Assembly (NCBI GenBank): GCA_038728085.1
Contig: JAVYUU010000006.1
Coordinates: forward strand, 1 to 55,393
Reading direction: 5' to 3'
Length of the DNA: 55,393 nucleotides
Origin: Candidatus Bathyarchaeia archaeon
Lineage (GTDB): Archaea; Thermoproteota; Bathyarchaeia; Bathyarchaeales; Bathycorpusculaceae
In this document: positions 1-55,393 of the stretch, in pieces
How the letters are laid out: the number at the start of each line of letters is the position of its first letter
How positions within the stretch are numbered: position 1 is the stretch's first letter
Position numbers and translations under genes: made by a program
The notes under the pieces: model-generated
Told to the model about the DNA's origin: nothing
The model's input: only the letters and a program-made list of their open reading frames with translations
Databases searched by the model: none

Positions 1-102
1 ACGCCGACGGTGGCGGCTACGGATGGCATGCGCATCCTTTTTGGCGAAAAAATAGAAGTGAAAACAGCTAAACAAAAAGAGGGGCTGGATAAATTCTTTT
101 AA
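1..102 (+). CDS. C-terminal end of an unidentified protein with a PIP-box-like tail (partial)
   Basis: The frame is open from the first base to a TAA at 100-102 and encodes the last 33 residues of a gene that begins outside the window. The final residues read KEGLDKFF. This fits the spacing of a PCNA-interacting (PIP) box, with a hydrophobic residue at position 4 and two aromatics at 7-8, although the usual first glutamine is a lysine. Archaeal replication and repair proteins often end this way, so a DNA-processing role is possible. An OB-fold protein was considered because of the preceding DGMRILFGEKIEV stretch, but too little is visible to name a family. Confidence 0.6.
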   Translation, partial: TPTVAATDGMRILFGEKIEVKTAKQKEGLDKFF

Positions 103-144
103 GCGTTAGGCGCCTTTTCCCTAAAATAAAGGAAAGCTGAAAAC

Positions 145-819
145 ATGCGGATAGTCATACGCCTAGGCGGATCTGTCGTCGCCACACCCGTAAACACTGG
201 ACTAATAAGCGAATACGCTGCAATTTTGAAGAGGCTGAAGGCTGAAGGCCACACTTTGGCGGTTGTCGTCGGCGGAGGTGCATTGGCGAGGGAGTTCATA
301 AAAATCGCCAAAGAATTGGGCTTGCCGGAAAGGGATCAGGATGACTTGGCGATAGGCGTTTCAAGGCTTTACGCCCAGATGTTCGCTAAAACCTTGGGTG
401 AGCTGGCATGCGAGAAAATCCCCACAAGCGTCGAGGAGGCTGCCCAATGCTTGGAAAGGGGCAAAATTGCCGTTTTAGGCGGCTTAAAACCCGGCATGAC
501 AACAGACGCCGTCGCCGCCATGATGGCTGAACACATAAACGCCGACATTCTCATAAAAGCCACAGACCAAGAGGGAATATACACAAAGGATCCCCGCAGT
601 CATCCAGACGCCGTTAAACTGGAACGGCTTAGTTTCGAAGACCTCCCAAAGGTTTTAGCCGAAAACAGGCATAGGGCGGGGATCCATCAAATCCTAGATC
701 CGGAAGCCATAAAAATCCTAAAGGCTAAACGCATAAAGGTGCGCGTTTTAAGCGGTTTCAAGCCAGAGAATCTTTTGTTGGCAGTTGAAGGAAAACCCGT
801 TGGAACAATAATTGAGTGA
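145..819 (+). CDS. pyrH: Uridylate kinase (UMP kinase), archaeal type
   Basis: This 224-residue protein phosphorylates UMP to UDP using ATP in cytoplasmic pyrimidine nucleotide synthesis. It is a complete amino-acid-kinase fold of normal length for the archaeal UMPK branch. Visible motifs are the N-terminal LGGS phosphate-binding loop (about 7-10), the VVVGGG loop (about 40-45), the TTDAVAAMMAE segment (about 125-135) and the ATDQEGIYTKDPR nucleotide-binding segment (about 145-157). The ATG at 145 is preceded by a GGAAAG-like site. The gene follows the partial gene by about 40 bases. A separate TATA-like box lies after it, so the PadR/ABC genes downstream are probably a different transcription unit. 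Confidence 0.95.
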   Translation: MRIVIRLGGSVVATPVNTGLISEYAAILKRLKAEGHTLAVVVGGGALAREFIKIAKELGLPERDQDDLAIGVSRLYAQMFAKTLGELACEKIPTSVEEAAQCLERGKIAVLGGLKPGMTTDAVAAMMAEHINADILIKATDQEGIYTKDPRSHPDAVKLERLSFEDLPKVLAENRHRAGIHQILDPEAIKILKAKRIKVRVLSGFKPENLLLAVEGKPVGTIIE

Positions 820-842
820 AATGTTGCTTGTTGTCAGCAAGG

Positions 843-894
843 TTTATAAGGGAGTTTTCAATGTTGTTATCGAATTTGATATCAATGGTGATAT
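843..894 (+). promoter_or_regulatory. TATA box plus inverted-repeat operator candidate for the PadR gene
   Basis: A TATA-like TTTATAA lies at 843-849, which places transcription start near 870-875. Just after it are nested palindromes: TTGATATCAA at 876-885 is a perfect 10-base palindrome, and ATATCA-atgg-TGATAT at 879-894 is a six-base inverted repeat. GATA/TATC half sites recur from 868. A dyad covering the start site and leader of a regulator gene is the usual arrangement for autorepression. Assigning PadR as the binder is inference. Confidence 0.5.
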
Positions 895-897
895 GAC

Positions 898-1482
898 ATG
901 TTTGACGATGAAGAGTTTCCGCCACCCCCACCTCTTCCACCGTTTAGGCATTGGTTGAGGCATGTGGCTGCCGTGCCGAAGGGGTTTCTGCGTTTTCAAG
1001 TGCTTGAACTTCTGAGCGAGAAGCCCATGTCTGGTTCAGAGATTATCAATGAGATTGAAAGGCGTACTGGTGGCTGTTGGAAGCCTAGTCCGGGTTCTGT
1101 TTATCCGCTTTTGGCTTGGCTTCAGGATAACGGCTACATCCGTGAGGTGCCGTCTGAAGAGGCTGGTGTGAGGCGTTATGCGCTGACGGATAAGGGGAGA
1201 CAGCTTTTGGAAGAACAGCGGAAGGTGCGCTGCCACTTCCGCATGGGAAGAAAGTTTTTCGCCTTGCCCCTTATGGGTGGACTTTGGCTTCGCATACCAC
1301 CCGAAAAGGCCGAAGAAATCCGTGAATCTTTTAGGCGGTTATTTAAAGCCTTGTTTAGTTTGGGCTTAACTCTCGAGGAGCGTTTCAGCGAGCAAGCCCT
1401 AAAAGAAGCTTTAGCGGTTTTGAACGAAACCGCCAAACAGCTTGAGGAGATTGAAAAGCGGCTTAGGGGTGAGAAGGCTTGA
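898..1482 (+). CDS. PadR-family winged-helix transcriptional regulator
   Basis: This 194-residue protein has a PadR-type winged helix at about residues 28-105. The recognisable core includes FQVLELLSEKPMSGSEI, the GSVYPLLAWLQDNGYI recognition region and a wing ending in RYALTDKGRQLLEE. A proline-rich N-terminal arm precedes it, and a helical C-terminal half (about 135-194) probably forms the dimer interface. PadR proteins usually repress neighbouring exporter genes and are often released by a small ligand. The stop overlaps the TTG start of the next gene (TTGA), so it leads an operon with the ABC genes. A dyad lies over its likely transcription start. The ligand is unknown. Confidence 0.9.
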   Translation: MFDDEEFPPPPPLPPFRHWLRHVAAVPKGFLRFQVLELLSEKPMSGSEIINEIERRTGGCWKPSPGSVYPLLAWLQDNGYIREVPSEEAGVRRYALTDKGRQLLEEQRKVRCHFRMGRKFFALPLMGGLWLRIPPEKAEEIRESFRRLFKALFSLGLTLEERFSEQALKEALAVLNETAKQLEEIEKRLRGEKA

Positions 1483-2486
1483 GGGAGGACGTGATTAAGG
1501 CTGAAAGCTTGACAAAGGTTTTCAACCGAAGTTTGGTGGCAGTGGATCACATAACCTTCAGCGTCCGCGACGGCGAAGTCTTCGGTTTTCTGGGACCAAA
1601 CGGCGCAGGCAAAACTACAACCATAAACATGCTGATAACCGTGCTGAAGCCAACAGAGGGCACCGCATCCGTGCTGGGTTTCGATGTCGTCAAACAAGCT
1701 AACGAGGTCCGGAAGGTGATTGGCGTTGTGCCCCAAGAGTACACGGCGGATGAGGATTTAACCGGCTACGAGAACATACTGCTCTGTGCAGACTTGTATG
1801 GGATTCCTCGCGAAACTGCCAAAAAACGCGCCTTAGAACTACTGGAACTCGTGGAGTTAACAGACTTCAAGGACAAACGCGTTGAAACCTATTCCGGCGG
1901 GATGCGGCGAAGGCTTGAGCTTGCATGCGGCTTAATTAACCGTCCCAAAGTGCTGTTTCTGGACGAGCCGACTTTGGGTTTGGATGTGCAGACGCGGGCT
2001 GCCACATGGGAGTACATTCGCCGCTTGAAGAAAGAGTATGGCATGACCATTTTCATGACCACGCATTACTTGGAGGAGGCTGACGCCCTCTGCGACCGCA
2101 TAGCCATCATAGATCACGGCAAAATAGTCGTGACTGGCACACCCAGCGAACTCAAAGACAGCCTAGGCGGAGACATAATCACCATAGCCATCAAGGAAAA
2201 CGCCGACGTGACAGGCATAATTCAAAGCGTGGAAAACGTGAAAGAGGTTCGAAGGGAAAATGGCGCCTACCGTGTTAAGGCTGTGAAAGGCGAAGTCACC
2301 GCACCCCTAATAATTGAGGCTTTGCGGAGGAAGGGCTACACTGTGACAAGGCTTTCGCTTACAGAGCCAACCCTAAACGAAGTTTACCTAGAATATACGG
2401 GCAAGGCATTGCGGGACACCGAGGAGTCTTCTCGTGCAGAGTTTATGGCGCAGAGGCTTCACTTATGGAGGGCTAGAAGGAAATGA
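1479..2486 (+). CDS. ABC exporter ATP-binding protein, DrrA/CcmA-like
   Basis: This is a 335-residue ATPase subunit of an ABC-2 type exporter. Visible elements are Walker A GPNGAGKTT (about 40-48), Q-loop VVPQEYTADEDLT, signature YSGGMRRRLE, Walker B VLFLDEPTLGLD and switch histidine TTHYLEEAD. The roughly 90 residues after the nucleotide-binding domain match the C-terminal extension common in drug and lipid exporter ATPases. The start is TTG at 1479, overlapping the PadR stop. The next gene overlaps by ATGA at 2483. The adjacent membrane subunit and PadR regulator suggest efflux of a toxic or lipidic compound, but the substrate cannot be told from sequence. Confidence 0.93.
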   Translation: MREDVIKAESLTKVFNRSLVAVDHITFSVRDGEVFGFLGPNGAGKTTTINMLITVLKPTEGTASVLGFDVVKQANEVRKVIGVVPQEYTADEDLTGYENILLCADLYGIPRETAKKRALELLELVELTDFKDKRVETYSGGMRRRLELACGLINRPKVLFLDEPTLGLDVQTRAATWEYIRRLKKEYGMTIFMTTHYLEEADALCDRIAIIDHGKIVVTGTPSELKDSLGGDIITIAIKENADVTGIIQSVENVKEVRRENGAYRVKAVKGEVTAPLIIEALRRKGYTVTRLSLTEPTLNEVYLEYTGKALRDTEESSRAEFMAQRLHLWRARRK

Positions 2487-3433
2487 GCGACGCGAAAGCC
2501 GTAAACGAGTGTCAGCCAAGCTTCGCCAGAGGCTTGTGGGCTTTAACCCGCCGCGAACTCAAAAAGTGGCTCAACGACCCAGTTATGCTGGTAATGTTTG
2601 TGCTCCAACCTCTCATATGGATGGGCTTGCTGGGCAAATCCATGAACATAGGCGGGCTCCTATCAGCCGAAAACATAAAATTGCCACCTCAAATACCAAT
2701 CCCCGGCAATGCTGTTCTCTCTCCACCAGATCTTCCCGGCGTGGTTCTGGATGGCGCGGCTCTATCACGGATGTTCGCCGAAATGGGTTCAAAGATAATG
2801 GAGGATACGTTTGGCGTTGCAGACTACTTCAGTTTTATGGCTGTTGGCATGGTTTCCATGATCGTCATAACCACAACCATGTTCAGCGGCATGTCCATCG
2901 TATGGGACCGCCGTTTGGGCTTCTTGGACAAGGTTATAAGCACGCCGGTTTCGCGGGCAGCAATAATATTCTCGAAAATCCTAAACGCCACTTTCCGGGC
3001 AATGTTTCAAGCCACAGTGATTTTGGCGCTTGCCTATCTCTTGGGATTAAAGTTGAGCTCAACGTTTACTCCGCTAAACCTCTTGGGAGTTTATGCCGCC
3101 ATATTCCTTTTAGGCGTGGGACTCTCATCAGTTTTCATAGCCTTCTCCATAAGGTCCACTCGGATGGAGCGGCCTATGCAGTTTATAAGCCTCATAACCA
3201 TGCCGCTAATGTTTGCAAGCAACACCTTCTTCCCAACAAAGCTTATGCCAGACTGGATGCAAGCCGTCGCCACCGTTAATCCGCTCACATATCTAACAGA
3301 CGCCATCAGGCATTTAACCATACTGCCCATGGACACAGCCGCCCTAATAAGAGACTTCACTTATCTAGGCTTGTTCGCAGCAGTCCTAGCCACAATAGGC
3401 ATAGTCTTGGCATGGAAATACTTGACAAGGTAA
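2483..3433 (+). CDS. ABC-2 type exporter permease
   Basis: This 316-residue membrane protein is the permease partner of the preceding ATPase, with which it overlaps by four bases (ATGA). It has an N-terminal transmembrane helix (about 30-50), a polar extracytoplasmic loop of about 70 residues, then five hydrophobic segments between about 115 and 315. Typical ABC-2 features are the segment WDRRLGFLDKVISTPVSRAAIIFSKI and the late 'P-A-NPLTYLTDAIR' loop. The length is normal for the family. It probably exports the same unknown compound class as its partner. A gap of only 16 bases separates it from the second ABC pair. Confidence 0.92.
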   Translation: MSDAKAVNECQPSFARGLWALTRRELKKWLNDPVMLVMFVLQPLIWMGLLGKSMNIGGLLSAENIKLPPQIPIPGNAVLSPPDLPGVVLDGAALSRMFAEMGSKIMEDTFGVADYFSFMAVGMVSMIVITTTMFSGMSIVWDRRLGFLDKVISTPVSRAAIIFSKILNATFRAMFQATVILALAYLLGLKLSSTFTPLNLLGVYAAIFLLGVGLSSVFIAFSIRSTRMERPMQFISLITMPLMFASNTFFPTKLMPDWMQAVATVNPLTYLTDAIRHLTILPMDTAALIRDFTYLGLFAAVLATIGIVLAWKYLTR

Positions 3434-3449
3434 ATGCCGGTGCTCTTTA

Positions 3450-4136
3450 ATGGTTGTTGTTGAAACAGTTAACCTTCGGAAGGTGTACCTGCTTGGCAAG
3501 GTTCCAGTGGAAGCCCTTAGAGGCGTAAACCTAAAGGTTGAAGAAGGCGAATTCCTATCCATTTTGGGGCCTTCTGGAAGCGGAAAATCAACACTTCTGA
3601 ACCTTATAGGGGCTTTGGACAAGCCGACTGATGGAAAAGTCCTCATAGACGGCGTTGACGTTTCAACCCTCAACGAGGATAGGCTTGCAGATTTAAGGCG
3701 CCGGATAGGCTTCGTCTTCCAGTTTTTCAATTTGATTCCAAGGTTCACCGCCTTGGAAAACGTTGAACTTCCAATGGCTATTGCTGGCTTAGGCAAAGCG
3801 GAAAGGCGGAAACGCGCCATAGAGCTTCTTGAAACCGTCGGCTTAGCTGACAGAATAAACCATAAGCCTACCGAACTTAGCGGAGGCGAACAACAACGCG
3901 TAGCCATAGCCAGAGCCCTAGCGAATAATCCACGCTTTCTACTTATGGATGAGCCCACTGGAAACGTTGACTCGAAAAACGCCGACGAAATAATGAGGCT
4001 TGTAAAGCGCCTAAACGAGGAGAAAGGTGTGACAGTGATCATGGTTACCCACGACCAGCGCCTAGCAAAGGAAGCGGATCGAACAGTGCACATGTTAGAC
4101 GGCTTAATAGTGAATGAAGTGGTGAACAAGCCATGA
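3450..4136 (+). CDS. ABC transporter ATP-binding protein, MacB/LolD type
   Basis: This is a 228-residue ATPase of the MacB/LolD/FtsE class. Walker A GPSGSGKST is near residues 40-48, signature LSGGEQQRVAIARAL near 142, and Walker B FLLMDEPTGNVD near 165 has the class-typical 'EPTGN' sequence. H-loop is VTHDQRLAKEAD. The ATG at 3450 follows the ABC-2 permease by 16 bases, and the stop overlaps the ATGA of the next gene. Such ATPases power mechanotransmission through FtsX-like partners rather than ordinary substrate translocation, for example in antimicrobial peptide or lipoprotein handling. The substrate is unknown. Confidence 0.94.
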   Translation: MVVVETVNLRKVYLLGKVPVEALRGVNLKVEEGEFLSILGPSGSGKSTLLNLIGALDKPTDGKVLIDGVDVSTLNEDRLADLRRRIGFVFQFFNLIPRFTALENVELPMAIAGLGKAERRKRAIELLETVGLADRINHKPTELSGGEQQRVAIARALANNPRFLLMDEPTGNVDSKNADEIMRLVKRLNEEKGVTVIMVTHDQRLAKEADRTVHMLDGLIVNEVVNKP

Positions 4137-5416
4137 AGCCAAAAGACATTTGGACATATGCTTTCAGCGCCATAAAACTGCGGAAACTCCGCGCTGGCTT
4201 AACCACGCTAAGCGTCGTCATCGGCATAGCCGCCATAGTCGCGTTACTATCGATAACCCAAGGCCTGCAGGCAGCCATAGCCACCCAACTCCAGAAGGGG
4301 TTTGCAACAGACACGCTAATAGTTTCAGCGGGCGGAGGAATAGGCGTAGCAGAGTCAGGTTTCAGCCTACTAGTCAACGACACGGAAACAATAAGCCAGA
4401 TAGAAAACGTCACCGCAGCCCTAGCCATAATCCAACGAGTCGGCTACATAAGAACGACTGATGGAAAAGCTCGCCGCGTAACAATCGTGGGCGTAGACTT
4501 TGAAGCGTATAAGGCGATTTACAGTAGCACGTTTGTGGCTGAAAACGGAGAAATCCCATCTAACCCAGAGAACACCGCTGTGGTTGTCGGCAAGCAGGTA
4601 AGCGAACCATGGGGCAACGGAACACTGTTTTGCAGTGTAGGCGACACCGTTGAAATCATATGGACTAACACGACAGCAAGGCCTCTCAGAAACGAGTCTT
4701 ACATTGGCAGTGTGGCGGCGGTTCTCCAAGAAGTCGGCGGCTTCAGCATAGGCGGGCCGTCAGACACTAGCATTTACATTCCAATAACGCAGGCGCAAGC
4801 TTTCTTTGGAACGGGAAAGTGTGAAATGATAATTGTCAAGCTGAAAAACGATGACAAGGCAACCATTGAGAGCACCGCTAAAACCATAAGAAATGCATTC
4901 GGAGGCCAAGTCGCCGTTACGTCTGCCACGGCTGTTCTCAACATTATTTCGAGCGTTTTCTCCACCATAGAGCTTTTCTTGGCTGGAATAGCCGCCATAT
5001 CACTTCTGGTGGCTGGCATAGGCATAATGAACATCATGATTGTTTCGTTGATGGAACGCACACGGGAGATAGGCATCCTAAAAGCTTTAGGAATGAAAAA
5101 CCGCACAGTGCTACTCATATTCCTAACCGAAGCAGCCATAATGGGGCTGATGGGCGCCCTAATCGGCGTTGGAACAGGCTGGGGCCTAGCAGAGCTTGTC
5201 GTGAGAATATTCAGCGCCAACGGAGGCTTTGGAGGCGGCTTTCGGCAAGGCGGCCAAACGGCAGCTGCGGGCGCTGTGAGAATAACACCTCTTTTGACGC
5301 CCACAGTCCTGCTTGGAGCTATAGCCTTCGGCCTCGCAGTCAGCTCGGTCTTCGCCTTATACCCTGCTTGGAGGGCTTCAAGGCTTAAGCCCGTAGATGC
5401 CCTGAGATATGAATGA
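4133..5416 (+). CDS. MacB-like FtsX-family ABC permease
   Basis: This 427-residue protein has one N-terminal transmembrane helix (about 20-42), an extracytoplasmic MacB-type core domain of about 230 residues, and three C-terminal helices (about 275-300, 325-360, 385-410). The FtsX signature segment GIGIMNIMIVSLMERTREIGILKALG precedes helix three, and the protein ends with YPAWRASRLKPVDALRYE, the usual end of this family. It pairs with the preceding ATPase. No membrane-fusion protein is encoded nearby, as expected for a single-membrane cell. A glycine-rich insert (GGFGGGFRQGG) interrupts the loop before the last helix. Confidence 0.93.
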   Translation: MKPKDIWTYAFSAIKLRKLRAGLTTLSVVIGIAAIVALLSITQGLQAAIATQLQKGFATDTLIVSAGGGIGVAESGFSLLVNDTETISQIENVTAALAIIQRVGYIRTTDGKARRVTIVGVDFEAYKAIYSSTFVAENGEIPSNPENTAVVVGKQVSEPWGNGTLFCSVGDTVEIIWTNTTARPLRNESYIGSVAAVLQEVGGFSIGGPSDTSIYIPITQAQAFFGTGKCEMIIVKLKNDDKATIESTAKTIRNAFGGQVAVTSATAVLNIISSVFSTIELFLAGIAAISLLVAGIGIMNIMIVSLMERTREIGILKALGMKNRTVLLIFLTEAAIMGLMGALIGVGTGWGLAELVVRIFSANGGFGGGFRQGGQTAAAGAVRITPLLTPTVLLGAIAFGLAVSSVFALYPAWRASRLKPVDALRYE

Positions 5417-5513
5417 CCGCTTCCGTTTAGCAAATTATTTTAATACGCTTTTGCTCTTTCAAGGGCGGAGTTGCAGCATAGTGTTTAACCCCAAGAGAAG
5501 TTTAGGTGTACCG

Positions 5514-6908
5514 ATGGGCAGGTATGCCCACATAAAAACGCGTCCAATAGCCACTTTTGCCCTGATAATCGTGAACGTTGCTGTTTACGCTATAACATCC
5601 TACCAGCGCTTCTTCATGGAGATAAGTGATTATTGGGTGAGTGCCGGCGGTTTTGTTCCATCGCTTATCGCCGTGCCAACCCAGCTTTACCGGATTCTCT
5701 CCTCCATGTTTCTGCACGCTGATTTCTTCCACATCCTCTTCAACATGTACTTTCTATACCTTTTCGGCAGAGCCGTCGAAGATGTGCTGGGCAGATGGCG
5801 CTTCCTAGCCTTATACCTAGCCTCTGGAGTGGCTGCCTCCATATTCCACACAGCTTTCAGTTTTCTTGGCGGAGCCACAGCCTACGTGATTCCAGCCATT
5901 GGAGCGTCGGGCGCCATAAGCGGTGTTCTAGGCGCCTACCTAATCCTTTTTCCCGGCACTTCACTTGTGATGGCATGGCCTATCCTATATTTCCCAGTTT
6001 TCTTCAGGATGAAGGCAGCCTACTATCTAATCTTCTGGTTTGCAACTCAAGTGATTTACGGCTATGCAAGGCTTGGCGGGAGCACGGCGGTCTTCGCCCA
6101 TGCAGGTGGCTTCATAGCTGGAATAGCTTTGCTCCCCCTAGTTGTCAGCAGGGAAAGAATTATCCAGTTTAGACTTGCAAGACAGCAAGCCTTGTTTCCA
6201 GCCTATGTAATATTTACACCAGCGCCTGCCAGAAGTGCGGGTTTGGGCAGAACCACCAAAACCGTTATGGCGGTGCTTTTGGCTTCTCTGCTTTTCGGTG
6301 CAGCCTATGCCTCAAGCGGTTTATCCATTAGAGGTGACATTAAGTCCGCAACCATCCAGTATTCTTTTGAGGGGATACCCTACATGGACTATGTGGGCTT
6401 CCAGCTTGCCAACCTTGAAGGCCAGCTTGCCAGCGTATCGCTTGATGAAACCAGAATCCTATTAAACCGACTATATGCGGCTAAACTGCTTTATGACAAA
6501 GATAAAGCTGACCATGATGTGAGCCTAACAAACTGGAACACCACATTACTTATGAGAGTTGGAGGACGCCCGGCAACAGTGGTTGCCGTAGAATTGGCAG
6601 TAATAAGCTTTAATGGTAAATATGATGGGGATGGCTTCCTCAGCCATGGAACTGGCGAACTGGAAACTCAGGTGATCCTCATAGACTATTATGGGCGTCC
6701 ATCCGTCAGCGACTATATGGTGCATTACAGTTTTGAGCTGGCTTCACGAACGGTAAACCTAACCTACATAACGCAGTATGCGGGGTTTTTAGCGCTTGTT
6801 GCTACAGCTTTTGCCCTTGCGGTTGTTCTCACGAAAGATAGGGACTTAACCTTGATCGGCGAGGAACCCGAGAGGGCTTGGCGTCCTTTCCCTCCCTATC
6901 ACGTCTAG
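5514..6908 (+). CDS. Rhomboid-family intramembrane serine protease with a long C-terminal extension
   Basis: The rhomboid core occupies residues 1-210. It has the H-x4-H-x3-N element (H68, H73, N77), the nucleophile motif GASG with S132, and the catalytic histidine in AHAGG (H196). The core cleaves transmembrane helices of partner proteins. After it come another hydrophobic segment (about 250-270), a roughly 150-residue polar region presumably outside the cell, and a final transmembrane helix, so the protein is about twice rhomboid length. The frame is open back to 5409, but a TATA-like element near 5438-5445 implies transcription from about 5465. An AGGTG site before the ATG at 5514 supports the start chosen here; GTG 5481 is possible. 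Confidence 0.88.
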   Translation: MGRYAHIKTRPIATFALIIVNVAVYAITSYQRFFMEISDYWVSAGGFVPSLIAVPTQLYRILSSMFLHADFFHILFNMYFLYLFGRAVEDVLGRWRFLALYLASGVAASIFHTAFSFLGGATAYVIPAIGASGAISGVLGAYLILFPGTSLVMAWPILYFPVFFRMKAAYYLIFWFATQVIYGYARLGGSTAVFAHAGGFIAGIALLPLVVSRERIIQFRLARQQALFPAYVIFTPAPARSAGLGRTTKTVMAVLLASLLFGAAYASSGLSIRGDIKSATIQYSFEGIPYMDYVGFQLANLEGQLASVSLDETRILLNRLYAAKLLYDKDKADHDVSLTNWNTTLLMRVGGRPATVVAVELAVISFNGKYDGDGFLSHGTGELETQVILIDYYGRPSVSDYMVHYSFELASRTVNLTYITQYAGFLALVATAFALAVVLTKDRDLTLIGEEPERAWRPFPPYHV

Positions 6909-6935
6909 GATAAGATTTAAGGCTTGGTTAGACAA

Positions 6936-7421
6936 ATGTGTGGATGGTTTTGCAACGTGGTTAAGCGCTTTTATCCAAGCCAACCAGTGGTGGGCGTTGG
7001 CGCCGTAATAGTCTGCGACGGCAAAATCCTGCTTGTAAAGCGGAGAGGCGAGCCTGGAAGGGGCAAGTGGAGCGTTCCGGGCGGGCTAGTGGAGCTCGGC
7101 GAAACTGTTGAGGAGGCTGTTATCCGCGAGGTTAAGGAGGAAACAGGCTTAGATGTGGCTGAGCCTGAGCTTATAGACGTGGTGGACAACATTGTCCGGG
7201 ACGAGAAAGGCGAAATAAAATGGCACTTCATCATCCTAGACTTCTTTGTCAAGGTTAGGGGCGGAGAACTGCGGGCATCCGACGACGCCGAGGAAATCCG
7301 CTGGGTGCCGCTGGACGAGGCGGAAAAATACGATTTAACAAAAACTTTCAGGAGTTTTCTCCAACGGAATAAGGCGCGACTGAAAGAGTTTGACTCGTGC
7401 CATCAGTGTGGACGCCGCTAA
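6936..7421 (+). CDS. Nudix hydrolase
   Basis: This is a compact Nudix hydrolase of about 160 residues. The Nudix box G-x5-E-x7-RE-x2-EE-x-G is complete in the segment starting GGLVELGETVEEAV, followed by REVKEETGL. The flanking VGVGAVIV and GKWSVPGG strands are typical of the ADP-ribose pyrophosphatase/MutT-like group. It cleaves a nucleoside diphosphate linked to another moiety; the exact substrate cannot be deduced. The start is uncertain: TTG 6924, ATG 6936 and GTG 6957 are all in frame, and a TATA-like AGATTTAAG at 6913-6921 favours 6936 or 6957. The last 74 bases overlap the convergent herA gene. Confidence 0.88.
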   Translation: MCGWFCNVVKRFYPSQPVVGVGAVIVCDGKILLVKRRGEPGRGKWSVPGGLVELGETVEEAVIREVKEETGLDVAEPELIDVVDNIVRDEKGEIKWHFIILDFFVKVRGGELRASDDAEEIRWVPLDEAEKYDLTKTFRSFLQRNKARLKEFDSCHQCGRR

Positions 7422-8865
7422 AGAATAGACGTGTTTCTCCCATGGTTTTAACATCCAAAGCCCTAACCTTGACGACCATTGGGAAGTCTCTGACGACTTT
7501 GCCAAGCACTAGGCAGTGGTGGGGCGGAAGGTCGCGGGCTATGGATTTGACTGTTTCTGCGTCCACGCGGGCGGCTCGCGAAACAACTTCCAAGTCGTGT
7601 TCGTTGGTGAAGTTGAATAGGAATATGTTGTCGGCTTGGCGGTAAATGTTCTCGCGGATTGTGTCAGGCTGGTTTGTTATGAAGGTTGTGAATATGCCGA
7701 AGTGGCGCATCCGCGTCACAATATCATCCCAATAGGTTTCCCGCAGATACAGGTGGGCTTCCTCGGCGAATAAGAAAACTGCCTTAAGCCTCCAGCTTGT
7801 TAAGAGCTCCACAAGCTTGCCTAAAACGTATTCGACGACTATTTGGCGGTCTATGGGCGAGGTGTTCCGCATGTTTATGATTATGGCGCCGCCCTCCTCC
7901 CTAGCCTTTAATAGGCACTCCTCCAGCAGGTTGGCTTCCGCCACGTTGTCCGTGAAGAATCCGGAATTCACCAGCGCATGATAGCGGCTGAATAGGGCGT
8001 CCCTAACGTTTTGGTTGCAGTTCCAGTTGCGAATTGCCTCGCCAAGCTCATGCAATGTTAGGCACCCCTTGTCCTTGAGAAACTGCCATATTCGGCGGAA
8101 CTCGCGGGCAGACGTGCCCGGTAAGTGCAGGGCGTGGATGAGAATGTTTAGAATGACGTTTAGGTGAAGCTGTTTCAAGGCGACTTTGAAGTTTTGGGCT
8201 GGCGTTAAAACGTGGATTTTGTTGTAGTAGGCGTTGCGTTTGCCATCCGACGTGAAGCCCAAGCCAGCGTATTCGCCGTTCAAGTCTAGGACAACGACCA
8301 CCGCCTTGTATTGGAGGAGGCTTGTTATCAAAAGCTTGGAGAGATGCGACTTACCAGTTTCCTTTTTGCCCGTAATAATGTTCAGCTTTCCATCCAACGA
8401 GGTGGCGTCTATTGTTAAAAGCGAATTTTCCTTGGTCACGCCTAAGGTTATGGGGAGGCTGCCATTAACCTTTGCCAGCTTAAGCAGCGTGGCTATGGGA
8501 AGCTTCTTAATCGAAGACTGGGAGCGCGAGGGCAGCCATGACGTGCTTGGGCTTAGATGTTCGCCTTCCACGGTGGCACGGATCTTGCATATCAAAAGCC
8601 TAGAGTCTTGGATGTAAGTTATGTGGGGTGCAATCTCCAGCGGGTCCACGTCTTCGCCTTGGATTATGCCTCCGCCATCCGGCAGGCTTCGCAGAAGCTC
8701 CTCCAGTATGCCGGGTATGTTTGCAAATTGCACGTCGATGACCTGGGCTATAAGCGCCTTTTGGGCTTCAGCATCCTCTATGAGCAGATAGTCGCCCTTC
8801 TCCACGCTTTCGTTTGGAAAACTTAGAATCTCTATTATGTTGCCCTCTTTCCTATACAGCCTCAT
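7348..8865 (-). CDS. herA: HerA-like DNA translocase ATPase
   Basis: This 505-residue protein matches the hexameric HerA helicase/translocase, which works with NurA in DNA end processing. An N-terminal HAS-barrel (about 1-90) begins MRLYRKEGNIIEIL. Walker A is GKKETGKSH (about 166-174), followed by VVVVLDLNGEY. Walker B is VFLFAEEAHLYL (about 375-387), and the C-terminal half has the ITNQPDTIRENIYRQADN sensor region. The frame runs upstream to 8925, but ATG 8865 places the start exactly at the HAS-barrel with only a 14-base overlap with nurA, so I chose it. No mre11 or rad50 is in the window. The 3' end overlaps the convergent Nudix gene by 74 bases. Confidence 0.87.
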   Translation of the reverse strand: MRLYRKEGNIIEILSFPNESVEKGDYLLIEDAEAQKALIAQVIDVQFANIPGILEELLRSLPDGGGIIQGEDVDPLEIAPHITYIQDSRLLICKIRATVEGEHLSPSTSWLPSRSQSSIKKLPIATLLKLAKVNGSLPITLGVTKENSLLTIDATSLDGKLNIITGKKETGKSHLSKLLITSLLQYKAVVVVLDLNGEYAGLGFTSDGKRNAYYNKIHVLTPAQNFKVALKQLHLNVILNILIHALHLPGTSAREFRRIWQFLKDKGCLTLHELGEAIRNWNCNQNVRDALFSRYHALVNSGFFTDNVAEANLLEECLLKAREEGGAIIINMRNTSPIDRQIVVEYVLGKLVELLTSWRLKAVFLFAEEAHLYLRETYWDDIVTRMRHFGIFTTFITNQPDTIRENIYRQADNIFLFNFTNEHDLEVVSRAARVDAETVKSIARDLPPHHCLVLGKVVRDFPMVVKVRALDVKTMGETRLFFSGVHTDGTSQTLSVAPYSVGENS

Positions 8866-9946
8866 GGTGGCTTTCTCCCTTCCCGAAGGGTCCAAATAAA
8901 AGCTTGTGCATGTCTGGGCGATCAATTATTTTTAGGCGGTAGCGGTGCTGGATGAAATGCTGCATGGCTATAACCTCGTTAGCCGTGAAAGTGCACAGGA
9001 TGTGCGCCAGTCGCAGTGTTTCCGGGTAGCCTTGCATTATCAAATCGTTTCCTAAGAGGCGTTCAACGGCTTCCACGCGTTCTTGGGCGGGCAGCTCGCG
9101 GTCTATGTCCAAGCGGAAGGCATAGTTACCCCGGGCTAGTTTTGCCACGTAAACCTCGCCCAAAAGCGTCAATGGCGGTTTTGGCTTGATGTTTGCCACT
9201 TCTATTAGGCATGGCGGCTTGTAGGCTGGAAAGGCTTCGGTTAAAAGGCAGCCGTTAAACCGCAGCGTCGTCACCTTCGTGAAGGCTAAAACCGTGTTGC
9301 CCATGTCTCTGGCAGCTGCCAAAATCTCTTTAAGCTGCTGGACTGGCGTGTCCGGAGTCCCAGCAGTCAAAGAACCATCGAAGAGGATTATGCCATCCCT
9401 CATGGTTTTAGCCAGCGATGCCTGCAGCCACCTCTCCAACAGGTTTGCCATTCGCACTGGAATTTGGATGAAGCCCGGCGCTCCCTGAGGGTTCTGCTCT
9501 GGAAAATATGCCCGTAGCAGTGTTTTGTAGACTTCTTGGAGGTTGTCTTCGGTTATGTGGAATATGAAGGGTCCAACACGCAGGTAAGCATAGTTTTTGC
9601 CCCTCTTCCATATAGTGGTTCCGCGGACAGCGATTATGATGCCCTTGCTTGTTTCGCCAAGTTTTATGCTGGATGTGTCCACGGCGGCTATGGTTGTTGG
9701 TTCAGGCTTCGGGCTTAAGGGTATGGGCTGCACTGGCGGGGCTGGAGGCTGGGCGATTAGGGTTTCTTGGCTGTTGAGGGCGGATTGTTGAATTGTTTGT
9801 TGATTTAATTGAATGGCTTGGTTTTGTACTTGTTTGAGCGAGTGGAGGCTTAGCTCTATGAATCGTTGGGGCAGTGTGGTGTCTATTGTGTTTTGTGGAA
9901 AATTATATTTTGGTGTTGCTGTTATAGTGTATTGTTCAATCACCAA
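8852..9946 (-). CDS. nurA: NurA-like 5'-3' nuclease with a glutamine/proline-rich N-terminal extension
   Basis: This 364-residue NurA-family nuclease probably resects DNA ends together with HerA, whose gene follows and overlaps. The catalytic pattern is recognisable: D90 in AAVDTSS, E171 in LLERW, D190 in ILFDGS, then Y307 and H315 in YPETLRLAH. The Tyr-x7-His spacing is the same as in the well-studied Pyrococcus enzyme. Residues 1-85 are an unusual extension rich in Gln, Pro and Thr with no visible domain, perhaps a flexible tether. The start is TTG 9946 or GTG 9943; a GGTGA site lies just upstream. It is divergent from a small winged-helix gene. Confidence 0.82.
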   Translation of the reverse strand: MVIEQYTITATPKYNFPQNTIDTTLPQRFIELSLHSLKQVQNQAIQLNQQTIQQSALNSQETLIAQPPAPPVQPIPLSPKPEPTTIAAVDTSSIKLGETSKGIIIAVRGTTIWKRGKNYAYLRVGPFIFHITEDNLQEVYKTLLRAYFPEQNPQGAPGFIQIPVRMANLLERWLQASLAKTMRDGIILFDGSLTAGTPDTPVQQLKEILAAARDMGNTVLAFTKVTTLRFNGCLLTEAFPAYKPPCLIEVANIKPKPPLTLLGEVYVAKLARGNYAFRLDIDRELPAQERVEAVERLLGNDLIMQGYPETLRLAHILCTFTANEVIAMQHFIQHRYRLKIIDRPDMHKLLFGPFGKGESHHEAV

Positions 9947-9979
9947 GATTCACCAACATGCACTTGTTTGGGCGGAAGG

Positions 9980-10034
9980 GATATATAAATGTTGTGCATG
10001 AACAAGATGCGCAATTCAATATTCAACAAGGTGA
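9980..10034 (+). promoter_or_regulatory. TATA box and ribosome binding site that set the start of the winged-helix gene
   Basis: ATATATAAAT at 9981-9990 is a strong TATA box, putting transcription start near 10010. AAGGTGA at 10028-10034 lies four bases before TTG 10039. These two signals argue against the in-frame ATG at 9958, which would lie upstream of the transcript. Confidence 0.6.
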
Positions 10035-10038
10035 AAAA

Positions 10039-10443
10039 TTGACACAAAACAGCACAAAACCACCCATCCGCCTAAAAATGCGCATAGGCGAAATAGAAAT
10101 CGAGATAGAATGCCAAGAAGACCAACTGCAATCCGCCGTAGACCGCATCCTATCCACAATAACAGAAAAACTAAAACAGTCACCAATTGCCACCACAGAA
10201 CGCCAACCACCACCGCCAAGAGCAGAAACCTGCAAAGGCATCATCCAAAAACTATGGGAAGAAGGATGGTTCGCAACCCCAAAAACCCTAAGCGAAGTTC
10301 ACAGCGAAATGGCAAAACGAGGATACCACTACGACAGAACCGCAGTAGCCCACGCCCTAATCGACCTAGTAAAAGACGGCATCCTAACCCGAGACGGAAA
10401 ACCACGCCGATACCAATACGCCCAAAAAAGACCACCACCATAG
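10039..10443 (+). CDS. Small beta-domain plus winged-helix protein (paralog family member 1)
   Basis: This 134-residue protein is not from a family I can name. The N-terminal part (about 8-45) is a short beta-hairpin and helix, RLKMRIGEIEIEIE then a helix ending ITEKL. A proline-rich linker follows, then a winged helix (about 65-130) with CKGIIQKLWEEGWF and TAVAHALIDLVKDGILTRDG. The same plan is seen in four other loci here (10530-11002, 14940, 15449, 15945). The gene is divergent from nurA with about 90 bases between starts, so it may regulate or accompany NurA/HerA. A DNA-binding role is inferred from the fold only. Confidence 0.72.
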   Translation: MTQNSTKPPIRLKMRIGEIEIEIECQEDQLQSAVDRILSTITEKLKQSPIATTERQPPPPRAETCKGIIQKLWEEGWFATPKTLSEVHSEMAKRGYHYDRTAVAHALIDLVKDGILTRDGKPRRYQYAQKRPPP

Positions 10444-10529
10444 GTAGAAGCAAGTGCATACGCACCGTAAAATTGAACATTCAGTGTAAAAGTTTTAAGA
10501 GTTGAAAAGATCTAATAACAATTGTTGGG

Positions 10530-11002
10530 ATGGTGAAGTTGGAAAAAGAGAGCCCTAGCGAGAAGTCGGAATTGCCAATAAAACTTATGATTCGAAGGAA
10601 AGGATTTAGAATCTTCACTGAAGGTACAATTTCAGCTATTTCTAAAGAGTTGGATGCTCTTGCTGATTTTACCGATAAGGTCACGGAAAAACTTGGAATC
10701 ATTGAGGAAATGCCACCAACTGAGCCAGAGCCATCTCCTGAAGAGGTAGCCAAAATCCCACGGCAGATATACCCGTAATTAGGCCTTCTAAAAGAACCAT
10801 TGAAAACATAGAAGCATTGTTTAAAACACCTTGGGGAAGAACTCCTCGTACCGTAGCTGAGGTTGTAAAAGCTCTTGAGGTTAATGCCGTCCCTGATCGC
10901 GTGTCCTCAGTAAATGTATACCTGAATAGACTTGTGCAAAGAGGTGTGCTTCGTCGTATAGAGAAAGAAGGTAAATGGGCTTATTTTAAACTCCCTGAGT
11001 GA
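10530..11002 (+). pseudogene. Beta-domain plus winged-helix gene split by a -1 frameshift (family member 2)
   Basis: Two abutting frames together make one protein like its neighbour at 10039. The first (10530-10778) has the beta/helix domain IKLMIRRKGFRIF ending VTEKL plus a proline-rich linker. The second (open from 10742, with an internal ATG at 10817) carries the winged helix: RTIENIEALFKTPWGRTPRTV then VYLNRLVQRGVLRRI. Both frames are open between 10742 and 10778, so a single-base change or a ribosomal shift there would join them. It could be a recent mutation, a sequencing error in the assembly, two separate proteins, or programmed frameshifting. The base composition is more A+T-rich than the surrounding genes. 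Confidence 0.6.
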
Positions 11003-11009
11003 GACGATT

Positions 11010-11849
11010 TTGTCCGGACACCTCCCTCCTAAAAAAGGCAAGGCTATGGAAGATGCATTCATTAATCTTCTTTATAGGCTGGGTTATACAGTCTTTGACG
11101 AGCGTAATAGCACATTTGGGTTAGATGTTATTGCCGAGTTTTATGGTAAACCGATTCACCCAATGCTTCCCTATCAGTGTAACCTTTTACAACCATTCTT
11201 TGCTCCCAGAGGCATGACTGCTTTTAGCCTTAAAACTGGAAGTTTTACGAAAAAAGACGTTGATGAGCTTATTGAAAAATTTCAGAAGGCCAAAAAATCA
11301 GAAAAGAGTTATCTTAAAAGACTTGAGGGCATGGTAATCGCGACCAATTACACCAGAGCGGAGAAAGATATTGATAATCTTCTTTACAGGAATGTTTATT
11401 GCTGGGATGGGAGAAGATTACTTTTTTACTCAGCAAAGGCTAAGACAATTCAAGAACTTGGATCAAGAGGACCGCTACAAGAGATTGCCATAGATGTCTT
11501 AAAGAATAGCTCGTACATTGTAGAAAAAGAAACTCTAAAAAATGCAATTTTAGCAAATGTTGTTATCTTTATTGATAATCACGACCGACAATCAATTTTA
11601 GGTTATGAGGATGTTGAGAAGATGCTTCAATACATTTACAATAAATCCCTAAGAAGCATTGTCGACTCTACGCAGATGGATGTCCAAGTCCTTGTTAAGT
11701 TTCACGTTTTAGGCATTGTTGATGAAATTCTTGTAAAGAATGCCTATCGAAAATATGCCAGAGATGCCTATCATCCACAAGTTTTCTTCTCTGCTGAACC
11801 TATGATTTTTCGATATAGTGCGGCTCCATGGGCTATTTTATTCACGTAA
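11010..11849 (+). CDS. Restriction-endonuclease-like fold protein, unknown function
   Basis: This 279-residue protein looks like a PD-(D/E)xK superfamily member. It has a helix with E14 (AMEDAFINLLYRLGYTVF), the acidic strand FGLDVIAEF (D39), and a strand TAFSLKTG in which S73-L74-K75 sits where E-x-K is normally found. The loss of the second acidic residue may mean low activity or a migrated active-site residue. The C-terminal 150 residues are unfamiliar. It starts with TTG 11010, only seven bases after the split winged-helix gene, so the two probably form one unit. Low GC and the nearby toxin-antitoxin pair suggest an acquired or defence-type island. Confidence 0.6.
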   Translation: MSGHLPPKKGKAMEDAFINLLYRLGYTVFDERNSTFGLDVIAEFYGKPIHPMLPYQCNLLQPFFAPRGMTAFSLKTGSFTKKDVDELIEKFQKAKKSEKSYLKRLEGMVIATNYTRAEKDIDNLLYRNVYCWDGRRLLFYSAKAKTIQELGSRGPLQEIAIDVLKNSSYIVEKETLKNAILANVVIFIDNHDRQSILGYEDVEKMLQYIYNKSLRSIVDSTQMDVQVLVKFHVLGIVDEILVKNAYRKYARDAYHPQVFFSAEPMIFRYSAAPWAILFT

Positions 11850-11952
11850 ATGTTGCTCTCGCTCTATGAATTAGGTTGTGACTTTCTTTTTGCTTCCTAT
11901 AATTATTTGATTTTATGCCTCATGCGACATTTACTTGGCCAGTTATGATGGC

Positions 11953-11985
11953 TTGCGCACAATAGATATAAGTGTATGTGCGCAA
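11953..11985 (+). promoter_or_regulatory. Inverted repeat flanking the TATA box of the toxin-antitoxin operon
   Basis: TTGCGCAC at 11953-11960 and GTGCGCAA at 11978-11985 are perfect eight-base inverted repeats 17 bases apart. The TATA-like GATATAAG (about 11965-11972) lies between them. Binding of a dimer to both arms would cover the TATA box. This matches negative autoregulation of toxin-antitoxin operons; the binder is presumed to be the antitoxin-toxin complex. Confidence 0.6.
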
Positions 11986-12010
11986 TTATTGTTCTAGAGG
12001 CTTTAAGACT

Positions 12011-12211
12011 ATGAGCCTTGAGGTGTTAGAGGAAATCAGGAAAGAGCTGCGGGAGCTTAGGCTTCTCTACAAGGAACTCGCGGAAAAGCTTATACCAGTT
12101 GAAAAGCCAACACCGGAAGAGCAGAAAGCCATAGAAGAAAAAGACGAGATAGATGGCGAAGACGAATTGATGAAAGTGTTGGACAAAGCAGATGTTCGCC
12201 GTAAAGATTAA
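12011..12211 (+). CDS. Putative antitoxin of a RelBE-type pair
   Basis: This is a 66-residue, strongly acidic protein. A long helix (about 3-30, LEVLEEIRKELRELRLLYKELAEKL) is followed by an acidic linker and a short C-terminal helix, as in small archaeal antitoxins that wrap around RelE/ParE toxins. The frame opens at 11972, but ATG 12011, with a GAGG site at 11997-12000, starts exactly at the helix. The 3' end overlaps the toxin gene by 20 bases, which couples their translation. The identification rests on size, charge and the partner gene. The protein family itself is not one I can name with confidence. Confidence 0.7.
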   Translation: MSLEVLEEIRKELRELRLLYKELAEKLIPVEKPTPEEQKAIEEKDEIDGEDELMKVLDKADVRRKD

Positions 12212-12455
12212 AAGAAAAGCTCTAAGAAAACTCGAAAAGCTAAGCGCAAAGCAAAGACAAGATATAAAAACAATAATCATGATCTTGAAAAGTGATCCGA
12301 TACCATTCAAGAAAGTCGACGTCTGCAAACTTCAAGGTTATGACAACACCTACCGAATTAGAGCAGGCAATCTGCGCATCGTTTACCAAATTTTATGGGA
12401 TGAGAAAACGATTTTAATCCATTACATTGGACCGAGAGAAAAAGCCTACACCTGA
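12192..12455 (+). CDS. RelE/ParE-superfamily toxin
   Basis: This 87-residue basic protein has the RelE/ParE fold signature: KIKRKALRKLEKLSAKQRQDIKTII helices, KLQGYDNTYRIRAGNLRIVYQI beta strands with the typical YRIRxGxxRIVY run, and a final strand ending IHYIGPREKAY. RelE members cut mRNA in the ribosome, whereas ParE members poison gyrase. The YRIR...RIVY pattern and C-terminal Tyr favour RelE, but this is not decisive. Translation is coupled to the upstream antitoxin. The gene lies at the right edge of the A+T-rich patch. Confidence 0.88.
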   Translation: MFAVKIKRKALRKLEKLSAKQRQDIKTIIMILKSDPIPFKKVDVCKLQGYDNTYRIRAGNLRIVYQILWDEKTILIHYIGPREKAYT

Positions 12456-12516
12456 AATATTAAAAGGCTTAAATTTTGTTTTGGCTTATTTTTGTGTTCT
12501 ATAGTGTTTGGGTAGG

Positions 12517-14310
12517 ATGGTTATGGTTGAGAGTGAGTCTGTTGTTTGGGATTTGTCTGAAATCTTTCCAAGCGTGGTGGACGTTTCTGTGCAGAGGGCT
12601 ATGGATGAAGTTTCGGCTTTGGCTGAGGCTTTCGCCACGAAGTATCGTGGGAAAATTGGCGGTTTGACGGCTGAGGGGTTGGCAAAGTGTCTCCAAGAGT
12701 ATGAGGCTTATTTGGCTAGGCTTCGTGATGTAACCCTTTTTGCCGAGCTTTCTTTTGCGGCTAACATGACTCTACCCGAAACCCAAGCGCTTCATGACAG
12801 GGCGATGAAGCTTGAGGCTAAGCTTGGCAAATTGTTGGCTTTCTTCGAGTTGGAAGTGGGCAGACTTGTCTATGAAAAGCCTGAACTAATTGCGGATCCA
12901 GCCCTAGCCAATTATAGGCATTATCTTGAAAAGCTTAGGCGGCGGGTTCCCCATCAGCTTTCCGAAACCGAAGAGAAGCTCATTATTGACAAGGACCAGT
13001 TTGGCGTCTGCGCTTGGGAAGAGTTTCAAGCCAAGTGGCTTAACACGCGAACGTTTGAAATAACAGTTGAAGGCGAAAAGAAGCTTTTGCCTTTCGGCGC
13101 TGCTTACGGCTTGTTTTCTCATCCGGACAGGGCGACCCGCGAATCCGCCTACAAGGCGGTTTTCAGCCTTGTTGGCAGGGACGGCGAAGTTTTCGCCTCG
13201 GCTTTCCGCAACATCTGCAATGACTGGCTGAGTGTCTGCGAGTGGCGCAGATATAGCTCGCCCATGGAAGCCAGCCTAATTGAAAACGACACGGACCAGC
13301 AAACCATAGACAATTTGCTCAAGGCAGTGGAGGAAAATGTGGACGTTTACAGACGCTATTTGATGCTTAAAGCCAAACTCATGCGGCTGCCCAAACTGGG
13401 ATGCCACGATATAATTGCGCCTCTGCCAGACGCCCCAGACATGAAGTTCACATTCCAACAAGCCCGAGACCTAATTACAAGAGCTTATGAAAGCTTCGAC
13501 GAAGAATTCGCCTATCCAGTGAAAGATATGTTCCAGCGAAGGCACATAGACGCCACGCCAAGATACGGTAAACAGCACGGAGCCTTCTGCGCCGGATGGT
13601 ATAATGGCAAGACAGCCTACATCCTCCAAAGCTTCAACGGGCGCCTAAATGACTTATACACGTTGGCGCATGAGCTTGGACATGCAGTCCACGATTATTA
13701 CTGCTATAGAAGCCAAACCATATTGAACACGCGGGTTCCGATGGTTGTGGCAGAAACCGCCTCCATATTCGGCGAACTACTGCTGACGGACTTGCTTTTG
13801 AAAGAGGCGAAAACGGATATGGGGCGAAAAGTCGTGCTCTGCCGAGTCTTGGACGGCGCTGGACGCGTGATCTTCAGCGTAACAGCTCGTGCATGGTTCG
13901 AGCAGTCAGCCTACGACGCTATCAAACGGGGCGAATATTTAAGTCATGAGGCGATTTGCCGCCTTTGGGTGGCTGCCCGAGACAAGGTTTACGGCGACAC
14001 GGTGGAATGGTTTGACGAGATGCTCTCAGAATGGAGTATTACGCCGCACTATTACATGGCTAATTTCCGCTTCTACAATTACCCATACGTGTACGCGCAG
14101 CTCTTCGTTTACGCATTATACCAGAAATACATGGCTGAGGGAAAAGCCTTCGTTCCCAAAATGAAGCAGATGCTGGCCGCCGGCGGAAGCCTGTCCCCAC
14201 ACGAAATAGCCAAAATAGCGGGGTACGACACAACCAAGAAAGAGTTCTGGCAAATAGGCATAAGGCAATACGAGCACTTCCTAAAGCTGCTGGAAGAAAT
14301 CGCCAAATAA
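12517..14310 (+). CDS. pepF: M3-family oligoendopeptidase F
   Basis: This is a cytoplasmic zinc metallopeptidase of about 597 residues that degrades short peptides. The zinc motif HELGH is near residue 385, in LYTLAHELGHAVHDYY. The third ligand glutamate is in VVAETASIFGE about 25 residues later. The N-terminal helical half (WDLSEIFPS...) and C-terminal YPYVYAQLFVYALYQKY are characteristic of PepF. The length is normal. The frame opens at TTG 12508, with ATG candidates at 12517 and 12523; an AGGA at 12514-12517 slightly favours 12523. It follows the toxin gene by about 60 bases and is probably separately transcribed. Confidence 0.93.
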   Translation: MVMVESESVVWDLSEIFPSVVDVSVQRAMDEVSALAEAFATKYRGKIGGLTAEGLAKCLQEYEAYLARLRDVTLFAELSFAANMTLPETQALHDRAMKLEAKLGKLLAFFELEVGRLVYEKPELIADPALANYRHYLEKLRRRVPHQLSETEEKLIIDKDQFGVCAWEEFQAKWLNTRTFEITVEGEKKLLPFGAAYGLFSHPDRATRESAYKAVFSLVGRDGEVFASAFRNICNDWLSVCEWRRYSSPMEASLIENDTDQQTIDNLLKAVEENVDVYRRYLMLKAKLMRLPKLGCHDIIAPLPDAPDMKFTFQQARDLITRAYESFDEEFAYPVKDMFQRRHIDATPRYGKQHGAFCAGWYNGKTAYILQSFNGRLNDLYTLAHELGHAVHDYYCYRSQTILNTRVPMVVAETASIFGELLLTDLLLKEAKTDMGRKVVLCRVLDGAGRVIFSVTARAWFEQSAYDAIKRGEYLSHEAICRLWVAARDKVYGDTVEWFDEMLSEWSITPHYYMANFRFYNYPYVYAQLFVYALYQKYMAEGKAFVPKMKQMLAAGGSLSPHEIAKIAGYDTTKKEFWQIGIRQYEHFLKLLEEIAK

Positions 14311-14330
14311 CCTAGAGGCGACCACAAGGC

Positions 14331-14945
14331 ATGGCAAGGCCAATCTTTGTCATTGAGCATCTGGAGCCAGAGCTTGGCAAGTGGCTCCTCTTCGAGTATG
14401 AGCATGCAGCCGAAATTGCGGGCAAAAACCGCCTAATGTTCACAAACGTCAAGAAAGCGGATGAGCGACAGATTCTCTCAAAACTCGGCATGGTTGAAGA
14501 GAAAAGCGCTGCAGAAATCTTCAGCCACGAAAAAGTCATCATCCTAGACCCGAAAGCCGAGCTCCCGTTAAAGCCAGAAGACTTCGCCAATAAAGAAGCC
14601 GTTGTGGTTGGTGGGATTTTAGGCGACCATCCACCACGGGGCAGAACAAGAAAGCTTTTGACAAGACGTTTTCCAAAGGCAGTTGTGCGAAACATCGGCA
14701 AGGGGCAGTTCTCCATTGACGGGGCTGTTTATGTGGCGAAGCTCGTCGGCGAAGGAACACCGTTGGAGGCTATACCAGTCAAGAAGGGCTTAACGTTGAA
14801 GATTAACAAGCACGGGGAAATCTACTTACCGTATGCCTATCCGCTGCGGGATGGAAAGCCCGTCATAAGCCAGAAGCTGGTGGCGTACCTCTGCTCAGAT
14901 GAAATAGTTGAGGATGAGGAGAAGCTGCTTAAAGGCGAGTTATAA
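14331..14945 (+). CDS. SPOUT-fold methyltransferase, Sfm1/DUF431 type
   Basis: This 204-residue protein matches the archaeal/eukaryal SPOUT family typified by yeast Sfm1. The trefoil-knot SAM-binding segment VVVGGILGDHPPRGRTRKL (about 88-106) is distinctive, with a second element KKGLTLKINKHGEIYLPYAYPL. The yeast homologue methylates an arginine of ribosomal protein uS3; archaeal members were annotated as RNA methyltransferases, so the substrate is open. The ATG at 14331 follows pepF by 20 bases. Its 3' end overlaps the convergent winged-helix gene by about six bases. Confidence 0.85.
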   Translation: MARPIFVIEHLEPELGKWLLFEYEHAAEIAGKNRLMFTNVKKADERQILSKLGMVEEKSAAEIFSHEKVIILDPKAELPLKPEDFANKEAVVVGGILGDHPPRGRTRKLLTRRFPKAVVRNIGKGQFSIDGAVYVAKLVGEGTPLEAIPVKKGLTLKINKHGEIYLPYAYPLRDGKPVISQKLVAYLCSDEIVEDEEKLLKGEL

Positions 14946-15452
14946 GCCTAATTTCGCCTTTATCCTTGGGAGCCATTCCCTTTGCATTTGGACGAGGCCG
15001 AAGCTTGTTATGCGGTATCCGCCCTCACTTGTTTTTTCGGCAATCTCCGCCTTCACCAGTTCGCCGAGGCGGGTGCTTGTGATTTTCGGATTTTTGCCCA
15101 GCTTCGCCTGAAGTTCATCCCGCGAAAGCACGTCTGTTTTTAGTATGCCAAGCCTAAACCCAAGGTGGGCAGCCAGAAGATGCAGCGCCAAAGTCTCATT
15201 GTCCGTTAGCTTCTCCTTTGAAACAAGCAGATGGGGCGCGTTGTCTGCAAATCCAATCAAGCCCTTACAGTCCTCGGCAAGCTTCTGCAAGTCAACATTC
15301 AAAACTAGGGCTTTAGCCATCTGGAAGGTTGGGGCGTGCTCGGCGAAAAACCGGTTTAGGGCATGCCAAACCTCTTCAAGGCTGCCGAAAAAGGTATACT
15401 CAACATCGCCATACTTCACGTGAACCGTTAGGGGCGGCTGCTGGCTTGTCAT
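14940..15452 (-). CDS. Small beta-domain plus winged-helix protein (family member 3)
   Basis: This is a 170-residue protein of unknown function and the last gene of a three-gene operon. Residues 7-45 repeat the family beta/helix module (LTVHVKYGDVEYTF then a helix). A middle segment, KGLIGFADNAPHLLVSKEKLTDNETLALHLLA, is clearly shared with the next gene upstream (KGIIEFTTEGPVLIAPREKLTHYEAIGLILYA). The C-terminal part has a winged-helix look (SRDELQAKLGKNPKITSTRLGELVKAEIAE, then GGYRITSFG). It overlaps the upstream gene by four bases (ATGA, 15449-15452). DNA or RNA binding is inferred from the fold. Confidence 0.75.
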   Translation of the reverse strand: MTSQQPPLTVHVKYGDVEYTFFGSLEEVWHALNRFFAEHAPTFQMAKALVLNVDLQKLAEDCKGLIGFADNAPHLLVSKEKLTDNETLALHLLAAHLGFRLGILKTDVLSRDELQAKLGKNPKITSTRLGELVKAEIAEKTSEGGYRITSFGLVQMQREWLPRIKAKLGL

Positions 15453-15925
15453 GTCATCATCCCTCGGAGTTTGGCCAGCACTTCCTCTTCAATCCATTTT
15501 TCGCCTTGAACTGTCAGCTTGAACTCTGGTCGCTTGGGATCCGGCTTAAAGACTTGGCCGCGTTTAACCATCTCGTTTAGGCGGGCTGGCACCATGCACT
15601 TTATGCCGCTGGACTCTAGAAGCTTCTGGATTTGGGCGGCGGTGTTCTGGCGTCCCTCAGAGGCATATAGTATAAGGCCAATAGCCTCATAATGAGTAAG
15701 CTTTTCACGGGGAGCAATTAGCACGGGGCCTTCTGTGGTGAATTCTATTATGCCTTTAAGTTGGGCAGCCGCTGACGGGACAAGCTTGCTTGCCACGAGG
15801 CTGGAAACGTTTTCCACAAAGTCCTTTGGGAAAGCCTCTAAGAGGCTTAAAATGTCCTGGGGGGTTTCGCCCTCCACAACTATTTCGCCGAAGGGCGCCT
15901 TAATGCGAACCTCAACCTTTTTCAT
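15449..15925 (-). CDS. Small beta-domain plus winged-helix protein (family member 4)
   Basis: This is a 158-residue protein, the middle gene of the operon. It begins with the beta/helix module (KVEVRIKAPFGEIVVEGETPQDILSLLEAF, about 2-33). The KGIIEF...REKLTHYEAIGLILYA segment shared with the downstream neighbour follows, then a winged helix (about 95-145) with NTAAQIQKLLESSGIK, ARLNEMVKRGQVF and KLTVQGEKWIEEE. Lengths and order match its paralogs. It starts 19 bases after the upstream member ends. The operon may encode subunits of one heteromeric complex, because all three share the N-terminal module. Confidence 0.75.
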   Translation of the reverse strand: MKKVEVRIKAPFGEIVVEGETPQDILSLLEAFPKDFVENVSSLVASKLVPSAAAQLKGIIEFTTEGPVLIAPREKLTHYEAIGLILYASEGRQNTAAQIQKLLESSGIKCMVPARLNEMVKRGQVFKPDPKRPEFKLTVQGEKWIEEEVLAKLRGMMT

Positions 15926-15944
15926 GCTGTGCCCTCCATCCCCC

Positions 15945-16424
15945 TTACGGTGGCTGAGCTAACACCTCTTTCTCAGCTAGAATGTAAACATAACCCTTAT
16001 CAGTTTTCCAGCATCTAACCATGCCCTTCCGCACCAGAGCCAACAAATCCGCAGCCAAAGTCCGCCCAGGAAAATGCAGGTTATTAGCGGCTAAAGCCTC
16101 CTTAAGTTCCGTGACAGTTCGGGGGCGCCACTTACCCCAGTCGCTCTCCAAAACCTTCAAGAGGGCTTCACTGCAGCTTTCCACCTTCGGAATTCTTGGA
16201 TATCGCTCCACCGGAGACTCCGCCTTAACAACGGTCGCCGGGGCCTTGACAGCCACCGTCACATTTTCCCCCTTTAGGCTTTCGAAGGCTTTGCTGAAAC
16301 TCGGCATGATGGTTGGCAACTCCCTTATGGCTTCAAGCACTTCACTGCGGGAGCCTCTAACCTCAACCTCATACTCGCCAGCCTTCACACGGATGGAAAA
16401 GGCTTCTCCTAAACGCTTCGCCAC
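15945..16424 (-). CDS. Small beta-domain plus winged-helix protein (family member 5)
   Basis: This is a 159-residue protein, the first gene of the three-gene operon, starting at GTG 16424 behind a GGTGAG site. Residues about 8-45 form the beta/helix module (AFSIRVKAGEYEVEVRG then a helix). A linker follows, then a winged helix at about 82-150: CSEALLKVLESDWGKWRPRTV and TLAADLLALVRKGMVRCWKTDKGYVY. This is the same arrangement as the gene beside nurA (CKGIIQKLWEEGWF..., HALIDLVKDGILTRDG). I do not recognise a named family. Confidence 0.75.
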   Translation of the reverse strand: MAKRLGEAFSIRVKAGEYEVEVRGSRSEVLEAIRELPTIMPSFSKAFESLKGENVTVAVKAPATVVKAESPVERYPRIPKVESCSEALLKVLESDWGKWRPRTVTELKEALAANNLHFPGRTLAADLLALVRKGMVRCWKTDKGYVYILAEKEVLAQPP

Positions 16425-16510
16425 CTTCTCACCCTACGGAGCTACACTATATGAGTGGCTGTTCTCCTTTTAGAATTTACGCGTCTGATATATTTCGGCG
16501 CTCGGAATAT

Positions 16511-16556
16511 TGTATTAAATATTGCGATGCACGATACCTTTAGGAGGAATCGCTTG
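16511..16556 (+). promoter_or_regulatory. TATA box and strong Shine-Dalgarno site selecting a TTG start
   Basis: A TATA-like TGTATTAAAT lies at 16511-16520, predicting transcription from about 16540. AGGAGGA follows at 16542-16548, six bases before TTG 16554. Together they favour TTG 16554 over upstream in-frame GTG 16455 and ATG 16527. Confidence 0.55.
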
Positions 16557-17183
16557 TCCAAAAAAGGCTTAGGCGTCTGGTTCTTCAGCACCCTAACAGC
16601 AATAGCCGCCGTCCACCTAATAGACGCGGCAAACGCCTTCCTTTTCAACAAACCAACAGTTCTCCTAAGCCTATACCCTTTTGACGAGGCGAAAATTCAA
16701 GCCATCACGCCAAACATCTACTTCCTCGCAACCGCTGCCTCCACCACCCTCTTTTGGGGTTTAACATGTGCCATAGCCTTCGAAAACCCGGTGGAAACAT
16801 TCCTAAACAAGATTCTTTCAGAGGCGAAGAAGCAGAGCGCCGTTGAAACCCAACTTTTAGAAGAGAAAAGCGAAATCCTAGACGCCATGAATGAAACGAT
16901 TGAAATGAACAGCCAGATACTCTCGCAGGTTAAGGATGTAGTCTACAACATAAGGGCGGAGATAAAAGAGATACAGCCCCTCAAGGAGGCTATGGAGAGA
17001 ATTAAGACCGAGTTAAGCATTCTAAAGAGGGAACTGAAGATTTTCGAGGAGAAGTTGAAGTATCCCAACCTTTGTCTCGCATGTGGGAAGCCCGTGCTTC
17101 CAGAGTTCAACATTTGCCCCTACTGTGGAGAAACCCTAAAACCCGTGAAGGAGCAGGTTATTCCGCTGGAAAAGTATCGGTAA
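16554..17183 (+). CDS. Membrane protein with coiled coil and C-terminal zinc ribbon
   Basis: This protein of about 209 residues has unknown function. It has two hydrophobic segments near the N-terminus (VWFFSTLTAIAAVHLI and IYFLATAASTTLFWGLTCAIAF), then a long charged helical region (about 85-175) with heptad-like spacing that probably forms a coiled coil. It ends with a zinc ribbon, CLACGKPVLPEFNICPYCG. The coiled coil and ribbon probably lie in the cytoplasm. The start was chosen from the AGGAGGA site and TATA box; a longer reading from GTG 16455 would add 33 residues. It is divergent from the three-gene winged-helix operon. Confidence 0.75.
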   Translation: MSKKGLGVWFFSTLTAIAAVHLIDAANAFLFNKPTVLLSLYPFDEAKIQAITPNIYFLATAASTTLFWGLTCAIAFENPVETFLNKILSEAKKQSAVETQLLEEKSEILDAMNETIEMNSQILSQVKDVVYNIRAEIKEIQPLKEAMERIKTELSILKRELKIFEEKLKYPNLCLACGKPVLPEFNICPYCGETLKPVKEQVIPLEKYR

Positions 17184-17191
17184 TGATGCAG

Positions 17192-19102
17192 CTAGGCTTT
17201 TCCGGTTTCGGCTAGTTTGCGCTTGATTATTTCGCCGACGATCTCGGCGTTCGCTTTTCCCCTAACCTCCTTCATAACCATGCCCATGATGGGTCCAAAG
17301 GCTTTTGCGCCGCTTTTCTCGATTAGGCTCATGTTTTGGCTTATCACCTTGTCAACAAGTTTTTCCAACTCCTCCCTTGACATGACTTTTAAGCCGAGGC
17401 TTTCAATTGCTTCCCTCACGGTTTTTTCCTCGTTCTTCGCCAGCCAGTCGGCAATTTCTGGAAGTGCCTCCTTAGTTATTTCGCCGTTTCCAAGCGCCTT
17501 GAAAATTTCTCTTATACGCTCTTCTGAAAGCCTCTCCACGGGTGTGCCCTCCCGTTTTAGGGCTTTCAGCGTCTCTGTGAGGAAGGCGGCTATTGTGGTC
17601 GGTGAGACCTGGCTTTCTTTTGCTATTATTTCGAAGAGTTCCGTGTATTCTGAGTCCATTAGCTGTTGGGCTAGTTTCTGGTTGAGGCTGTATTCCTGCA
17701 TAAGCCTCTGAAGCTTTTGCTCTGGGAGCTCTGGCAAGCATTGGCGGATTTTGTTGATGAAATCTTCTGTCAATGGTATGGGCGGTATATCCGTCTCCGG
17801 GTACATTCGGGCTGCTCCGGGTCTGGGTCTCATGTAGCGGGTTGTGCCATCGGGGTTTGCAGCTCGGGTTTCCTCTGGAACGCCCTTCAAAGCCTCTCGG
17901 GCTCTTTCTAAAACCGCCTTTAGGGCGTCTGTGGCGTTCTCCGGCGTGTCTGCAACGAAAACCACGGCGTCTGCTGGTTGGGCGTTCACCGCCCTCTTCA
18001 AGGCTTCAACTTCTTCGGGGGTTATGCCATAAGCTGGAAGCTCATCCGTGTGGAGTATTCCGCCAACTCGTCCCCAGAAGCGGGCGCGGTCAGCCATTTC
18101 TGTTCCAAGGCGGACGCCGGGCATGAGCTCGCGCTTTAGGAAGCCTGCAAAACCCGGGAGTTTCACCGCTAGGACTCGCTGACCTTTTTCTATGGCTTTT
18201 CGGATGACCTTGCAGTTTGTTTTTTGGAAAACTTCCGTTACATCGAAGAACTCCTCTTTAAGGTTTTCCGAGCGGACTCCGGCCTTGGCTAGTTCTTTGC
18301 TGATTTTTATTAGGTTGAGTTGCCTCTGCACCTCGTATTCAACAACAAGCGGTATGAGTTCAAGCTCTTGGACGCCCTTTATCTCCGTTAGGGCTCCGCC
18401 TTTTATGGATGTGTTTAGGTCTTGGCGTATCGTGCCCAGTCCCCGCTTAACTTTTCCGGTGGCGCGGAGGATTTTGCCTATAGCTAGGGCTACTTCGCCG
18501 GCTTCTTTTGGCGTGCTTATGACCGGCGCTGTTGCCACTTCGATGAGGGGTATACCCAGCCTGTCTATGCGGTAGCGTATTATTGTTTCTTCCTCGCCTG
18601 TTTTGCGGGCGGCATCCTCTTCTAGGCTTATGTGTTGGATGGGCACCGTTTTCTCGCCCACTTTTATCATGCCGTTTAGGGCTATGACGCATGTGCGCTG
18701 GAAGCCCGTCGTGTTGGAGCCATCTATGACTGTCTTGCGCATGACGTGGATTTCGTCCACTGGCGTAGCGTTCATCATTAGGGCGGCTGTTAGGGCAATT
18801 TCAACAGCCTCCATGTTGAGCGGGTGAGGCGGCTCCTCATCCATCTCCACTAAGCAAGCGGTTTGGCTGTCCGCCTCATAGAGGATTTTCACGCCCTTTT
18901 GGAATTCGAAGTAGGCAGCGGGGTCTATTTGGCCAAGTTCGCTTTGGGTGGGCCTTAAACGCCTTACGAAGGTGATTTCTGGTTCTTCTTTGAAGAGTTC
19001 TGGTTTGCAGTGGCAGAAGAGCTTGGTGGAGGTATCTAGCTGCTGGTGAACCTCTAAACCGACCTTCAAGCCTAGCTGGATGTAGTCCAATTTTTCGCTC
19101 AT
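17192..19102 (-). CDS. gatE: Glutamyl-tRNA(Gln) amidotransferase subunit E
   Basis: This 636-residue subunit carries out the kinase and transamidation half-reactions that turn Glu-tRNA(Gln) into Gln-tRNA(Gln). The GatB-like catalytic core begins LGLKVGLEVHQQL and includes the usual FQRTCVIALNG and IRQDLNTSI segments. An internal AspRS-like insert (about 270-400) is the mark of archaeal GatE, and the C-terminal YqeY-like tail follows. The frame extends upstream to 19213, but ATG 19102 overlaps the gatD stop by exactly four bases (ATGA) and starts at MSEKLDY, the normal length for the family. It is cotranscribed with gatD. Confidence 0.97.
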   Translation of the reverse strand: MSEKLDYIQLGLKVGLEVHQQLDTSTKLFCHCKPELFKEEPEITFVRRLRPTQSELGQIDPAAYFEFQKGVKILYEADSQTACLVEMDEEPPHPLNMEAVEIALTAALMMNATPVDEIHVMRKTVIDGSNTTGFQRTCVIALNGMIKVGEKTVPIQHISLEEDAARKTGEEETIIRYRIDRLGIPLIEVATAPVISTPKEAGEVALAIGKILRATGKVKRGLGTIRQDLNTSIKGGALTEIKGVQELELIPLVVEYEVQRQLNLIKISKELAKAGVRSENLKEEFFDVTEVFQKTNCKVIRKAIEKGQRVLAVKLPGFAGFLKRELMPGVRLGTEMADRARFWGRVGGILHTDELPAYGITPEEVEALKRAVNAQPADAVVFVADTPENATDALKAVLERAREALKGVPEETRAANPDGTTRYMRPRPGAARMYPETDIPPIPLTEDFINKIRQCLPELPEQKLQRLMQEYSLNQKLAQQLMDSEYTELFEIIAKESQVSPTTIAAFLTETLKALKREGTPVERLSEERIREIFKALGNGEITKEALPEIADWLAKNEEKTVREAIESLGLKVMSREELEKLVDKVISQNMSLIEKSGAKAFGPIMGMVMKEVRGKANAEIVGEIIKRKLAETGKA

Positions 19103-20442
19103 GGCCTGTTTTCCTCCGCCGTGTAGAGGGTGCGTGTGGAGTATTCTCCGGCAATGTTTGTCTTTAGGAGCTGCTTGGCTTTCTCTGGGTTGTCTGTTTG
19201 CCCGTAAATCCACATGAGTTTGACGGTGGCTGTTTCCGCCAGCATATCCTCCAATGGTATGACGCCCAACGCCAGCAGGTCCCGTCCAGTATCATAGACG
19301 TTCATGTTTACGCGTCCCCAGATGCACTGGGAAGCCATAGCCACCAAGACGCCCTTGTCCACAGCCCTTTTTATTGGCTGGAAGAGGCTTTTAGCCACAT
19401 GCCCCAGTCCAGTGCCCTCGAGCACGATTGCCCTATAACCGTTATCCACATACCAGTCTATTATGGCGGGGTTCATGCCCGGATAAAACTTGACCAAGGC
19501 GACTTTATCGCTGAAGTTTGGCTTAACCACAAGCCGCCGTGAGGGGTCCCGCTTCTGATAGTCTTCGGTTAGCATGGTTATGCGGTTTTCCTCTATTCTG
19601 GCTAGGGGCTGGGCGTTTATGGACTTGAAGGCGTCGCGGCGGCTTGTGTGGCACTTGCGGACTCGGGTGCCCCGATGCAGCACTATACTCGTGTCGGAAA
19701 TGGTTTCATGCATGGCTACGGCGACCTCGGCGAAGGGCGCTCGGGCGGCGGCTAAAACCGCTCCAGTCAAGTTTGTGGCTGCATCCGAGCTGGGACGGTC
19801 GGCTGAACGTTGGGAACCAACAAAAATAACGGGAACTGGAAGGTTTTGGAGGGCAAAGCTTAGGGCGGCAGCCGAATAACCCATAGTATCTGTTCCATGA
19901 GCAATTACAACGCCGTCCACGCCCTCCGCAATTTTTTCCGCCACCGTCTTCGCCATCTCCGTCCAATGGGCTGGCGTAATGTTCTCGCTGTAAAGGCTGA
20001 ACAAAATTTGGGCGTCTATGCGGGCAATGTCGGCTAATTCTGGCACAACACTATATAAGTCGCTGGCAGACAAAGCCGGACGAACAGCCCCAGTCCGATA
20101 ATCCACACGACTCGCAATAGTGCCGCCCGTGCTAATGATGGCAACCCTTGGCAAGGCTGGATTCTGCTCCGGCAAGGGCGGAGCAACAAAAGCCGGCTTC
20201 TCACCCCTTCCAACCTTCTCCACCTTGGCGTCTGGAGTCAAACGTACACCAATATTGTAGCCACTCCGCAACTTGATGACTATGTGCTTGTCATCACCAT
20301 ACTCAGAACGGGGGATAAGAATACCCTCATACACTTGACCGCCCTTAGTGATACGGATTAAATCGCCAACCTCTGCTCCAATGCTTTGGAGAATTTCAAG
20401 GGCTAATCCCTTATATCCCGAAAGCTCTTCTCCTCCGCTCAT
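19099..20442 (-). CDS. gatD: Glutamyl-tRNA(Gln) amidotransferase subunit D
   Basis: This is the 447-residue asparaginase-like subunit that releases ammonia from glutamine for GatE. An N-terminal beta-barrel domain (about 15-75) precedes the catalytic domain. The first nucleophile motif is ISTGGTIAS (about 105-113) and the second is AHGTDTMGYSA, followed by VGSQRSADRPSSDAATN; these are the classical asparaginase signatures. The length is normal for archaeal GatD. It leads the gatD-gatE operon with an ATGA overlap, which supports stoichiometric production of the heterotetramer. Confidence 0.97.
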   Translation of the reverse strand: MSGGEELSGYKGLALEILQSIGAEVGDLIRITKGGQVYEGILIPRSEYGDDKHIVIKLRSGYNIGVRLTPDAKVEKVGRGEKPAFVAPPLPEQNPALPRVAIISTGGTIASRVDYRTGAVRPALSASDLYSVVPELADIARIDAQILFSLYSENITPAHWTEMAKTVAEKIAEGVDGVVIAHGTDTMGYSAAALSFALQNLPVPVIFVGSQRSADRPSSDAATNLTGAVLAAARAPFAEVAVAMHETISDTSIVLHRGTRVRKCHTSRRDAFKSINAQPLARIEENRITMLTEDYQKRDPSRRLVVKPNFSDKVALVKFYPGMNPAIIDWYVDNGYRAIVLEGTGLGHVAKSLFQPIKRAVDKGVLVAMASQCIWGRVNMNVYDTGRDLLALGVIPLEDMLAETATVKLMWIYGQTDNPEKAKQLLKTNIAGEYSTRTLYTAEENRP

Positions 20443-20605
20443 CTCAAATTCTCCGCGTTTAAACTGGTAAAAGGCGTTTATCGTCTTTAACTTTATTGCA
20501 TGAAATTACAGTCTCCTCAATTTTGCCACAATCCGCAAAGCGTAGGCCAGCACACTTGATGGTTCCCAAAACCATCTAACCATAGACTCATCGTAAACGT
20601 TTATT

Positions 20606-22198
20606 TCAGTCCAGCATTTTTGACATGTACGGTCCATCGTATGTGTATCCAAATCGTTTGTAGTATTGTTTTGTGCCTAGGGCGCTTATGACGAGGATTT
20701 TTTTGAAGCCGTATTCTTGGCGGGTTATGCGCTCTGCTTCAGCCAGCAATACGCTTCCATAGCCTTTGTGTTGCCATGCTTTGGCTAGGCGTTTGCCCAC
20801 TGGCACCAGTGGTCCGTATACGTGGAGTTCTCGGATTATGCTGCATGGCTCCGCCTTAATCTCTGGTCTATGCGCTTTTTCAGACGGTATCCTCAGCCGC
20901 AGGTAGCCTATGAGCACATCGTTTTCCGTGTCTTCCGCCGAAATGAAGATTTCCTCGCCCTCAGACGCCTCATAACGCGTCGTCAGAATATCCACCTTCT
21001 CCGGATTTGGTTTTACACCGTCCGCCAATAGCCGGTGCCCAACCTCGCGGCATCTTATGCATCGGCACCGCAGCCCCTGCTCCTTCAGCTTCTGCTGGAC
21101 AAGCTGGCGGAGATTGCTCATTTTAACGCCTGCCACTATGAGCGGTGCTGGTATGTCGCGTTGAACCCGCATTATGCGAACCCATGGCGGAATCATCTTC
21201 TTAACTTCCACAATCAGCTGAGCTGCCTCCTCAGTCGTGTAGGGCTTATACTCGCCCCGCACATACCACTCATAGGCTTTTGTCCCCTTCAAAACGAGGC
21301 ATGGGTAAATCTTAATCATGTCCGGCTTATAGGCGGAGTTAGTGAAAATCTCGCGGAAAACGGCCAAATCCTTCTCCATGCTTGAGCCTGGCAAGCCAGG
21401 CATCAAATGATAAACAATTTTCAATCCAGCATCCTTCAAGATGCGGGTAGCCTCAACCACATCTTGAACCGTGTGTTTCCTTCCAACCAGCCGATAAATC
21501 GCGTCATCCGGATTTTGGACGCCCAATTCGACGCGCGTAACCCCCATATCTAACATTTTGTCCACATGCCTCTCCTTAGCCCAGTCTGGACGGGTCTCCA
21601 CGGTTATGCCAACATTGCGAATGGGACTTGTCTCCGCCAGCCGCTTAGCCTCCTCTAGGCTCGGCGCGTCCACACCGTTTAAGGCGTCTAAACAGCGCTT
21701 CACAAACCATGTTTGATAGTCGTCTGGCATGGCTGGAAAAGTTCCACCCATAATTATAAGCTCAACCTTGTCCACCCTGTGACCTATAGCCGTGAGCTGC
21801 TCAATTCGGCTCTTCACCTGCAGGTATGGATCAAATTTGTGCTGTAAACCTCTCATGGCGGCGGGCTCATGTCCAGTATAGCTTTGAGGTACCCCGTAGG
21901 GTGGGCCTCCCGGACAGTAGGCACATGGCTTAGGTTGGGGGCACGGGTAAGGCTTCGTCATAACCGCTACCACCGTCACACCTGAAATGGTTCTTGTAGC
22001 TTTCCTCCGCAGAACATCCAAGAGCTTAGCCCTCTCCTCTGGTGTCTTCAAAGCTGCAATAATCTCCGAGTTTGATGGAATCCTCTCAAGCCCATGTTTG
22101 GCGGCAACCCGTATCTTAACACGGTTAACATCGTCTGGGCTAGGCGAAGGAATAAGCATCAAAGTCTCTATGATTTCCTTAACAGCCTCTTCCAGCAT
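20606..22198 (-). CDS. elp3: Archaeal Elp3, tRNA uridine-34 modification enzyme
   Basis: This is a radical SAM/acetyltransferase fusion of about 530 residues that makes the carboxymethyl side chain at C5 of wobble uridine in tRNA. The iron-sulphur motif CPQPKPCAYC is at about 86-95, followed by GGPP and the radical SAM barrel (to about 380). The C-terminal GNAT domain (about 390-530) has HKGYGSVLLAEAERI, the acetyl-CoA binding turn. The start is ATG 22198; the frame continues to TTG 22210. The length is normal. In archaea Elp3 works without the other Elongator subunits, which fits its lone position here. Confidence 0.95.
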   Translation of the reverse strand: MLEEAVKEIIETLMLIPSPSPDDVNRVKIRVAAKHGLERIPSNSEIIAALKTPEERAKLLDVLRRKATRTISGVTVVAVMTKPYPCPQPKPCAYCPGGPPYGVPQSYTGHEPAAMRGLQHKFDPYLQVKSRIEQLTAIGHRVDKVELIIMGGTFPAMPDDYQTWFVKRCLDALNGVDAPSLEEAKRLAETSPIRNVGITVETRPDWAKERHVDKMLDMGVTRVELGVQNPDDAIYRLVGRKHTVQDVVEATRILKDAGLKIVYHLMPGLPGSSMEKDLAVFREIFTNSAYKPDMIKIYPCLVLKGTKAYEWYVRGEYKPYTTEEAAQLIVEVKKMIPPWVRIMRVQRDIPAPLIVAGVKMSNLRQLVQQKLKEQGLRCRCIRCREVGHRLLADGVKPNPEKVDILTTRYEASEGEEIFISAEDTENDVLIGYLRLRIPSEKAHRPEIKAEPCSIIRELHVYGPLVPVGKRLAKAWQHKGYGSVLLAEAERITRQEYGFKKILVISALGTKQYYKRFGYTYDGPYMSKMLD

Positions 22199-22263
22199 CA
22201 GACAGTTCAACCAAAATATTCCTAGACAGACTCGTAGATAAACGTAAACCAGAAATCAGAATG

Positions 22264-23013
22264 CTATGGATGCCGCCTAAAAAGCGAACTGTGAGTTTTT
22301 CTCCCATACCTACACGCTTTCTGGCATTCCATACACATTAGATGGGCGTTCTCAGTGAATGAGGGCATGTAAAACCCAAACTTCTCCTCAATCTCCGGAG
22401 AATTCTCCCTCAACAAGCGTAGGCCCACAAGACACTTGTTCACATCGATATTGTAGGGAGTTAAAGCCCCCACCGGACAGGCCTTAACACATTCCTCACA
22501 GTCCCCGCACAGATCAGCATTGAAGGGTTCATCCGCCACAAGCTCAGCGTCTGTTAAAACTGCGGCTAGGCGAATCCATGGTCCATAAACGGGGTTGATT
22601 ATGAGTGTGTTTTTGCCCATAGAGCCAAAGCCGGCAAGCTGGGCCAAACGCTTGTATGAGAGGCCTTGGGCCGAAACCGCCTTGAAGCCTCTCTCTACTA
22701 GAAAGTTTCTCACGGATTGCGCTGTCATCTCTAGGGGGAAGTATCCCGGATAAACCCATTCCTCGCCCTTTTTGATGGCAAGTTCAAGCATGTCATCCCA
22801 AACATGGTAGCCCAACACAACCACGGATTTGGCTTCCGGCAAAACCTCCACAGCCCTCTTCGAATAATCCCTGATTTTCCAGGCCACCCAAACCCTTGGC
22901 ATGGAATCATAAACTTTGGCGGAGACTATTCCCACGAGGGTTGCGCCGGACTGGAGGGCTAGCCGCTTAACTTTTCTCGTAAGCTCTTCTGTCAAGCCCC
23001 AACCTTCAACCAT
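22264..23013 (-). CDS. 4Fe-4S double-cluster protein, QueG-like
   Basis: This 249-residue protein resembles epoxyqueuosine reductase (QueG) and related corrinoid/iron-sulphur reductases. A ferredoxin-type segment, CGDCEECVKACPVGAL (about 168-183), supplies one cluster with a later cysteine, and CMECQKACRYG near the C-terminus completes a second. It is shorter than bacterial QueG, lacking the C-terminal HEAT-like part. Archaea make archaeosine rather than queuosine, so the reaction is probably different. It might be a reductive activator, but this is inference. The gene is alone between elp3 and an amidohydrolase on the same strand. Confidence 0.75.
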   Translation of the reverse strand: MVEGWGLTEELTRKVKRLALQSGATLVGIVSAKVYDSMPRVWVAWKIRDYSKRAVEVLPEAKSVVVLGYHVWDDMLELAIKKGEEWVYPGYFPLEMTAQSVRNFLVERGFKAVSAQGLSYKRLAQLAGFGSMGKNTLIINPVYGPWIRLAAVLTDAELVADEPFNADLCGDCEECVKACPVGALTPYNIDVNKCLVGLRLLRENSPEIEEKFGFYMPSFTENAHLMCMECQKACRYGRKTHSSLFRRHP

Positions 23014-23080
23014 TTTCGCGACCGCCGGTTTCCCATCATTGGCGGAACAGAATACGCCTCTTAAGATTTAAATGTTTAAT

Positions 23081-24658
23081 CTAAGTGTTCTGTCGCTTTT
23101 CGTAGACGATTTTCCCGCCCACAATCGTCATCTCCACATTGATTTCACGGATTTTTTCCGGCGGGACGCTGAACGGGTCCTCGGATAAAACCGTTAGGTC
23201 TGCGAGCTTCCCCACCTCGATGATTCCTTTCTTGTCCTCGTCGAAAGAGACGTAGGCGGCGTTCACTGTGTAGGTTTTCAAAGCCTCCTCCACTGTTAGG
23301 CTTTCCTCCTTAAAGGTCTTCCGAGCTACAGCTGCCCAAACTCCCAGAATCGGGCTTATAGGCTCAACAGGACAATCGGAGCCGGAGGCAACCACAACAC
23401 CCTCCCTAATTAAGGTTTTAAATGGGTAAACCCAACGGGCTCTTTCAACTCCAACCCTATCCACAACCCAGAAGTCTGAAACAATGAAGTGGGGCTGAAC
23501 CGAGGCTATCAAGCCAAGCCTCTTCATCCACCTAATCAGCCTTGGATTAAGCACGGAGCAATGTTCAACCCTATGCCTATGGTTCATGCTTGGATGTCTC
23601 CTCAAAACCTTGGAGAAGGCTTTTAAGACAGATTCTATGGCTCTGTCGCCTATAGCGTGAACAGCCACTTGCCATCCAGCCCTATGAGCCTCCAAAATAA
23701 GCTGGTTCAATTTTCTCTGGGATAAGAGCAGCATGCCGCTTGTTTCAGGCTTGTCTGAATATGGCTCTTTTAGGGCGGCGGTTCTAGCCCCCAATGAGCC
23801 GTCCGCAAAAATTTTGACAAATCCAAGCTTTAACATGTCGTCTCCGAAGCCCGTTGCCAGTCCAAGCCTAACCGCCTCGTCTAAAAGCTTGGCTGGAATT
23901 CCCAAGTAAACTCTGAGAGGAAGCTTTCCCTCCCTCCAAAGCTTCTGTATCAGGCGTAGCTCCTCAGGGGAATCCACAATCCAATGCACTCCTGTCAGCC
24001 CCTCTTCCACAGCCCTTCGGCAAGCCCCGAGGATGGCTTCTTCAAGCTCAGCCTCTGAGGATTTAGGTACAACTCGCCAAACAAGGTTTAGGGCGTTCTC
24101 CCTCAAAATGCCGGTGGGTTCGCCGCTAACCTCATCCACATCGACTTTTCCACCCTCAACAATAGTATCCCTTGTTATGCCAGCGAGCTTCAAGGCTTTT
24201 GTGTTGGCAACCCCCACATGCCCACAAACACGGACTAGGAAGACAGGCTTGTCCGGGACAGCCTCATCTAGATCCCAGCGGTTGGGATAACGTCTTTCAG
24301 CAAACCTTTCATGGTCCCACCTTCCGCCCAGAATCCATGTTTTACCCGGGTTGTTCTCGGCATACCTGCGAATTCTGTCCTTCATATCCCCTATTGATTT
24401 GACATCACGCAGATCCAAGGCTTGAAGCTGTTGCCCAAAACCTGTCATGTGCACATGGCAATCCACAAAACCCGGCACAACCGTTTTGCCATCAACATCC
24501 AACACCCTAGTCTCGCCATCAACATATCCGCCAACTTCATCGTTAGAGCCAGCAGCCACTATTTTACCCTCTTTCACGGCTAAAGCCTGAGCCCTAGGCT
24601 GCCTAGGATTCAACGTAATAACGTTAGCATTCAAAATTACAAGGTCAGCGCTCAGCAT
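23081..24658 (-). CDS. Amidohydrolase, YtcJ-like
   Basis: This metal-dependent amidohydrolase of about 525 residues belongs to the YtcJ subgroup of the imidazolonepropionase/urease superfamily. It has the N-terminal beta sandwich LVILNANVITLNP, metal site 1 GFVDCHVHMTG, a later AVHAIGDRAIE and HRVEHCSV, and the late ASGSDCPVEPISP aspartate motif, all in the family order. It hydrolyses an amide or related bond in an unidentified small molecule. ATG 24658 was chosen over TTG 24664. It ends about 70 bases from the QueG-like gene. Its start lies 33 bases from the end of the S30e gene, so they may be cotranscribed. Confidence 0.88.
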   Translation of the reverse strand: MLSADLVILNANVITLNPRQPRAQALAVKEGKIVAAGSNDEVGGYVDGETRVLDVDGKTVVPGFVDCHVHMTGFGQQLQALDLRDVKSIGDMKDRIRRYAENNPGKTWILGGRWDHERFAERRYPNRWDLDEAVPDKPVFLVRVCGHVGVANTKALKLAGITRDTIVEGGKVDVDEVSGEPTGILRENALNLVWRVVPKSSEAELEEAILGACRRAVEEGLTGVHWIVDSPEELRLIQKLWREGKLPLRVYLGIPAKLLDEAVRLGLATGFGDDMLKLGFVKIFADGSLGARTAALKEPYSDKPETSGMLLLSQRKLNQLILEAHRAGWQVAVHAIGDRAIESVLKAFSKVLRRHPSMNHRHRVEHCSVLNPRLIRWMKRLGLIASVQPHFIVSDFWVVDRVGVERARWVYPFKTLIREGVVVASGSDCPVEPISPILGVWAAVARKTFKEESLTVEEALKTYTVNAAYVSFDEDKKGIIEVGKLADLTVLSEDPFSVPPEKIREINVEMTIVGGKIVYEKRQNT

Positions 24659-24691
24659 AATCAAAAGTAGACTAGGTTAGAAATAAAAGGT

Positions 24692-24853
24692 TTAAACCCA
24701 GTTCTGCCCAGGTTTCCTCTGCAACAGAACCCTCTTCTCATAATTCCGCCTATTCCTATACCTAGGCACCGGACTCTTCTTGGGCAAAGGCTGAATCTTA
24801 GGCGTCTGAGACCTAACCTTCCCAGCCTTCGAAAGCGAACCATGCGTAGGCAA
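24692..24853 (-). CDS. rps30e: 30S ribosomal protein S30e
   Basis: This 53-residue basic protein begins [20 protein letters not shown] and contains [17 protein letters not shown], which is diagnostic of the S30e family. It is a small-subunit ribosomal protein found in eukaryotes and many archaea. The start codon is TTG at 24853, preceded by GAGGTG on the minus strand. It is easy to miss because it is short and lacks an ATG; other frames over the same bases give Cys/Arg-rich nonsense. A TATA-like GGTTTAAGAG lies about 40 bases upstream. It is divergent from tRNA-Leu and sits upstream of the amidohydrolase. Confidence 0.93.
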
Positions 24854-24930
24854 ACATCACACCTCAAAAAGGCATAAACCACAGAGCAACTCTTAAACCT
24901 TTCCAAACAAAAATACAACTCGAAAACAGC

Positions 24931-25018
24931 GCAGGGGTAGCCAAGCCTGGTTAAAGGCGCAGGCTTCAGGAGCCTGTCCCATAGGGGTTCGTGGGTTCAA
25001 ATCCCACCCCCTGCACCA
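24931..25018 (+). tRNA. tRNA-Leu (anticodon CAG)
   Basis: The acceptor stem GCAGGGG pairs with CCCCTGC, followed by A73 and an encoded CCA (25016-25018). The anticodon arm CAGGC/GCCTG holds loop TTCAGGA with anticodon CAG at 24967-24969. A long variable arm and T-arm GTGGG-TTCAAAT-CCCAC follow. The class II shape and A73 agree with leucine. No intron is apparent. Confidence 0.97.
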
Positions 25019-25072
25019 CCAACGAACCTACCGAGGTGAAAGGAAACGGTTCAGAGTAAGGCAGAGAAGGTT

Positions 25073-25594
25073 TTGAGAAAAATTGAGGACGAGGCAAGAA
25101 TGGGGTTGTTGCCACATCCCATTGTGGGGAGCAGAGGCAAAATTCTGGTGAAAGTTATTCGTGAAATCAAACCTAAACGCGTCTTAGAAATTGGAACGCT
25201 CGTTGGATACTCGGCAATTTTGATGGGAAAGGAATTAAGCAGCGATGCCCACCTAATCACCATTGAAAAAGATGCTAACAGCGCGGAAAAAGCGAGAGAG
25301 AACATAAGAAAGGCGGAAATACCGCCAACTGTGGAAGTGATAGTCGGCGATGCGCTTGAGATTATCCCGAAACTAGGAGGCACTTTTGATCTTGTCTTCA
25401 TAGACGCTGAAAAAAGCGAGTACCTAAAATACCTACAACTAGTCGAAAGCAAACTCCATAAAGGAAGCGTTATAGTCGCAGATAACGCAGAAAACGCACC
25501 AGACTATTTAGATTATGTGAGGAATTCAGGAAAATATATGAGTAAACATGTACCGACAGGCGCTGGCGGCGTTGAGGTAAGCATCAAGATGTGA
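25073..25594 (+). CDS. SAM-dependent O-methyltransferase
   Basis: This 173-residue class I methyltransferase resembles caffeoyl-CoA/catechol O-methyltransferases. The SAM loop is VLEIGTLVGYSA (about 38-49), the acidic strand end is HLITIEKDANSAEKA, and the metal-ligand strand is DLVFIDAEKSEYL followed by GSVIVADNAENAP. It is shorter than the usual 200-220 residues because the N-terminal helices are reduced. The first standard start is TTG 25073. A strong GAGGTGA at 25033-25039 is too far upstream, and the frame there is open from 25040 without a usual start codon, so the true N-terminus may be slightly longer. The substrate is unknown. Confidence 0.85.
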   Translation: MRKIEDEARMGLLPHPIVGSRGKILVKVIREIKPKRVLEIGTLVGYSAILMGKELSSDAHLITIEKDANSAEKARENIRKAEIPPTVEVIVGDALEIIPKLGGTFDLVFIDAEKSEYLKYLQLVESKLHKGSVIVADNAENAPDYLDYVRNSGKYMSKHVPTGAGGVEVSIKM

Positions 25595-25598
25595 AAAA

Positions 25599-25748
25599 TT
25601 AGACGATGTAGTCTACTCGGCGTTTTCTGTCGAGTTTGAGGGCTTCCATTATCATTTTGAGGTCGAACTCGTCTAGTAGGTCGGAGGCTTTTCGACGCTG
25701 CTTCTTCTTCATTGAGGGCTGCATGCCCTCCTCTAGCCTTACGTGCAT
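25599..25748 (-). CDS. Possible small basic/acidic protein, unknown
   Basis: A 49-residue reading frame runs from ATG 25748 to TAA 25599. It has a KKKQRRKASDLLDEFDLKMI core and ends KLDRKRRVDYIV. It fills the gap between the GPN GTPase gene and the convergent O-methyltransferase, whose stop is only four bases away. The composition is protein-like, with alternating charged helix segments, rather than the Cys/Arg/Ser-rich pattern of shadow frames. No ideally spaced ribosome binding site is present: GGAG lies about 16 bases before the ATG and GGAGG just before an internal ATG. I do not recognise the family. Confidence 0.45.
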   Translation of the reverse strand: MHVRLEEGMQPSMKKKQRRKASDLLDEFDLKMIMEALKLDRKRRVDYIV

Positions 25749-25820
25749 CAATTGTAGATGAAACTCCTTGGAATAAACGTTATGATCTGCCCTTTGCCTC
25801 TGGAATGTTTTTGCCGGGCT

Positions 25821-26540
25821 TTAGGTTAGGTCGCCGCAGACGCATCTAACCTCGTATAGCATGTTTAGCAGTTCATCCAGTCCCCCTCCGGTTTTCGCCG
25901 AGACTAGGGGTACGCGTTGGGCTGGAACAACCTTCTGGAGAAGCTTTGAGAGCGGAGCGTAAATGTCTTGTAGAACCCCCTTTGGCTTCAGTTTTCCTTT
26001 ATGTCTGGATGGGTTGAGGAGGTAGCGTCTAACCTTATCTGCTTGCGCCTTGCTTAGCATGTCCACCTTGTTTACGACCGTTATCATGTTTATTCCAAGC
26101 CTATACCTAACCGCCAAAGCATAGAGATAGACTGCTGGAAGATCTTCAGTGCCTATGGTTCCATCTATTATGAACACTCCAGTGGGATTTTGAAGCTCAT
26201 CAACAATTTTTGGTCCAGACCTGTGGAAGGCGAAGACCTCCAACTGCCCAGGAGTGTCAATCAGTGTGAAGTCCGCTTCGAACATTGGAATTTCAATTTC
26301 GCATAGTTTCTCCATAGCCCTCAACATGGCTCCGTTGGGTCCAAGCCCCTCAACCCGCATAATCTCCTCGACAGTGAACATACTTCGCACATCAAAATCA
26401 CATTCGTAGGGAAGCACAGCGCACCCCGGATCCAAGTTCACAAACTTTACGGAGTAGCCTTCCTCCAGCAAATATTTGCCAAAACTCGCTGTTAATAGGC
26501 TCTTGCCGGAGCCAGCTGGCCCCAATATTATGACATTCAT
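25821..26540 (-). CDS. GPN-loop GTPase
   Basis: This 239-residue GTPase of the GPN family has eukaryotic relatives that assemble RNA polymerase. G1 is GPAGSGKS (about 6-13), followed by a VKFVNLDPGC segment. The family-defining GPN triad occurs in GLGPNGAML, and G3 is DTPGQ; NKVD supplies guanine recognition. The ATG at 26540 is preceded by GGTGAT at proper spacing; the longer frame to 26630 would run into the upstream gene. It lies 19 bases after the TrmO-like gene and is probably cotranscribed with it. Confidence 0.93.
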   Translation of the reverse strand: MNVIILGPAGSGKSLLTASFGKYLLEEGYSVKFVNLDPGCAVLPYECDFDVRSMFTVEEIMRVEGLGPNGAMLRAMEKLCEIEIPMFEADFTLIDTPGQLEVFAFHRSGPKIVDELQNPTGVFIIDGTIGTEDLPAVYLYALAVRYRLGINMITVVNKVDMLSKAQADKVRRYLLNPSRHKGKLKPKGVLQDIYAPLSKLLQKVVPAQRVPLVSAKTGGGLDELLNMLYEVRCVCGDLT

Positions 26541-26559
26541 GTTTATCACCAAAGCTGGC

Positions 26560-27003
26560 TTAGCGGGCCCACTCCGGAGTGCGGGCATTTGGGACAGAAT
26601 CCAGTCTTGGAATGTAGGGTTTAATGTCAATTATCGGGGAGCCTTCCAGCGCGTCGATTCCTCTCACAGTTAATGTGCAATTCTCTCTACTAACAAGTTC
26701 GACAACGCACAGGCCTATGGGGTTTGGGCGGGATGGGCTTCTGCAGGCAAAAACTCCAGTTAAAACGTCCACTGCATGTTTTCGTGGATAAACAAGCAGC
26801 ATTTTTCTATGTTCTTCGGTGTTGCGGAGGTGTATCCAATAGAGAATTATGAGATGCGAGTATCCCTCTACACCCCTAAGTCCCTCGCAAAACTCTTGGA
26901 AAACCTTGATTTTGGCCTCGTCCCCCTCCACTCTCTCAACGATACCTATGAATTTAACCGTGCCCTCCCTTAGGGTTTCACGCTTTGCTTCTGGCATCCT
27001 CAT
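26560..27003 (-). CDS. TrmO/TsaA-like tRNA methyltransferase
   Basis: This protein of about 147 residues has the UPF0066/TsaA beta-barrel fold. Its signature is the C-terminal part of the SAM site, RSPSRPNPIGLCVVEL, followed by GIDALEGSPIIDIKPYIP. Bacterial TrmO N6-methylates t6A37 in tRNA(Thr); archaeal members are expected to act similarly. The N-terminal half (FIGIVERVEGDEAKIKVF) is shorter than in bacteria. Start candidates are TTG 27024, ATG 27003 and ATG 26997; none has a convincing ribosome binding site. It lies upstream of the GPN GTPase gene. Confidence 0.87.
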   Translation of the reverse strand: MRMPEAKRETLREGTVKFIGIVERVEGDEAKIKVFQEFCEGLRGVEGYSHLIILYWIHLRNTEEHRKMLLVYPRKHAVDVLTGVFACRSPSRPNPIGLCVVELVSRENCTLTVRGIDALEGSPIIDIKPYIPRLDSVPNARTPEWAR

Positions 27004-27106
27004 ACACAACGGCTTCGTTATCAATCTAGATTCATAATATGGCTTCTGAATTCATAAGTGTTTTAATGTTTAAGAGTCAAGTTGTCTAGTGCAGGGTGGA
27101 GCCGCG

Positions 27107-27325
27107 TTGAATGCTCAAATCCTCCAGGCGTGCAAGGAATTGATTGACGATGCAAGAATGAGCTGTACCGACATTGTTTTTAAGGAAATCTGCCTTGAGA
27201 TTTTGGCTAAGGCACGCAATGTGCTTACCGAAAAACAGTTTAGGCATCTTGTGGATTACGCCGCTGAAAAAATGAGGGAAAAAGTTTCCTTTGAAATGCG
27301 GCAGGAGTTAGTAGCCTCCAGATAA
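27107..27325 (+). CDS. Small helical protein, unknown function
   Basis: This is a 72-residue protein read from TTG 27107, with a GGTGG site seven bases upstream; GTG 27089 would add six residues. It appears all-alpha, with segments ILQACKELIDDARM, VFKEICLEILAKARNVL and KQFRHLVDYAAEKMREKV. A TATA-like TTTAATG at 27062 suits a short leader. Codon use resembles its neighbours. It is divergent from the TrmO-like gene and convergent with the adenosine-specific kinase. I do not recognise a named family. Confidence 0.6.
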   Translation: MNAQILQACKELIDDARMSCTDIVFKEICLEILAKARNVLTEKQFRHLVDYAAEKMREKVSFEMRQELVASR

Positions 27326-27389
27326 GCCCTGAAAGGGCGCCGGTTCGCCTGATCTTCATCCGATCCGCTCCACCCTGTCAGCCATTTTT

Positions 27390-27884
27390 CTAACTAAGTT
27401 TGTAGCCTATTTTCCGCAGAAACTCCTTTCTAGCCCTTATATCCTCTTCTTTTTCGATGCCTTTGCTTCTGAAACCGTCAATTACGCCGAGTATTCCTCT
27501 ACCCTGCTCCGTTTCGGCAACAATCACCTGTAGAGGGTTCGCTGTAGCCGCATATATCGTGCAGACTTCTGGCACCTTTCTAATTTTGTCTAGAACGTTT
27601 ATTGGGTAGGCGTTTTTGATGAAGATTATGAAGCTGTGGCCGCATGCCAATTCAAAGGCTTTTTCGGCGGCGAGCCTTCGCAGTTCCTCATCGTTCCCCT
27701 CATGTCTAACAAGACATGGCCCGGAGCTTTCGCAGAAGCCTATTCCAAACTTAATGTTTGGAACAGAGTTCACCAGAGCCTCATATAAATCTTCAACGGT
27801 TTTTATGAAGTGCGCTGTGCCCAAAATCACGTTGCAGTCCTTTGGCACTTCGATCTTGACGACTTCAAGCTTAACCATGCTCAA
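27390..27884 (-). CDS. Adenosine-specific kinase
   Basis: This 164-residue protein belongs to the adenosine-specific kinase family (Adenosine_kin), first noted in Pyrobaculum and widespread in archaea. Recognisable parts are [41 protein letters not shown], a central [21 protein letters not shown], and [30 protein letters not shown]. The length matches the family. GGAGG lies seven bases before TTG 27884 and thirteen before ATG 27878, which favours TTG. The physiological reaction of this family is thinly supported experimentally, so the name follows the family. Confidence 0.9.
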
Positions 27885-27912
27885 CCCGCTCCCTCCTAGA
27901 GTTTTAAGCGTC

Positions 27913-28296
27913 TTATGGATTTTTCTTTTTAATTAGGAGCCAGTTTCTGTTGCCCTTAAATCTGATTAGGACATAGTCTCCATGCATTTTCTCGCCATTC
28001 AAGGAGAACTCTATTTTGTTAATGCTTCGATGTTTAAGTTGGTAGGTTCCTTTGTCCCAGATTTCCACTTTTCCGGCGCCATACATGCCTTCGGGTATAA
28101 CTCCCTCAAAGTTTGCATAGTCTAGTGAGTGATCCTCAACCTCGACAGCCAGCCTTCTAACACCGGGTTCCAGTGGTGGCTCCTTAGGGACAGCCCAGCT
28201 TTTAAGAACCCCATCCATCTCAAGCCTAAAATCATAATGTAAACGCCTAGCCTGATGCCGCTGAACAACAAATATTCCTGAAACATCCCCTGACAT
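27913..28296 (-). CDS. Stand-alone LigD-type 3'-phosphoesterase domain
   Basis: This 127-residue protein is the phosphoesterase (PE) module of bacterial LigD without ligase or polymerase. The family signatures are present: [16 protein letters not shown] with catalytic histidines, [36 protein letters not shown] and [19 protein letters not shown] enzymes remove 3' phosphate or 3' ribonucleotides from damaged DNA ends, preparing them for joining. No Ku or LigD ligase gene is in the window. A TATA-like CTTTTATAG lies about 40 bases upstream on the minus strand. Confidence 0.93.
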
Positions 28297-28407
28297 GGCT
28301 CACAAGTTTCGGATAGGTGAAGTAGCTATAAAAGGTTGTTTCTAGACATAACTGGCTCGAGGCTTCTAAATATGGAAAAATGGGGGATGTTCAATGAAAC
28401 CTCATGT

Positions 28408-29379
28408 TTACGGGCACTCCACGGGCATTCCAGCATTTGTCCATTCCTGGGCTGATCCATCGTAAAATCTTACATTGCAGTAGCTGAAAACTTCGCTGAG
28501 CAGGAAGTAGGTTGTGCTTGCGTAGCCTCCAACACCGCAATAAACAATGATTTCCCTGCTTTTATCCCTACCAATAACGTCCACAATCATTCTCTTAAGG
28601 GTTGCAGGGTCTTTGTAGGTTATGTATGCTACGCTCCCATCCTCCTTCATGTGGATGTCCCAAAGCGAAGGTGTTGGCAAGTTTTTGGCAGTTGGAATAT
28701 GGCCAGCATAAGCGGTCCACGGTTCTGTTACCATGCAATTGTATACTATTTCGTCTCGGGCGTCAACAATAATGGACTTTCCAATCTTCGCATAGACATA
28801 TTTTATTGAAACCAGCATTCTTCTATCCAAGCAACCCTTGTATTTAACCGGCTTCGGCGTGACGGGTTCCGTAGATATTGGTTTTCCTTCCGCTGCCCAT
28901 TTCTCAAATCCACCGTCGAGGATGACAACGTTCTCGACACCAGCATACAATAGGGTTATGGCAACTCTGGTTATGGTGGCCGTGTTGTAGAGGGCTAACG
29001 GCACTGGAGATAGTGGACCACTTGTGCTGCCGACAACAACCACGAGGGAATTCTGAGTTATACCCGCTTCGCTAATCAATTTAAAGAGGTCCCTCTTTGA
29101 AGGCATCTCCATCCATGGAAATTCCTCGCCAAAGGGAGGATTCACATACCACATGTAGCCTGGAACGTTTATCGCTCCCGGAACATGACCAGCATTATAC
29201 TTTTCTGGGCTTCTGATGTCAAGAATGACAAGATTTGGACGCACAAGGTTGGCCATCAACCAATCTGTTGAAACAATGGGCTTAAAGCATATAGGAACAA
29301 AGCAGGCGACGCATTGTGGAATGAATGTGGAGAGTGCGAACAACAAGACAATCGCTATCGCCATTAAAGCCTTCTTCAC
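28408..29379 (-). CDS. Secreted tandem-rhodanese sulfurtransferase
   Basis: This protein of about 323 residues has a signal peptide (MKKALMAIAIVLLFALSTFI) and two rhodanese domains (about 35-165 and 180-320). The first has the structural motif LVILDIRSPEKYNAGHVPGAINVPG but no cysteine at its active-site loop (VVVVGSTSG). The second has IIVYCGVGGYAST with the catalytic cysteine. This is the usual tandem layout of thiosulfate/mercaptopyruvate sulfurtransferases. The GTG start at 29379 was chosen because GGAGGTG lies five bases upstream and a lysine-rich signal peptide then begins at once; the frame reaches back to TTG 29412. Extracellular location suggests handling of external sulfur compounds. 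Confidence 0.85.
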   Translation of the reverse strand: MKKALMAIAIVLLFALSTFIPQCVACFVPICFKPIVSTDWLMANLVRPNLVILDIRSPEKYNAGHVPGAINVPGYMWYVNPPFGEEFPWMEMPSKRDLFKLISEAGITQNSLVVVVGSTSGPLSPVPLALYNTATITRVAITLLYAGVENVVILDGGFEKWAAEGKPISTEPVTPKPVKYKGCLDRRMLVSIKYVYAKIGKSIIVDARDEIVYNCMVTEPWTAYAGHIPTAKNLPTPSLWDIHMKEDGSVAYITYKDPATLKRMIVDVIGRDKSREIIVYCGVGGYASTTYFLLSEVFSYCNVRFYDGSAQEWTNAGMPVECP

Positions 29380-29571
29380 CTTCACCTCCTCCTCTACAAC
29401 CCCTACATTCAAATGGTAAGGGAGTCTCCCCGTTTGCCTTTATGTGCAATTCGATTTAAAAATTACTAAACATTCCTCTATAACAATCCTCTATCAAGAC
29501 TCAGCAAATAACAAAATCCATCAAAAAACCTAAATTATCCCCCTACAACTCGAAAGTTGAAAAGGAGCTGT

Positions 29572-29648
29572 GGGCCGGTAGTTCAGCTGGTACGAACGCC
29601 CGACTCGCACTCGGGAGGTCGCGGGTTCAAATCCCGCCCGGTCCACCA
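29572..29648 (+). tRNA. tRNA-Ala (anticodon CGC)
   Basis: Acceptor GGGCCGG pairs with CCGGTCC and contains the G3:U70 wobble that identifies alanine tRNA. The anticodon arm CCCGA/TCGGG holds loop CTCGCAC with anticodon CGC at 29606-29608. T-arm is GCGGG-TTCAAAT-CCCGC, then A73 and an encoded CCA (29646-29648). No intron is apparent. Confidence 0.97.
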
Positions 29649-29651
29649 CTT

Positions 29652-30629
29652 TTAGATGGGGTATGTCCCGCAGACTCTGCAAAAGTTTGTTTCTTTTCCA
29701 AGGAAAGCCTTACAGTTTGGACATTGTTTTCCAGCTGTAACGTTATAGACCATGCTGGGTTTTCCATGGATTCTCCTAAAGATCTCGTAATAGAATAATT
29801 GCTCTTTAGTGGAAAGTTTCACTTCGTCTTCTTCCATGTAAATTTTCCTTTGGGCTTCAAAGAGGCTGTCTTCAATTTTCTGCTCGAAGAATTTTGGGAG
29901 CACAGTTGTTCCTGTTCCGATTTCTAGGGGGGCTTTTGAGCGCCAAATTATTTCGTCGGGAAGTAGGCCCTCGTAGGCTTTGCGGATGAGCCATTTGCCA
30001 TATTTCTTTCCATCTTTAGTGTTTAGCTTCATTTTTATGTCTATTTTCTTGGCGAACTCCTTGAATTCCTCGTCTAGGAAGGGGGCTTTCACGTTTATTC
30101 CCAAGGTTTTTCCGAGGGGTATGGATGAGAACTGCATTTCCTCCCACATTCTCACAAGTCTTCTTTGGAGCTCATCTTCTGGAAGGTGGAAAAGCCATGG
30201 ATACCCCAAGAACAATTCGTCTAAACCGTCTCCAGTCATGATGCCGTCGAGTTGCATGTCTTTTGCTTGTCTCAAGCCTATGTACACGGGTATGCTGTTC
30301 CGCACCTCCATGGGGTCGAAGGTTTTGAGCGCTGCTATTACTTTTTCAGCGGCATTAAGCATTTCCTCGACATTGAAAACGTAAACCTTGTGGGTTATCC
30401 CCATAAAGGCTACAGCTTTTTTGGCGTAATACATATCCTCGGCGACACCCTGCTCAAAAGCCACCGTTATGGCGGTTATACGCCTATGCTTTGAAGCCTC
30501 AAAAGCTATAACGCTTGTATCCAAGCCACCTGAAAAAAGTAAGCCGTCAGCGAGGTTTCGCTCAACAACTCTCCCAATAATCTCTCTGGTCTTCGACAAT
30601 AGAGCAGCTTCGTTCACCCAAGACTGCAT
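29652..30629 (-). CDS. Asparagine-synthase-like PP-loop amidotransferase with zinc ribbon
   Basis: This 325-residue protein has the ATP pyrophosphatase domain of asparagine synthetase (SGGLDTS at 33-39; GIMTGDGLDELFLGYPW; KAPFLDEEF; KYGKWLIRKAYEGLLPDEIIWRSKAPLEIGTG) but no N-terminal glutaminase domain. A C-terminal zinc ribbon, CPNCKAF then CRVCGTYPI, is added. It should adenylate a carboxylate and accept free ammonia or another amine. Candidate roles are ammonia-dependent asparagine synthesis or a tRNA or small-molecule modification, as in other PP-loop enzymes with zinc fingers. Neighbouring genes do not decide. The stop lies three bases from tRNA-Ala. Confidence 0.8.
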   Translation of the reverse strand: MQSWVNEAALLSKTREIIGRVVERNLADGLLFSGGLDTSVIAFEASKHRRITAITVAFEQGVAEDMYYAKKAVAFMGITHKVYVFNVEEMLNAAEKVIAALKTFDPMEVRNSIPVYIGLRQAKDMQLDGIMTGDGLDELFLGYPWLFHLPEDELQRRLVRMWEEMQFSSIPLGKTLGINVKAPFLDEEFKEFAKKIDIKMKLNTKDGKKYGKWLIRKAYEGLLPDEIIWRSKAPLEIGTGTTVLPKFFEQKIEDSLFEAQRKIYMEEDEVKLSTKEQLFYYEIFRRIHGKPSMVYNVTAGKQCPNCKAFLGKETNFCRVCGTYPI

Positions 30630-30753
30630 GCCTTAATCTAACATCCAAAATCTTAAAACTTTTGCGTTCAGCTTTCCTAAACTCTGCTGGGGACATGGTT
30701 ATCCTTAAAAATGCATCAGCCATTAGTAGGAGACGCTGTGAAAAGGGAATGCC

Positions 30754-31521
30754 ATGAGGGTAAGCTTAATCCACCTGAAAACGCGGGATTCACTAGAAGA
30801 GATTTTTAAGGCAGTCCATGAAAGGATCCGGGAGGCTGCTGAACAAAAACCGAACTTCGTAGCCCTCCCAGAATACTTTTCGGTGCCAGGCTTCATCGAA
30901 AAGTACTCTTCAGTCATGGAGATTTTCGAAAGCACATATGATCCGACAGTTAAGTTTTTGATGGAGGTTTCCGCAGAACTTCCAGACATCTATATTGTTG
31001 GGGGCACTTTAATAGAGAGGGACCGAAACGCTTTCTTCAACACTTGCACGGTTTGGAAGGACGCTGAACTGCTGGGAGCATACAGGAAGAGAAATTTGGT
31101 AAACGTCGAAGTCAAGATGGGACTGAGTAGGGGCGACAGACCAGCAGTTTTCCCGACTGAATTTGGCAAGATAGGCCTGCTTATATGCGCCGACATATTT
31201 GACGCGGAAGCAGTTAAACAGACTGTAGACCTGGGCGCCGAAGTCATTTTTCTACCAGTTGCATCCCTATCAACCCATCCAGATGTCAAGGGGCACCCTC
31301 TCTCCGAGAAAATAGCCTCCGAAAACGGCGTTTACATTGCTAAAATAGGGAATGTACGCTCAGGCGCAAGGGGCGGCAGAAGCGCAGTGATTGCCCCTTG
31401 GGGTGTAATAGGCGAGGCGCCGCTGACCCCCACGGACTTCGTGTTGACCGTTGACTTGAACATGCAGAGGCTCAAGGCTTATAGAAAGGAGATCAGTGGA
31501 GGCTTTTCCACTCCTCGATAA
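30754..31521 (+). CDS. Carbon-nitrogen hydrolase (nitrilase superfamily)
   Basis: This 255-residue enzyme has the complete Glu-Lys-Cys triad: E40 in VALPEYF, K112 in AYRKRNL and C145 in GLLICADIF. The alpha-beta-beta-alpha layout and length are normal for amidase-type members. Strand and loop segments such as VGGTLIERD and RGGRSAVIAPWG are typical. It hydrolyses an amide, carbamoyl or nitrile group of an unknown compound. The ATG at 30754 is preceded by GGGAATG. Its 3' end overlaps the convergent CxCxxC gene by 29 bases. Confidence 0.9.
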   Translation: MRVSLIHLKTRDSLEEIFKAVHERIREAAEQKPNFVALPEYFSVPGFIEKYSSVMEIFESTYDPTVKFLMEVSAELPDIYIVGGTLIERDRNAFFNTCTVWKDAELLGAYRKRNLVNVEVKMGLSRGDRPAVFPTEFGKIGLLICADIFDAEAVKQTVDLGAEVIFLPVASLSTHPDVKGHPLSEKIASENGVYIAKIGNVRSGARGGRSAVIAPWGVIGEAPLTPTDFVLTVDLNMQRLKAYRKEISGGFSTPR

Positions 31522-32380
31522 CATGCATTATCTTTGGAAAACCATGCCTTTCAAACCACTGCTGCAGCTCCACATTTTTAACGGCGTATTCGCGTATTCT
31601 TTCAGCGTCCGCGGAACTATGCACCAGAAGCAGAACACCCTCTATCCTATGCCTACTCAAATAAGCCATGGTTTTCAGCAGAGCGTTTAGCTTGACCTCA
31701 TTTAGCAGTTCGGCGCTTAACTCTATGAAGATGGGCTTATCCAAGATCTTGGTAAATATTCTCGTCAGCATGTCAACCCAATACATGGTTGTGTAGTCAT
31801 GGGCGGAAAGGGGTATGTGAAAGAAGTCTATGAGGGCTGAAATCCTACCGAAGTCTATGCCAAACCTTTCCCTCGCCAGAACCGGGTCAGGCCATATCTC
31901 AACAGCAAACCCCTTGCCGCCAACTTGCTCCTTGGCCCGCCTTACGAAGTCTGTCACGGCTTGCACTCGCCACTCAAGCCAGTCAAGTCCGCTTGCCCTC
32001 CAAAGCTTCATGCACCGCTCACATGTACAGAAGCCTTCCTCTGGGAAATGGTAAAGGTTTAGAATGATTCCAGCAACATTTTTTGAGGCTGCTTCCCGAA
32101 TGAAGTTCAAGACTTTCCGCTGGTAATCCTCGTTTGTTGGGCAGATGAAGTCCCATGGCAAGTTTAAATGTCTATTCCGCCTTAAAGCCGGTCCGTCTTT
32201 TGAAACAGCCACCATGTTTGGGTTGCTTCTTAAAGCCTTTGCATCACAGAAGCACGTGACATCGTTGTACATTCCCTCTGCTGGAGGGAAAATGGAGCCG
32301 TCAGCCCTCTTCACATAGTATATGTGAGGGTCAAATCCTTCAACAAACCTTGGCTCATACGTGACTAGTCCTACTTTCAT
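31493..32380 (-). CDS. CxCxxC protein of a three-paralog set, possible TIM-barrel enzyme (copy A)
   Basis: This 295-residue protein has unknown function. Two close relatives lie at 33775 and 34808. Shared landmarks are MYNDVTCF near 36, the conserved GPALRRN, a cysteine motif FCTCERCMKLW (about 118-128) followed by DWLEWR, and PDPVLARERFGIDF (about 165). The alternating helix/strand pattern ending IEGVLLLVHS suggests a (beta/alpha)8 barrel like uncharacterised glycoside-hydrolase-like families. The cysteines could bind a metal. Copy A is the most diverged: it lacks the FADHGFC form (HFPEEGFC instead) and the YGPGD loop. It is divergent from the ferredoxin and cbiZ genes. Confidence 0.7.
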   Translation of the reverse strand: MKVGLVTYEPRFVEGFDPHIYYVKRADGSIFPPAEGMYNDVTCFCDAKALRSNPNMVAVSKDGPALRRNRHLNLPWDFICPTNEDYQRKVLNFIREAASKNVAGIILNLYHFPEEGFCTCERCMKLWRASGLDWLEWRVQAVTDFVRRAKEQVGGKGFAVEIWPDPVLARERFGIDFGRISALIDFFHIPLSAHDYTTMYWVDMLTRIFTKILDKPIFIELSAELLNEVKLNALLKTMAYLSRHRIEGVLLLVHSSADAERIREYAVKNVELQQWFERHGFPKIMHVIEEWKSLH

Positions 32381-32452
32381 GGGGATAGCTTGCAGCGACA
32401 GACATATTTAAAACTTTCAAACTTAGAATGAAAGCAAGCAGGGGCAGCGTGC

Positions 32453-32653
32453 ATGGAAATAATAATAGATTATGCAAGGTGTCCTCCGTGTTCAGAGCTT
32501 AAATGCGTCGATAATTGTCCATGGGGCGTTTTCCAGGTTGAAGCGGGTAAGAAGCCGTGGGTTGCAGACGTCACCTCATGTGTCTTATGTGGAATTTGCG
32601 AGGATATTTGCCCTTACAAGGCCATCAAGGTTAAAAGGGAGAAGCGCCCTTAG
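32453..32653 (+). CDS. Small 4Fe-4S ferredoxin-like protein
   Basis: This is a 66-residue protein with two cysteine quartets. The second, CVLCGICEDICP (C43, C46, C49, C53), is a standard 4Fe-4S motif. The first, at C10, C13, C18 and C22, is spaced CxxCx4CxxxC and is less regular. It is probably a low-potential electron carrier with one or two clusters. It lies 38 bases upstream of cbiZ on the same strand, with a TATA-like ATATTTAAAA at about 32403-32412, so the two may be cotranscribed. Electron supply to corrinoid or radical SAM enzymes nearby is a reasonable inference. Confidence 0.85.
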   Translation: MEIIIDYARCPPCSELKCVDNCPWGVFQVEAGKKPWVADVTSCVLCGICEDICPYKAIKVKREKRP

Positions 32654-32691
32654 AAACGTCGCAGTTCAGTTGGCCGAGATGAGGATTACCT

Positions 32692-33735
32692 ATGAAGGAG
32701 CACAGTCTATTTGGCGGTCTTAGGCTGATTCTAAAGGATGATGTTTTAGCCTTAACTTCTGAAAGGGAAGTTGTGGCTGTTAGCTCTGCGGTTTACAATG
32801 GAGGTTTGGTGAGGGCTAAAGCGGTGCTTAATGTTCATGTTCCAGAATCCTATGACCAGAAACTTCTCCATGAGCATCCAGAGCAAGTGATTCTGGAGGC
32901 TGCTGGAAAGCTGGGTTTAGATCCCCAATCCTGTGTCGGCATGATAACCGCTGCTGACGTTGGAAAATTCTCTATGATAACGGCGAGCAAGGATGACTTA
33001 AAAGTGTGCGCCATCACAACAGCCGGCTGTTCCTTGGCTGAAACAGCTGGGGAAAACGTTGAGATAAGCCTCTCAGTTCCCGGAACAATAAACATAATAG
33101 TGGCTATTGACGGCAGCCCCACGGAAAGCTGCCTCCTCCAAACATTCATAACGGCTACAGAGGCGAAAACGGCGGGTCTACGAGATCTAGACGTGAGAAG
33201 CACATACACAGGAGACCTTGCCACTGGAACGGTGACGGACAGCCTCACCATAGTGTCCACAGGAAAAGGTTCAAGAGTAAGATATGGAGGTCCAGCCTCA
33301 AAATTGGGCTGTCTGGTGGGATATTGCACAAGGGAGGCTGTGAAAAATGCGATATTAAAGGGCGGCAACATGAGTCCAACAAGATCCGTGTGGAAGAGAC
33401 TTTCCGAACGGAAACTGCCGATAGAAAGGCTTATTGCGGAAATTTCGAAAACAAGCCAGGCAAAGGAGCCTTTACTAGCCCTAGCCTTGATGATGGCTGC
33501 AAACGTTGACGAAGAAATCAGAATTGGCTTAATTCCAGAGGAATTCGGAGATATAAACGCCTTAACTGAAAAGTTTACAAGTTGCCTCCTCAAAACAGAC
33601 TCAAAGGAGATCGGGCTTCACCATCCCATAGAGCTGGATAATGCAAACTTAGACGCTTATCCCTTTCTGAAGAGTCTACTAGCCCACATAATCCGGAGAA
33701 ATCGCAATCGCCCAGTTAACCGTTTAATCCAGTAA
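32692..33735 (+). CDS. cbiZ: Adenosylcobinamide amidohydrolase with C-terminal extension
   Basis: CbiZ cleaves the aminopropanol side chain of adenosylcobinamide to give adenosylcobyric acid, letting archaea salvage foreign corrinoids. Residues about 1-225 contain the family hallmarks: MITAADVGKFSMITA, VCAITTAGCSLAE, VPGTINIIVAIDGSPTESCLLQTFITATEAKTAGLRDLDVRSTYTG, then TDSLTIVSTGKGSRVRYGGPASKLG. A further 120 residues, mostly helical (PTRSVWKRLSERKLPIERLI), have no match I recognise and make it about half as long again as CbiZ. The ATG at 32692 follows the ferredoxin by 38 bases. Its position beside corrinoid-protein genes fits a cobamide-dependent pathway. Confidence 0.93.
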   Translation: MKEHSLFGGLRLILKDDVLALTSEREVVAVSSAVYNGGLVRAKAVLNVHVPESYDQKLLHEHPEQVILEAAGKLGLDPQSCVGMITAADVGKFSMITASKDDLKVCAITTAGCSLAETAGENVEISLSVPGTINIIVAIDGSPTESCLLQTFITATEAKTAGLRDLDVRSTYTGDLATGTVTDSLTIVSTGKGSRVRYGGPASKLGCLVGYCTREAVKNAILKGGNMSPTRSVWKRLSERKLPIERLIAEISKTSQAKEPLLALALMMAANVDEEIRIGLIPEEFGDINALTEKFTSCLLKTDSKEIGLHHPIELDNANLDAYPFLKSLLAHIIRRNRNRPVNRLIQ

Positions 33736-33774
33736 AAATGTGAAGGTGGGAAGGTTCTCGTTTATTTTTGCGTT

Positions 33775-34683
33775 TTATCCGACTATCTTCTCCCAGCGCT
33801 CAACAAGTTCTAGGACTTCTGGGCATCCGTAGTTCCTCAGCTTCTGTCTAAGCTCAATTTTGTCCACCGCGGCCTTTTGGAAGTCCACTATTTGACTTGC
33901 TTTGCCTGCCAAGTATAGGATGCCATCGATTCCAGTTCTTCCGCAGCGAACTGAAACCGTCAAGAGTTCCGCTGGGGATGGAACCTCCTTGGGGTCGTCT
34001 CCCGGGCCGAAAACGTATAGGCTTATGTACATTGGCTTTTTCAGCAGCTTTTTGAAGGCCATGCATAGCATTTCCCAATACCATGGGGTGGCGTAGTTCT
34101 TCGAGAACATGACCACGTTGAAAGCGTCCGCATAGGGTGCCAAGGCGTCAAAGTCTATGCCGAAACGTTCATAGGAGCACACTGGGTCTGGAAGCAAACC
34201 TATAACAAGCTCCTTTTTAACCACGTCTCGAATCTGGGCTATGTAGTCCGTTACCTCCTTCTTGCGCCATTCAAGCCAGCTTAAACCGCTTTTTTGCCAC
34301 TTTTCCTTACATCGTGGGCAAATGCAGTGACCGTGATCCGCGAAGTGGATGCTGTTCAACCAAACACCCTGAGAAGCCCTGTCCACCTCTGCAATATACT
34401 TGAGCATTTCCTCCCGGTACTCTGGAACCGTGGGGCAGAGGATGTCCCAGCGGAAATTATACCTATCATTAGTCCTCAATGCCGGTCCATACTCCGACTG
34501 GGAAACCCATTCGGGATGGTTGCGCGCCGTGACGTTGTCTCCGAATATGGCGACGTTGCTGTACATGTCATGCCTCGGCGGTTGCCTTCTTCCAACCTCC
34601 GGTTTAACCCTAAAAACGTCAAAGTCGAATCCTGGAACCTTTTCTGGCTCAAATAGGAATGTGCCAAACTTCATTTTTAGCAC
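33775..34683 (-). CDS. CxCxxC protein of a three-paralog set (copy B)
   Basis: This 302-residue protein is very similar to the divergent gene at 34808 and more distantly related to copy A. It has FDFDVFRVKPE near the start, EWVSQSEYGPALRTN, RWDILCPTVPEYREE, the motif HFADHGHCICPRCKEKW followed by LSWLEWR, LPDPVCSYERFGIDF, MFSKNYATPWYWEM and the YVFGPGDDPKEVPSPAELL loop, ending TGIDGILYLAGKA. The fold looks like a (beta/alpha)8 barrel with a possible zinc site at CxCxxC. The function is unknown. The ATG at 34683 is immediately upstream of FGTFLF, with AAGGTG on the minus strand. Confidence 0.72.
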   Translation of the reverse strand: MLKMKFGTFLFEPEKVPGFDFDVFRVKPEVGRRQPPRHDMYSNVAIFGDNVTARNHPEWVSQSEYGPALRTNDRYNFRWDILCPTVPEYREEMLKYIAEVDRASQGVWLNSIHFADHGHCICPRCKEKWQKSGLSWLEWRKKEVTDYIAQIRDVVKKELVIGLLPDPVCSYERFGIDFDALAPYADAFNVVMFSKNYATPWYWEMLCMAFKKLLKKPMYISLYVFGPGDDPKEVPSPAELLTVSVRCGRTGIDGILYLAGKASQIVDFQKAAVDKIELRQKLRNYGCPEVLELVERWEKIVG

Positions 34684-34761
34684 CTTTTTAGGAAGCAGAA
34701 CTCAAGTAAACTATAAAAATTTTTCAGATGGATTCTTTTCCAGCCTTCATCAGCTGAAAAA

Positions 34762-34805
34762 CTTTAAATATTGAGGATCATGTTTCCGTTTGGAAACATG
34801 GTGAT
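34762..34805 (+). promoter_or_regulatory. TATA box and perfect palindrome upstream of CxCxxC copy C
   Basis: A TATA-like CTTTAAATA lies at 34762-34770, predicting transcription near 34790. ATGTTTCC at 34780-34787 and GGAAACAT at 34792-34799 form a perfect eight-base inverted repeat with a four-base spacer over that point. GGTGAT at 34800-34805 is the ribosome binding site. The dyad could be a repressor operator or an mRNA hairpin next to the binding site. Confidence 0.6.
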
Positions 34806-34807
34806 GC

Positions 34808-35719
34808 ATGTTGAAGTTTGGTTCATTCTTGTTCACGCCCGAAACTGTTGAAGGCTTCGACATCCACGTTTACCGTTTAAAGCCAGAAACAGGCACCATT
34901 GGAACCCCCAAAGAGGGAATGTACAACAACATAGCCTGCTTCGGCGACAACCAAAACGCCCAGAAACACCCGGAATGGGTGTCCATTTCAAAGGATGGTC
35001 CAGCTCTGCGAACCAACAAAAAATACAACTTTCGCTGGGACATATTATGCATGACGAATCCCGAATACAGAGAATGGATACTGAACTTCATAGAGGACGC
35101 GGCGAAAGTGGCTTCCGGAATAACCCTAAGCAGCATCCACTTCGCAGACCACGGCTTTTGCGTATGCCCAAGATGTGTGGAGCTTTGGCGCCAAAGCGGG
35201 CTCAACTGGGTGGAGTGGCGGGTTCAAACAGTCACCAACTTCATAAAGGACGCTAGGGAAAGGGTAAAGAAATGGAGTAAACCCTTCATAGTGGGTTTGC
35301 TTCCAGACCCCACCCTTTCAAGGGAAAGGTTTGGAATAGACTTCGACCAATTGGCGGAGTACGCTGACGCCTTTCTAGTTCCCATGTTCTCCAAGAGCTA
35401 TGCCACTCCGTGGTACTTTGAAACCACAGCAAGAGCCTTTAAAAAGCTGCTGAAAAAGCCAGTTTACATAAACCTCTACGTCTATGGACCGGGAGACAAG
35501 CCAAACGAGGTTCCAACAGTGGAGGACTTGCTGAAGGTTTCGGTTAGAATATGCCGAACAGGTGTTGATGGGATTCTCTACCTAGCTGAAAACGCCCAGA
35601 GGCTCAGGGAGTTTCAAAAAGCCGCTGTCCAAGCGAAGGAACTACTAAAAGAGCTGGAGGGATACGGCGGCGACGAAGTGTTAGACCTTGTCCATAGATG
35701 GGAATCCCTCTTCTTCTAA
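34808..35719 (+). CDS. CxCxxC protein of a three-paralog set (copy C)
   Basis: This 303-residue paralog of copies A and B is transcribed divergently from copy B. It shares FDIHVYRLKPE, EWVSISKDGPALRTN, RWDILCMTNPEYREW, HFADHGFCVCPRCVELWRQSG with NWVEWR, LPDPTLSRERFGIDF, MFSKSYATPWYFE, YVYGPGDKPNEVPTVEDLL and TGVDGILYLAENA. The conserved acidic and aromatic residues at predicted barrel strand ends look enzymatic. The cysteine trio is kept in all copies. It has a clear TATA box, a palindrome over the predicted start site and a GGTGAT ribosome site, so regulation differs from copy B. The function is unknown. Confidence 0.74.
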   Translation: MLKFGSFLFTPETVEGFDIHVYRLKPETGTIGTPKEGMYNNIACFGDNQNAQKHPEWVSISKDGPALRTNKKYNFRWDILCMTNPEYREWILNFIEDAAKVASGITLSSIHFADHGFCVCPRCVELWRQSGLNWVEWRVQTVTNFIKDARERVKKWSKPFIVGLLPDPTLSRERFGIDFDQLAEYADAFLVPMFSKSYATPWYFETTARAFKKLLKKPVYINLYVYGPGDKPNEVPTVEDLLKVSVRICRTGVDGILYLAENAQRLREFQKAAVQAKELLKELEGYGGDEVLDLVHRWESLFF

Positions 35720-35811
35720 ACTAGTTTACCCCCAATTTTTGATTCGCGATATACGCTTGAAAACCTATAAATAGCAAGGGTGAAACGTATTCTGAGAGGA
35801 TTGGCGCACAG

Positions 35812-37194
35812 ATGAAAGTAGTATTGATTAATCCGCCCTACCCAAAGGAGTCCCATCAACACCCACCTCTTATCCCCTTAAGCTTAGGATACTTGGGGGC
35901 TGTATGCGAAAAAAGCGGATACGACGTGAGCGTAATAGATTGCCAGGCGGAAAGGTTGGATTTTGAAGGTTTCCGTAAAAGGATTGCAGGCACAAATGCC
36001 GATGTTGTCGGCATAACATCCGCCACCCTAACCTACAAGTCAGCCCTAAGGATTGCAAAAATCTCCAAAGAGGTTCTGCCGGAGTCCACAATAGTCTTGG
36101 GCGGTTGCCACGCCACCTTTTGGGACGTAAACGCCCTTAATGAGTGCCCCAGCCTAGACATAATAGTCAGAAAGGAGGGCGAAGCCACATTCATCGAGCT
36201 TTTACAGAAGCTGGAGCATAAGGAGCCATTGAAGGACGTTAGAGGAATAACCTACAGGGATGATGGAAGAATAGTCCAAAATGAGGATAGACCCTACATA
36301 GAAAACCTCGATGATTTACCCTTCCCAGCCCACCACCTGCTGAATTTAAATGCGTACAAGAAAATGGGTAGGCTGATAATTCCCCTAATGACCAGTAGAG
36401 GCTGCATTTACTGGTGTGATTTCTGCACTGCCGTTAGGATGTTTGGCCGAAAATACCGCATGAGAAGCCCCAAAAACGTTGTAGACGAGATGGAATACTT
36501 CCATAAGAAGTACAATGTTAAACAGTTTACTTTTTACGATGATTCCTTCACTGTTGATAGGAAAAGGGTTGAGGAGATATGCGATGAAATAAAGCGGAGA
36601 GGGCTTGATGTCCAGTGGGACTGTGAGACAAGGGTTGACATGGTTGATAAGACTCTGCTTCAGAAGATGAGGGAGGCCGGGTGCATAGCCGTATGGTTTG
36701 GCGTGGAGTCGGGCTCTCAGCTGATAATTGACAAAATGCACAAGAAGATTAGGGTTGAACAGACCAGAAGGGCATTCGAAATAGCACATGAAGTTGGTTT
36801 AATGACCGTTGCCAGCGTCATTTTGGGCTTCCCCGGGGAAACAGAGGAAACGGCATGGGAAACCGTGAATTTCGTTAAAAGCCTAGACCCCACCGACGTT
36901 GGATTCTACATTGCAACACCCTACCCTGGAACACCACTATACGAAACTGTGAAGGCGAAGGGCTGGCTTAAAACAGAAGACTTCGACAAGTATGACACGG
37001 CTACTCCAGTGTTTGAAACACCATACCTAAAAATGGAAAAGCTGAAGGAGATCCGCCTAAAGGCCTATCAACAATTCTACCTCAGACCACAATACATGGT
37101 TAAGATGCTTAAAATCGGCGGCGTATATGGAATATACGCCTTCAGAACGTCTATGGCCTACCTGTTAAGGGCGCTGCACTTAAAGCTCAGTTAA
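35812..37194 (+). CDS. B12-binding radical SAM protein (copy 1)
   Basis: This 460-residue enzyme has an N-terminal cobalamin-binding Rossmann domain (about 1-140: VVLINPPYP, DVVGITSATLTYKSALRIA, IVLGGCHATF) and a radical SAM barrel. The cluster motif is GCIYWCDFC (about 198-205), followed by FTFYDDSFTVDRKRVEEIC and GCIAVWFGVESGSQLIIDKM. Such enzymes methylate unactivated carbons or rearrange skeletons of lipids and natural products. The N-terminal domain lacks DxHxxG, as is normal for this class. A TATA box (CCTATAAATA, about 35764-35773) lies upstream. A close paralog is at 47279. Confidence 0.92.
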   Translation: MKVVLINPPYPKESHQHPPLIPLSLGYLGAVCEKSGYDVSVIDCQAERLDFEGFRKRIAGTNADVVGITSATLTYKSALRIAKISKEVLPESTIVLGGCHATFWDVNALNECPSLDIIVRKEGEATFIELLQKLEHKEPLKDVRGITYRDDGRIVQNEDRPYIENLDDLPFPAHHLLNLNAYKKMGRLIIPLMTSRGCIYWCDFCTAVRMFGRKYRMRSPKNVVDEMEYFHKKYNVKQFTFYDDSFTVDRKRVEEICDEIKRRGLDVQWDCETRVDMVDKTLLQKMREAGCIAVWFGVESGSQLIIDKMHKKIRVEQTRRAFEIAHEVGLMTVASVILGFPGETEETAWETVNFVKSLDPTDVGFYIATPYPGTPLYETVKAKGWLKTEDFDKYDTATPVFETPYLKMEKLKEIRLKAYQQFYLRPQYMVKMLKIGGVYGIYAFRTSMAYLLRALHLKLS

Positions 37195-37575
37195 TCAACG
37201 TTTATGGGAAACGGCAAGCGCAAAAAGGGACAAAAGGAGAACCACGGCGGTTAAGGAAACAGTTACTGAAGTTAAATTTATCCCGATGGCTGTTAAGCCT
37301 AGAAAAAGTCCTACTAGGCTGGTGATGCTGAAGCTGAGGGCTACGGAAAGCACCAGTTTCTCTATGACGTCGACTTTTCCATTTTTGGCGAATAGCAGTT
37401 GAACAAGACAGTAGCCCGGGATAAACGAGATAAAAATGAACCCAAAAATATATCGAAACACGATTAAATAGGAGTCATTGGGGATAGCGTACACTGCCAA
37501 AAGCGTTAATATTGTGAAGGCTACTACTGCAATGAGCCATCGCTTGTCTGCCAATGTCCATTCACGCTTGTCCAA
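37195..37575 (-). CDS. Four-helix membrane protein, DUF1616-like
   Basis: This 126-residue integral membrane protein has four hydrophobic segments (about 14-30, 38-60, 72-95, 100-122). The segment FGFIFISFIPGYCLVQLLF followed by DVIEKLVLSVALSFSI matches the N-terminal portion of DUF1616 proteins, which in archaea lie near cell-surface glycosylation genes. Here it is short and alone. The start is TTG 37575 with AAGG upstream. It converges with the B12 radical SAM gene with no gap and follows the mtrH-like gene by about 40 bases on the same strand. The function is unknown. Confidence 0.72.
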   Translation of the reverse strand: MDKREWTLADKRWLIAVVAFTILTLLAVYAIPNDSYLIVFRYIFGFIFISFIPGYCLVQLLFAKNGKVDVIEKLVLSVALSFSITSLVGLFLGLTAIGINLTSVTVSLTAVVLLLSLFALAVSHKR

Positions 37576-37617
37576 AGGCCTTCTGGCTGTATCATGAAGA
37601 AAATAGGGATGTGGAGT

Positions 37618-38526
37618 TTAAATGAAAACCTTGAAAACAGGATGGTTGTCGCTTAATGGTTTTATTTCAAACTCAGCCATAGCCGTCAATATGTATGTGT
37701 CAACGATAGCTGCGGCGGGGAAAACGTAGTCTGCCCTTTCAATGGGCCCGAACATCAGCCAGTTTGCGCCCATCGTCTGCATTATAGCATTTGTGGCGGC
37801 GTCGCAGCCCCTCCTAATCTCCTTTGGAAAGTTAACTTTAACCCATCCGCAAGTTGTGACAACGTTTCCTGTTCCAACACCTGTTGGATAGCCAAACTTT
37901 TCCTTTATGTAGTAGATAGCCCTAACTGCCGAACCCATGTCGGGTCCAAACGCTGGGATCGAAGTGTCTATCAGAAACTTTTCTATTCCGGCTTCCCTTG
38001 CCTTTGCGAGCGCTTGCTCTGTGGCTGCGATTTTCCCTTCTGTGCTGTTGTCTGCGGGGTTTTCGGCTAGTATGATGGCGGCTTTGATTTTGGTTTCCTT
38101 GATTTTCTCTAATTCTGAGGGCGGGCTTCCCTTTGTAATGGAGCTGTATACGGCTCTTTCCGTTAAGCCCACTTCCTTAACATAGTTGGCCGCAGAGAGG
38201 CGAAGTTTTGGGCTTATGGCATCTATTAAGAACGGGGCCTCTGTGGTTTTTGAGACGAAGTCTATGTATTTTCTGAAAGCCTCCTCCGTTGTTCCGACAA
38301 CATCCAGCATGAAGGGATTGCCTGTCAAGTCGCTTAGTTCTTCAAGCCTGTTCAGTAGAGCCTCAGCCTCTTTAACGTTGAATTCGCCTTTGCTTTCGTT
38401 TGTGACTATTTTCTGGCCTTCATAGAATATGGAGGCAATTAAAACCGTTGGGAGTTCTCCGGGCTGCCCTCCAACCTTCACTCTTCCAATTTCAAAAATT
38501 TGCTGAGGAGTCTTAAACTTAAACAT
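37618..38526 (-). CDS. mtrH: MtrH-like tetrahydromethanopterin methyltransferase
   Basis: This 302-residue protein matches subunit H of tetrahydromethanopterin S-methyltransferase, which moves a methyl group between tetrahydromethanopterin and a corrinoid. Typical segments are the N-terminal FEIGRVKVGGQPGELPTVLIASIFY, then FMLDVVGTTEEAF, IDAISPKLRLSAA, FLIDTSIPAFGPDMGSAVRA and the C-terminal GANWLMFGPIERADYVFPAAAIVDTYI. The fold is a TIM barrel. The other Mtr subunits are absent from the window. It follows a corrinoid protein gene by 22 bases. The pair probably transfers methyl groups from an unknown donor to the archaeal C1 carrier, or the reverse, independent of the membrane Mtr complex. 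Confidence 0.93.
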   Translation of the reverse strand: MFKFKTPQQIFEIGRVKVGGQPGELPTVLIASIFYEGQKIVTNESKGEFNVKEAEALLNRLEELSDLTGNPFMLDVVGTTEEAFRKYIDFVSKTTEAPFLIDAISPKLRLSAANYVKEVGLTERAVYSSITKGSPPSELEKIKETKIKAAIILAENPADNSTEGKIAATEQALAKAREAGIEKFLIDTSIPAFGPDMGSAVRAIYYIKEKFGYPTGVGTGNVVTTCGWVKVNFPKEIRRGCDAATNAIMQTMGANWLMFGPIERADYVFPAAAIVDTYILTAMAEFEIKPLSDNHPVFKVFI

Positions 38527-38548
38527 GCCTTCTCCCTATGTAAGGTGT

Positions 38549-38983
38549 TTAACTTTTCCTTTCTTCCATAACCTTTTTCGCTATGGCTACAGCTTCCTCC
38601 TTGCTTTTTCCATAGAGGGCGCCTATTGCATCAGCGTCCTCCTTCTTTACAGCTGCTCCTCCAATCATTAGAACAACCTTGCCCTTGAGTCCGGCCTCTG
38701 TAAGGGCTTGGTCCAGTTTTGGCAGGTTATCCTTTGCCGGTTTTGTGTTTATTGAGACGGCTATTATGTCAGCGTTCACTTCCTTGGCTTTCGCCGCGAA
38801 GGTTTGGGGGGCTACGGCTTTGCCGAGGTCAACGGTTTTGAAACCAGCCTTTTTCAGAGCCTTTCTCACCATCTCTTTGGGGGTGTCGTGCAAGTCCGGC
38901 TCTAGGTTTCCGATGACAATGGTGCCTATGGGTTTTTCTGGTTCTGGCGGTTCCTTTTCAAGCATGGCTTTAAGCCACGACAT
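38549..38983 (-). CDS. Minimal corrinoid-binding methyl carrier with altered B12 motif
   Basis: This is a 144-residue Rossmann-type B12-binding domain related to MetH/MtaC. It lacks the N-terminal four-helix cap that normally precedes this domain. The cobalt-ligand motif DxHxxG appears as D30-L-H32-D-T-P35, so the histidine is kept but glycine is replaced by proline. The next motif is S77-I-N instead of SxL, and IGGA (107-110) is intact. These changes should alter how the corrinoid tail is held. It is the first gene of an operon with the MtrH-like gene, which is its probable methyltransferase partner. A TATA-like element lies near 39007-39014, and GGTG precedes the ATG. Confidence 0.87.
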   Translation of the reverse strand: MSWLKAMLEKEPPEPEKPIGTIVIGNLEPDLHDTPKEMVRKALKKAGFKTVDLGKAVAPQTFAAKAKEVNADIIAVSINTKPAKDNLPKLDQALTEAGLKGKVVLMIGGAAVKKEDADAIGALYGKSKEEAVAIAKKVMEERKS

Positions 38984-39063
38984 TTACATGCACCTTTCAG
39001 CGTGCTCTATAAATACTGCAGAATTTAAGTTTTATTACCCAAATTAGGGAAAAGGCGTGGTGG

Positions 39064-41319
39064 ATGACGGAGACGCCTAGCAAGCGAAATGAAACAATTC
39101 TAGCGTTGGGAATTTTCGTTTTCTCCATAATCTATCGAATGCTCATCATACAAAATGGAGGATTCCCCCCGGGACCAGATGTGGGACTTCACAATAGCAT
39201 CATTAACTCCATAGTCCTGAAGCATGGAAACTTTTTGTGGAACTACTATCATATGGGAGGTGGGCCGTCGCTGACACATCCGGGTTTTCATATTTTCACG
39301 GCATGTCTTCTGTTAATAGCGGGAATACCCGATTATGTGGCGCAGTGCACGGTTGCCGTGTTATTCTCTTCCCTAATAGTGCTTTGCACCTTTCTCCTAA
39401 CAAAGTCTGCGTGGAAGTTGCCTCTTGCCTCTCTGATTGCGGCTTTTCTGGCGGCGTTATCGAGATATGACATTGAAATGGTAGCCTGGGGCGGCTACCC
39501 GAACGTGGTTACCTTGTCCCTTATACCATTGATTTTCTACATGCTTTTCAAAGAGGATACATCTTCAAGAGCATCGCTGATTGTATCTTCTCTTTTGATA
39601 AGCGCTCTCTTCATAACTCACTCGTTGAGCACGTTAACATTTGCATGTATAGCAATTCCCTTCCTAATCCTCTCCCTCATTGTCTCCAGAAAGGCTCCGT
39701 TTGATAGGCGAGTGCATGTTGTTTTTGCTGCTTCTATAGCGCTTGGCATTTTAATAGTTGCCCCTTTCATCATTCACGTTTTCCCCGTTTACCTAGAGAA
39801 TGTTGAGAAGGGAATGTTCACCGCTGCCTTAAACGAGAACAGGCGGGCTATCCTCCTCACCCGAGTGATACCGCTCTATCTAGTGTTTTTGGCGCTGGTG
39901 CCAGCCCTTTCATTTCTTGTGTTCGCTAGAAAGCGGAGAGGCGCCTTTCTGGACAAGGCTGGTCTCTTGTCTAGTTTATGGATCTTTATGCCGGTGCTTT
40001 TAACACAGTCCTTTAGGATAGGACTCTACACGGACTACCTTCGTTTTCTACACTTTCTAATCTTTCCGCTAACAGTCTTCTTTGCCCTTTTAACTGATTA
40101 CACATGTGGTTTTCTAGCTGAAGTTGCAGCCACATTCACACAAGTCAAAGGCATCAAAATTGACAAGGAGAAGTTTAACTCGCTTTTCATGGCAGCAGCG
40201 CTAATCTTCTACACTCTTGGTTTTATCCCATTCTTTTCAAGTCCAAGTGGAGGATTTCAAGCTACAGATTACTATCGTGTCGCATGTCCCCAAGAATTTG
40301 AATCTATAATTTGGATTAGGGAAAAAACGCCCGCAAATGCCCTTTTCGTTTCAAATCATGGTTATGGGTGGTGGATTTCAGGTTTTGGACAGCGGGCTAC
40401 TTTTACGTCAACAGATCCGCAGTTTTTAATGATTCCCCACGAGTTTAACGCGTCCTACATTGCGAGAACCCTGCTTAAAACGAACTTTCTTCTAAGCAAT
40501 GGTTTCATCGAAATAGCCGAGGATGGAGGCTACGTGGGCAGATATAATCCAATGATTTCATTAAACTGCACAAAATTCATAGAGCCTTATCCAATGCTTT
40601 ATCTCAACGAGAGCGATGTAATGATTTTCCATAGGGCGAACGGTAATCCCAAAGTGGCAATTGCAACGGCAATCCCCGTGGAGAATTTAACTCTTGAAGC
40701 AACATGCGAATCAGCATGCATAACCATCATTAGAGGAGATGCACAACTGAGTCTAACGCGCCGTATAAAAGTTTCTAAGGATATAAAATTCGCAGAAATC
40801 CAGCTTCTCCTGGAGAGTTTAAGCAGCGATGTCACCCTTCAACATGTTCGGATGCTGCTGCGGACGCGGGGCATCATCATCCAGCTGGAGCGTTCCATGG
40901 GATTTTTGGACGAAAATGCGGGAGTGCTTGCCCAACTAATATTTGAGGGTGAACAACCCATTGTTAGAGTGTTCAGCAGAGACGGTGCCAGTTTTGTGGA
41001 GATATTCTATAATGCTGAAAATCATCGGAGAATGGAGATAAAACTGATTGTTGGAGGATTTGAAATTGAAAAACTTGAAAGTGAATATGTTAGGGGCTTT
41101 TTGGCTAACATGACCCGTACATGGCAATGCAAGTATCCCTCCAGTTCACTCATTAAAGTTTTTGATTATCGAGAAGTGATACGGTCAAATGGAATAGCTT
41201 TCGTCGCTTGCCAACGTAAAACATATTCTATTGAGCGTTTTGTAAACGATCCGGTGTTCAGCTTGATCTACATAAACGACAGGGTGGCAGTCTTTAAGGT
41301 TCGAGAACAATATGGATGA
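39064..41319 (+). CDS. GT-C-like polytopic membrane protein (copy 1)
   Basis: This is a 751-residue protein with about ten to twelve transmembrane segments up to residue about 400 and a soluble C-terminal half of about 330 residues. The first loop contains D39-x3-H43 in GPDVGLHNS, resembling the acidic motif of GT-C glycosyltransferases such as AglB and related archaeal enzymes. It may transfer a sugar from a lipid-linked donor to a surface acceptor. The family could not be fixed from sequence alone. Its 3' end overlaps a second, related gene by eight bases. It is divergent from the corrinoid operon with about 80 bases between starts. Confidence 0.72.
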   Translation: MTETPSKRNETILALGIFVFSIIYRMLIIQNGGFPPGPDVGLHNSIINSIVLKHGNFLWNYYHMGGGPSLTHPGFHIFTACLLLIAGIPDYVAQCTVAVLFSSLIVLCTFLLTKSAWKLPLASLIAAFLAALSRYDIEMVAWGGYPNVVTLSLIPLIFYMLFKEDTSSRASLIVSSLLISALFITHSLSTLTFACIAIPFLILSLIVSRKAPFDRRVHVVFAASIALGILIVAPFIIHVFPVYLENVEKGMFTAALNENRRAILLTRVIPLYLVFLALVPALSFLVFARKRRGAFLDKAGLLSSLWIFMPVLLTQSFRIGLYTDYLRFLHFLIFPLTVFFALLTDYTCGFLAEVAATFTQVKGIKIDKEKFNSLFMAAALIFYTLGFIPFFSSPSGGFQATDYYRVACPQEFESIIWIREKTPANALFVSNHGYGWWISGFGQRATFTSTDPQFLMIPHEFNASYIARTLLKTNFLLSNGFIEIAEDGGYVGRYNPMISLNCTKFIEPYPMLYLNESDVMIFHRANGNPKVAIATAIPVENLTLEATCESACITIIRGDAQLSLTRRIKVSKDIKFAEIQLLLESLSSDVTLQHVRMLLRTRGIIIQLERSMGFLDENAGVLAQLIFEGEQPIVRVFSRDGASFVEIFYNAENHRRMEIKLIVGGFEIEKLESEYVRGFLANMTRTWQCKYPSSSLIKVFDYREVIRSNGIAFVACQRKTYSIERFVNDPVFSLIYINDRVAVFKVREQYG

Positions 41320-43621
41320 GCGGGAAAACATGCAGACGGAAAAGCACATGAGAGCCTTTCTGTTGCTTTTTTCTGTCCTAGTAGTGCTCTTGTTCTACAC
41401 GTTGTTGTCTTCGAATGGCTTAATTTTGGGAAACGACCCTGCTGTTCACTTGTCAAGAGCAAACGATATACTGGAATCTGGAAGGATTTCACTTTCAGAG
41501 ATCGCTTGGTATCCACCATTATATCGTGTTCTTTTGGCAGAGTGTATTCTCATTACGGGTGCATCCAATTTTGGGCATGTTCTTTTGTTGATGAAATTGT
41601 TAACGGTTCTCTTTAACTGGCTTCTGGTTTTCTCGGTTTACATGCTGAGTGCAAGGCTTGTCGATGAAAATGTGGGTATAATAGCTTCTTCGCTACTGCT
41701 GCTTTGCTTCCCCTTATACGAAATCAACTTTTGGGGAGGCTATTCAAGCCTCCTCAGCATAGCCTACCTTTATCTGCTGCTCTTCTATCTATCCACGAAA
41801 AGGGAAGGCTTATCGGATAAGTTGATAGCGTTTATCATGGCTTTTTCCCTGGTTTTAACCCATCAATTTGCGACATTCTTAACCATAGCAATCTTAACCA
41901 TTTATGCATTAGTTGCTCTGCTTGTTTTCCGAAGATCTATCACAACAACCTTCATTCTGGCAACCTTTGGAGCCATAACAGCCTTGCTATTATGGTATGT
42001 CCCGGTTATATTGCCCTACATCAACGTTTTTATAAGCCACCTTTTCTTCGGCGAAAAGACCTATCTGAACCTAACTTGGCGAGTAACCTTAGACGTTTTC
42101 ATCATGAGCTTCGGCTTCATAATAGTCTTCGCCTTTTTCGGGATTCTTCTGACATTTTATACTAGCAGGAGGAGGAAAAACCTAGAATTTTACACCCTGC
42201 TTGGCTTAGGCCTCCTGGTCCCCCTGTTTTTCTCTCAATCCTATGTTTTCGGCATGCTTCTTCCCTACGACCGTTTCGTCTATTATTTGATGCCTTCGGC
42301 CGTTGTCTTTGCCGCTGCCATGACCTATATTGTCGTCAGATACGCTATTTCGTATGCCATAAATTTGAACTGGGCCTTTTCGAGTAATTGGTTGAAGGCG
42401 AAAGCCATAGCCCTTATTCTTTTGGCTGTTCTGCTGTTCGCGTCTAGGTTCCCGGTTTTAACGGGGAAAATTTGCGAGGCTGTTGAATACTACTCCTATC
42501 TGGATCCCCAGAGCTATAGCGCCGCCGCATGGTTGAACAAGGCTTTTCCCTACGAGGCAAGGGTGGTTGTCTCGGAGAAACCCGGCTTATTCTTTGGAAC
42601 AGTCTCCGGGAAAACCGCGATAATGGAGGTGAGTCCAACTGTTCGAAGGGAGGCAGACGCTGAAGTAATACTCAACTTAGCCTATGAAGTGGAGCACCCC
42701 CTAACATTATTCAGAGTTTACGAGGCACCACAGTCCTACGAGCTTGACCAGTACAACGTTTTAATTCATGGTGTATGGCGTAGAGCCGCATTCCTCTTTG
42801 ACGAAGAAACCTCTATCTGCTACTCTAAAGACGGAAAAGCGTCTTTGGTGAGTATTTCCAAACTGGAGCGGAGAATCTTCTGGAGTGAGGAAAACGGCTC
42901 CAAGAAGCTCAATATATTATATTTGATGAAAAACGAATTTGCAATAACTGAAAGCGTCGCAGCAATAAACGGCAAAATCCCCTTGCATGTATATTGGACG
43001 TTTATGCCTCTCCGCAGTGGCCTTGCTTTTCTGCATTTCAACTTGAGCGTACACTTTGACCTTTTCCGTTCCTTTGAAAGGGCGTATCTTCCCGGAATAC
43101 TTAGCTGGGAAACTCCATGGAACAAGCCCTCATACATTGAAGGAAACCGTAAATGGGCTCTTGTTGATTTCCGTCCGGAAAATCTTCCGAAAGGTTATGT
43201 TGCAGTTTACGATCCTCTGGATGGCATTTTTTACGCTTTGAAGTTCGAGACCATCCCGGTTTGGGCAAGCCTAGGGGTTCTGTCAACAAATCAGATAGAC
43301 GCATTGAGGCTAAAGTATTGCCTTGGCAATGCAAGTCAAAAACTTTCAATATCCTATTCTGTTGCCGTATTCTCCGAGGAAAGCTTTCCAGAAGTGAATG
43401 TCAACTTTTTCGACAAAATCTTCACCGCGAACATTCCCGACACCATTATCGTGACGTATAGGGACTATCGCGCATGCGCAGAGGAGAAGGGCGTTCAATT
43501 CGTAGTTTTTGATAAGGAAAAATTCAGAAAAGAGTTTCTAAACTATGGCTTTCTGCAGCTAGTATTTTCAAACGACCAATATGTTATATGTAAGGTGAAC
43601 AGTAGCCCCAGACAGCCTTAG
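41312..43621 (+). CDS. GT-C-like polytopic membrane protein (copy 2)
   Basis: This 769-residue tandem relative of the preceding gene has the same plan: ten or more transmembrane helices to about residue 395, then a soluble extracytoplasmic domain. The first loop has D42-x3-H46 in GNDPAVHLSRA, matching the D-x3-H of copy 1. Later loops share the aromatic WGGYSS/WGGYPN turn near residue 140. An eight-base overlap with copy 1 implies coupled translation, so the two may work as a heterodimer or successive transferases. Function in surface glycosylation is inferred from topology and the motif. Confidence 0.72.
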   Translation: MDERENMQTEKHMRAFLLLFSVLVVLLFYTLLSSNGLILGNDPAVHLSRANDILESGRISLSEIAWYPPLYRVLLAECILITGASNFGHVLLLMKLLTVLFNWLLVFSVYMLSARLVDENVGIIASSLLLLCFPLYEINFWGGYSSLLSIAYLYLLLFYLSTKREGLSDKLIAFIMAFSLVLTHQFATFLTIAILTIYALVALLVFRRSITTTFILATFGAITALLLWYVPVILPYINVFISHLFFGEKTYLNLTWRVTLDVFIMSFGFIIVFAFFGILLTFYTSRRRKNLEFYTLLGLGLLVPLFFSQSYVFGMLLPYDRFVYYLMPSAVVFAAAMTYIVVRYAISYAINLNWAFSSNWLKAKAIALILLAVLLFASRFPVLTGKICEAVEYYSYLDPQSYSAAAWLNKAFPYEARVVVSEKPGLFFGTVSGKTAIMEVSPTVRREADAEVILNLAYEVEHPLTLFRVYEAPQSYELDQYNVLIHGVWRRAAFLFDEETSICYSKDGKASLVSISKLERRIFWSEENGSKKLNILYLMKNEFAITESVAAINGKIPLHVYWTFMPLRSGLAFLHFNLSVHFDLFRSFERAYLPGILSWETPWNKPSYIEGNRKWALVDFRPENLPKGYVAVYDPLDGIFYALKFETIPVWASLGVLSTNQIDALRLKYCLGNASQKLSISYSVAVFSEESFPEVNVNFFDKIFTANIPDTIIVTYRDYRACAEEKGVQFVVFDKEKFRKEFLNYGFLQLVFSNDQYVICKVNSSPRQP

Positions 43622-43675
43622 ATTCGGGAAGGTTTAAATTTTCCGTTGGTAAATGAGATTGAAAGGTGTTGATTC

Positions 43676-44983
43676 TTGGACGAAAGGATGAGGCAGGAGA
43701 TCCTTAACGCGTATGAGTTTAGAAAGCAATGGCCACCATACACTTACCGCGAGTATTTGGATGTTACCCCCGAGCTTCTGGTGGAATTTACGGAATTTCT
43801 GGAAACCGAGAACACTAACAGAAGGAAGATGGAGCTGCAGCCTTGGATCACATTTTGCGATTCAAGGTGCTCTTTTTGCTATTATCCATCGTCAATGTTT
43901 AGGCGTGAGCTTGTAGATCCATATATAGCCGCCTTAAAGAGAGAGTTGAAAATGTATTCTGAAACTAAATACGTTAAGACCAGCGAGTTCGACGAAATAG
44001 TCCTCGGCGGCGGAACCCCCACAGTGCTTTCTGCAGAACAGTTGATAGACATAATCTCGTTTTGCAAGGAGAACTTCAACATAAGCCGGGACTACATGAT
44101 TAAGATAACGGGATCCACCCATAACCTTGACGAATACAAGCTTAAGAAGTTCGCTGAGTACGGTGTACTCCAACTTGATGTGGGTGTGCAAACCTTCAAC
44201 AATGATATTAGGCGTAGGCTTTTCATTCAAGACAGCGGGGAGCACGCAGAGCAAATCATAAGGAAGGCTAGACAACTAGGGCTTTACGTGTGCATAGACC
44301 TAATGTATAATCTGCCCGGGCAAACAATGGAAATTTGGAGGGAAGACGTTAAAAAGGCTATAGAGCTGGAACTGGAAGGCGTGGACTGCTATCCCCTCGA
44401 AGTCTACCCGGGGACAATTCTCGAAAAACAGCTTAAAAATGGTGAGCTGCCTCCGCCAGGCGACTGGAAAACAGAAGCCTTAATGTATATTGAGGCTGTT
44501 GAGTTGTTCACCAAAGCTGGCTACATTCCAGTGGGCCATGACCGCTTCACAAGAGTTAGAGAGCACATTGAGGAGTCCTGTCTCAATGGGTGGCCATGGG
44601 CCGGCATACTGACAACTGGTGCGGGATGCTTTATGGGCTACCTTGGCCGTTTCTCCTATCAGAACATCGAAAATGTCTACGAATACCTTGAGAAGGTGCG
44701 TCTCGGAATTTTCCCAATAGCTAAAATCCACAAGTCCAATGATGAAGACATGATAAAGAAGGTTATGGAACGCCTCTACCTGCGCCTGCCAGTGGACAAA
44801 AGAGAGTTTAAGGAGAGGTTTGGAAAGCTTCCAGAAGAGGTTTTCCCCGACGCTATAAGAAGGTTGAAGGAGAAAGGCCTCATAGAAGTAGACGAGAACG
44901 CTATTAGAATAACAAAACTTGGTGATGTTTGGCGAATAAACATTGCCTGGGAGTTTGCCAATGCAAAGGCGATTCTAAGCTAG
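43676..44983 (+). CDS. HemN-like radical SAM protein
   Basis: This 435-residue protein has the HemN/HemW-type radical SAM core. The cluster motif FCDSRCSFCYYPS is near residue 60, where the family's phenylalanine/tyrosine follows the third cysteine. Then come EIVLGGGTPTVLS, LQLDVGVQTFNNDIRRRL and IDLMYNLPGQTMEIW, all characteristic of the coproporphyrinogen-oxidase-like group. The C-terminal winged-helix-like tail (LPEEVFPDAIRRLKEKGLIEV) is also HemN-like. Relatives include oxygen-independent coproporphyrinogen oxidases, heme chaperones and anaerobic heme-degrading methyltransferases, so the reaction is open. The start is TTG 43676 with GGTG upstream. It converges with the next radical SAM gene, overlapping four bases. 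Confidence 0.85.
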   Translation: MDERMRQEILNAYEFRKQWPPYTYREYLDVTPELLVEFTEFLETENTNRRKMELQPWITFCDSRCSFCYYPSSMFRRELVDPYIAALKRELKMYSETKYVKTSEFDEIVLGGGTPTVLSAEQLIDIISFCKENFNISRDYMIKITGSTHNLDEYKLKKFAEYGVLQLDVGVQTFNNDIRRRLFIQDSGEHAEQIIRKARQLGLYVCIDLMYNLPGQTMEIWREDVKKAIELELEGVDCYPLEVYPGTILEKQLKNGELPPPGDWKTEALMYIEAVELFTKAGYIPVGHDRFTRVREHIEESCLNGWPWAGILTTGAGCFMGYLGRFSYQNIENVYEYLEKVRLGIFPIAKIHKSNDEDMIKKVMERLYLRLPVDKREFKERFGKLPEEVFPDAIRRLKEKGLIEVDENAIRITKLGDVWRINIAWEFANAKAILS

Positions 44984-46035
44984 CCTTCCCGTAGGACTTT
45001 AGGTATGTAGGCGCACGCTGGATCTGATTCAAAAATGTCGCCCGTATAGAATTCTGCGCGTGTTCTGCATCCTCCACAGATTTCTCGGTATTCGCAGACG
45101 CCACACTTACCCTTCAAGTTGCTTTTATCCCTTAGCTTCAAGTGGAGCTCAGATTGCTGGAGCTCCTCCCAACACTGCTTCAAAGTCTTCGTTTTAACAT
45201 TTCCAAGCCTATAACCCTCGTTGAAACCGCAGGACCGGAAGTCACCATTTTCAGTCACGCTTATGTAGTTTCCACCTATCGTACATTTTCCGAGGAAACG
45301 GTTTGTAAACCAGTCCCAAAAGTCGGATGGGTTTCTCTGGCGGACTATCCTCGCGTAGAATGGACTGTAAACGTTCACTTGAACTTTTCCTTCATAACGC
45401 TTAGACAAGTCGTAGATTTGGTTGAAGGTCCATTCATACTCTTCTGGGGAGGGCGCCAACTCCTCGATATTCTGTTCAGCCCTTCCAACGGGTACAAGGT
45501 TGTGGAACACAACCATTCTAGCGCCGTATTCAGCCCCAAGCTTAATTGGATGTTCAACATACTTGTAGTTGTAGCGGTTTAAAGTTACAACCAAGCAGTC
45601 CAGTATCCCAGCCTTTGAAAGTTTTTCCATCACCGAGAAAGCCTTGTCGTAGCTGCCGACGCCCCTGACCTTGTCGTTAGCCTCCCTTGGACCATCAATG
45701 CTAACGGCTGTGTGAACCTCGTTTCTTGCAAGGCCGTTAAGCAGCTTTTCATTGAAAACAAAGCCACTTGTTATCAAGCTAACCTCGAGGCCAATTTTTT
45801 TAGCATATCCAATAACATCGAAAATGTCTTCTCTAAGAAGGGGCTCACCACCACTTATCCCAAACCACGGAGAACCGAAATCATAAACCTGATCCACAAT
45901 CCTAAAGGCGTCCTCGGTGCTGACTTCCCCAAAATCCCCAGCCTCAAAATTAAAACTGCAATATGCACAGGTGCCGACACACCTTCTCGTACACCGCCAC
46001 GTAATCATGTAAAGTGGAGCCTTACCCCGCTTCAT
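44980..46035 (-). CDS. Radical SAM/SPASM protein, AhbC/AhbD/NirJ-like
   Basis: This is a 351-residue radical SAM enzyme with a C-terminal SPASM domain for extra iron-sulphur clusters. The N-terminal motif is C15-TRR-C19-VGT-C23-AY-C26, where C19/C23/C26 form the CxxxCxxC site and C15 is additional. FGISGGEPLL follows. SPASM cysteines occur in CTIGGN, FRSCGF and CGVCEYREICGGCRTRA. The closest resemblance is to the alternative heme pathway enzymes AhbC/AhbD (NirJ family), but peptide-modifying members look similar and no siroheme decarboxylase gene is nearby. It converges on the HemN-like gene. Confidence 0.85.
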   Translation of the reverse strand: MKRGKAPLYMITWRCTRRCVGTCAYCSFNFEAGDFGEVSTEDAFRIVDQVYDFGSPWFGISGGEPLLREDIFDVIGYAKKIGLEVSLITSGFVFNEKLLNGLARNEVHTAVSIDGPREANDKVRGVGSYDKAFSVMEKLSKAGILDCLVVTLNRYNYKYVEHPIKLGAEYGARMVVFHNLVPVGRAEQNIEELAPSPEEYEWTFNQIYDLSKRYEGKVQVNVYSPFYARIVRQRNPSDFWDWFTNRFLGKCTIGGNYISVTENGDFRSCGFNEGYRLGNVKTKTLKQCWEELQQSELHLKLRDKSNLKGKCGVCEYREICGGCRTRAEFYTGDIFESDPACAYIPKVLREG

Positions 46036-46089
46036 CCGCCATCACGATAGCTATAGGGAAAACTGCTTCAAATATAAATTTTTATCTTT

Positions 46090-47136
46090 TCAATGGGGGA
46101 AATATTTAAGAGCCCTAAGGAAACCCTTGGCCAATATATTATCGCCATATTTAATCTGAATTATCTGAAGGAAGTCCTGGGAAACCGGTAGATAATTGAG
46201 GATTTGTGTCAACTCAAAGATGGGTGTCTCCTTAAACTTTCCAAAATTCCGCAGGTAAAAGAGCAGAGCTTGGCGACGTGAACCAAAGTGGGGGATAAAA
46301 TGCTCAAATTCAAGTTTCTGGCAGACCATTATGAATTTCCAGTATAAGCCATATAGGTAGGAATCAATCGGATAATAGGTGGGTGCTCCCTTCCTCCACA
46401 TGTAAAGCCTCTCATAATGGGGAAGATGCTGAGGAAAGTTTTCTTTCAAAAAGTTTTCAATTTTTTTGGGAGCCCTCATGTCGAGGGACCCGCCCAATAT
46501 AAACTTGGCTCCCCACTCTTTAGCTGCTTTAACCACCTCCTCGATGCTCTCTTCATTGTCCGTGATATATGGAATTATGGGCGTCAACCAAACGCCAACC
46601 ATCACCCCTGCACGGGACAGTTCACGGACAACTTCCAACCTCCTTTGGGGTGTCGGCGCGTTAGGCTCCAGGAGCTTGGCAAGCTTTTCGTCCAATGTTG
46701 TTAGGCTTACTGCGACACAGCAATGGAATTTGCTAGAGGCTTCAGATAATATGTCCATATCGCGTAGAATGAGGTCCGACTTTGTGCCCAAGGCGAATGG
46801 GCAATTGTGCTTATTCAAAACTTCTAAAATCTGCCGTGTGACTCGGTATTCCTCCTCAGCCGGCTGGTAGGGGTCAACAGCGACACCCATGTTAAGCACC
46901 ACCTTCTTTCTGAGCACGTCCAGCTCTTTCTCCAAAATTTTTGGCGCGTCAGCCTTCACATAAATTACGGGGCTGCTTTTCTCCGTGTTGAAGCCTACCC
47001 CCGTGTTGCAGTATATGCAGTTTAATTCACAGCCAACATAGGGGTCGAAGCTTTGTTTTGTCCAAAAACGCGTAGCTAAAACCCCAAGATTTCCTAGAAC
47101 TCTTTTGCACTTAACTGTCTTGTATTTGACATGCAT
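46090..47136 (-). CDS. SplB-like radical SAM protein
   Basis: This 348-residue protein is in the spore-photoproduct-lyase-like radical SAM group (COG1533-like). The cluster motif is C36-ELN-C40-IY-C43, preceded by FDPYVGC. Typical follow-on segments are VVLNMGVAVDPYQPAEEEYRVTRQILEVL, FALGTKSDLILRDMDIL, CCVAVSLTTLDEKLAKLLEPNAPTPQRRLEVV and VGVWLTPIIPYITDNEE. Many members have no known substrate, and repair of DNA lesions is shown only for true SplB. The C-terminal 120 residues are specific to this protein. It lies 54 bases from the AhbD-like gene on the same strand. Confidence 0.87.
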   Translation of the reverse strand: MHVKYKTVKCKRVLGNLGVLATRFWTKQSFDPYVGCELNCIYCNTGVGFNTEKSSPVIYVKADAPKILEKELDVLRKKVVLNMGVAVDPYQPAEEEYRVTRQILEVLNKHNCPFALGTKSDLILRDMDILSEASSKFHCCVAVSLTTLDEKLAKLLEPNAPTPQRRLEVVRELSRAGVMVGVWLTPIIPYITDNEESIEEVVKAAKEWGAKFILGGSLDMRAPKKIENFLKENFPQHLPHYERLYMWRKGAPTYYPIDSYLYGLYWKFIMVCQKLEFEHFIPHFGSRRQALLFYLRNFGKFKETPIFELTQILNYLPVSQDFLQIIQIKYGDNILAKGFLRALKYFPH

Positions 47137-47278
47137 CGTTATCAGCCCATATACGGCAGTCGAGTCTTATTAATTTGTTCCATGTGCCTTGCGGCTCCGT
47201 TTTCTGGCAGTGGAAGGAAGAAAACTAAATATTAAATAGGTGCAGAGAGCATTAGGGGTTTCCATATGTGGTGTTTGA

Positions 47279-48682
47279 ATGGCTAAAAGCGAAGTGAAGG
47301 TTGCGCTGGTTAACCCTCCCCTCCTTCCTGGAATGTTTAAGCATCACCCGCTTGTCCCGCTGGGATTAGCGTATCTAGCCTCTGTTTTAGAGAACGCTGG
47401 CTACGAGGTTAAAGTCTTTGATTGTCCCCCTCTTGGACTAAGCCACGAGGAACTGACAAAACTGTTGGTCAAGTTCTCGCCGGACTTTGTTGGGATAACT
47501 TGTATGACAATGATGTATCCCTCAGCCATCAAAGTGGCGGAGATGATTAAGGAACAGTTGCCCGAGGTAGTCATAGGTGTGGGTGGACCCCACGTCACCT
47601 TCTATGACAAGGAAACCTTGGAGGAGTGTCCCTCCATAGATCTCGTGGTTAGAGGTGAAGGCGAACAAACCATTCTGGAAGTTGTAGCCTCCCTCAAAGA
47701 GGGCGGAAAGTTGTCCAACATCAGCGGGATAACTTTGAGGAAAAATGGAGAAATCGTTAAGACACCTGATAGACCGCATATTCAAAACCTTGATGCCTTG
47801 CCCTATCCCGCATACCATCTGTTTCCCATGGACAAGTATCGGATCTACGGGCGGAAAATCATGCCCATAATAACAAGTAGAGGTTGTCCCTTCCAATGCT
47901 CCTTCTGTGTGACCAGCAGGATGGTTGGCAGGAAGTTTAGAGCTCGAAGCCCTCAGAATGTTGTTGACGAGCTGGAGTGGCTTGTAAAGGAGCACGGCGC
48001 CGACGCCGTCTGTTTTTACGATGACACTTTAACTCTGGACAGGAAGCGGATGATTGAGATATGCCGCATGATTAAGGAGCGGAAAATCGACGTGGTGTGG
48101 GACTGTCAAACAAGAGTGGATCAGATATCTCTTGAAATTCTGGGGGAAATGGTTAAGGCTGGATGTAGGCTTGTCAGTTTTGGAGTGGAATCCGGAAGCG
48201 ATAAAGTGCTGGGCAGAATAGGGAAGGGGACAACGGTTGAACAAAATAAGAGGGCTATTATGCTGGCTAAAAAGGTTGGATTGCTTGTCGCCGTTTCAGT
48301 GATCATTGGCTATCCCGGAGAAACCCCTGAAACCGTTAATGAAACATTAAGGTTTCTATGGGAGACTAGGCCAGATGATGCCTACATATGCTTCGCAACA
48401 CCTTATCCTGGAACCGAGCTTCGGAGAATGATTGAGGAACTCGGATGGGAAATCTCCAACGACTGGAGCAAATATGATACTCTGAATCCAGTCTTCAAGA
48501 ATCCAGAAATCCCCGGCGAATACATGATTCGCCTAAGAGAAGACTTCTACAACAAGTTCTACTCACCGTCCTATATAATTCGCCATTTCCTAAAAAAAGA
48601 TCTCTATGGCCGTGCCATGGCGAGGACGGCGCTAAACCATTTTATTTGGAGGATGCGTGGCTGGAGAGCGAGAAAAATTTAG
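47279..48682 (+). CDS. B12-binding radical SAM protein (copy 2)
   Basis: This 467-residue enzyme is a paralog of the gene at 35812, with the same order of parts: a cobalamin-binding domain (VALVNPPLLPGMF, FVGITCMTMMYPSAIKVA, IGVGGPHVTFYD), then the cluster motif GCPFQCSFC (about 203-210), CFYDDTLTLDRKRMIEIC, CRLVSFGVESGSDKVLG and FATPYPGTELRRMIEELGW. The two share the RGC...C..FC...RM.GRK.R.RSP.NVVDE block almost exactly. It probably methylates or rearranges a lipid or isoprenoid-like substrate. GGTG precedes the ATG, and the upstream region has a TATA-like ATTAAATAG. Confidence 0.92.
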   Translation: MAKSEVKVALVNPPLLPGMFKHHPLVPLGLAYLASVLENAGYEVKVFDCPPLGLSHEELTKLLVKFSPDFVGITCMTMMYPSAIKVAEMIKEQLPEVVIGVGGPHVTFYDKETLEECPSIDLVVRGEGEQTILEVVASLKEGGKLSNISGITLRKNGEIVKTPDRPHIQNLDALPYPAYHLFPMDKYRIYGRKIMPIITSRGCPFQCSFCVTSRMVGRKFRARSPQNVVDELEWLVKEHGADAVCFYDDTLTLDRKRMIEICRMIKERKIDVVWDCQTRVDQISLEILGEMVKAGCRLVSFGVESGSDKVLGRIGKGTTVEQNKRAIMLAKKVGLLVAVSVIIGYPGETPETVNETLRFLWETRPDDAYICFATPYPGTELRRMIEELGWEISNDWSKYDTLNPVFKNPEIPGEYMIRLREDFYNKFYSPSYIIRHFLKKDLYGRAMARTALNHFIWRMRGWRARKI

Positions 48683-48703
48683 AAAAATGGAAAAAAGGGG
48701 GAG

Positions 48704-51700
48704 CTACTTTTTGGCTCTCTTTTTCACGAGGAGAGCGGCCACCGCTATTATTATAATGATTACTATGACCGCTGTTATGCTGTAAATGTACTCCATGGGT
48801 ATTGTTGGAGCCGCTGCAGGTGGTTGTTCGGTTATTGGAGCTTTAACCTTCAGCGGGAATGCATCAGTGTAGGTGCAGTCATATGCGTGGCTGATTTTGT
48901 CTTCGCCTTGGAACCAAGCTGTCCATGTCCAGTTTCCGGCAACCGTCGGCGTGAAGGATACGTGGAACATTCCATCTCTGTCGGTTTTTGTTGTCACATC
49001 AACTGTTGAACCGTCCGGCTTAACAAAGGTCACAATTACCGTGGCGTTTGGAATTCCCGGGTACCATATTTCGGTGTAGTTTACTGGGAAGTTTGGATTG
49101 AATTTCTTGACATCGTAGACTGTTACGGCGCGGAGTTTGCCGTGGATTATTATGGTTTCGTTAACGTTGCATTCCTTCCAGTCGCACCATGCAACTATGT
49201 CTGTGGAAGCCACCGGGGTGCTGCTGAAGCAGTAGAGACGTCCATCGTAGGATCCAACATAGATCCTTCCCTCGTAGACTGCTACTGAGCCGAAGATTGG
49301 TCCACCCGTCGGGTATGAGGATAATGGTTTCCCAGTTTTGGCGTCGAAGCATATTAGCGAGTAGGCGTTGTTGCCCACATAAACTTTTGCGCCGGTTATG
49401 TCGTCGACGTAAACTGCTGACGAGTAGATTACATGGCCAACCCACTGGGACCAGACTCTTGTTAGATAGGTGCGGTTTACAATCGCCCACGCGCTGGCGT
49501 ACATGTTTTCGGATATATAGAGGATGCCGTGTGTTCCGTTAAATTTGTAGGCTGGCTGCCAAGCCATGACTGTGGAGGCGGTTCCGACAAGGGTTAGGCT
49601 GATGTGGGTTATAACTGAGCCGGCGGCTGGATCAACGATGGTTAAGCGTCTTCCACCCATGAAGGCACCTGTGTCTGAGCCTATGTAGAGAACTTCGCCT
49701 GCACGGGGGTCATTAACAACTATTGGCGTGCTGACGAACCTTCTATCCGACGCTGTTATTGATAGTTTCCATATCATGTTTCCGTTTGTAGCGTTTATTG
49801 CGTGTAGGAAGCCGTCGCCCGAGGCTATGTAAACCACACCCTTATAGACGTATGGGGAGCCGCTTATTCCATAAGTTATGTTTGTGGCCGTGTACACCCA
49901 CTTCTGGTTTCCGTCAGTATCGAAACAGTAGACTTTTCCATCCATGGCGCCGACATAGATTCTGTTGCCCACAACCATTGGTGAAGACCGTTTCTGGGGC
50001 ATTGATCTAAAGAGGGCTCCCTCAGCAACTCCGCCTGCGGGCCTCTTCCATACCTGTGTGCCAGTATTCAAGTCTATGCAGTACACGTAACCGTCATCTG
50101 CACCCGTATAGACTTTGCCGTCAACTACAGCGGGGGTTGAGGATACTCTGTAGCCCGTCTTAAACTTCCAAAGCAACGTGCCCTTGTATGCATCTATACA
50201 ATAGATGTTCCCGTCGTATGATCCGAAGACTATTTTGCCGTCAGCAGCTACTGGCGATCCAACTATTGGACCATCTGCCTGGAAGTACCACTTTGGACGG
50301 CTAATGTCTGATGGTGCACTTTGTCCCGTGGCTACACGATAGCTTCCCGGAGAGCCCTCGTATGTGGGCCATGGGTCTGTTCTCTCACCAATACAATACA
50401 GGGTTCCGCCTGAAATTCCATAGAGGTTGCCATAGGCAACTATTGGCAAGGCAATATTTATCGGGATACGCCATATCAATTGACCTGTAAAGGCGTCAAA
50501 GCATGAGAAGCTGAACCCTGGGGATTGGATTCCTGCGACAGAGCCTGTTTCCGCTTGGTCGCACGTGTGTATGTATACTTTGCCGTCAGCTACCACTGGA
50601 ACACCGTAGGTAATGTAGTAGTGGGCTGGTTGTTTCCATACCATTTCGCCGGTTTTTGCGTCCCATGCCGCTACATAGCCTGGAATTGCCATGCTTTTGT
50701 CGAAATATAATCCATAGGCGGCTGCTCCGCCGAAGGCGAAGAAGGCTCTTGGACCAGCTTCGAACTCCCAGAGTTTCGTGCCGTTCTTCGCATCATAACA
50801 AGTTACTTTTGTTCCTCCGGCGCTGTGGTAGACTTTGCCGTCGTAATATGTTATGCTGTAGCCGGAATCGCCGACCTTCCAGCTTTTCCACACAAGTTTT
50901 CCAGTTGTAGCGTTTATAGCATAGATTTCGCCTTCTCCATAACCGCCATAGAACACTAGTCCCCCGCCTGCGCCAAGAGCCTCGACACCCGTCGGCAGCG
51001 GACACGTCCACTTAAGTGTTGCACCAGCAGTCGGGTTTGAGCAGTCAAAGGCGACAGCCATATGCTGGTTTGTAGTTAGGTTACGGGCTGCTGAATATGC
51101 CAGCTTATACTCTCTATAGAAGAAGGCACCCCAGTAGAGGACTTCTCCTGCAACTAAGCCGCTTATTCCAAGAGCTGGAGTGATACGCGTTGTTGAAACC
51201 CATGCACCATTGTCTATCCTATGGAATGTAATGCGGTCCATGCATATGTATCCTAGATACGTATCATCAACCTTGAAAACCGAGCCTGTTGTAAAGCCTA
51301 TTGGGGTGCCGTTAAGCCGTGAAGTCCACACCACCACTCCGGTGAAGGGGTTAAGCGCGAAGAGGTGAGTGCTGTTATAGACGAAGATTTTGCCATTAAA
51401 AGCTGTTGGCGGTCCAGCGCCGAACATGCCTCCAATTCCGCCAGGCGGGCGGAATGTCCATAAAATATCTGGCCTGTTAGGCGCCGGTCCAGGGTTAAAT
51501 CTCGTGTTTCCGCTGTCGCCACCAGAGACAGGCCATTCATATTGCATTATGTCACCGTAAGGCTGGCCAGTCCACGGGTTTATGCGTTGACTAAGCGGCA
51601 GAGTTGAAGCTTTAGCGGTGCCCTGAATCATTATTGAAAATGTTGATCCCAACAGTAGAAGCGCTATAGCAGCGATCAAAATTTTTGAAACTTTTCCCTT

Positions 51701-51709
51701 CCAATTCAT
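48704..51709 (-). CDS. Surface-anchored PQQ-like beta-propeller protein (copy 1)
   Basis: This is a 1001-residue secreted protein. A signal peptide (about 1-35) is followed by a conserved block QRINPWTGQPYGDIMQYEWP. About a dozen PQQ-like propeller repeats follow, of the type SPVxxDGxVYxGSxDGxVYCxDAxTGxxxW (to about 830). Then comes an Ig-like domain (about 850-960, DVTTKTDRDGMFHVSFTPTVAGNWTW) and a single C-terminal transmembrane helix with a lysine tail. It should be displayed outside the cell, perhaps as a double propeller. There is no evidence of PQQ cofactor or dehydrogenase residues. A TATA box (TTTTATAAGG on the minus strand, about 51745-51753) precedes it. Confidence 0.9.
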   Translation of the reverse strand: MNWKGKVSKILIAAIALLLLGSTFSIMIQGTAKASTLPLSQRINPWTGQPYGDIMQYEWPVSGGDSGNTRFNPGPAPNRPDILWTFRPPGGIGGMFGAGPPTAFNGKIFVYNSTHLFALNPFTGVVVWTSRLNGTPIGFTTGSVFKVDDTYLGYICMDRITFHRIDNGAWVSTTRITPALGISGLVAGEVLYWGAFFYREYKLAYSAARNLTTNQHMAVAFDCSNPTAGATLKWTCPLPTGVEALGAGGGLVFYGGYGEGEIYAINATTGKLVWKSWKVGDSGYSITYYDGKVYHSAGGTKVTCYDAKNGTKLWEFEAGPRAFFAFGGAAAYGLYFDKSMAIPGYVAAWDAKTGEMVWKQPAHYYITYGVPVVADGKVYIHTCDQAETGSVAGIQSPGFSFSCFDAFTGQLIWRIPINIALPIVAYGNLYGISGGTLYCIGERTDPWPTYEGSPGSYRVATGQSAPSDISRPKWYFQADGPIVGSPVAADGKIVFGSYDGNIYCIDAYKGTLLWKFKTGYRVSSTPAVVDGKVYTGADDGYVYCIDLNTGTQVWKRPAGGVAEGALFRSMPQKRSSPMVVGNRIYVGAMDGKVYCFDTDGNQKWVYTATNITYGISGSPYVYKGVVYIASGDGFLHAINATNGNMIWKLSITASDRRFVSTPIVVNDPRAGEVLYIGSDTGAFMGGRRLTIVDPAAGSVITHISLTLVGTASTVMAWQPAYKFNGTHGILYISENMYASAWAIVNRTYLTRVWSQWVGHVIYSSAVYVDDITGAKVYVGNNAYSLICFDAKTGKPLSSYPTGGPIFGSVAVYEGRIYVGSYDGRLYCFSSTPVASTDIVAWCDWKECNVNETIIIHGKLRAVTVYDVKKFNPNFPVNYTEIWYPGIPNATVIVTFVKPDGSTVDVTTKTDRDGMFHVSFTPTVAGNWTWTAWFQGEDKISHAYDCTYTDAFPLKVKAPITEQPPAAAPTIPMEYIYSITAVIVIIIIIAVAALLVKKRAKK

Positions 51710-51795
51710 ACAACATCACGTCTCTCAACAATTTAACAATAAGCCTTATAAAACTTATCGGCAAACAAAGGAAAATAAAAATGGGATGTTAGCCG

Positions 51796-54700
51796 TTACC
51801 TTTTGCGTTTGATTATGTAGATGGCTATGGCTATTATTATGATGGTTGCGAGGATTATTGCAATTATGTATTCTGTTGGTATGGCTGGTCCCACCGCCGC
51901 TTGTTGTTGCGTGAGTGGCGGTATAACTTCAAACCAATATTCCTCAGTGCAGAAGGCGTTGTATATGACTGCGGGTTTCATTTCGCCATCAGACCAGGCT
52001 ACCCAGCATGTCCATCCTGCGACGTCAGGGGTGTATGTGACCTCAAAGTATCCATGCTTGTCTGTTGTTGTGGTTATGTTGACTACGCTCATGTCGGGCT
52101 TTATTATGGAAATGTGGATAACAGTGTTTGGAATGCCAGGACGAAGGCTGCTTTGCACGGGAACATACGTCCCCTTCTGGGAATCCCACACAAATTCTTC
52201 AGGTATGGCGAAAAGTCGACCCCTTATCTTGACCGATTCGCCCAGCTTTAGCTTCATTCCTTTGACAAAATCGCTGCTAATGCTTGTAGTCACCCTTGGA
52301 GAGTCGTCGAAGCAGTAAACTTTACCATTCACTGAGCCAATGTAGACTTTTCCATCCCAAATGGCGGGAGAGGACGGCACGTTCCCGGGAGTCGTAAAGG
52401 ACGATAGCGGTTTTCCATCCAAGGCATTTAGCACCGTTACGCTGCCCACATCGCAGCCCACATAAACCTTAGGTCCTCGTATATCATCTGCATAAGCAAC
52501 TGAAGATGAGATTTGATAGCCCAACCATTGCCCCCATAGCCGATAGCCTGCTCTGCGTGGTGTAGTGGGACTCTCTCCGAAGTCTGCAACTTTGTATGGT
52601 CCAGAGTTTGGATTGGTAGCGTTCATGCATGTTATCTGGCAAAACTCAGAAATGTAAAGTCGGCCATTCCAATAGGCAGGAACCCAAACAGGTTGTGTGT
52701 TTCCAGCTAGCGTTTGATTCCATATGCTTTCTCCCGTCGTAGCGTTAAAAGCAAAGAATCTGATTCCACCTCCATTTGCCCCTGCTGGAACACTGTGTGG
52801 ATAATAGTCGACTCCTGGAAGAGCTGTTCCGTACGTAACACCTCCGCCAACAAAAAGTATGCCATCGCCAACGGTTGGTGTACCGATGTTGAAGAGGAGG
52901 CTCCAGCTGGGTACACCTATATTCATGTTAAGTGGGAAGCTTCGCCAGACTAGGCTGCCAGTTGTTGCGTTTAGAGCGTAGAGGTATCTATCGGTTGAGG
53001 TGATGTAGATAGTTCCCTTATAGTAGACTGGTGATCCGAGTACAGGGCCTTCCGTTTGATAAGTCCATAATACCGTTCCATCCTCCACTTTGAGGCAATA
53101 GACTTTACCATCCACAGAACCCACATACACCCTACTATTCACCACGATTGGAGAAGAACGTACTTGAAATTCCATCGGGTCTATCAGATGCAGAAGAGCC
53201 CCACCAGCAGGGGTCTTCCATATTAGCTGACCGGTTGTGGCGTTTAAGCAATAGAAATAGCCATCATCGTTTCCAGTGAACATCCTTCCATCCACTACGG
53301 CAGCCGAAGATCTGATAGGTGCACCCACAGTGTAGTTCCAGATTTTTGTTCCCGTATAGGCATCTAGACAATACCAGTTTTTATCATGAGAACCGACATA
53401 CACTCTGCCCTTTACAACAGCTGGAGAACTGCTAACATCACCGCCCGTCTGGAACTCCCATCTGACTTTAAGAACCTCCGGTGCCGCTTGTCCCACAGCT
53501 ACTCTTGGATTTTCGATGTTTCCAATGAGGCCATGAGTCCAGTCTTTTGGCGCGTCTGTTATGGCATACACGAAACCACCGTAAATACCATAGAGGTTTC
53601 CATAAGCAATTGTTGGGTGAGCAAAACTCATGCCAAGAATCCTCCAAAGAAGCGCTCCTGTAAAGGCGTCGAAACATGCAAAAGTGTATCCTGGTGGCGT
53701 AATTCCAGCAAATACCGCTCCTGGGGCCCGGTCACATATGCTTGTGTACACTTTGCCATCCGCCACTGCTACTGTGGTATATGAGATGAAGAAGTATGCG
53801 GGTTGTTTCCATACTAGTTCGCCTGTTTCAGCGTCCCATGCCCTAACGTGGCCATGGGGGTCAACTTCAACAGTGGTGTCAAAGATCATACCGTAGGCTG
53901 CAGCGCCTTTGTAAGCTGAGAAGGCTCTTCCACCTTTTTCGTATTGCCATAGAATCTTGCCGGTTTCTCCGTCAAAGCAGGTTAATTGGGTTGTTACGGC
54001 TGAGGTGTAAAGCTTACCATTGTAATATATTGCTGATTGTTGTACTAATCCGCCCCTTGTGTGTGTCTCCCAAAGAAGCCGCCCTGTCTTTCCATCTAAT
54101 GCGTAAACCGTTGCTTCGGTTGTTCCTAGGAAAACTTTGCCACCACCACACGTTATAACTTCACTTGGACTATGGACTACATATTTCCAAGCTATTTTTG
54201 GCTGTAACGGATTCTCTAAACTGACACCGAGGACTAAACCTTCATAGGTAGTGCTGTTGTAAGCTGTCACGTATGCCATTTTTAATTCTCGCGAGTATGC
54301 GCCCCAGAAGTATTGTCCGCTTCCAGGATGACGGGAATATTCCCGAATCCAAAGGTCTGCTACAATTTCACCTGTTGAAATTCTGAGGATTACAGGGCCA
54401 CTGCACCAAACCATGAGATATTCATCGGTTAACTTAACGACGTAGTTCGTTCCGAATCCTGATGGAGCTCTTGGTAAGGCTCGAGTCCACACAACTGAAC
54501 CGGTAAAGGCATCAAGAGCGTATAGTGTGCTGCCCGCAGCAACAAATACTTTACCGCTAAAAACTATTGGTTGACCGCTGACACCTGGCACAGAAGTCCT
54601 CCAAAGTATGTTGGGCTTGTTAGGTGCTGGTCCTGGACTGAAACCTGTTTGTCCTTCATCGCATCCGTATTGGGGCCATTCGTATTGCATTATGTCGCCG

Positions 54701-54852
54701 TATGGCTGGCCTGTTAGCGGGTTGATGCGTTGGCTTGGGTCTAAGGCGTTTGCGGCGATTGGGTTTTGAAGGATTATGGTGAGGGGTGATCCCAGTAGTA
54801 GTGTCATAATTGTGATGGTTAAAATTTTTGGAAGCTTCTCCCCTTTTTCCAT
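51796..54852 (-). CDS. Surface-anchored PQQ-like beta-propeller protein (copy 2)
   Basis: This is a 1018-residue paralog of copy 1 with the same plan: signal peptide, QRINPLTGQPYGDIMQYEWP block, repeated propeller blades, an Ig-like domain (NITTTTDKHGYFEVTYTPDVAGWTCW) and a C-terminal anchor helix EYIIAIILATIIIIAIAIYII ending in basic residues. The frame opens at ATG 54873, but ATG 54852 with GGTGTGAT upstream gives a normal signal peptide, and 54873 lies within an inverted repeat just after the TATA box. The last 92 coding bases of the anchor region are identical to those of copy 3. Confidence 0.9.
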   Translation of the reverse strand: MEKGEKLPKILTITIMTLLLGSPLTIILQNPIAANALDPSQRINPLTGQPYGDIMQYEWPQYGCDEGQTGFSPGPAPNKPNILWRTSVPGVSGQPIVFSGKVFVAAGSTLYALDAFTGSVVWTRALPRAPSGFGTNYVVKLTDEYLMVWCSGPVILRISTGEIVADLWIREYSRHPGSGQYFWGAYSRELKMAYVTAYNSTTYEGLVLGVSLENPLQPKIAWKYVVHSPSEVITCGGGKVFLGTTEATVYALDGKTGRLLWETHTRGGLVQQSAIYYNGKLYTSAVTTQLTCFDGETGKILWQYEKGGRAFSAYKGAAAYGMIFDTTVEVDPHGHVRAWDAETGELVWKQPAYFFISYTTVAVADGKVYTSICDRAPGAVFAGITPPGYTFACFDAFTGALLWRILGMSFAHPTIAYGNLYGIYGGFVYAITDAPKDWTHGLIGNIENPRVAVGQAAPEVLKVRWEFQTGGDVSSSPAVVKGRVYVGSHDKNWYCLDAYTGTKIWNYTVGAPIRSSAAVVDGRMFTGNDDGYFYCLNATTGQLIWKTPAGGALLHLIDPMEFQVRSSPIVVNSRVYVGSVDGKVYCLKVEDGTVLWTYQTEGPVLGSPVYYKGTIYITSTDRYLYALNATTGSLVWRSFPLNMNIGVPSWSLLFNIGTPTVGDGILFVGGGVTYGTALPGVDYYPHSVPAGANGGGIRFFAFNATTGESIWNQTLAGNTQPVWVPAYWNGRLYISEFCQITCMNATNPNSGPYKVADFGESPTTPRRAGYRLWGQWLGYQISSSVAYADDIRGPKVYVGCDVGSVTVLNALDGKPLSSFTTPGNVPSSPAIWDGKVYIGSVNGKVYCFDDSPRVTTSISSDFVKGMKLKLGESVKIRGRLFAIPEEFVWDSQKGTYVPVQSSLRPGIPNTVIHISIIKPDMSVVNITTTTDKHGYFEVTYTPDVAGWTCWVAWSDGEMKPAVIYNAFCTEEYWFEVIPPLTQQQAAVGPAIPTEYIIAIILATIIIIAIAIYIIKRKR
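51801..51892. repeat. 92-bp perfect direct repeat, unit 1
   Basis: This segment codes for the membrane anchor of propeller copy 2 and is identical base for base to 54987-55078 in copy 3. The flanking sequence differs immediately on both sides and the rest of the two genes is clearly diverged. This pattern suggests recent gene conversion or a recombination tract. Confidence 0.9.
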
Positions 54853-54864
54853 TTTAATCACACC

Positions 54865-54887
54865 TTGCACCATTGTGAACGGTGCAA
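54865..54887 (-). promoter_or_regulatory. Inverted repeat next to the TATA box of propeller copy 2
   Basis: TTGCACC at 54865-54871 and GGTGCAA at 54881-54887 form a perfect seven-base inverted repeat with a nine-base spacer. On the minus strand the TATA-like TTTTATAAAG (about 54889-54898) lies immediately upstream, so the dyad covers the region between TATA box and transcript start. It is an operator candidate; no equivalent dyad was seen upstream of copy 1. Confidence 0.5.
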
Positions 54888-54981
54888 CTTTATAAAATTT
54901 ATTGCTCGAGAGGCGTTAAAATACGGAGTATGGCTGATTTTTAGTGTTATAGAAGAAGGGGTAGTGGGTGAGGATGCTCTT

Positions 54982-55393
54982 TTATTTTTTGCGTTTGATT
55001 ATGTAGATGGCTATGGCTATTATTATGATGGTTGCGAGGATTATTGCAATTATGTATTCTGTTGGTATGGCTGGTCCCGCCGCTGGTTTTTCGGTTACTG
55101 TGGACTTGACTGTTAGTGAGTGTGTGTCTGTGAATGCGTACGTGTAGACTATGTATCCTTTGTCTCTGCCTTCGTACCAGACTGTCCATGTCCATGGTCC
55201 AGCAATGTCCACCGTAAAGCTGAAGTGAACCCAACCTTTCTGATCAGTAGTCGCGTTAACATGCACTTGCGTTCCATCCGGTTTGGTTAGTGTCAGAATT
55301 AGTTTTTCGCCCATGAGGCCGGGTAGCAGACGACTGTGTACGATTATGTTTTCGCCTACGTAGGCTTCTTTCCAATCACACCAAGCGACTATT
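54982..55393 (-). CDS. Surface-anchored PQQ-like beta-propeller protein (copy 3, partial)
   Basis: This is the C-terminal end of a third paralog, open to the window edge and so missing its N-terminus. The visible 136 residues begin IVAWCDWKEAYVGENIIVH, matching the junction after the propeller in copy 1 (DIVAWCDWKECNVNETIIIH). They continue through the Ig-like domain (VHVNATTDQKGWVHFSFTVDIAGPWTWTVWYEG) to the anchor helix and a KRKK end. An internal ATG at 55314 is not the start. The anchor-coding region is identical to copy 2 over 92 bases. Confidence 0.9.
   Translation of the reverse strand, partial: IVAWCDWKEAYVGENIIVHSRLLPGLMGEKLILTLTKPDGTQVHVNATTDQKGWVHFSFTVDIAGPWTWTVWYEGRDKGYIVYTYAFTDTHSLTVKSTVTEKPAAGPAIPTEYIIAIILATIIIIAIAIYIIKRKK
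54987..55078. repeat. 92-bp perfect direct repeat, unit 2
   Basis: This is identical to 51801-51892 and codes for the C-terminal membrane anchor of propeller copy 3. The shared tract ends at a GGTCCC in both, after which the linker sequences are unrelated. Confidence 0.9.

Follow-up and report, generated by a model that had tools for sequence, protein, structure and literature searches.

An MtrH-type methyltransferase that is encoded directly behind a small corrinoid protein, with no Mtr subunits beside the pair, raises the question of where the methyl group comes from and to which acceptor it is passed. Such a pair is found in the window, i.e., the whole stretch of 55,393 nucleotides that was analyzed, which is contig C6 of an archaeal genome of 1.43 Mb (G000). 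The initial annotation had described the cobalamin motif of the corrinoid protein as altered and had suggested a methyl-transfer system with an unrecognised first enzyme.

Gene order and the MtrH partner

Both genes are located on the minus strand, the corrinoid protein gene upstream and mtrH downstream, and they are separated by 22 bp. The features of the locus are as follows:

38549..38983, minus strand: cap-less corrinoid (B12-binding) protein, 144 aa (PF02310, AlphaFold model, PDB matches, family alignment)
37618..38526, minus strand: MtrH-type methyl-H4MPT:corrinoid methyltransferase, 302 aa (PF02007, TIGR01114, residues aligned with solved MtrH/MtgA sequences)
38527..38548, minus strand: intergenic gap of 22 bp with the Shine-Dalgarno-like GGGAGAAGG ahead of mtrH (sequence)
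38984..39063, minus strand: divergent intergenic region of 80 bp upstream of the corrinoid gene (sequence)
37195..37575, minus strand: DUF1616 membrane protein, next gene downstream of mtrH (PF07760; neighbour clustering, conserved in 25 loci)
35812..37194, plus strand: B12-binding radical SAM protein (BchE/HpnJ-like), recurrent neighbour (profile matches, neighbour clustering)
32692..33735, plus strand: CbiZ-like adenosylcobinamide amidohydrolase, corrinoid salvage (PF01955, 8.7e-50; recurrent, nine loci)

The corrinoid protein gene and mtrH probably form a two-gene operon. The 80-bp region upstream of the corrinoid gene is a putative promoter; AAGGTG precedes the ATG, and a TATA-like TTTATA is also present. 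The region is too short to encode a cap domain.

The MtrH protein matched PF02007 at 2.5e-85 with 286.7 bits (cut-off 22.8) and TIGR01114 with 281.4 bits, above the curated cut-off of 271.4. The MtgA model NF047990 yielded 217 bits, and its cut-off of 550 bits was not reached. In the methanogen complex, the pterin ligands are Asp102, Asn128, Asp195, and Asn229 of M. marburgensis MtrH (PMC10998594). The equivalent positions of the window MtrH are, in its own numbering, D102, S128, D187, and N221, and thus three of the four pterin residues are kept. All four are kept in most partner MtrHs, and the exchange of Asn128 for Ser is confined to the subclade of the window. Because the residues of the pterin site are largely kept, methyl-pterin chemistry is likely for the window MtrH, as judged from its sequence.

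The gene order is the same in all 29 loci in which a family member is linked to mtrH, with mtrH directly after the corrinoid gene. No methyltransferase family adjoins the pair in any of these loci, and neither MttB nor a MetH-type or URO-D gene is present beside the window pair. This agrees with the lack of an adjacent substrate methyltransferase that had been claimed, and the lack is not a local loss, as no member of the family has such a gene next to it. Upstream of the pair, all linked loci encode membrane proteins of roughly 750 aa, usually on the opposite strand. With CbiZ in nine loci and CobS directly upstream in one sister family, genes for corrinoid salvage are close by.

The 750-aa membrane proteins, DUF1616, and the GHL6/DUF4838-like 302-aa proteins were considered as partners and rejected, as they have no matches to methyltransferase families. 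The last group comprises two divergent proteins of 302/303 aa in the window (33775-34683 and 34808-35719), which contain a CxCPxC motif, are weakly related to GHL6/DUF4838, and recur near the pair and CbiZ. Farther away, two consecutive genes of the window (48704-51709 and 51796-54873) encode proteins of roughly 1,000 aa that contain PQQ-type beta-propeller repeats.

The cap-less corrinoid protein and its family

The 144-aa protein matched PF02310 at 2.3e-14 (53.7 bits, cut-off 32.1), and its B12 domain begins only 20 residues into the protein. A profile search gave no match to the helical cap (PF02607), which was detected at 1.2e-13 in the canonical corrinoid protein that this genome also encodes. 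The open reading frames and their domain matches thus bear out the proposed pairing of MtrH with a cap-less corrinoid protein of 144 residues. The nearest NCBIfam model was MtbC with 75 bits, well below its cut-off of 350, and the score for TIGR02370 (MtbC/MttC/MtaC) was 73.8 bits at a cut-off of 215.3. The AlphaFold model has the fold of a B12 domain (mean pLDDT 82), with beta-1 at residues 21-27, a loop of residues 28-33 that contains His32, and a helix from residue 34. The structures that it matched best were 1y80, a corrinoid protein from Moorella (Z 23.1, with 124 residues at 1.1 A), and MttC (7xcn). The small subunits of mutases are also cap-less, but this identity was rejected, because the pair has no mutase gene as a neighbor and the mutase small subunit of this genome is encoded separately, on contig C4.

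The motifs that had been noted earlier, DLHDTP and SIN, are indeed present at residues 30-35 and 77-79, and G108-G109-A110 completes the set. Asp30, His32, and Ser77 correspond to the Asp-His-Ser ligand triad of MetH. A whole-genome search for the family covered 101 related genomes, and 20 more loci were taken from named genomes, some of which are probably the same genomes. The cap-less family was present in 33 of the 101 genomes. It is delimited by a clean gap in identity, with at least 59% for family members and at most 42% for ordinary corrinoid proteins, and in a quick tree it formed a single clade, separated from 60 canonical relatives by a branch with 100% SH-aLRT support.

Asp30, His32, Ser77, Asn79, Gly108, Gly109, and Ala110 are invariant in the alignment of all 36 MtrH-linked copies. 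None of these 36 copies conforms to the full DxHxxG...SxL...GG pattern: Asp, His, Ser, and GG are kept, but the Leu is replaced by Asn and the expected Gly by Ala (28 copies), Pro (7), or Ser (1), whereas all 60 canonical relatives have Gly at this position. The motif does depart from DxHxxG/SxL, as the initial annotation had claimed. However, the departure is not peculiar to the window but fixed across the family, with DxHxx[APS]/SxN/GGA as the family signature in the MtrH-linked copies. The invariance argues that DLHDTP and SIN are real and selected, and the cobalt-ligand His is kept along with the Asp and Ser that partner it. The 144-aa protein is predicted to bind a corrinoid, and together with MtrH it very probably constitutes a working corrinoid carrier.

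In 8 of 37 loci, a family member was found without MtrH beside it. Seven of these eight have D-x-M (or E-x-M) in place of D-x-H and have lost the Asn, while the eighth (L187) has kept the His and has one inserted residue. In a non-redundant alignment, every one of the 36 linked copies had the His, compared with a single one of the 7 unlinked copies (Fisher p 1e-6, which is indicative only, as the sequences are related). Retention of the His tracks MtrH, in line with a working role of the linked copies as methyl carriers.

Source and acceptor of the methyl group

All 33 genomes with the family also encode MtrH and CdhD of CODH/ACS. In contrast, enzymes of catabolic methyl transfer were rare. 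RACo was absent from 31 of the 33 pair genomes, the exceptions being the window genome and G017, compared with its presence in 19 of 34 other MtrH genomes. MTTB was found in 10 of the 101 genomes, only one of them with the pair (G017), and was thus absent from 32 of 33 pair genomes, including that of the window. URO-D was absent from 13 of the 16 pair genomes tested and was found in 4 of 30 genomes overall, and the homocysteine domain of MetH (PF02574) was found in none of the 101 genomes. Sister families of the same order contain catabolic CoP-MtrH systems, in which a canonical corrinoid protein and MtrH are accompanied by MttB-family methyltransferases and RACo. In another family, canonical CoP-MtrH pairs adjoin CdhA- and CooC-like genes. 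The window genome has, on contig C2, a RACo gene that overlaps a second MtrH gene (L011:5526-8352) and a canonical corrinoid protein gene whose neighbors encode an ABC transporter and a divergent URO-D/MtaA-like protein (L012:7456-9429). It is plausible that these form a catabolic methyltransferase system.

Core methionine synthases have been argued to need a methyl-corrinoid protein (Price et al. PMC7857596; Deobald et al. PMC7005905). PF01717 picks up split MetE but not the MesC-like proteins of the window's family; these were found with a profile made from an alignment of divergent core synthases. This search overturned the reading that there was no methionine synthase: a core synthase was present in 30 of 33 pair genomes (28 MesC-like, 2 MesA-like), and none was detected in G029, G040, and G057. 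The zinc-site motif (H-x-H, E, C) is intact in the MesC-like proteins. The copy of the window genome (G000:C2:171303-172346; L268:6304-7347) matched NF004712 with an E-value of 1.4e-74, under the 387-bit cut-off of that model. A MesC-like gene was beside the pair in none of the loci examined. Within the window's family, almost every genome with CODH/ACS has such a gene, including 16 of the 19 without the pair, and therefore co-occurrence of pair and MesC was dropped as a proof. The 16 genomes indicate that CoFeSP could serve MesC, as Price et al. proposed.

The distributions of the pair and of split MetE in the window's family were also compared. The pair only was found in 24 genomes, MetE only in 22, both in 4, and neither in 11 (p 7e-5, not corrected for relatedness), and a tree of 20 genomes indicated that few independent gains and losses underlie this anticorrelation. 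The window genome itself holds the pair, split MetE, and the second MtrH with RACo. Its split MetE (G000:C1, L010:7821-9961) consists of adjacent MetE-like genes of 385 and 328 aa, and the zinc site is apparently complete only in the first.

We propose that the two proteins act as a cytosolic methyl carrier pair that is charged from the archaeal one-carbon pool. MtrH would bind methyl-tetrahydromethanopterin and hand the methyl group to cob(I)amide on the cap-less corrinoid protein, with His32 as the lower ligand. The exposed corrin would then dock on a second enzyme, like the MtrA domain, which is also cap-less. This second enzyme would most likely be a stand-alone, MesC-like core methionine synthase, which would transfer the methyl group to homocysteine. 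The first step, between MtrH with methyl-H4MPT and the corrinoid protein, is well supported; we infer corrinoid binding, the direction of methyl transfer, and the identity of the acceptor. The route from MtrH via the cap-less carrier and the core methionine synthase to homocysteine is tentative, and we would give it a little less than an even chance. It is favored because RACo and MTTB are nearly absent, because the pair and MetE tend to exclude each other, and because most pair genomes encode a core synthase, an enzyme that seems to need a methyl-corrinoid protein. With core synthases this frequent, an acceptor of the methyl group is no poorer a fit than a donor.

Alternatively, methyl groups might enter catabolically, with an unrecognised substrate methyltransferase methylating the cap-less protein and MtrH passing the methyl group to H4MPT for CODH/ACS. 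The reactions of MtrH are reversible, CdhD is encoded in every pair genome, and a cap-less carrier could suit a new first enzyme. Such an entry is also one of the two readings that Loh et al. (PMC7886697) gave for the same couple. However, no candidate first enzyme is conserved beside the 29 loci, and the pair genomes almost entirely lack MTTB and RACo, which are characteristic of catabolic CoP-MtrH systems in sister families. Thus, the methyl-transfer system of the initial annotation is upheld by the conserved pair, but its unrecognised first enzyme is the weaker reading and appears rather unlikely.

An anabolic or redox shuttle from methyl-H4MPT to an acceptor other than homocysteine, e.g., to CoFeSP of CODH/ACS or to the product of a conserved neighboring gene, would be in agreement with the strict co-occurrence with CdhD, with the conserved flanking membrane proteins and DUF1616, and with the canonical CoP-MtrH pairs beside CdhA-/CooC-like genes. 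Nevertheless, it is quite unlikely, as archaeal CODH/ACS does not depend on MtrH for the methylation of its own corrinoid and the flanking genes are devoid of methyltransferase features. The replacements of Gly and Leu, the missing cap, and the loss of the His in relatives without MtrH could also mean that the small protein has lost corrinoid binding and serves MtrH as a scaffold or a regulator. The invariance of the ligand His, Asp, Ser, and GG in all MtrH-linked copies and the cobalamin salvage genes CbiZ and CobS near several loci make this highly improbable.

Relation to described systems

The CoP-MtrH couple has already been described for the Bathyarchaeia subgroup Bathy-6 (Loh et al. 2021, PMC7886697). 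The consulted sections of that paper leave its role between a substrate methyltransferase as donor and an anabolic acceptor, and report that metE adjoins CoP-MtrH in Methanomethylicus. It is the same gene pair, with CoP flanked by mtrH and without an adjacent MT-I, as in all linked loci, and locus L052, from the genome BE326-BA-RLH (QYYE) of that study, encodes the cap-less protein with MtrH after it. The consulted sections do not speak of the absent cap, of the DxHxx[APS]/SxN motif, of the lack of RACo, or of the His-to-Met paralogues. The couple was therefore known. New here, within the literature searched, are the conserved variant motif of the cap-less protein, the context free of RACo, the paralogues with Met in place of His, and the link to MesC.

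MtbC and MttC (TIGR02370; 7xcn) come closest to the cap-less protein, both in fold and in sequence (41% across the B12 domain, as aligned by Foldseek), but they have a helical cap, the DxHxxG motif, and a cognate MT-I methyltransferase. In methanogens, MtrA likewise has MtrH as its partner, and its exposed corrinoid with a His ligand docks on MtrH (PMC10998594). However, MtrA is membrane-anchored, its fold is unrelated, and it passes the methyl group to coenzyme M, whereas the cap-less protein is a flavodoxin-like B12 domain. MtgABC-type glycine betaine systems (MttB family, CoP, MtrH/MtgA, and RACo) also combine MtrH with a corrinoid protein. In contrast to these, the pair described here lacks MttB in 32 of 33 genomes and RACo nearly always, and its corrinoid protein is cap-less.

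The proposed route bears jointly on two questions, i.e., what supplies methyl groups to archaeal core methionine synthases and what the MtrH-corrinoid couple does in Bathyarchaeia. MtrH, the cap-less carrier, and MesC are three small soluble proteins, so both questions are testable in one assay. It is conceivable, if unlikely, that these methyl-corrinoid carriers form a class of their own, cap-less, independent of RACo, and with a new loop for the cobalt ligand (DxHxx[APS]...SxN). Together with MtrH, they would feed a core methionine synthase or another undescribed acceptor, and they would be accompanied by the His-to-Met paralogues, which may bind the corrinoid via a thioether.

These natural paralogues offer a probe of how far B12 proteins can vary the lower ligand. 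Cap-less D-x-M paralogues away from MtrH are encoded at L050:6001-6438, L182:7195-7632, L184:7425-7856, L185:4598-5017, L186:7356-7793, and L189:3231-3668. In L050 and L185, a hybrid-cluster (prismane) protein gene is located directly upstream of the D-x-M paralogue.
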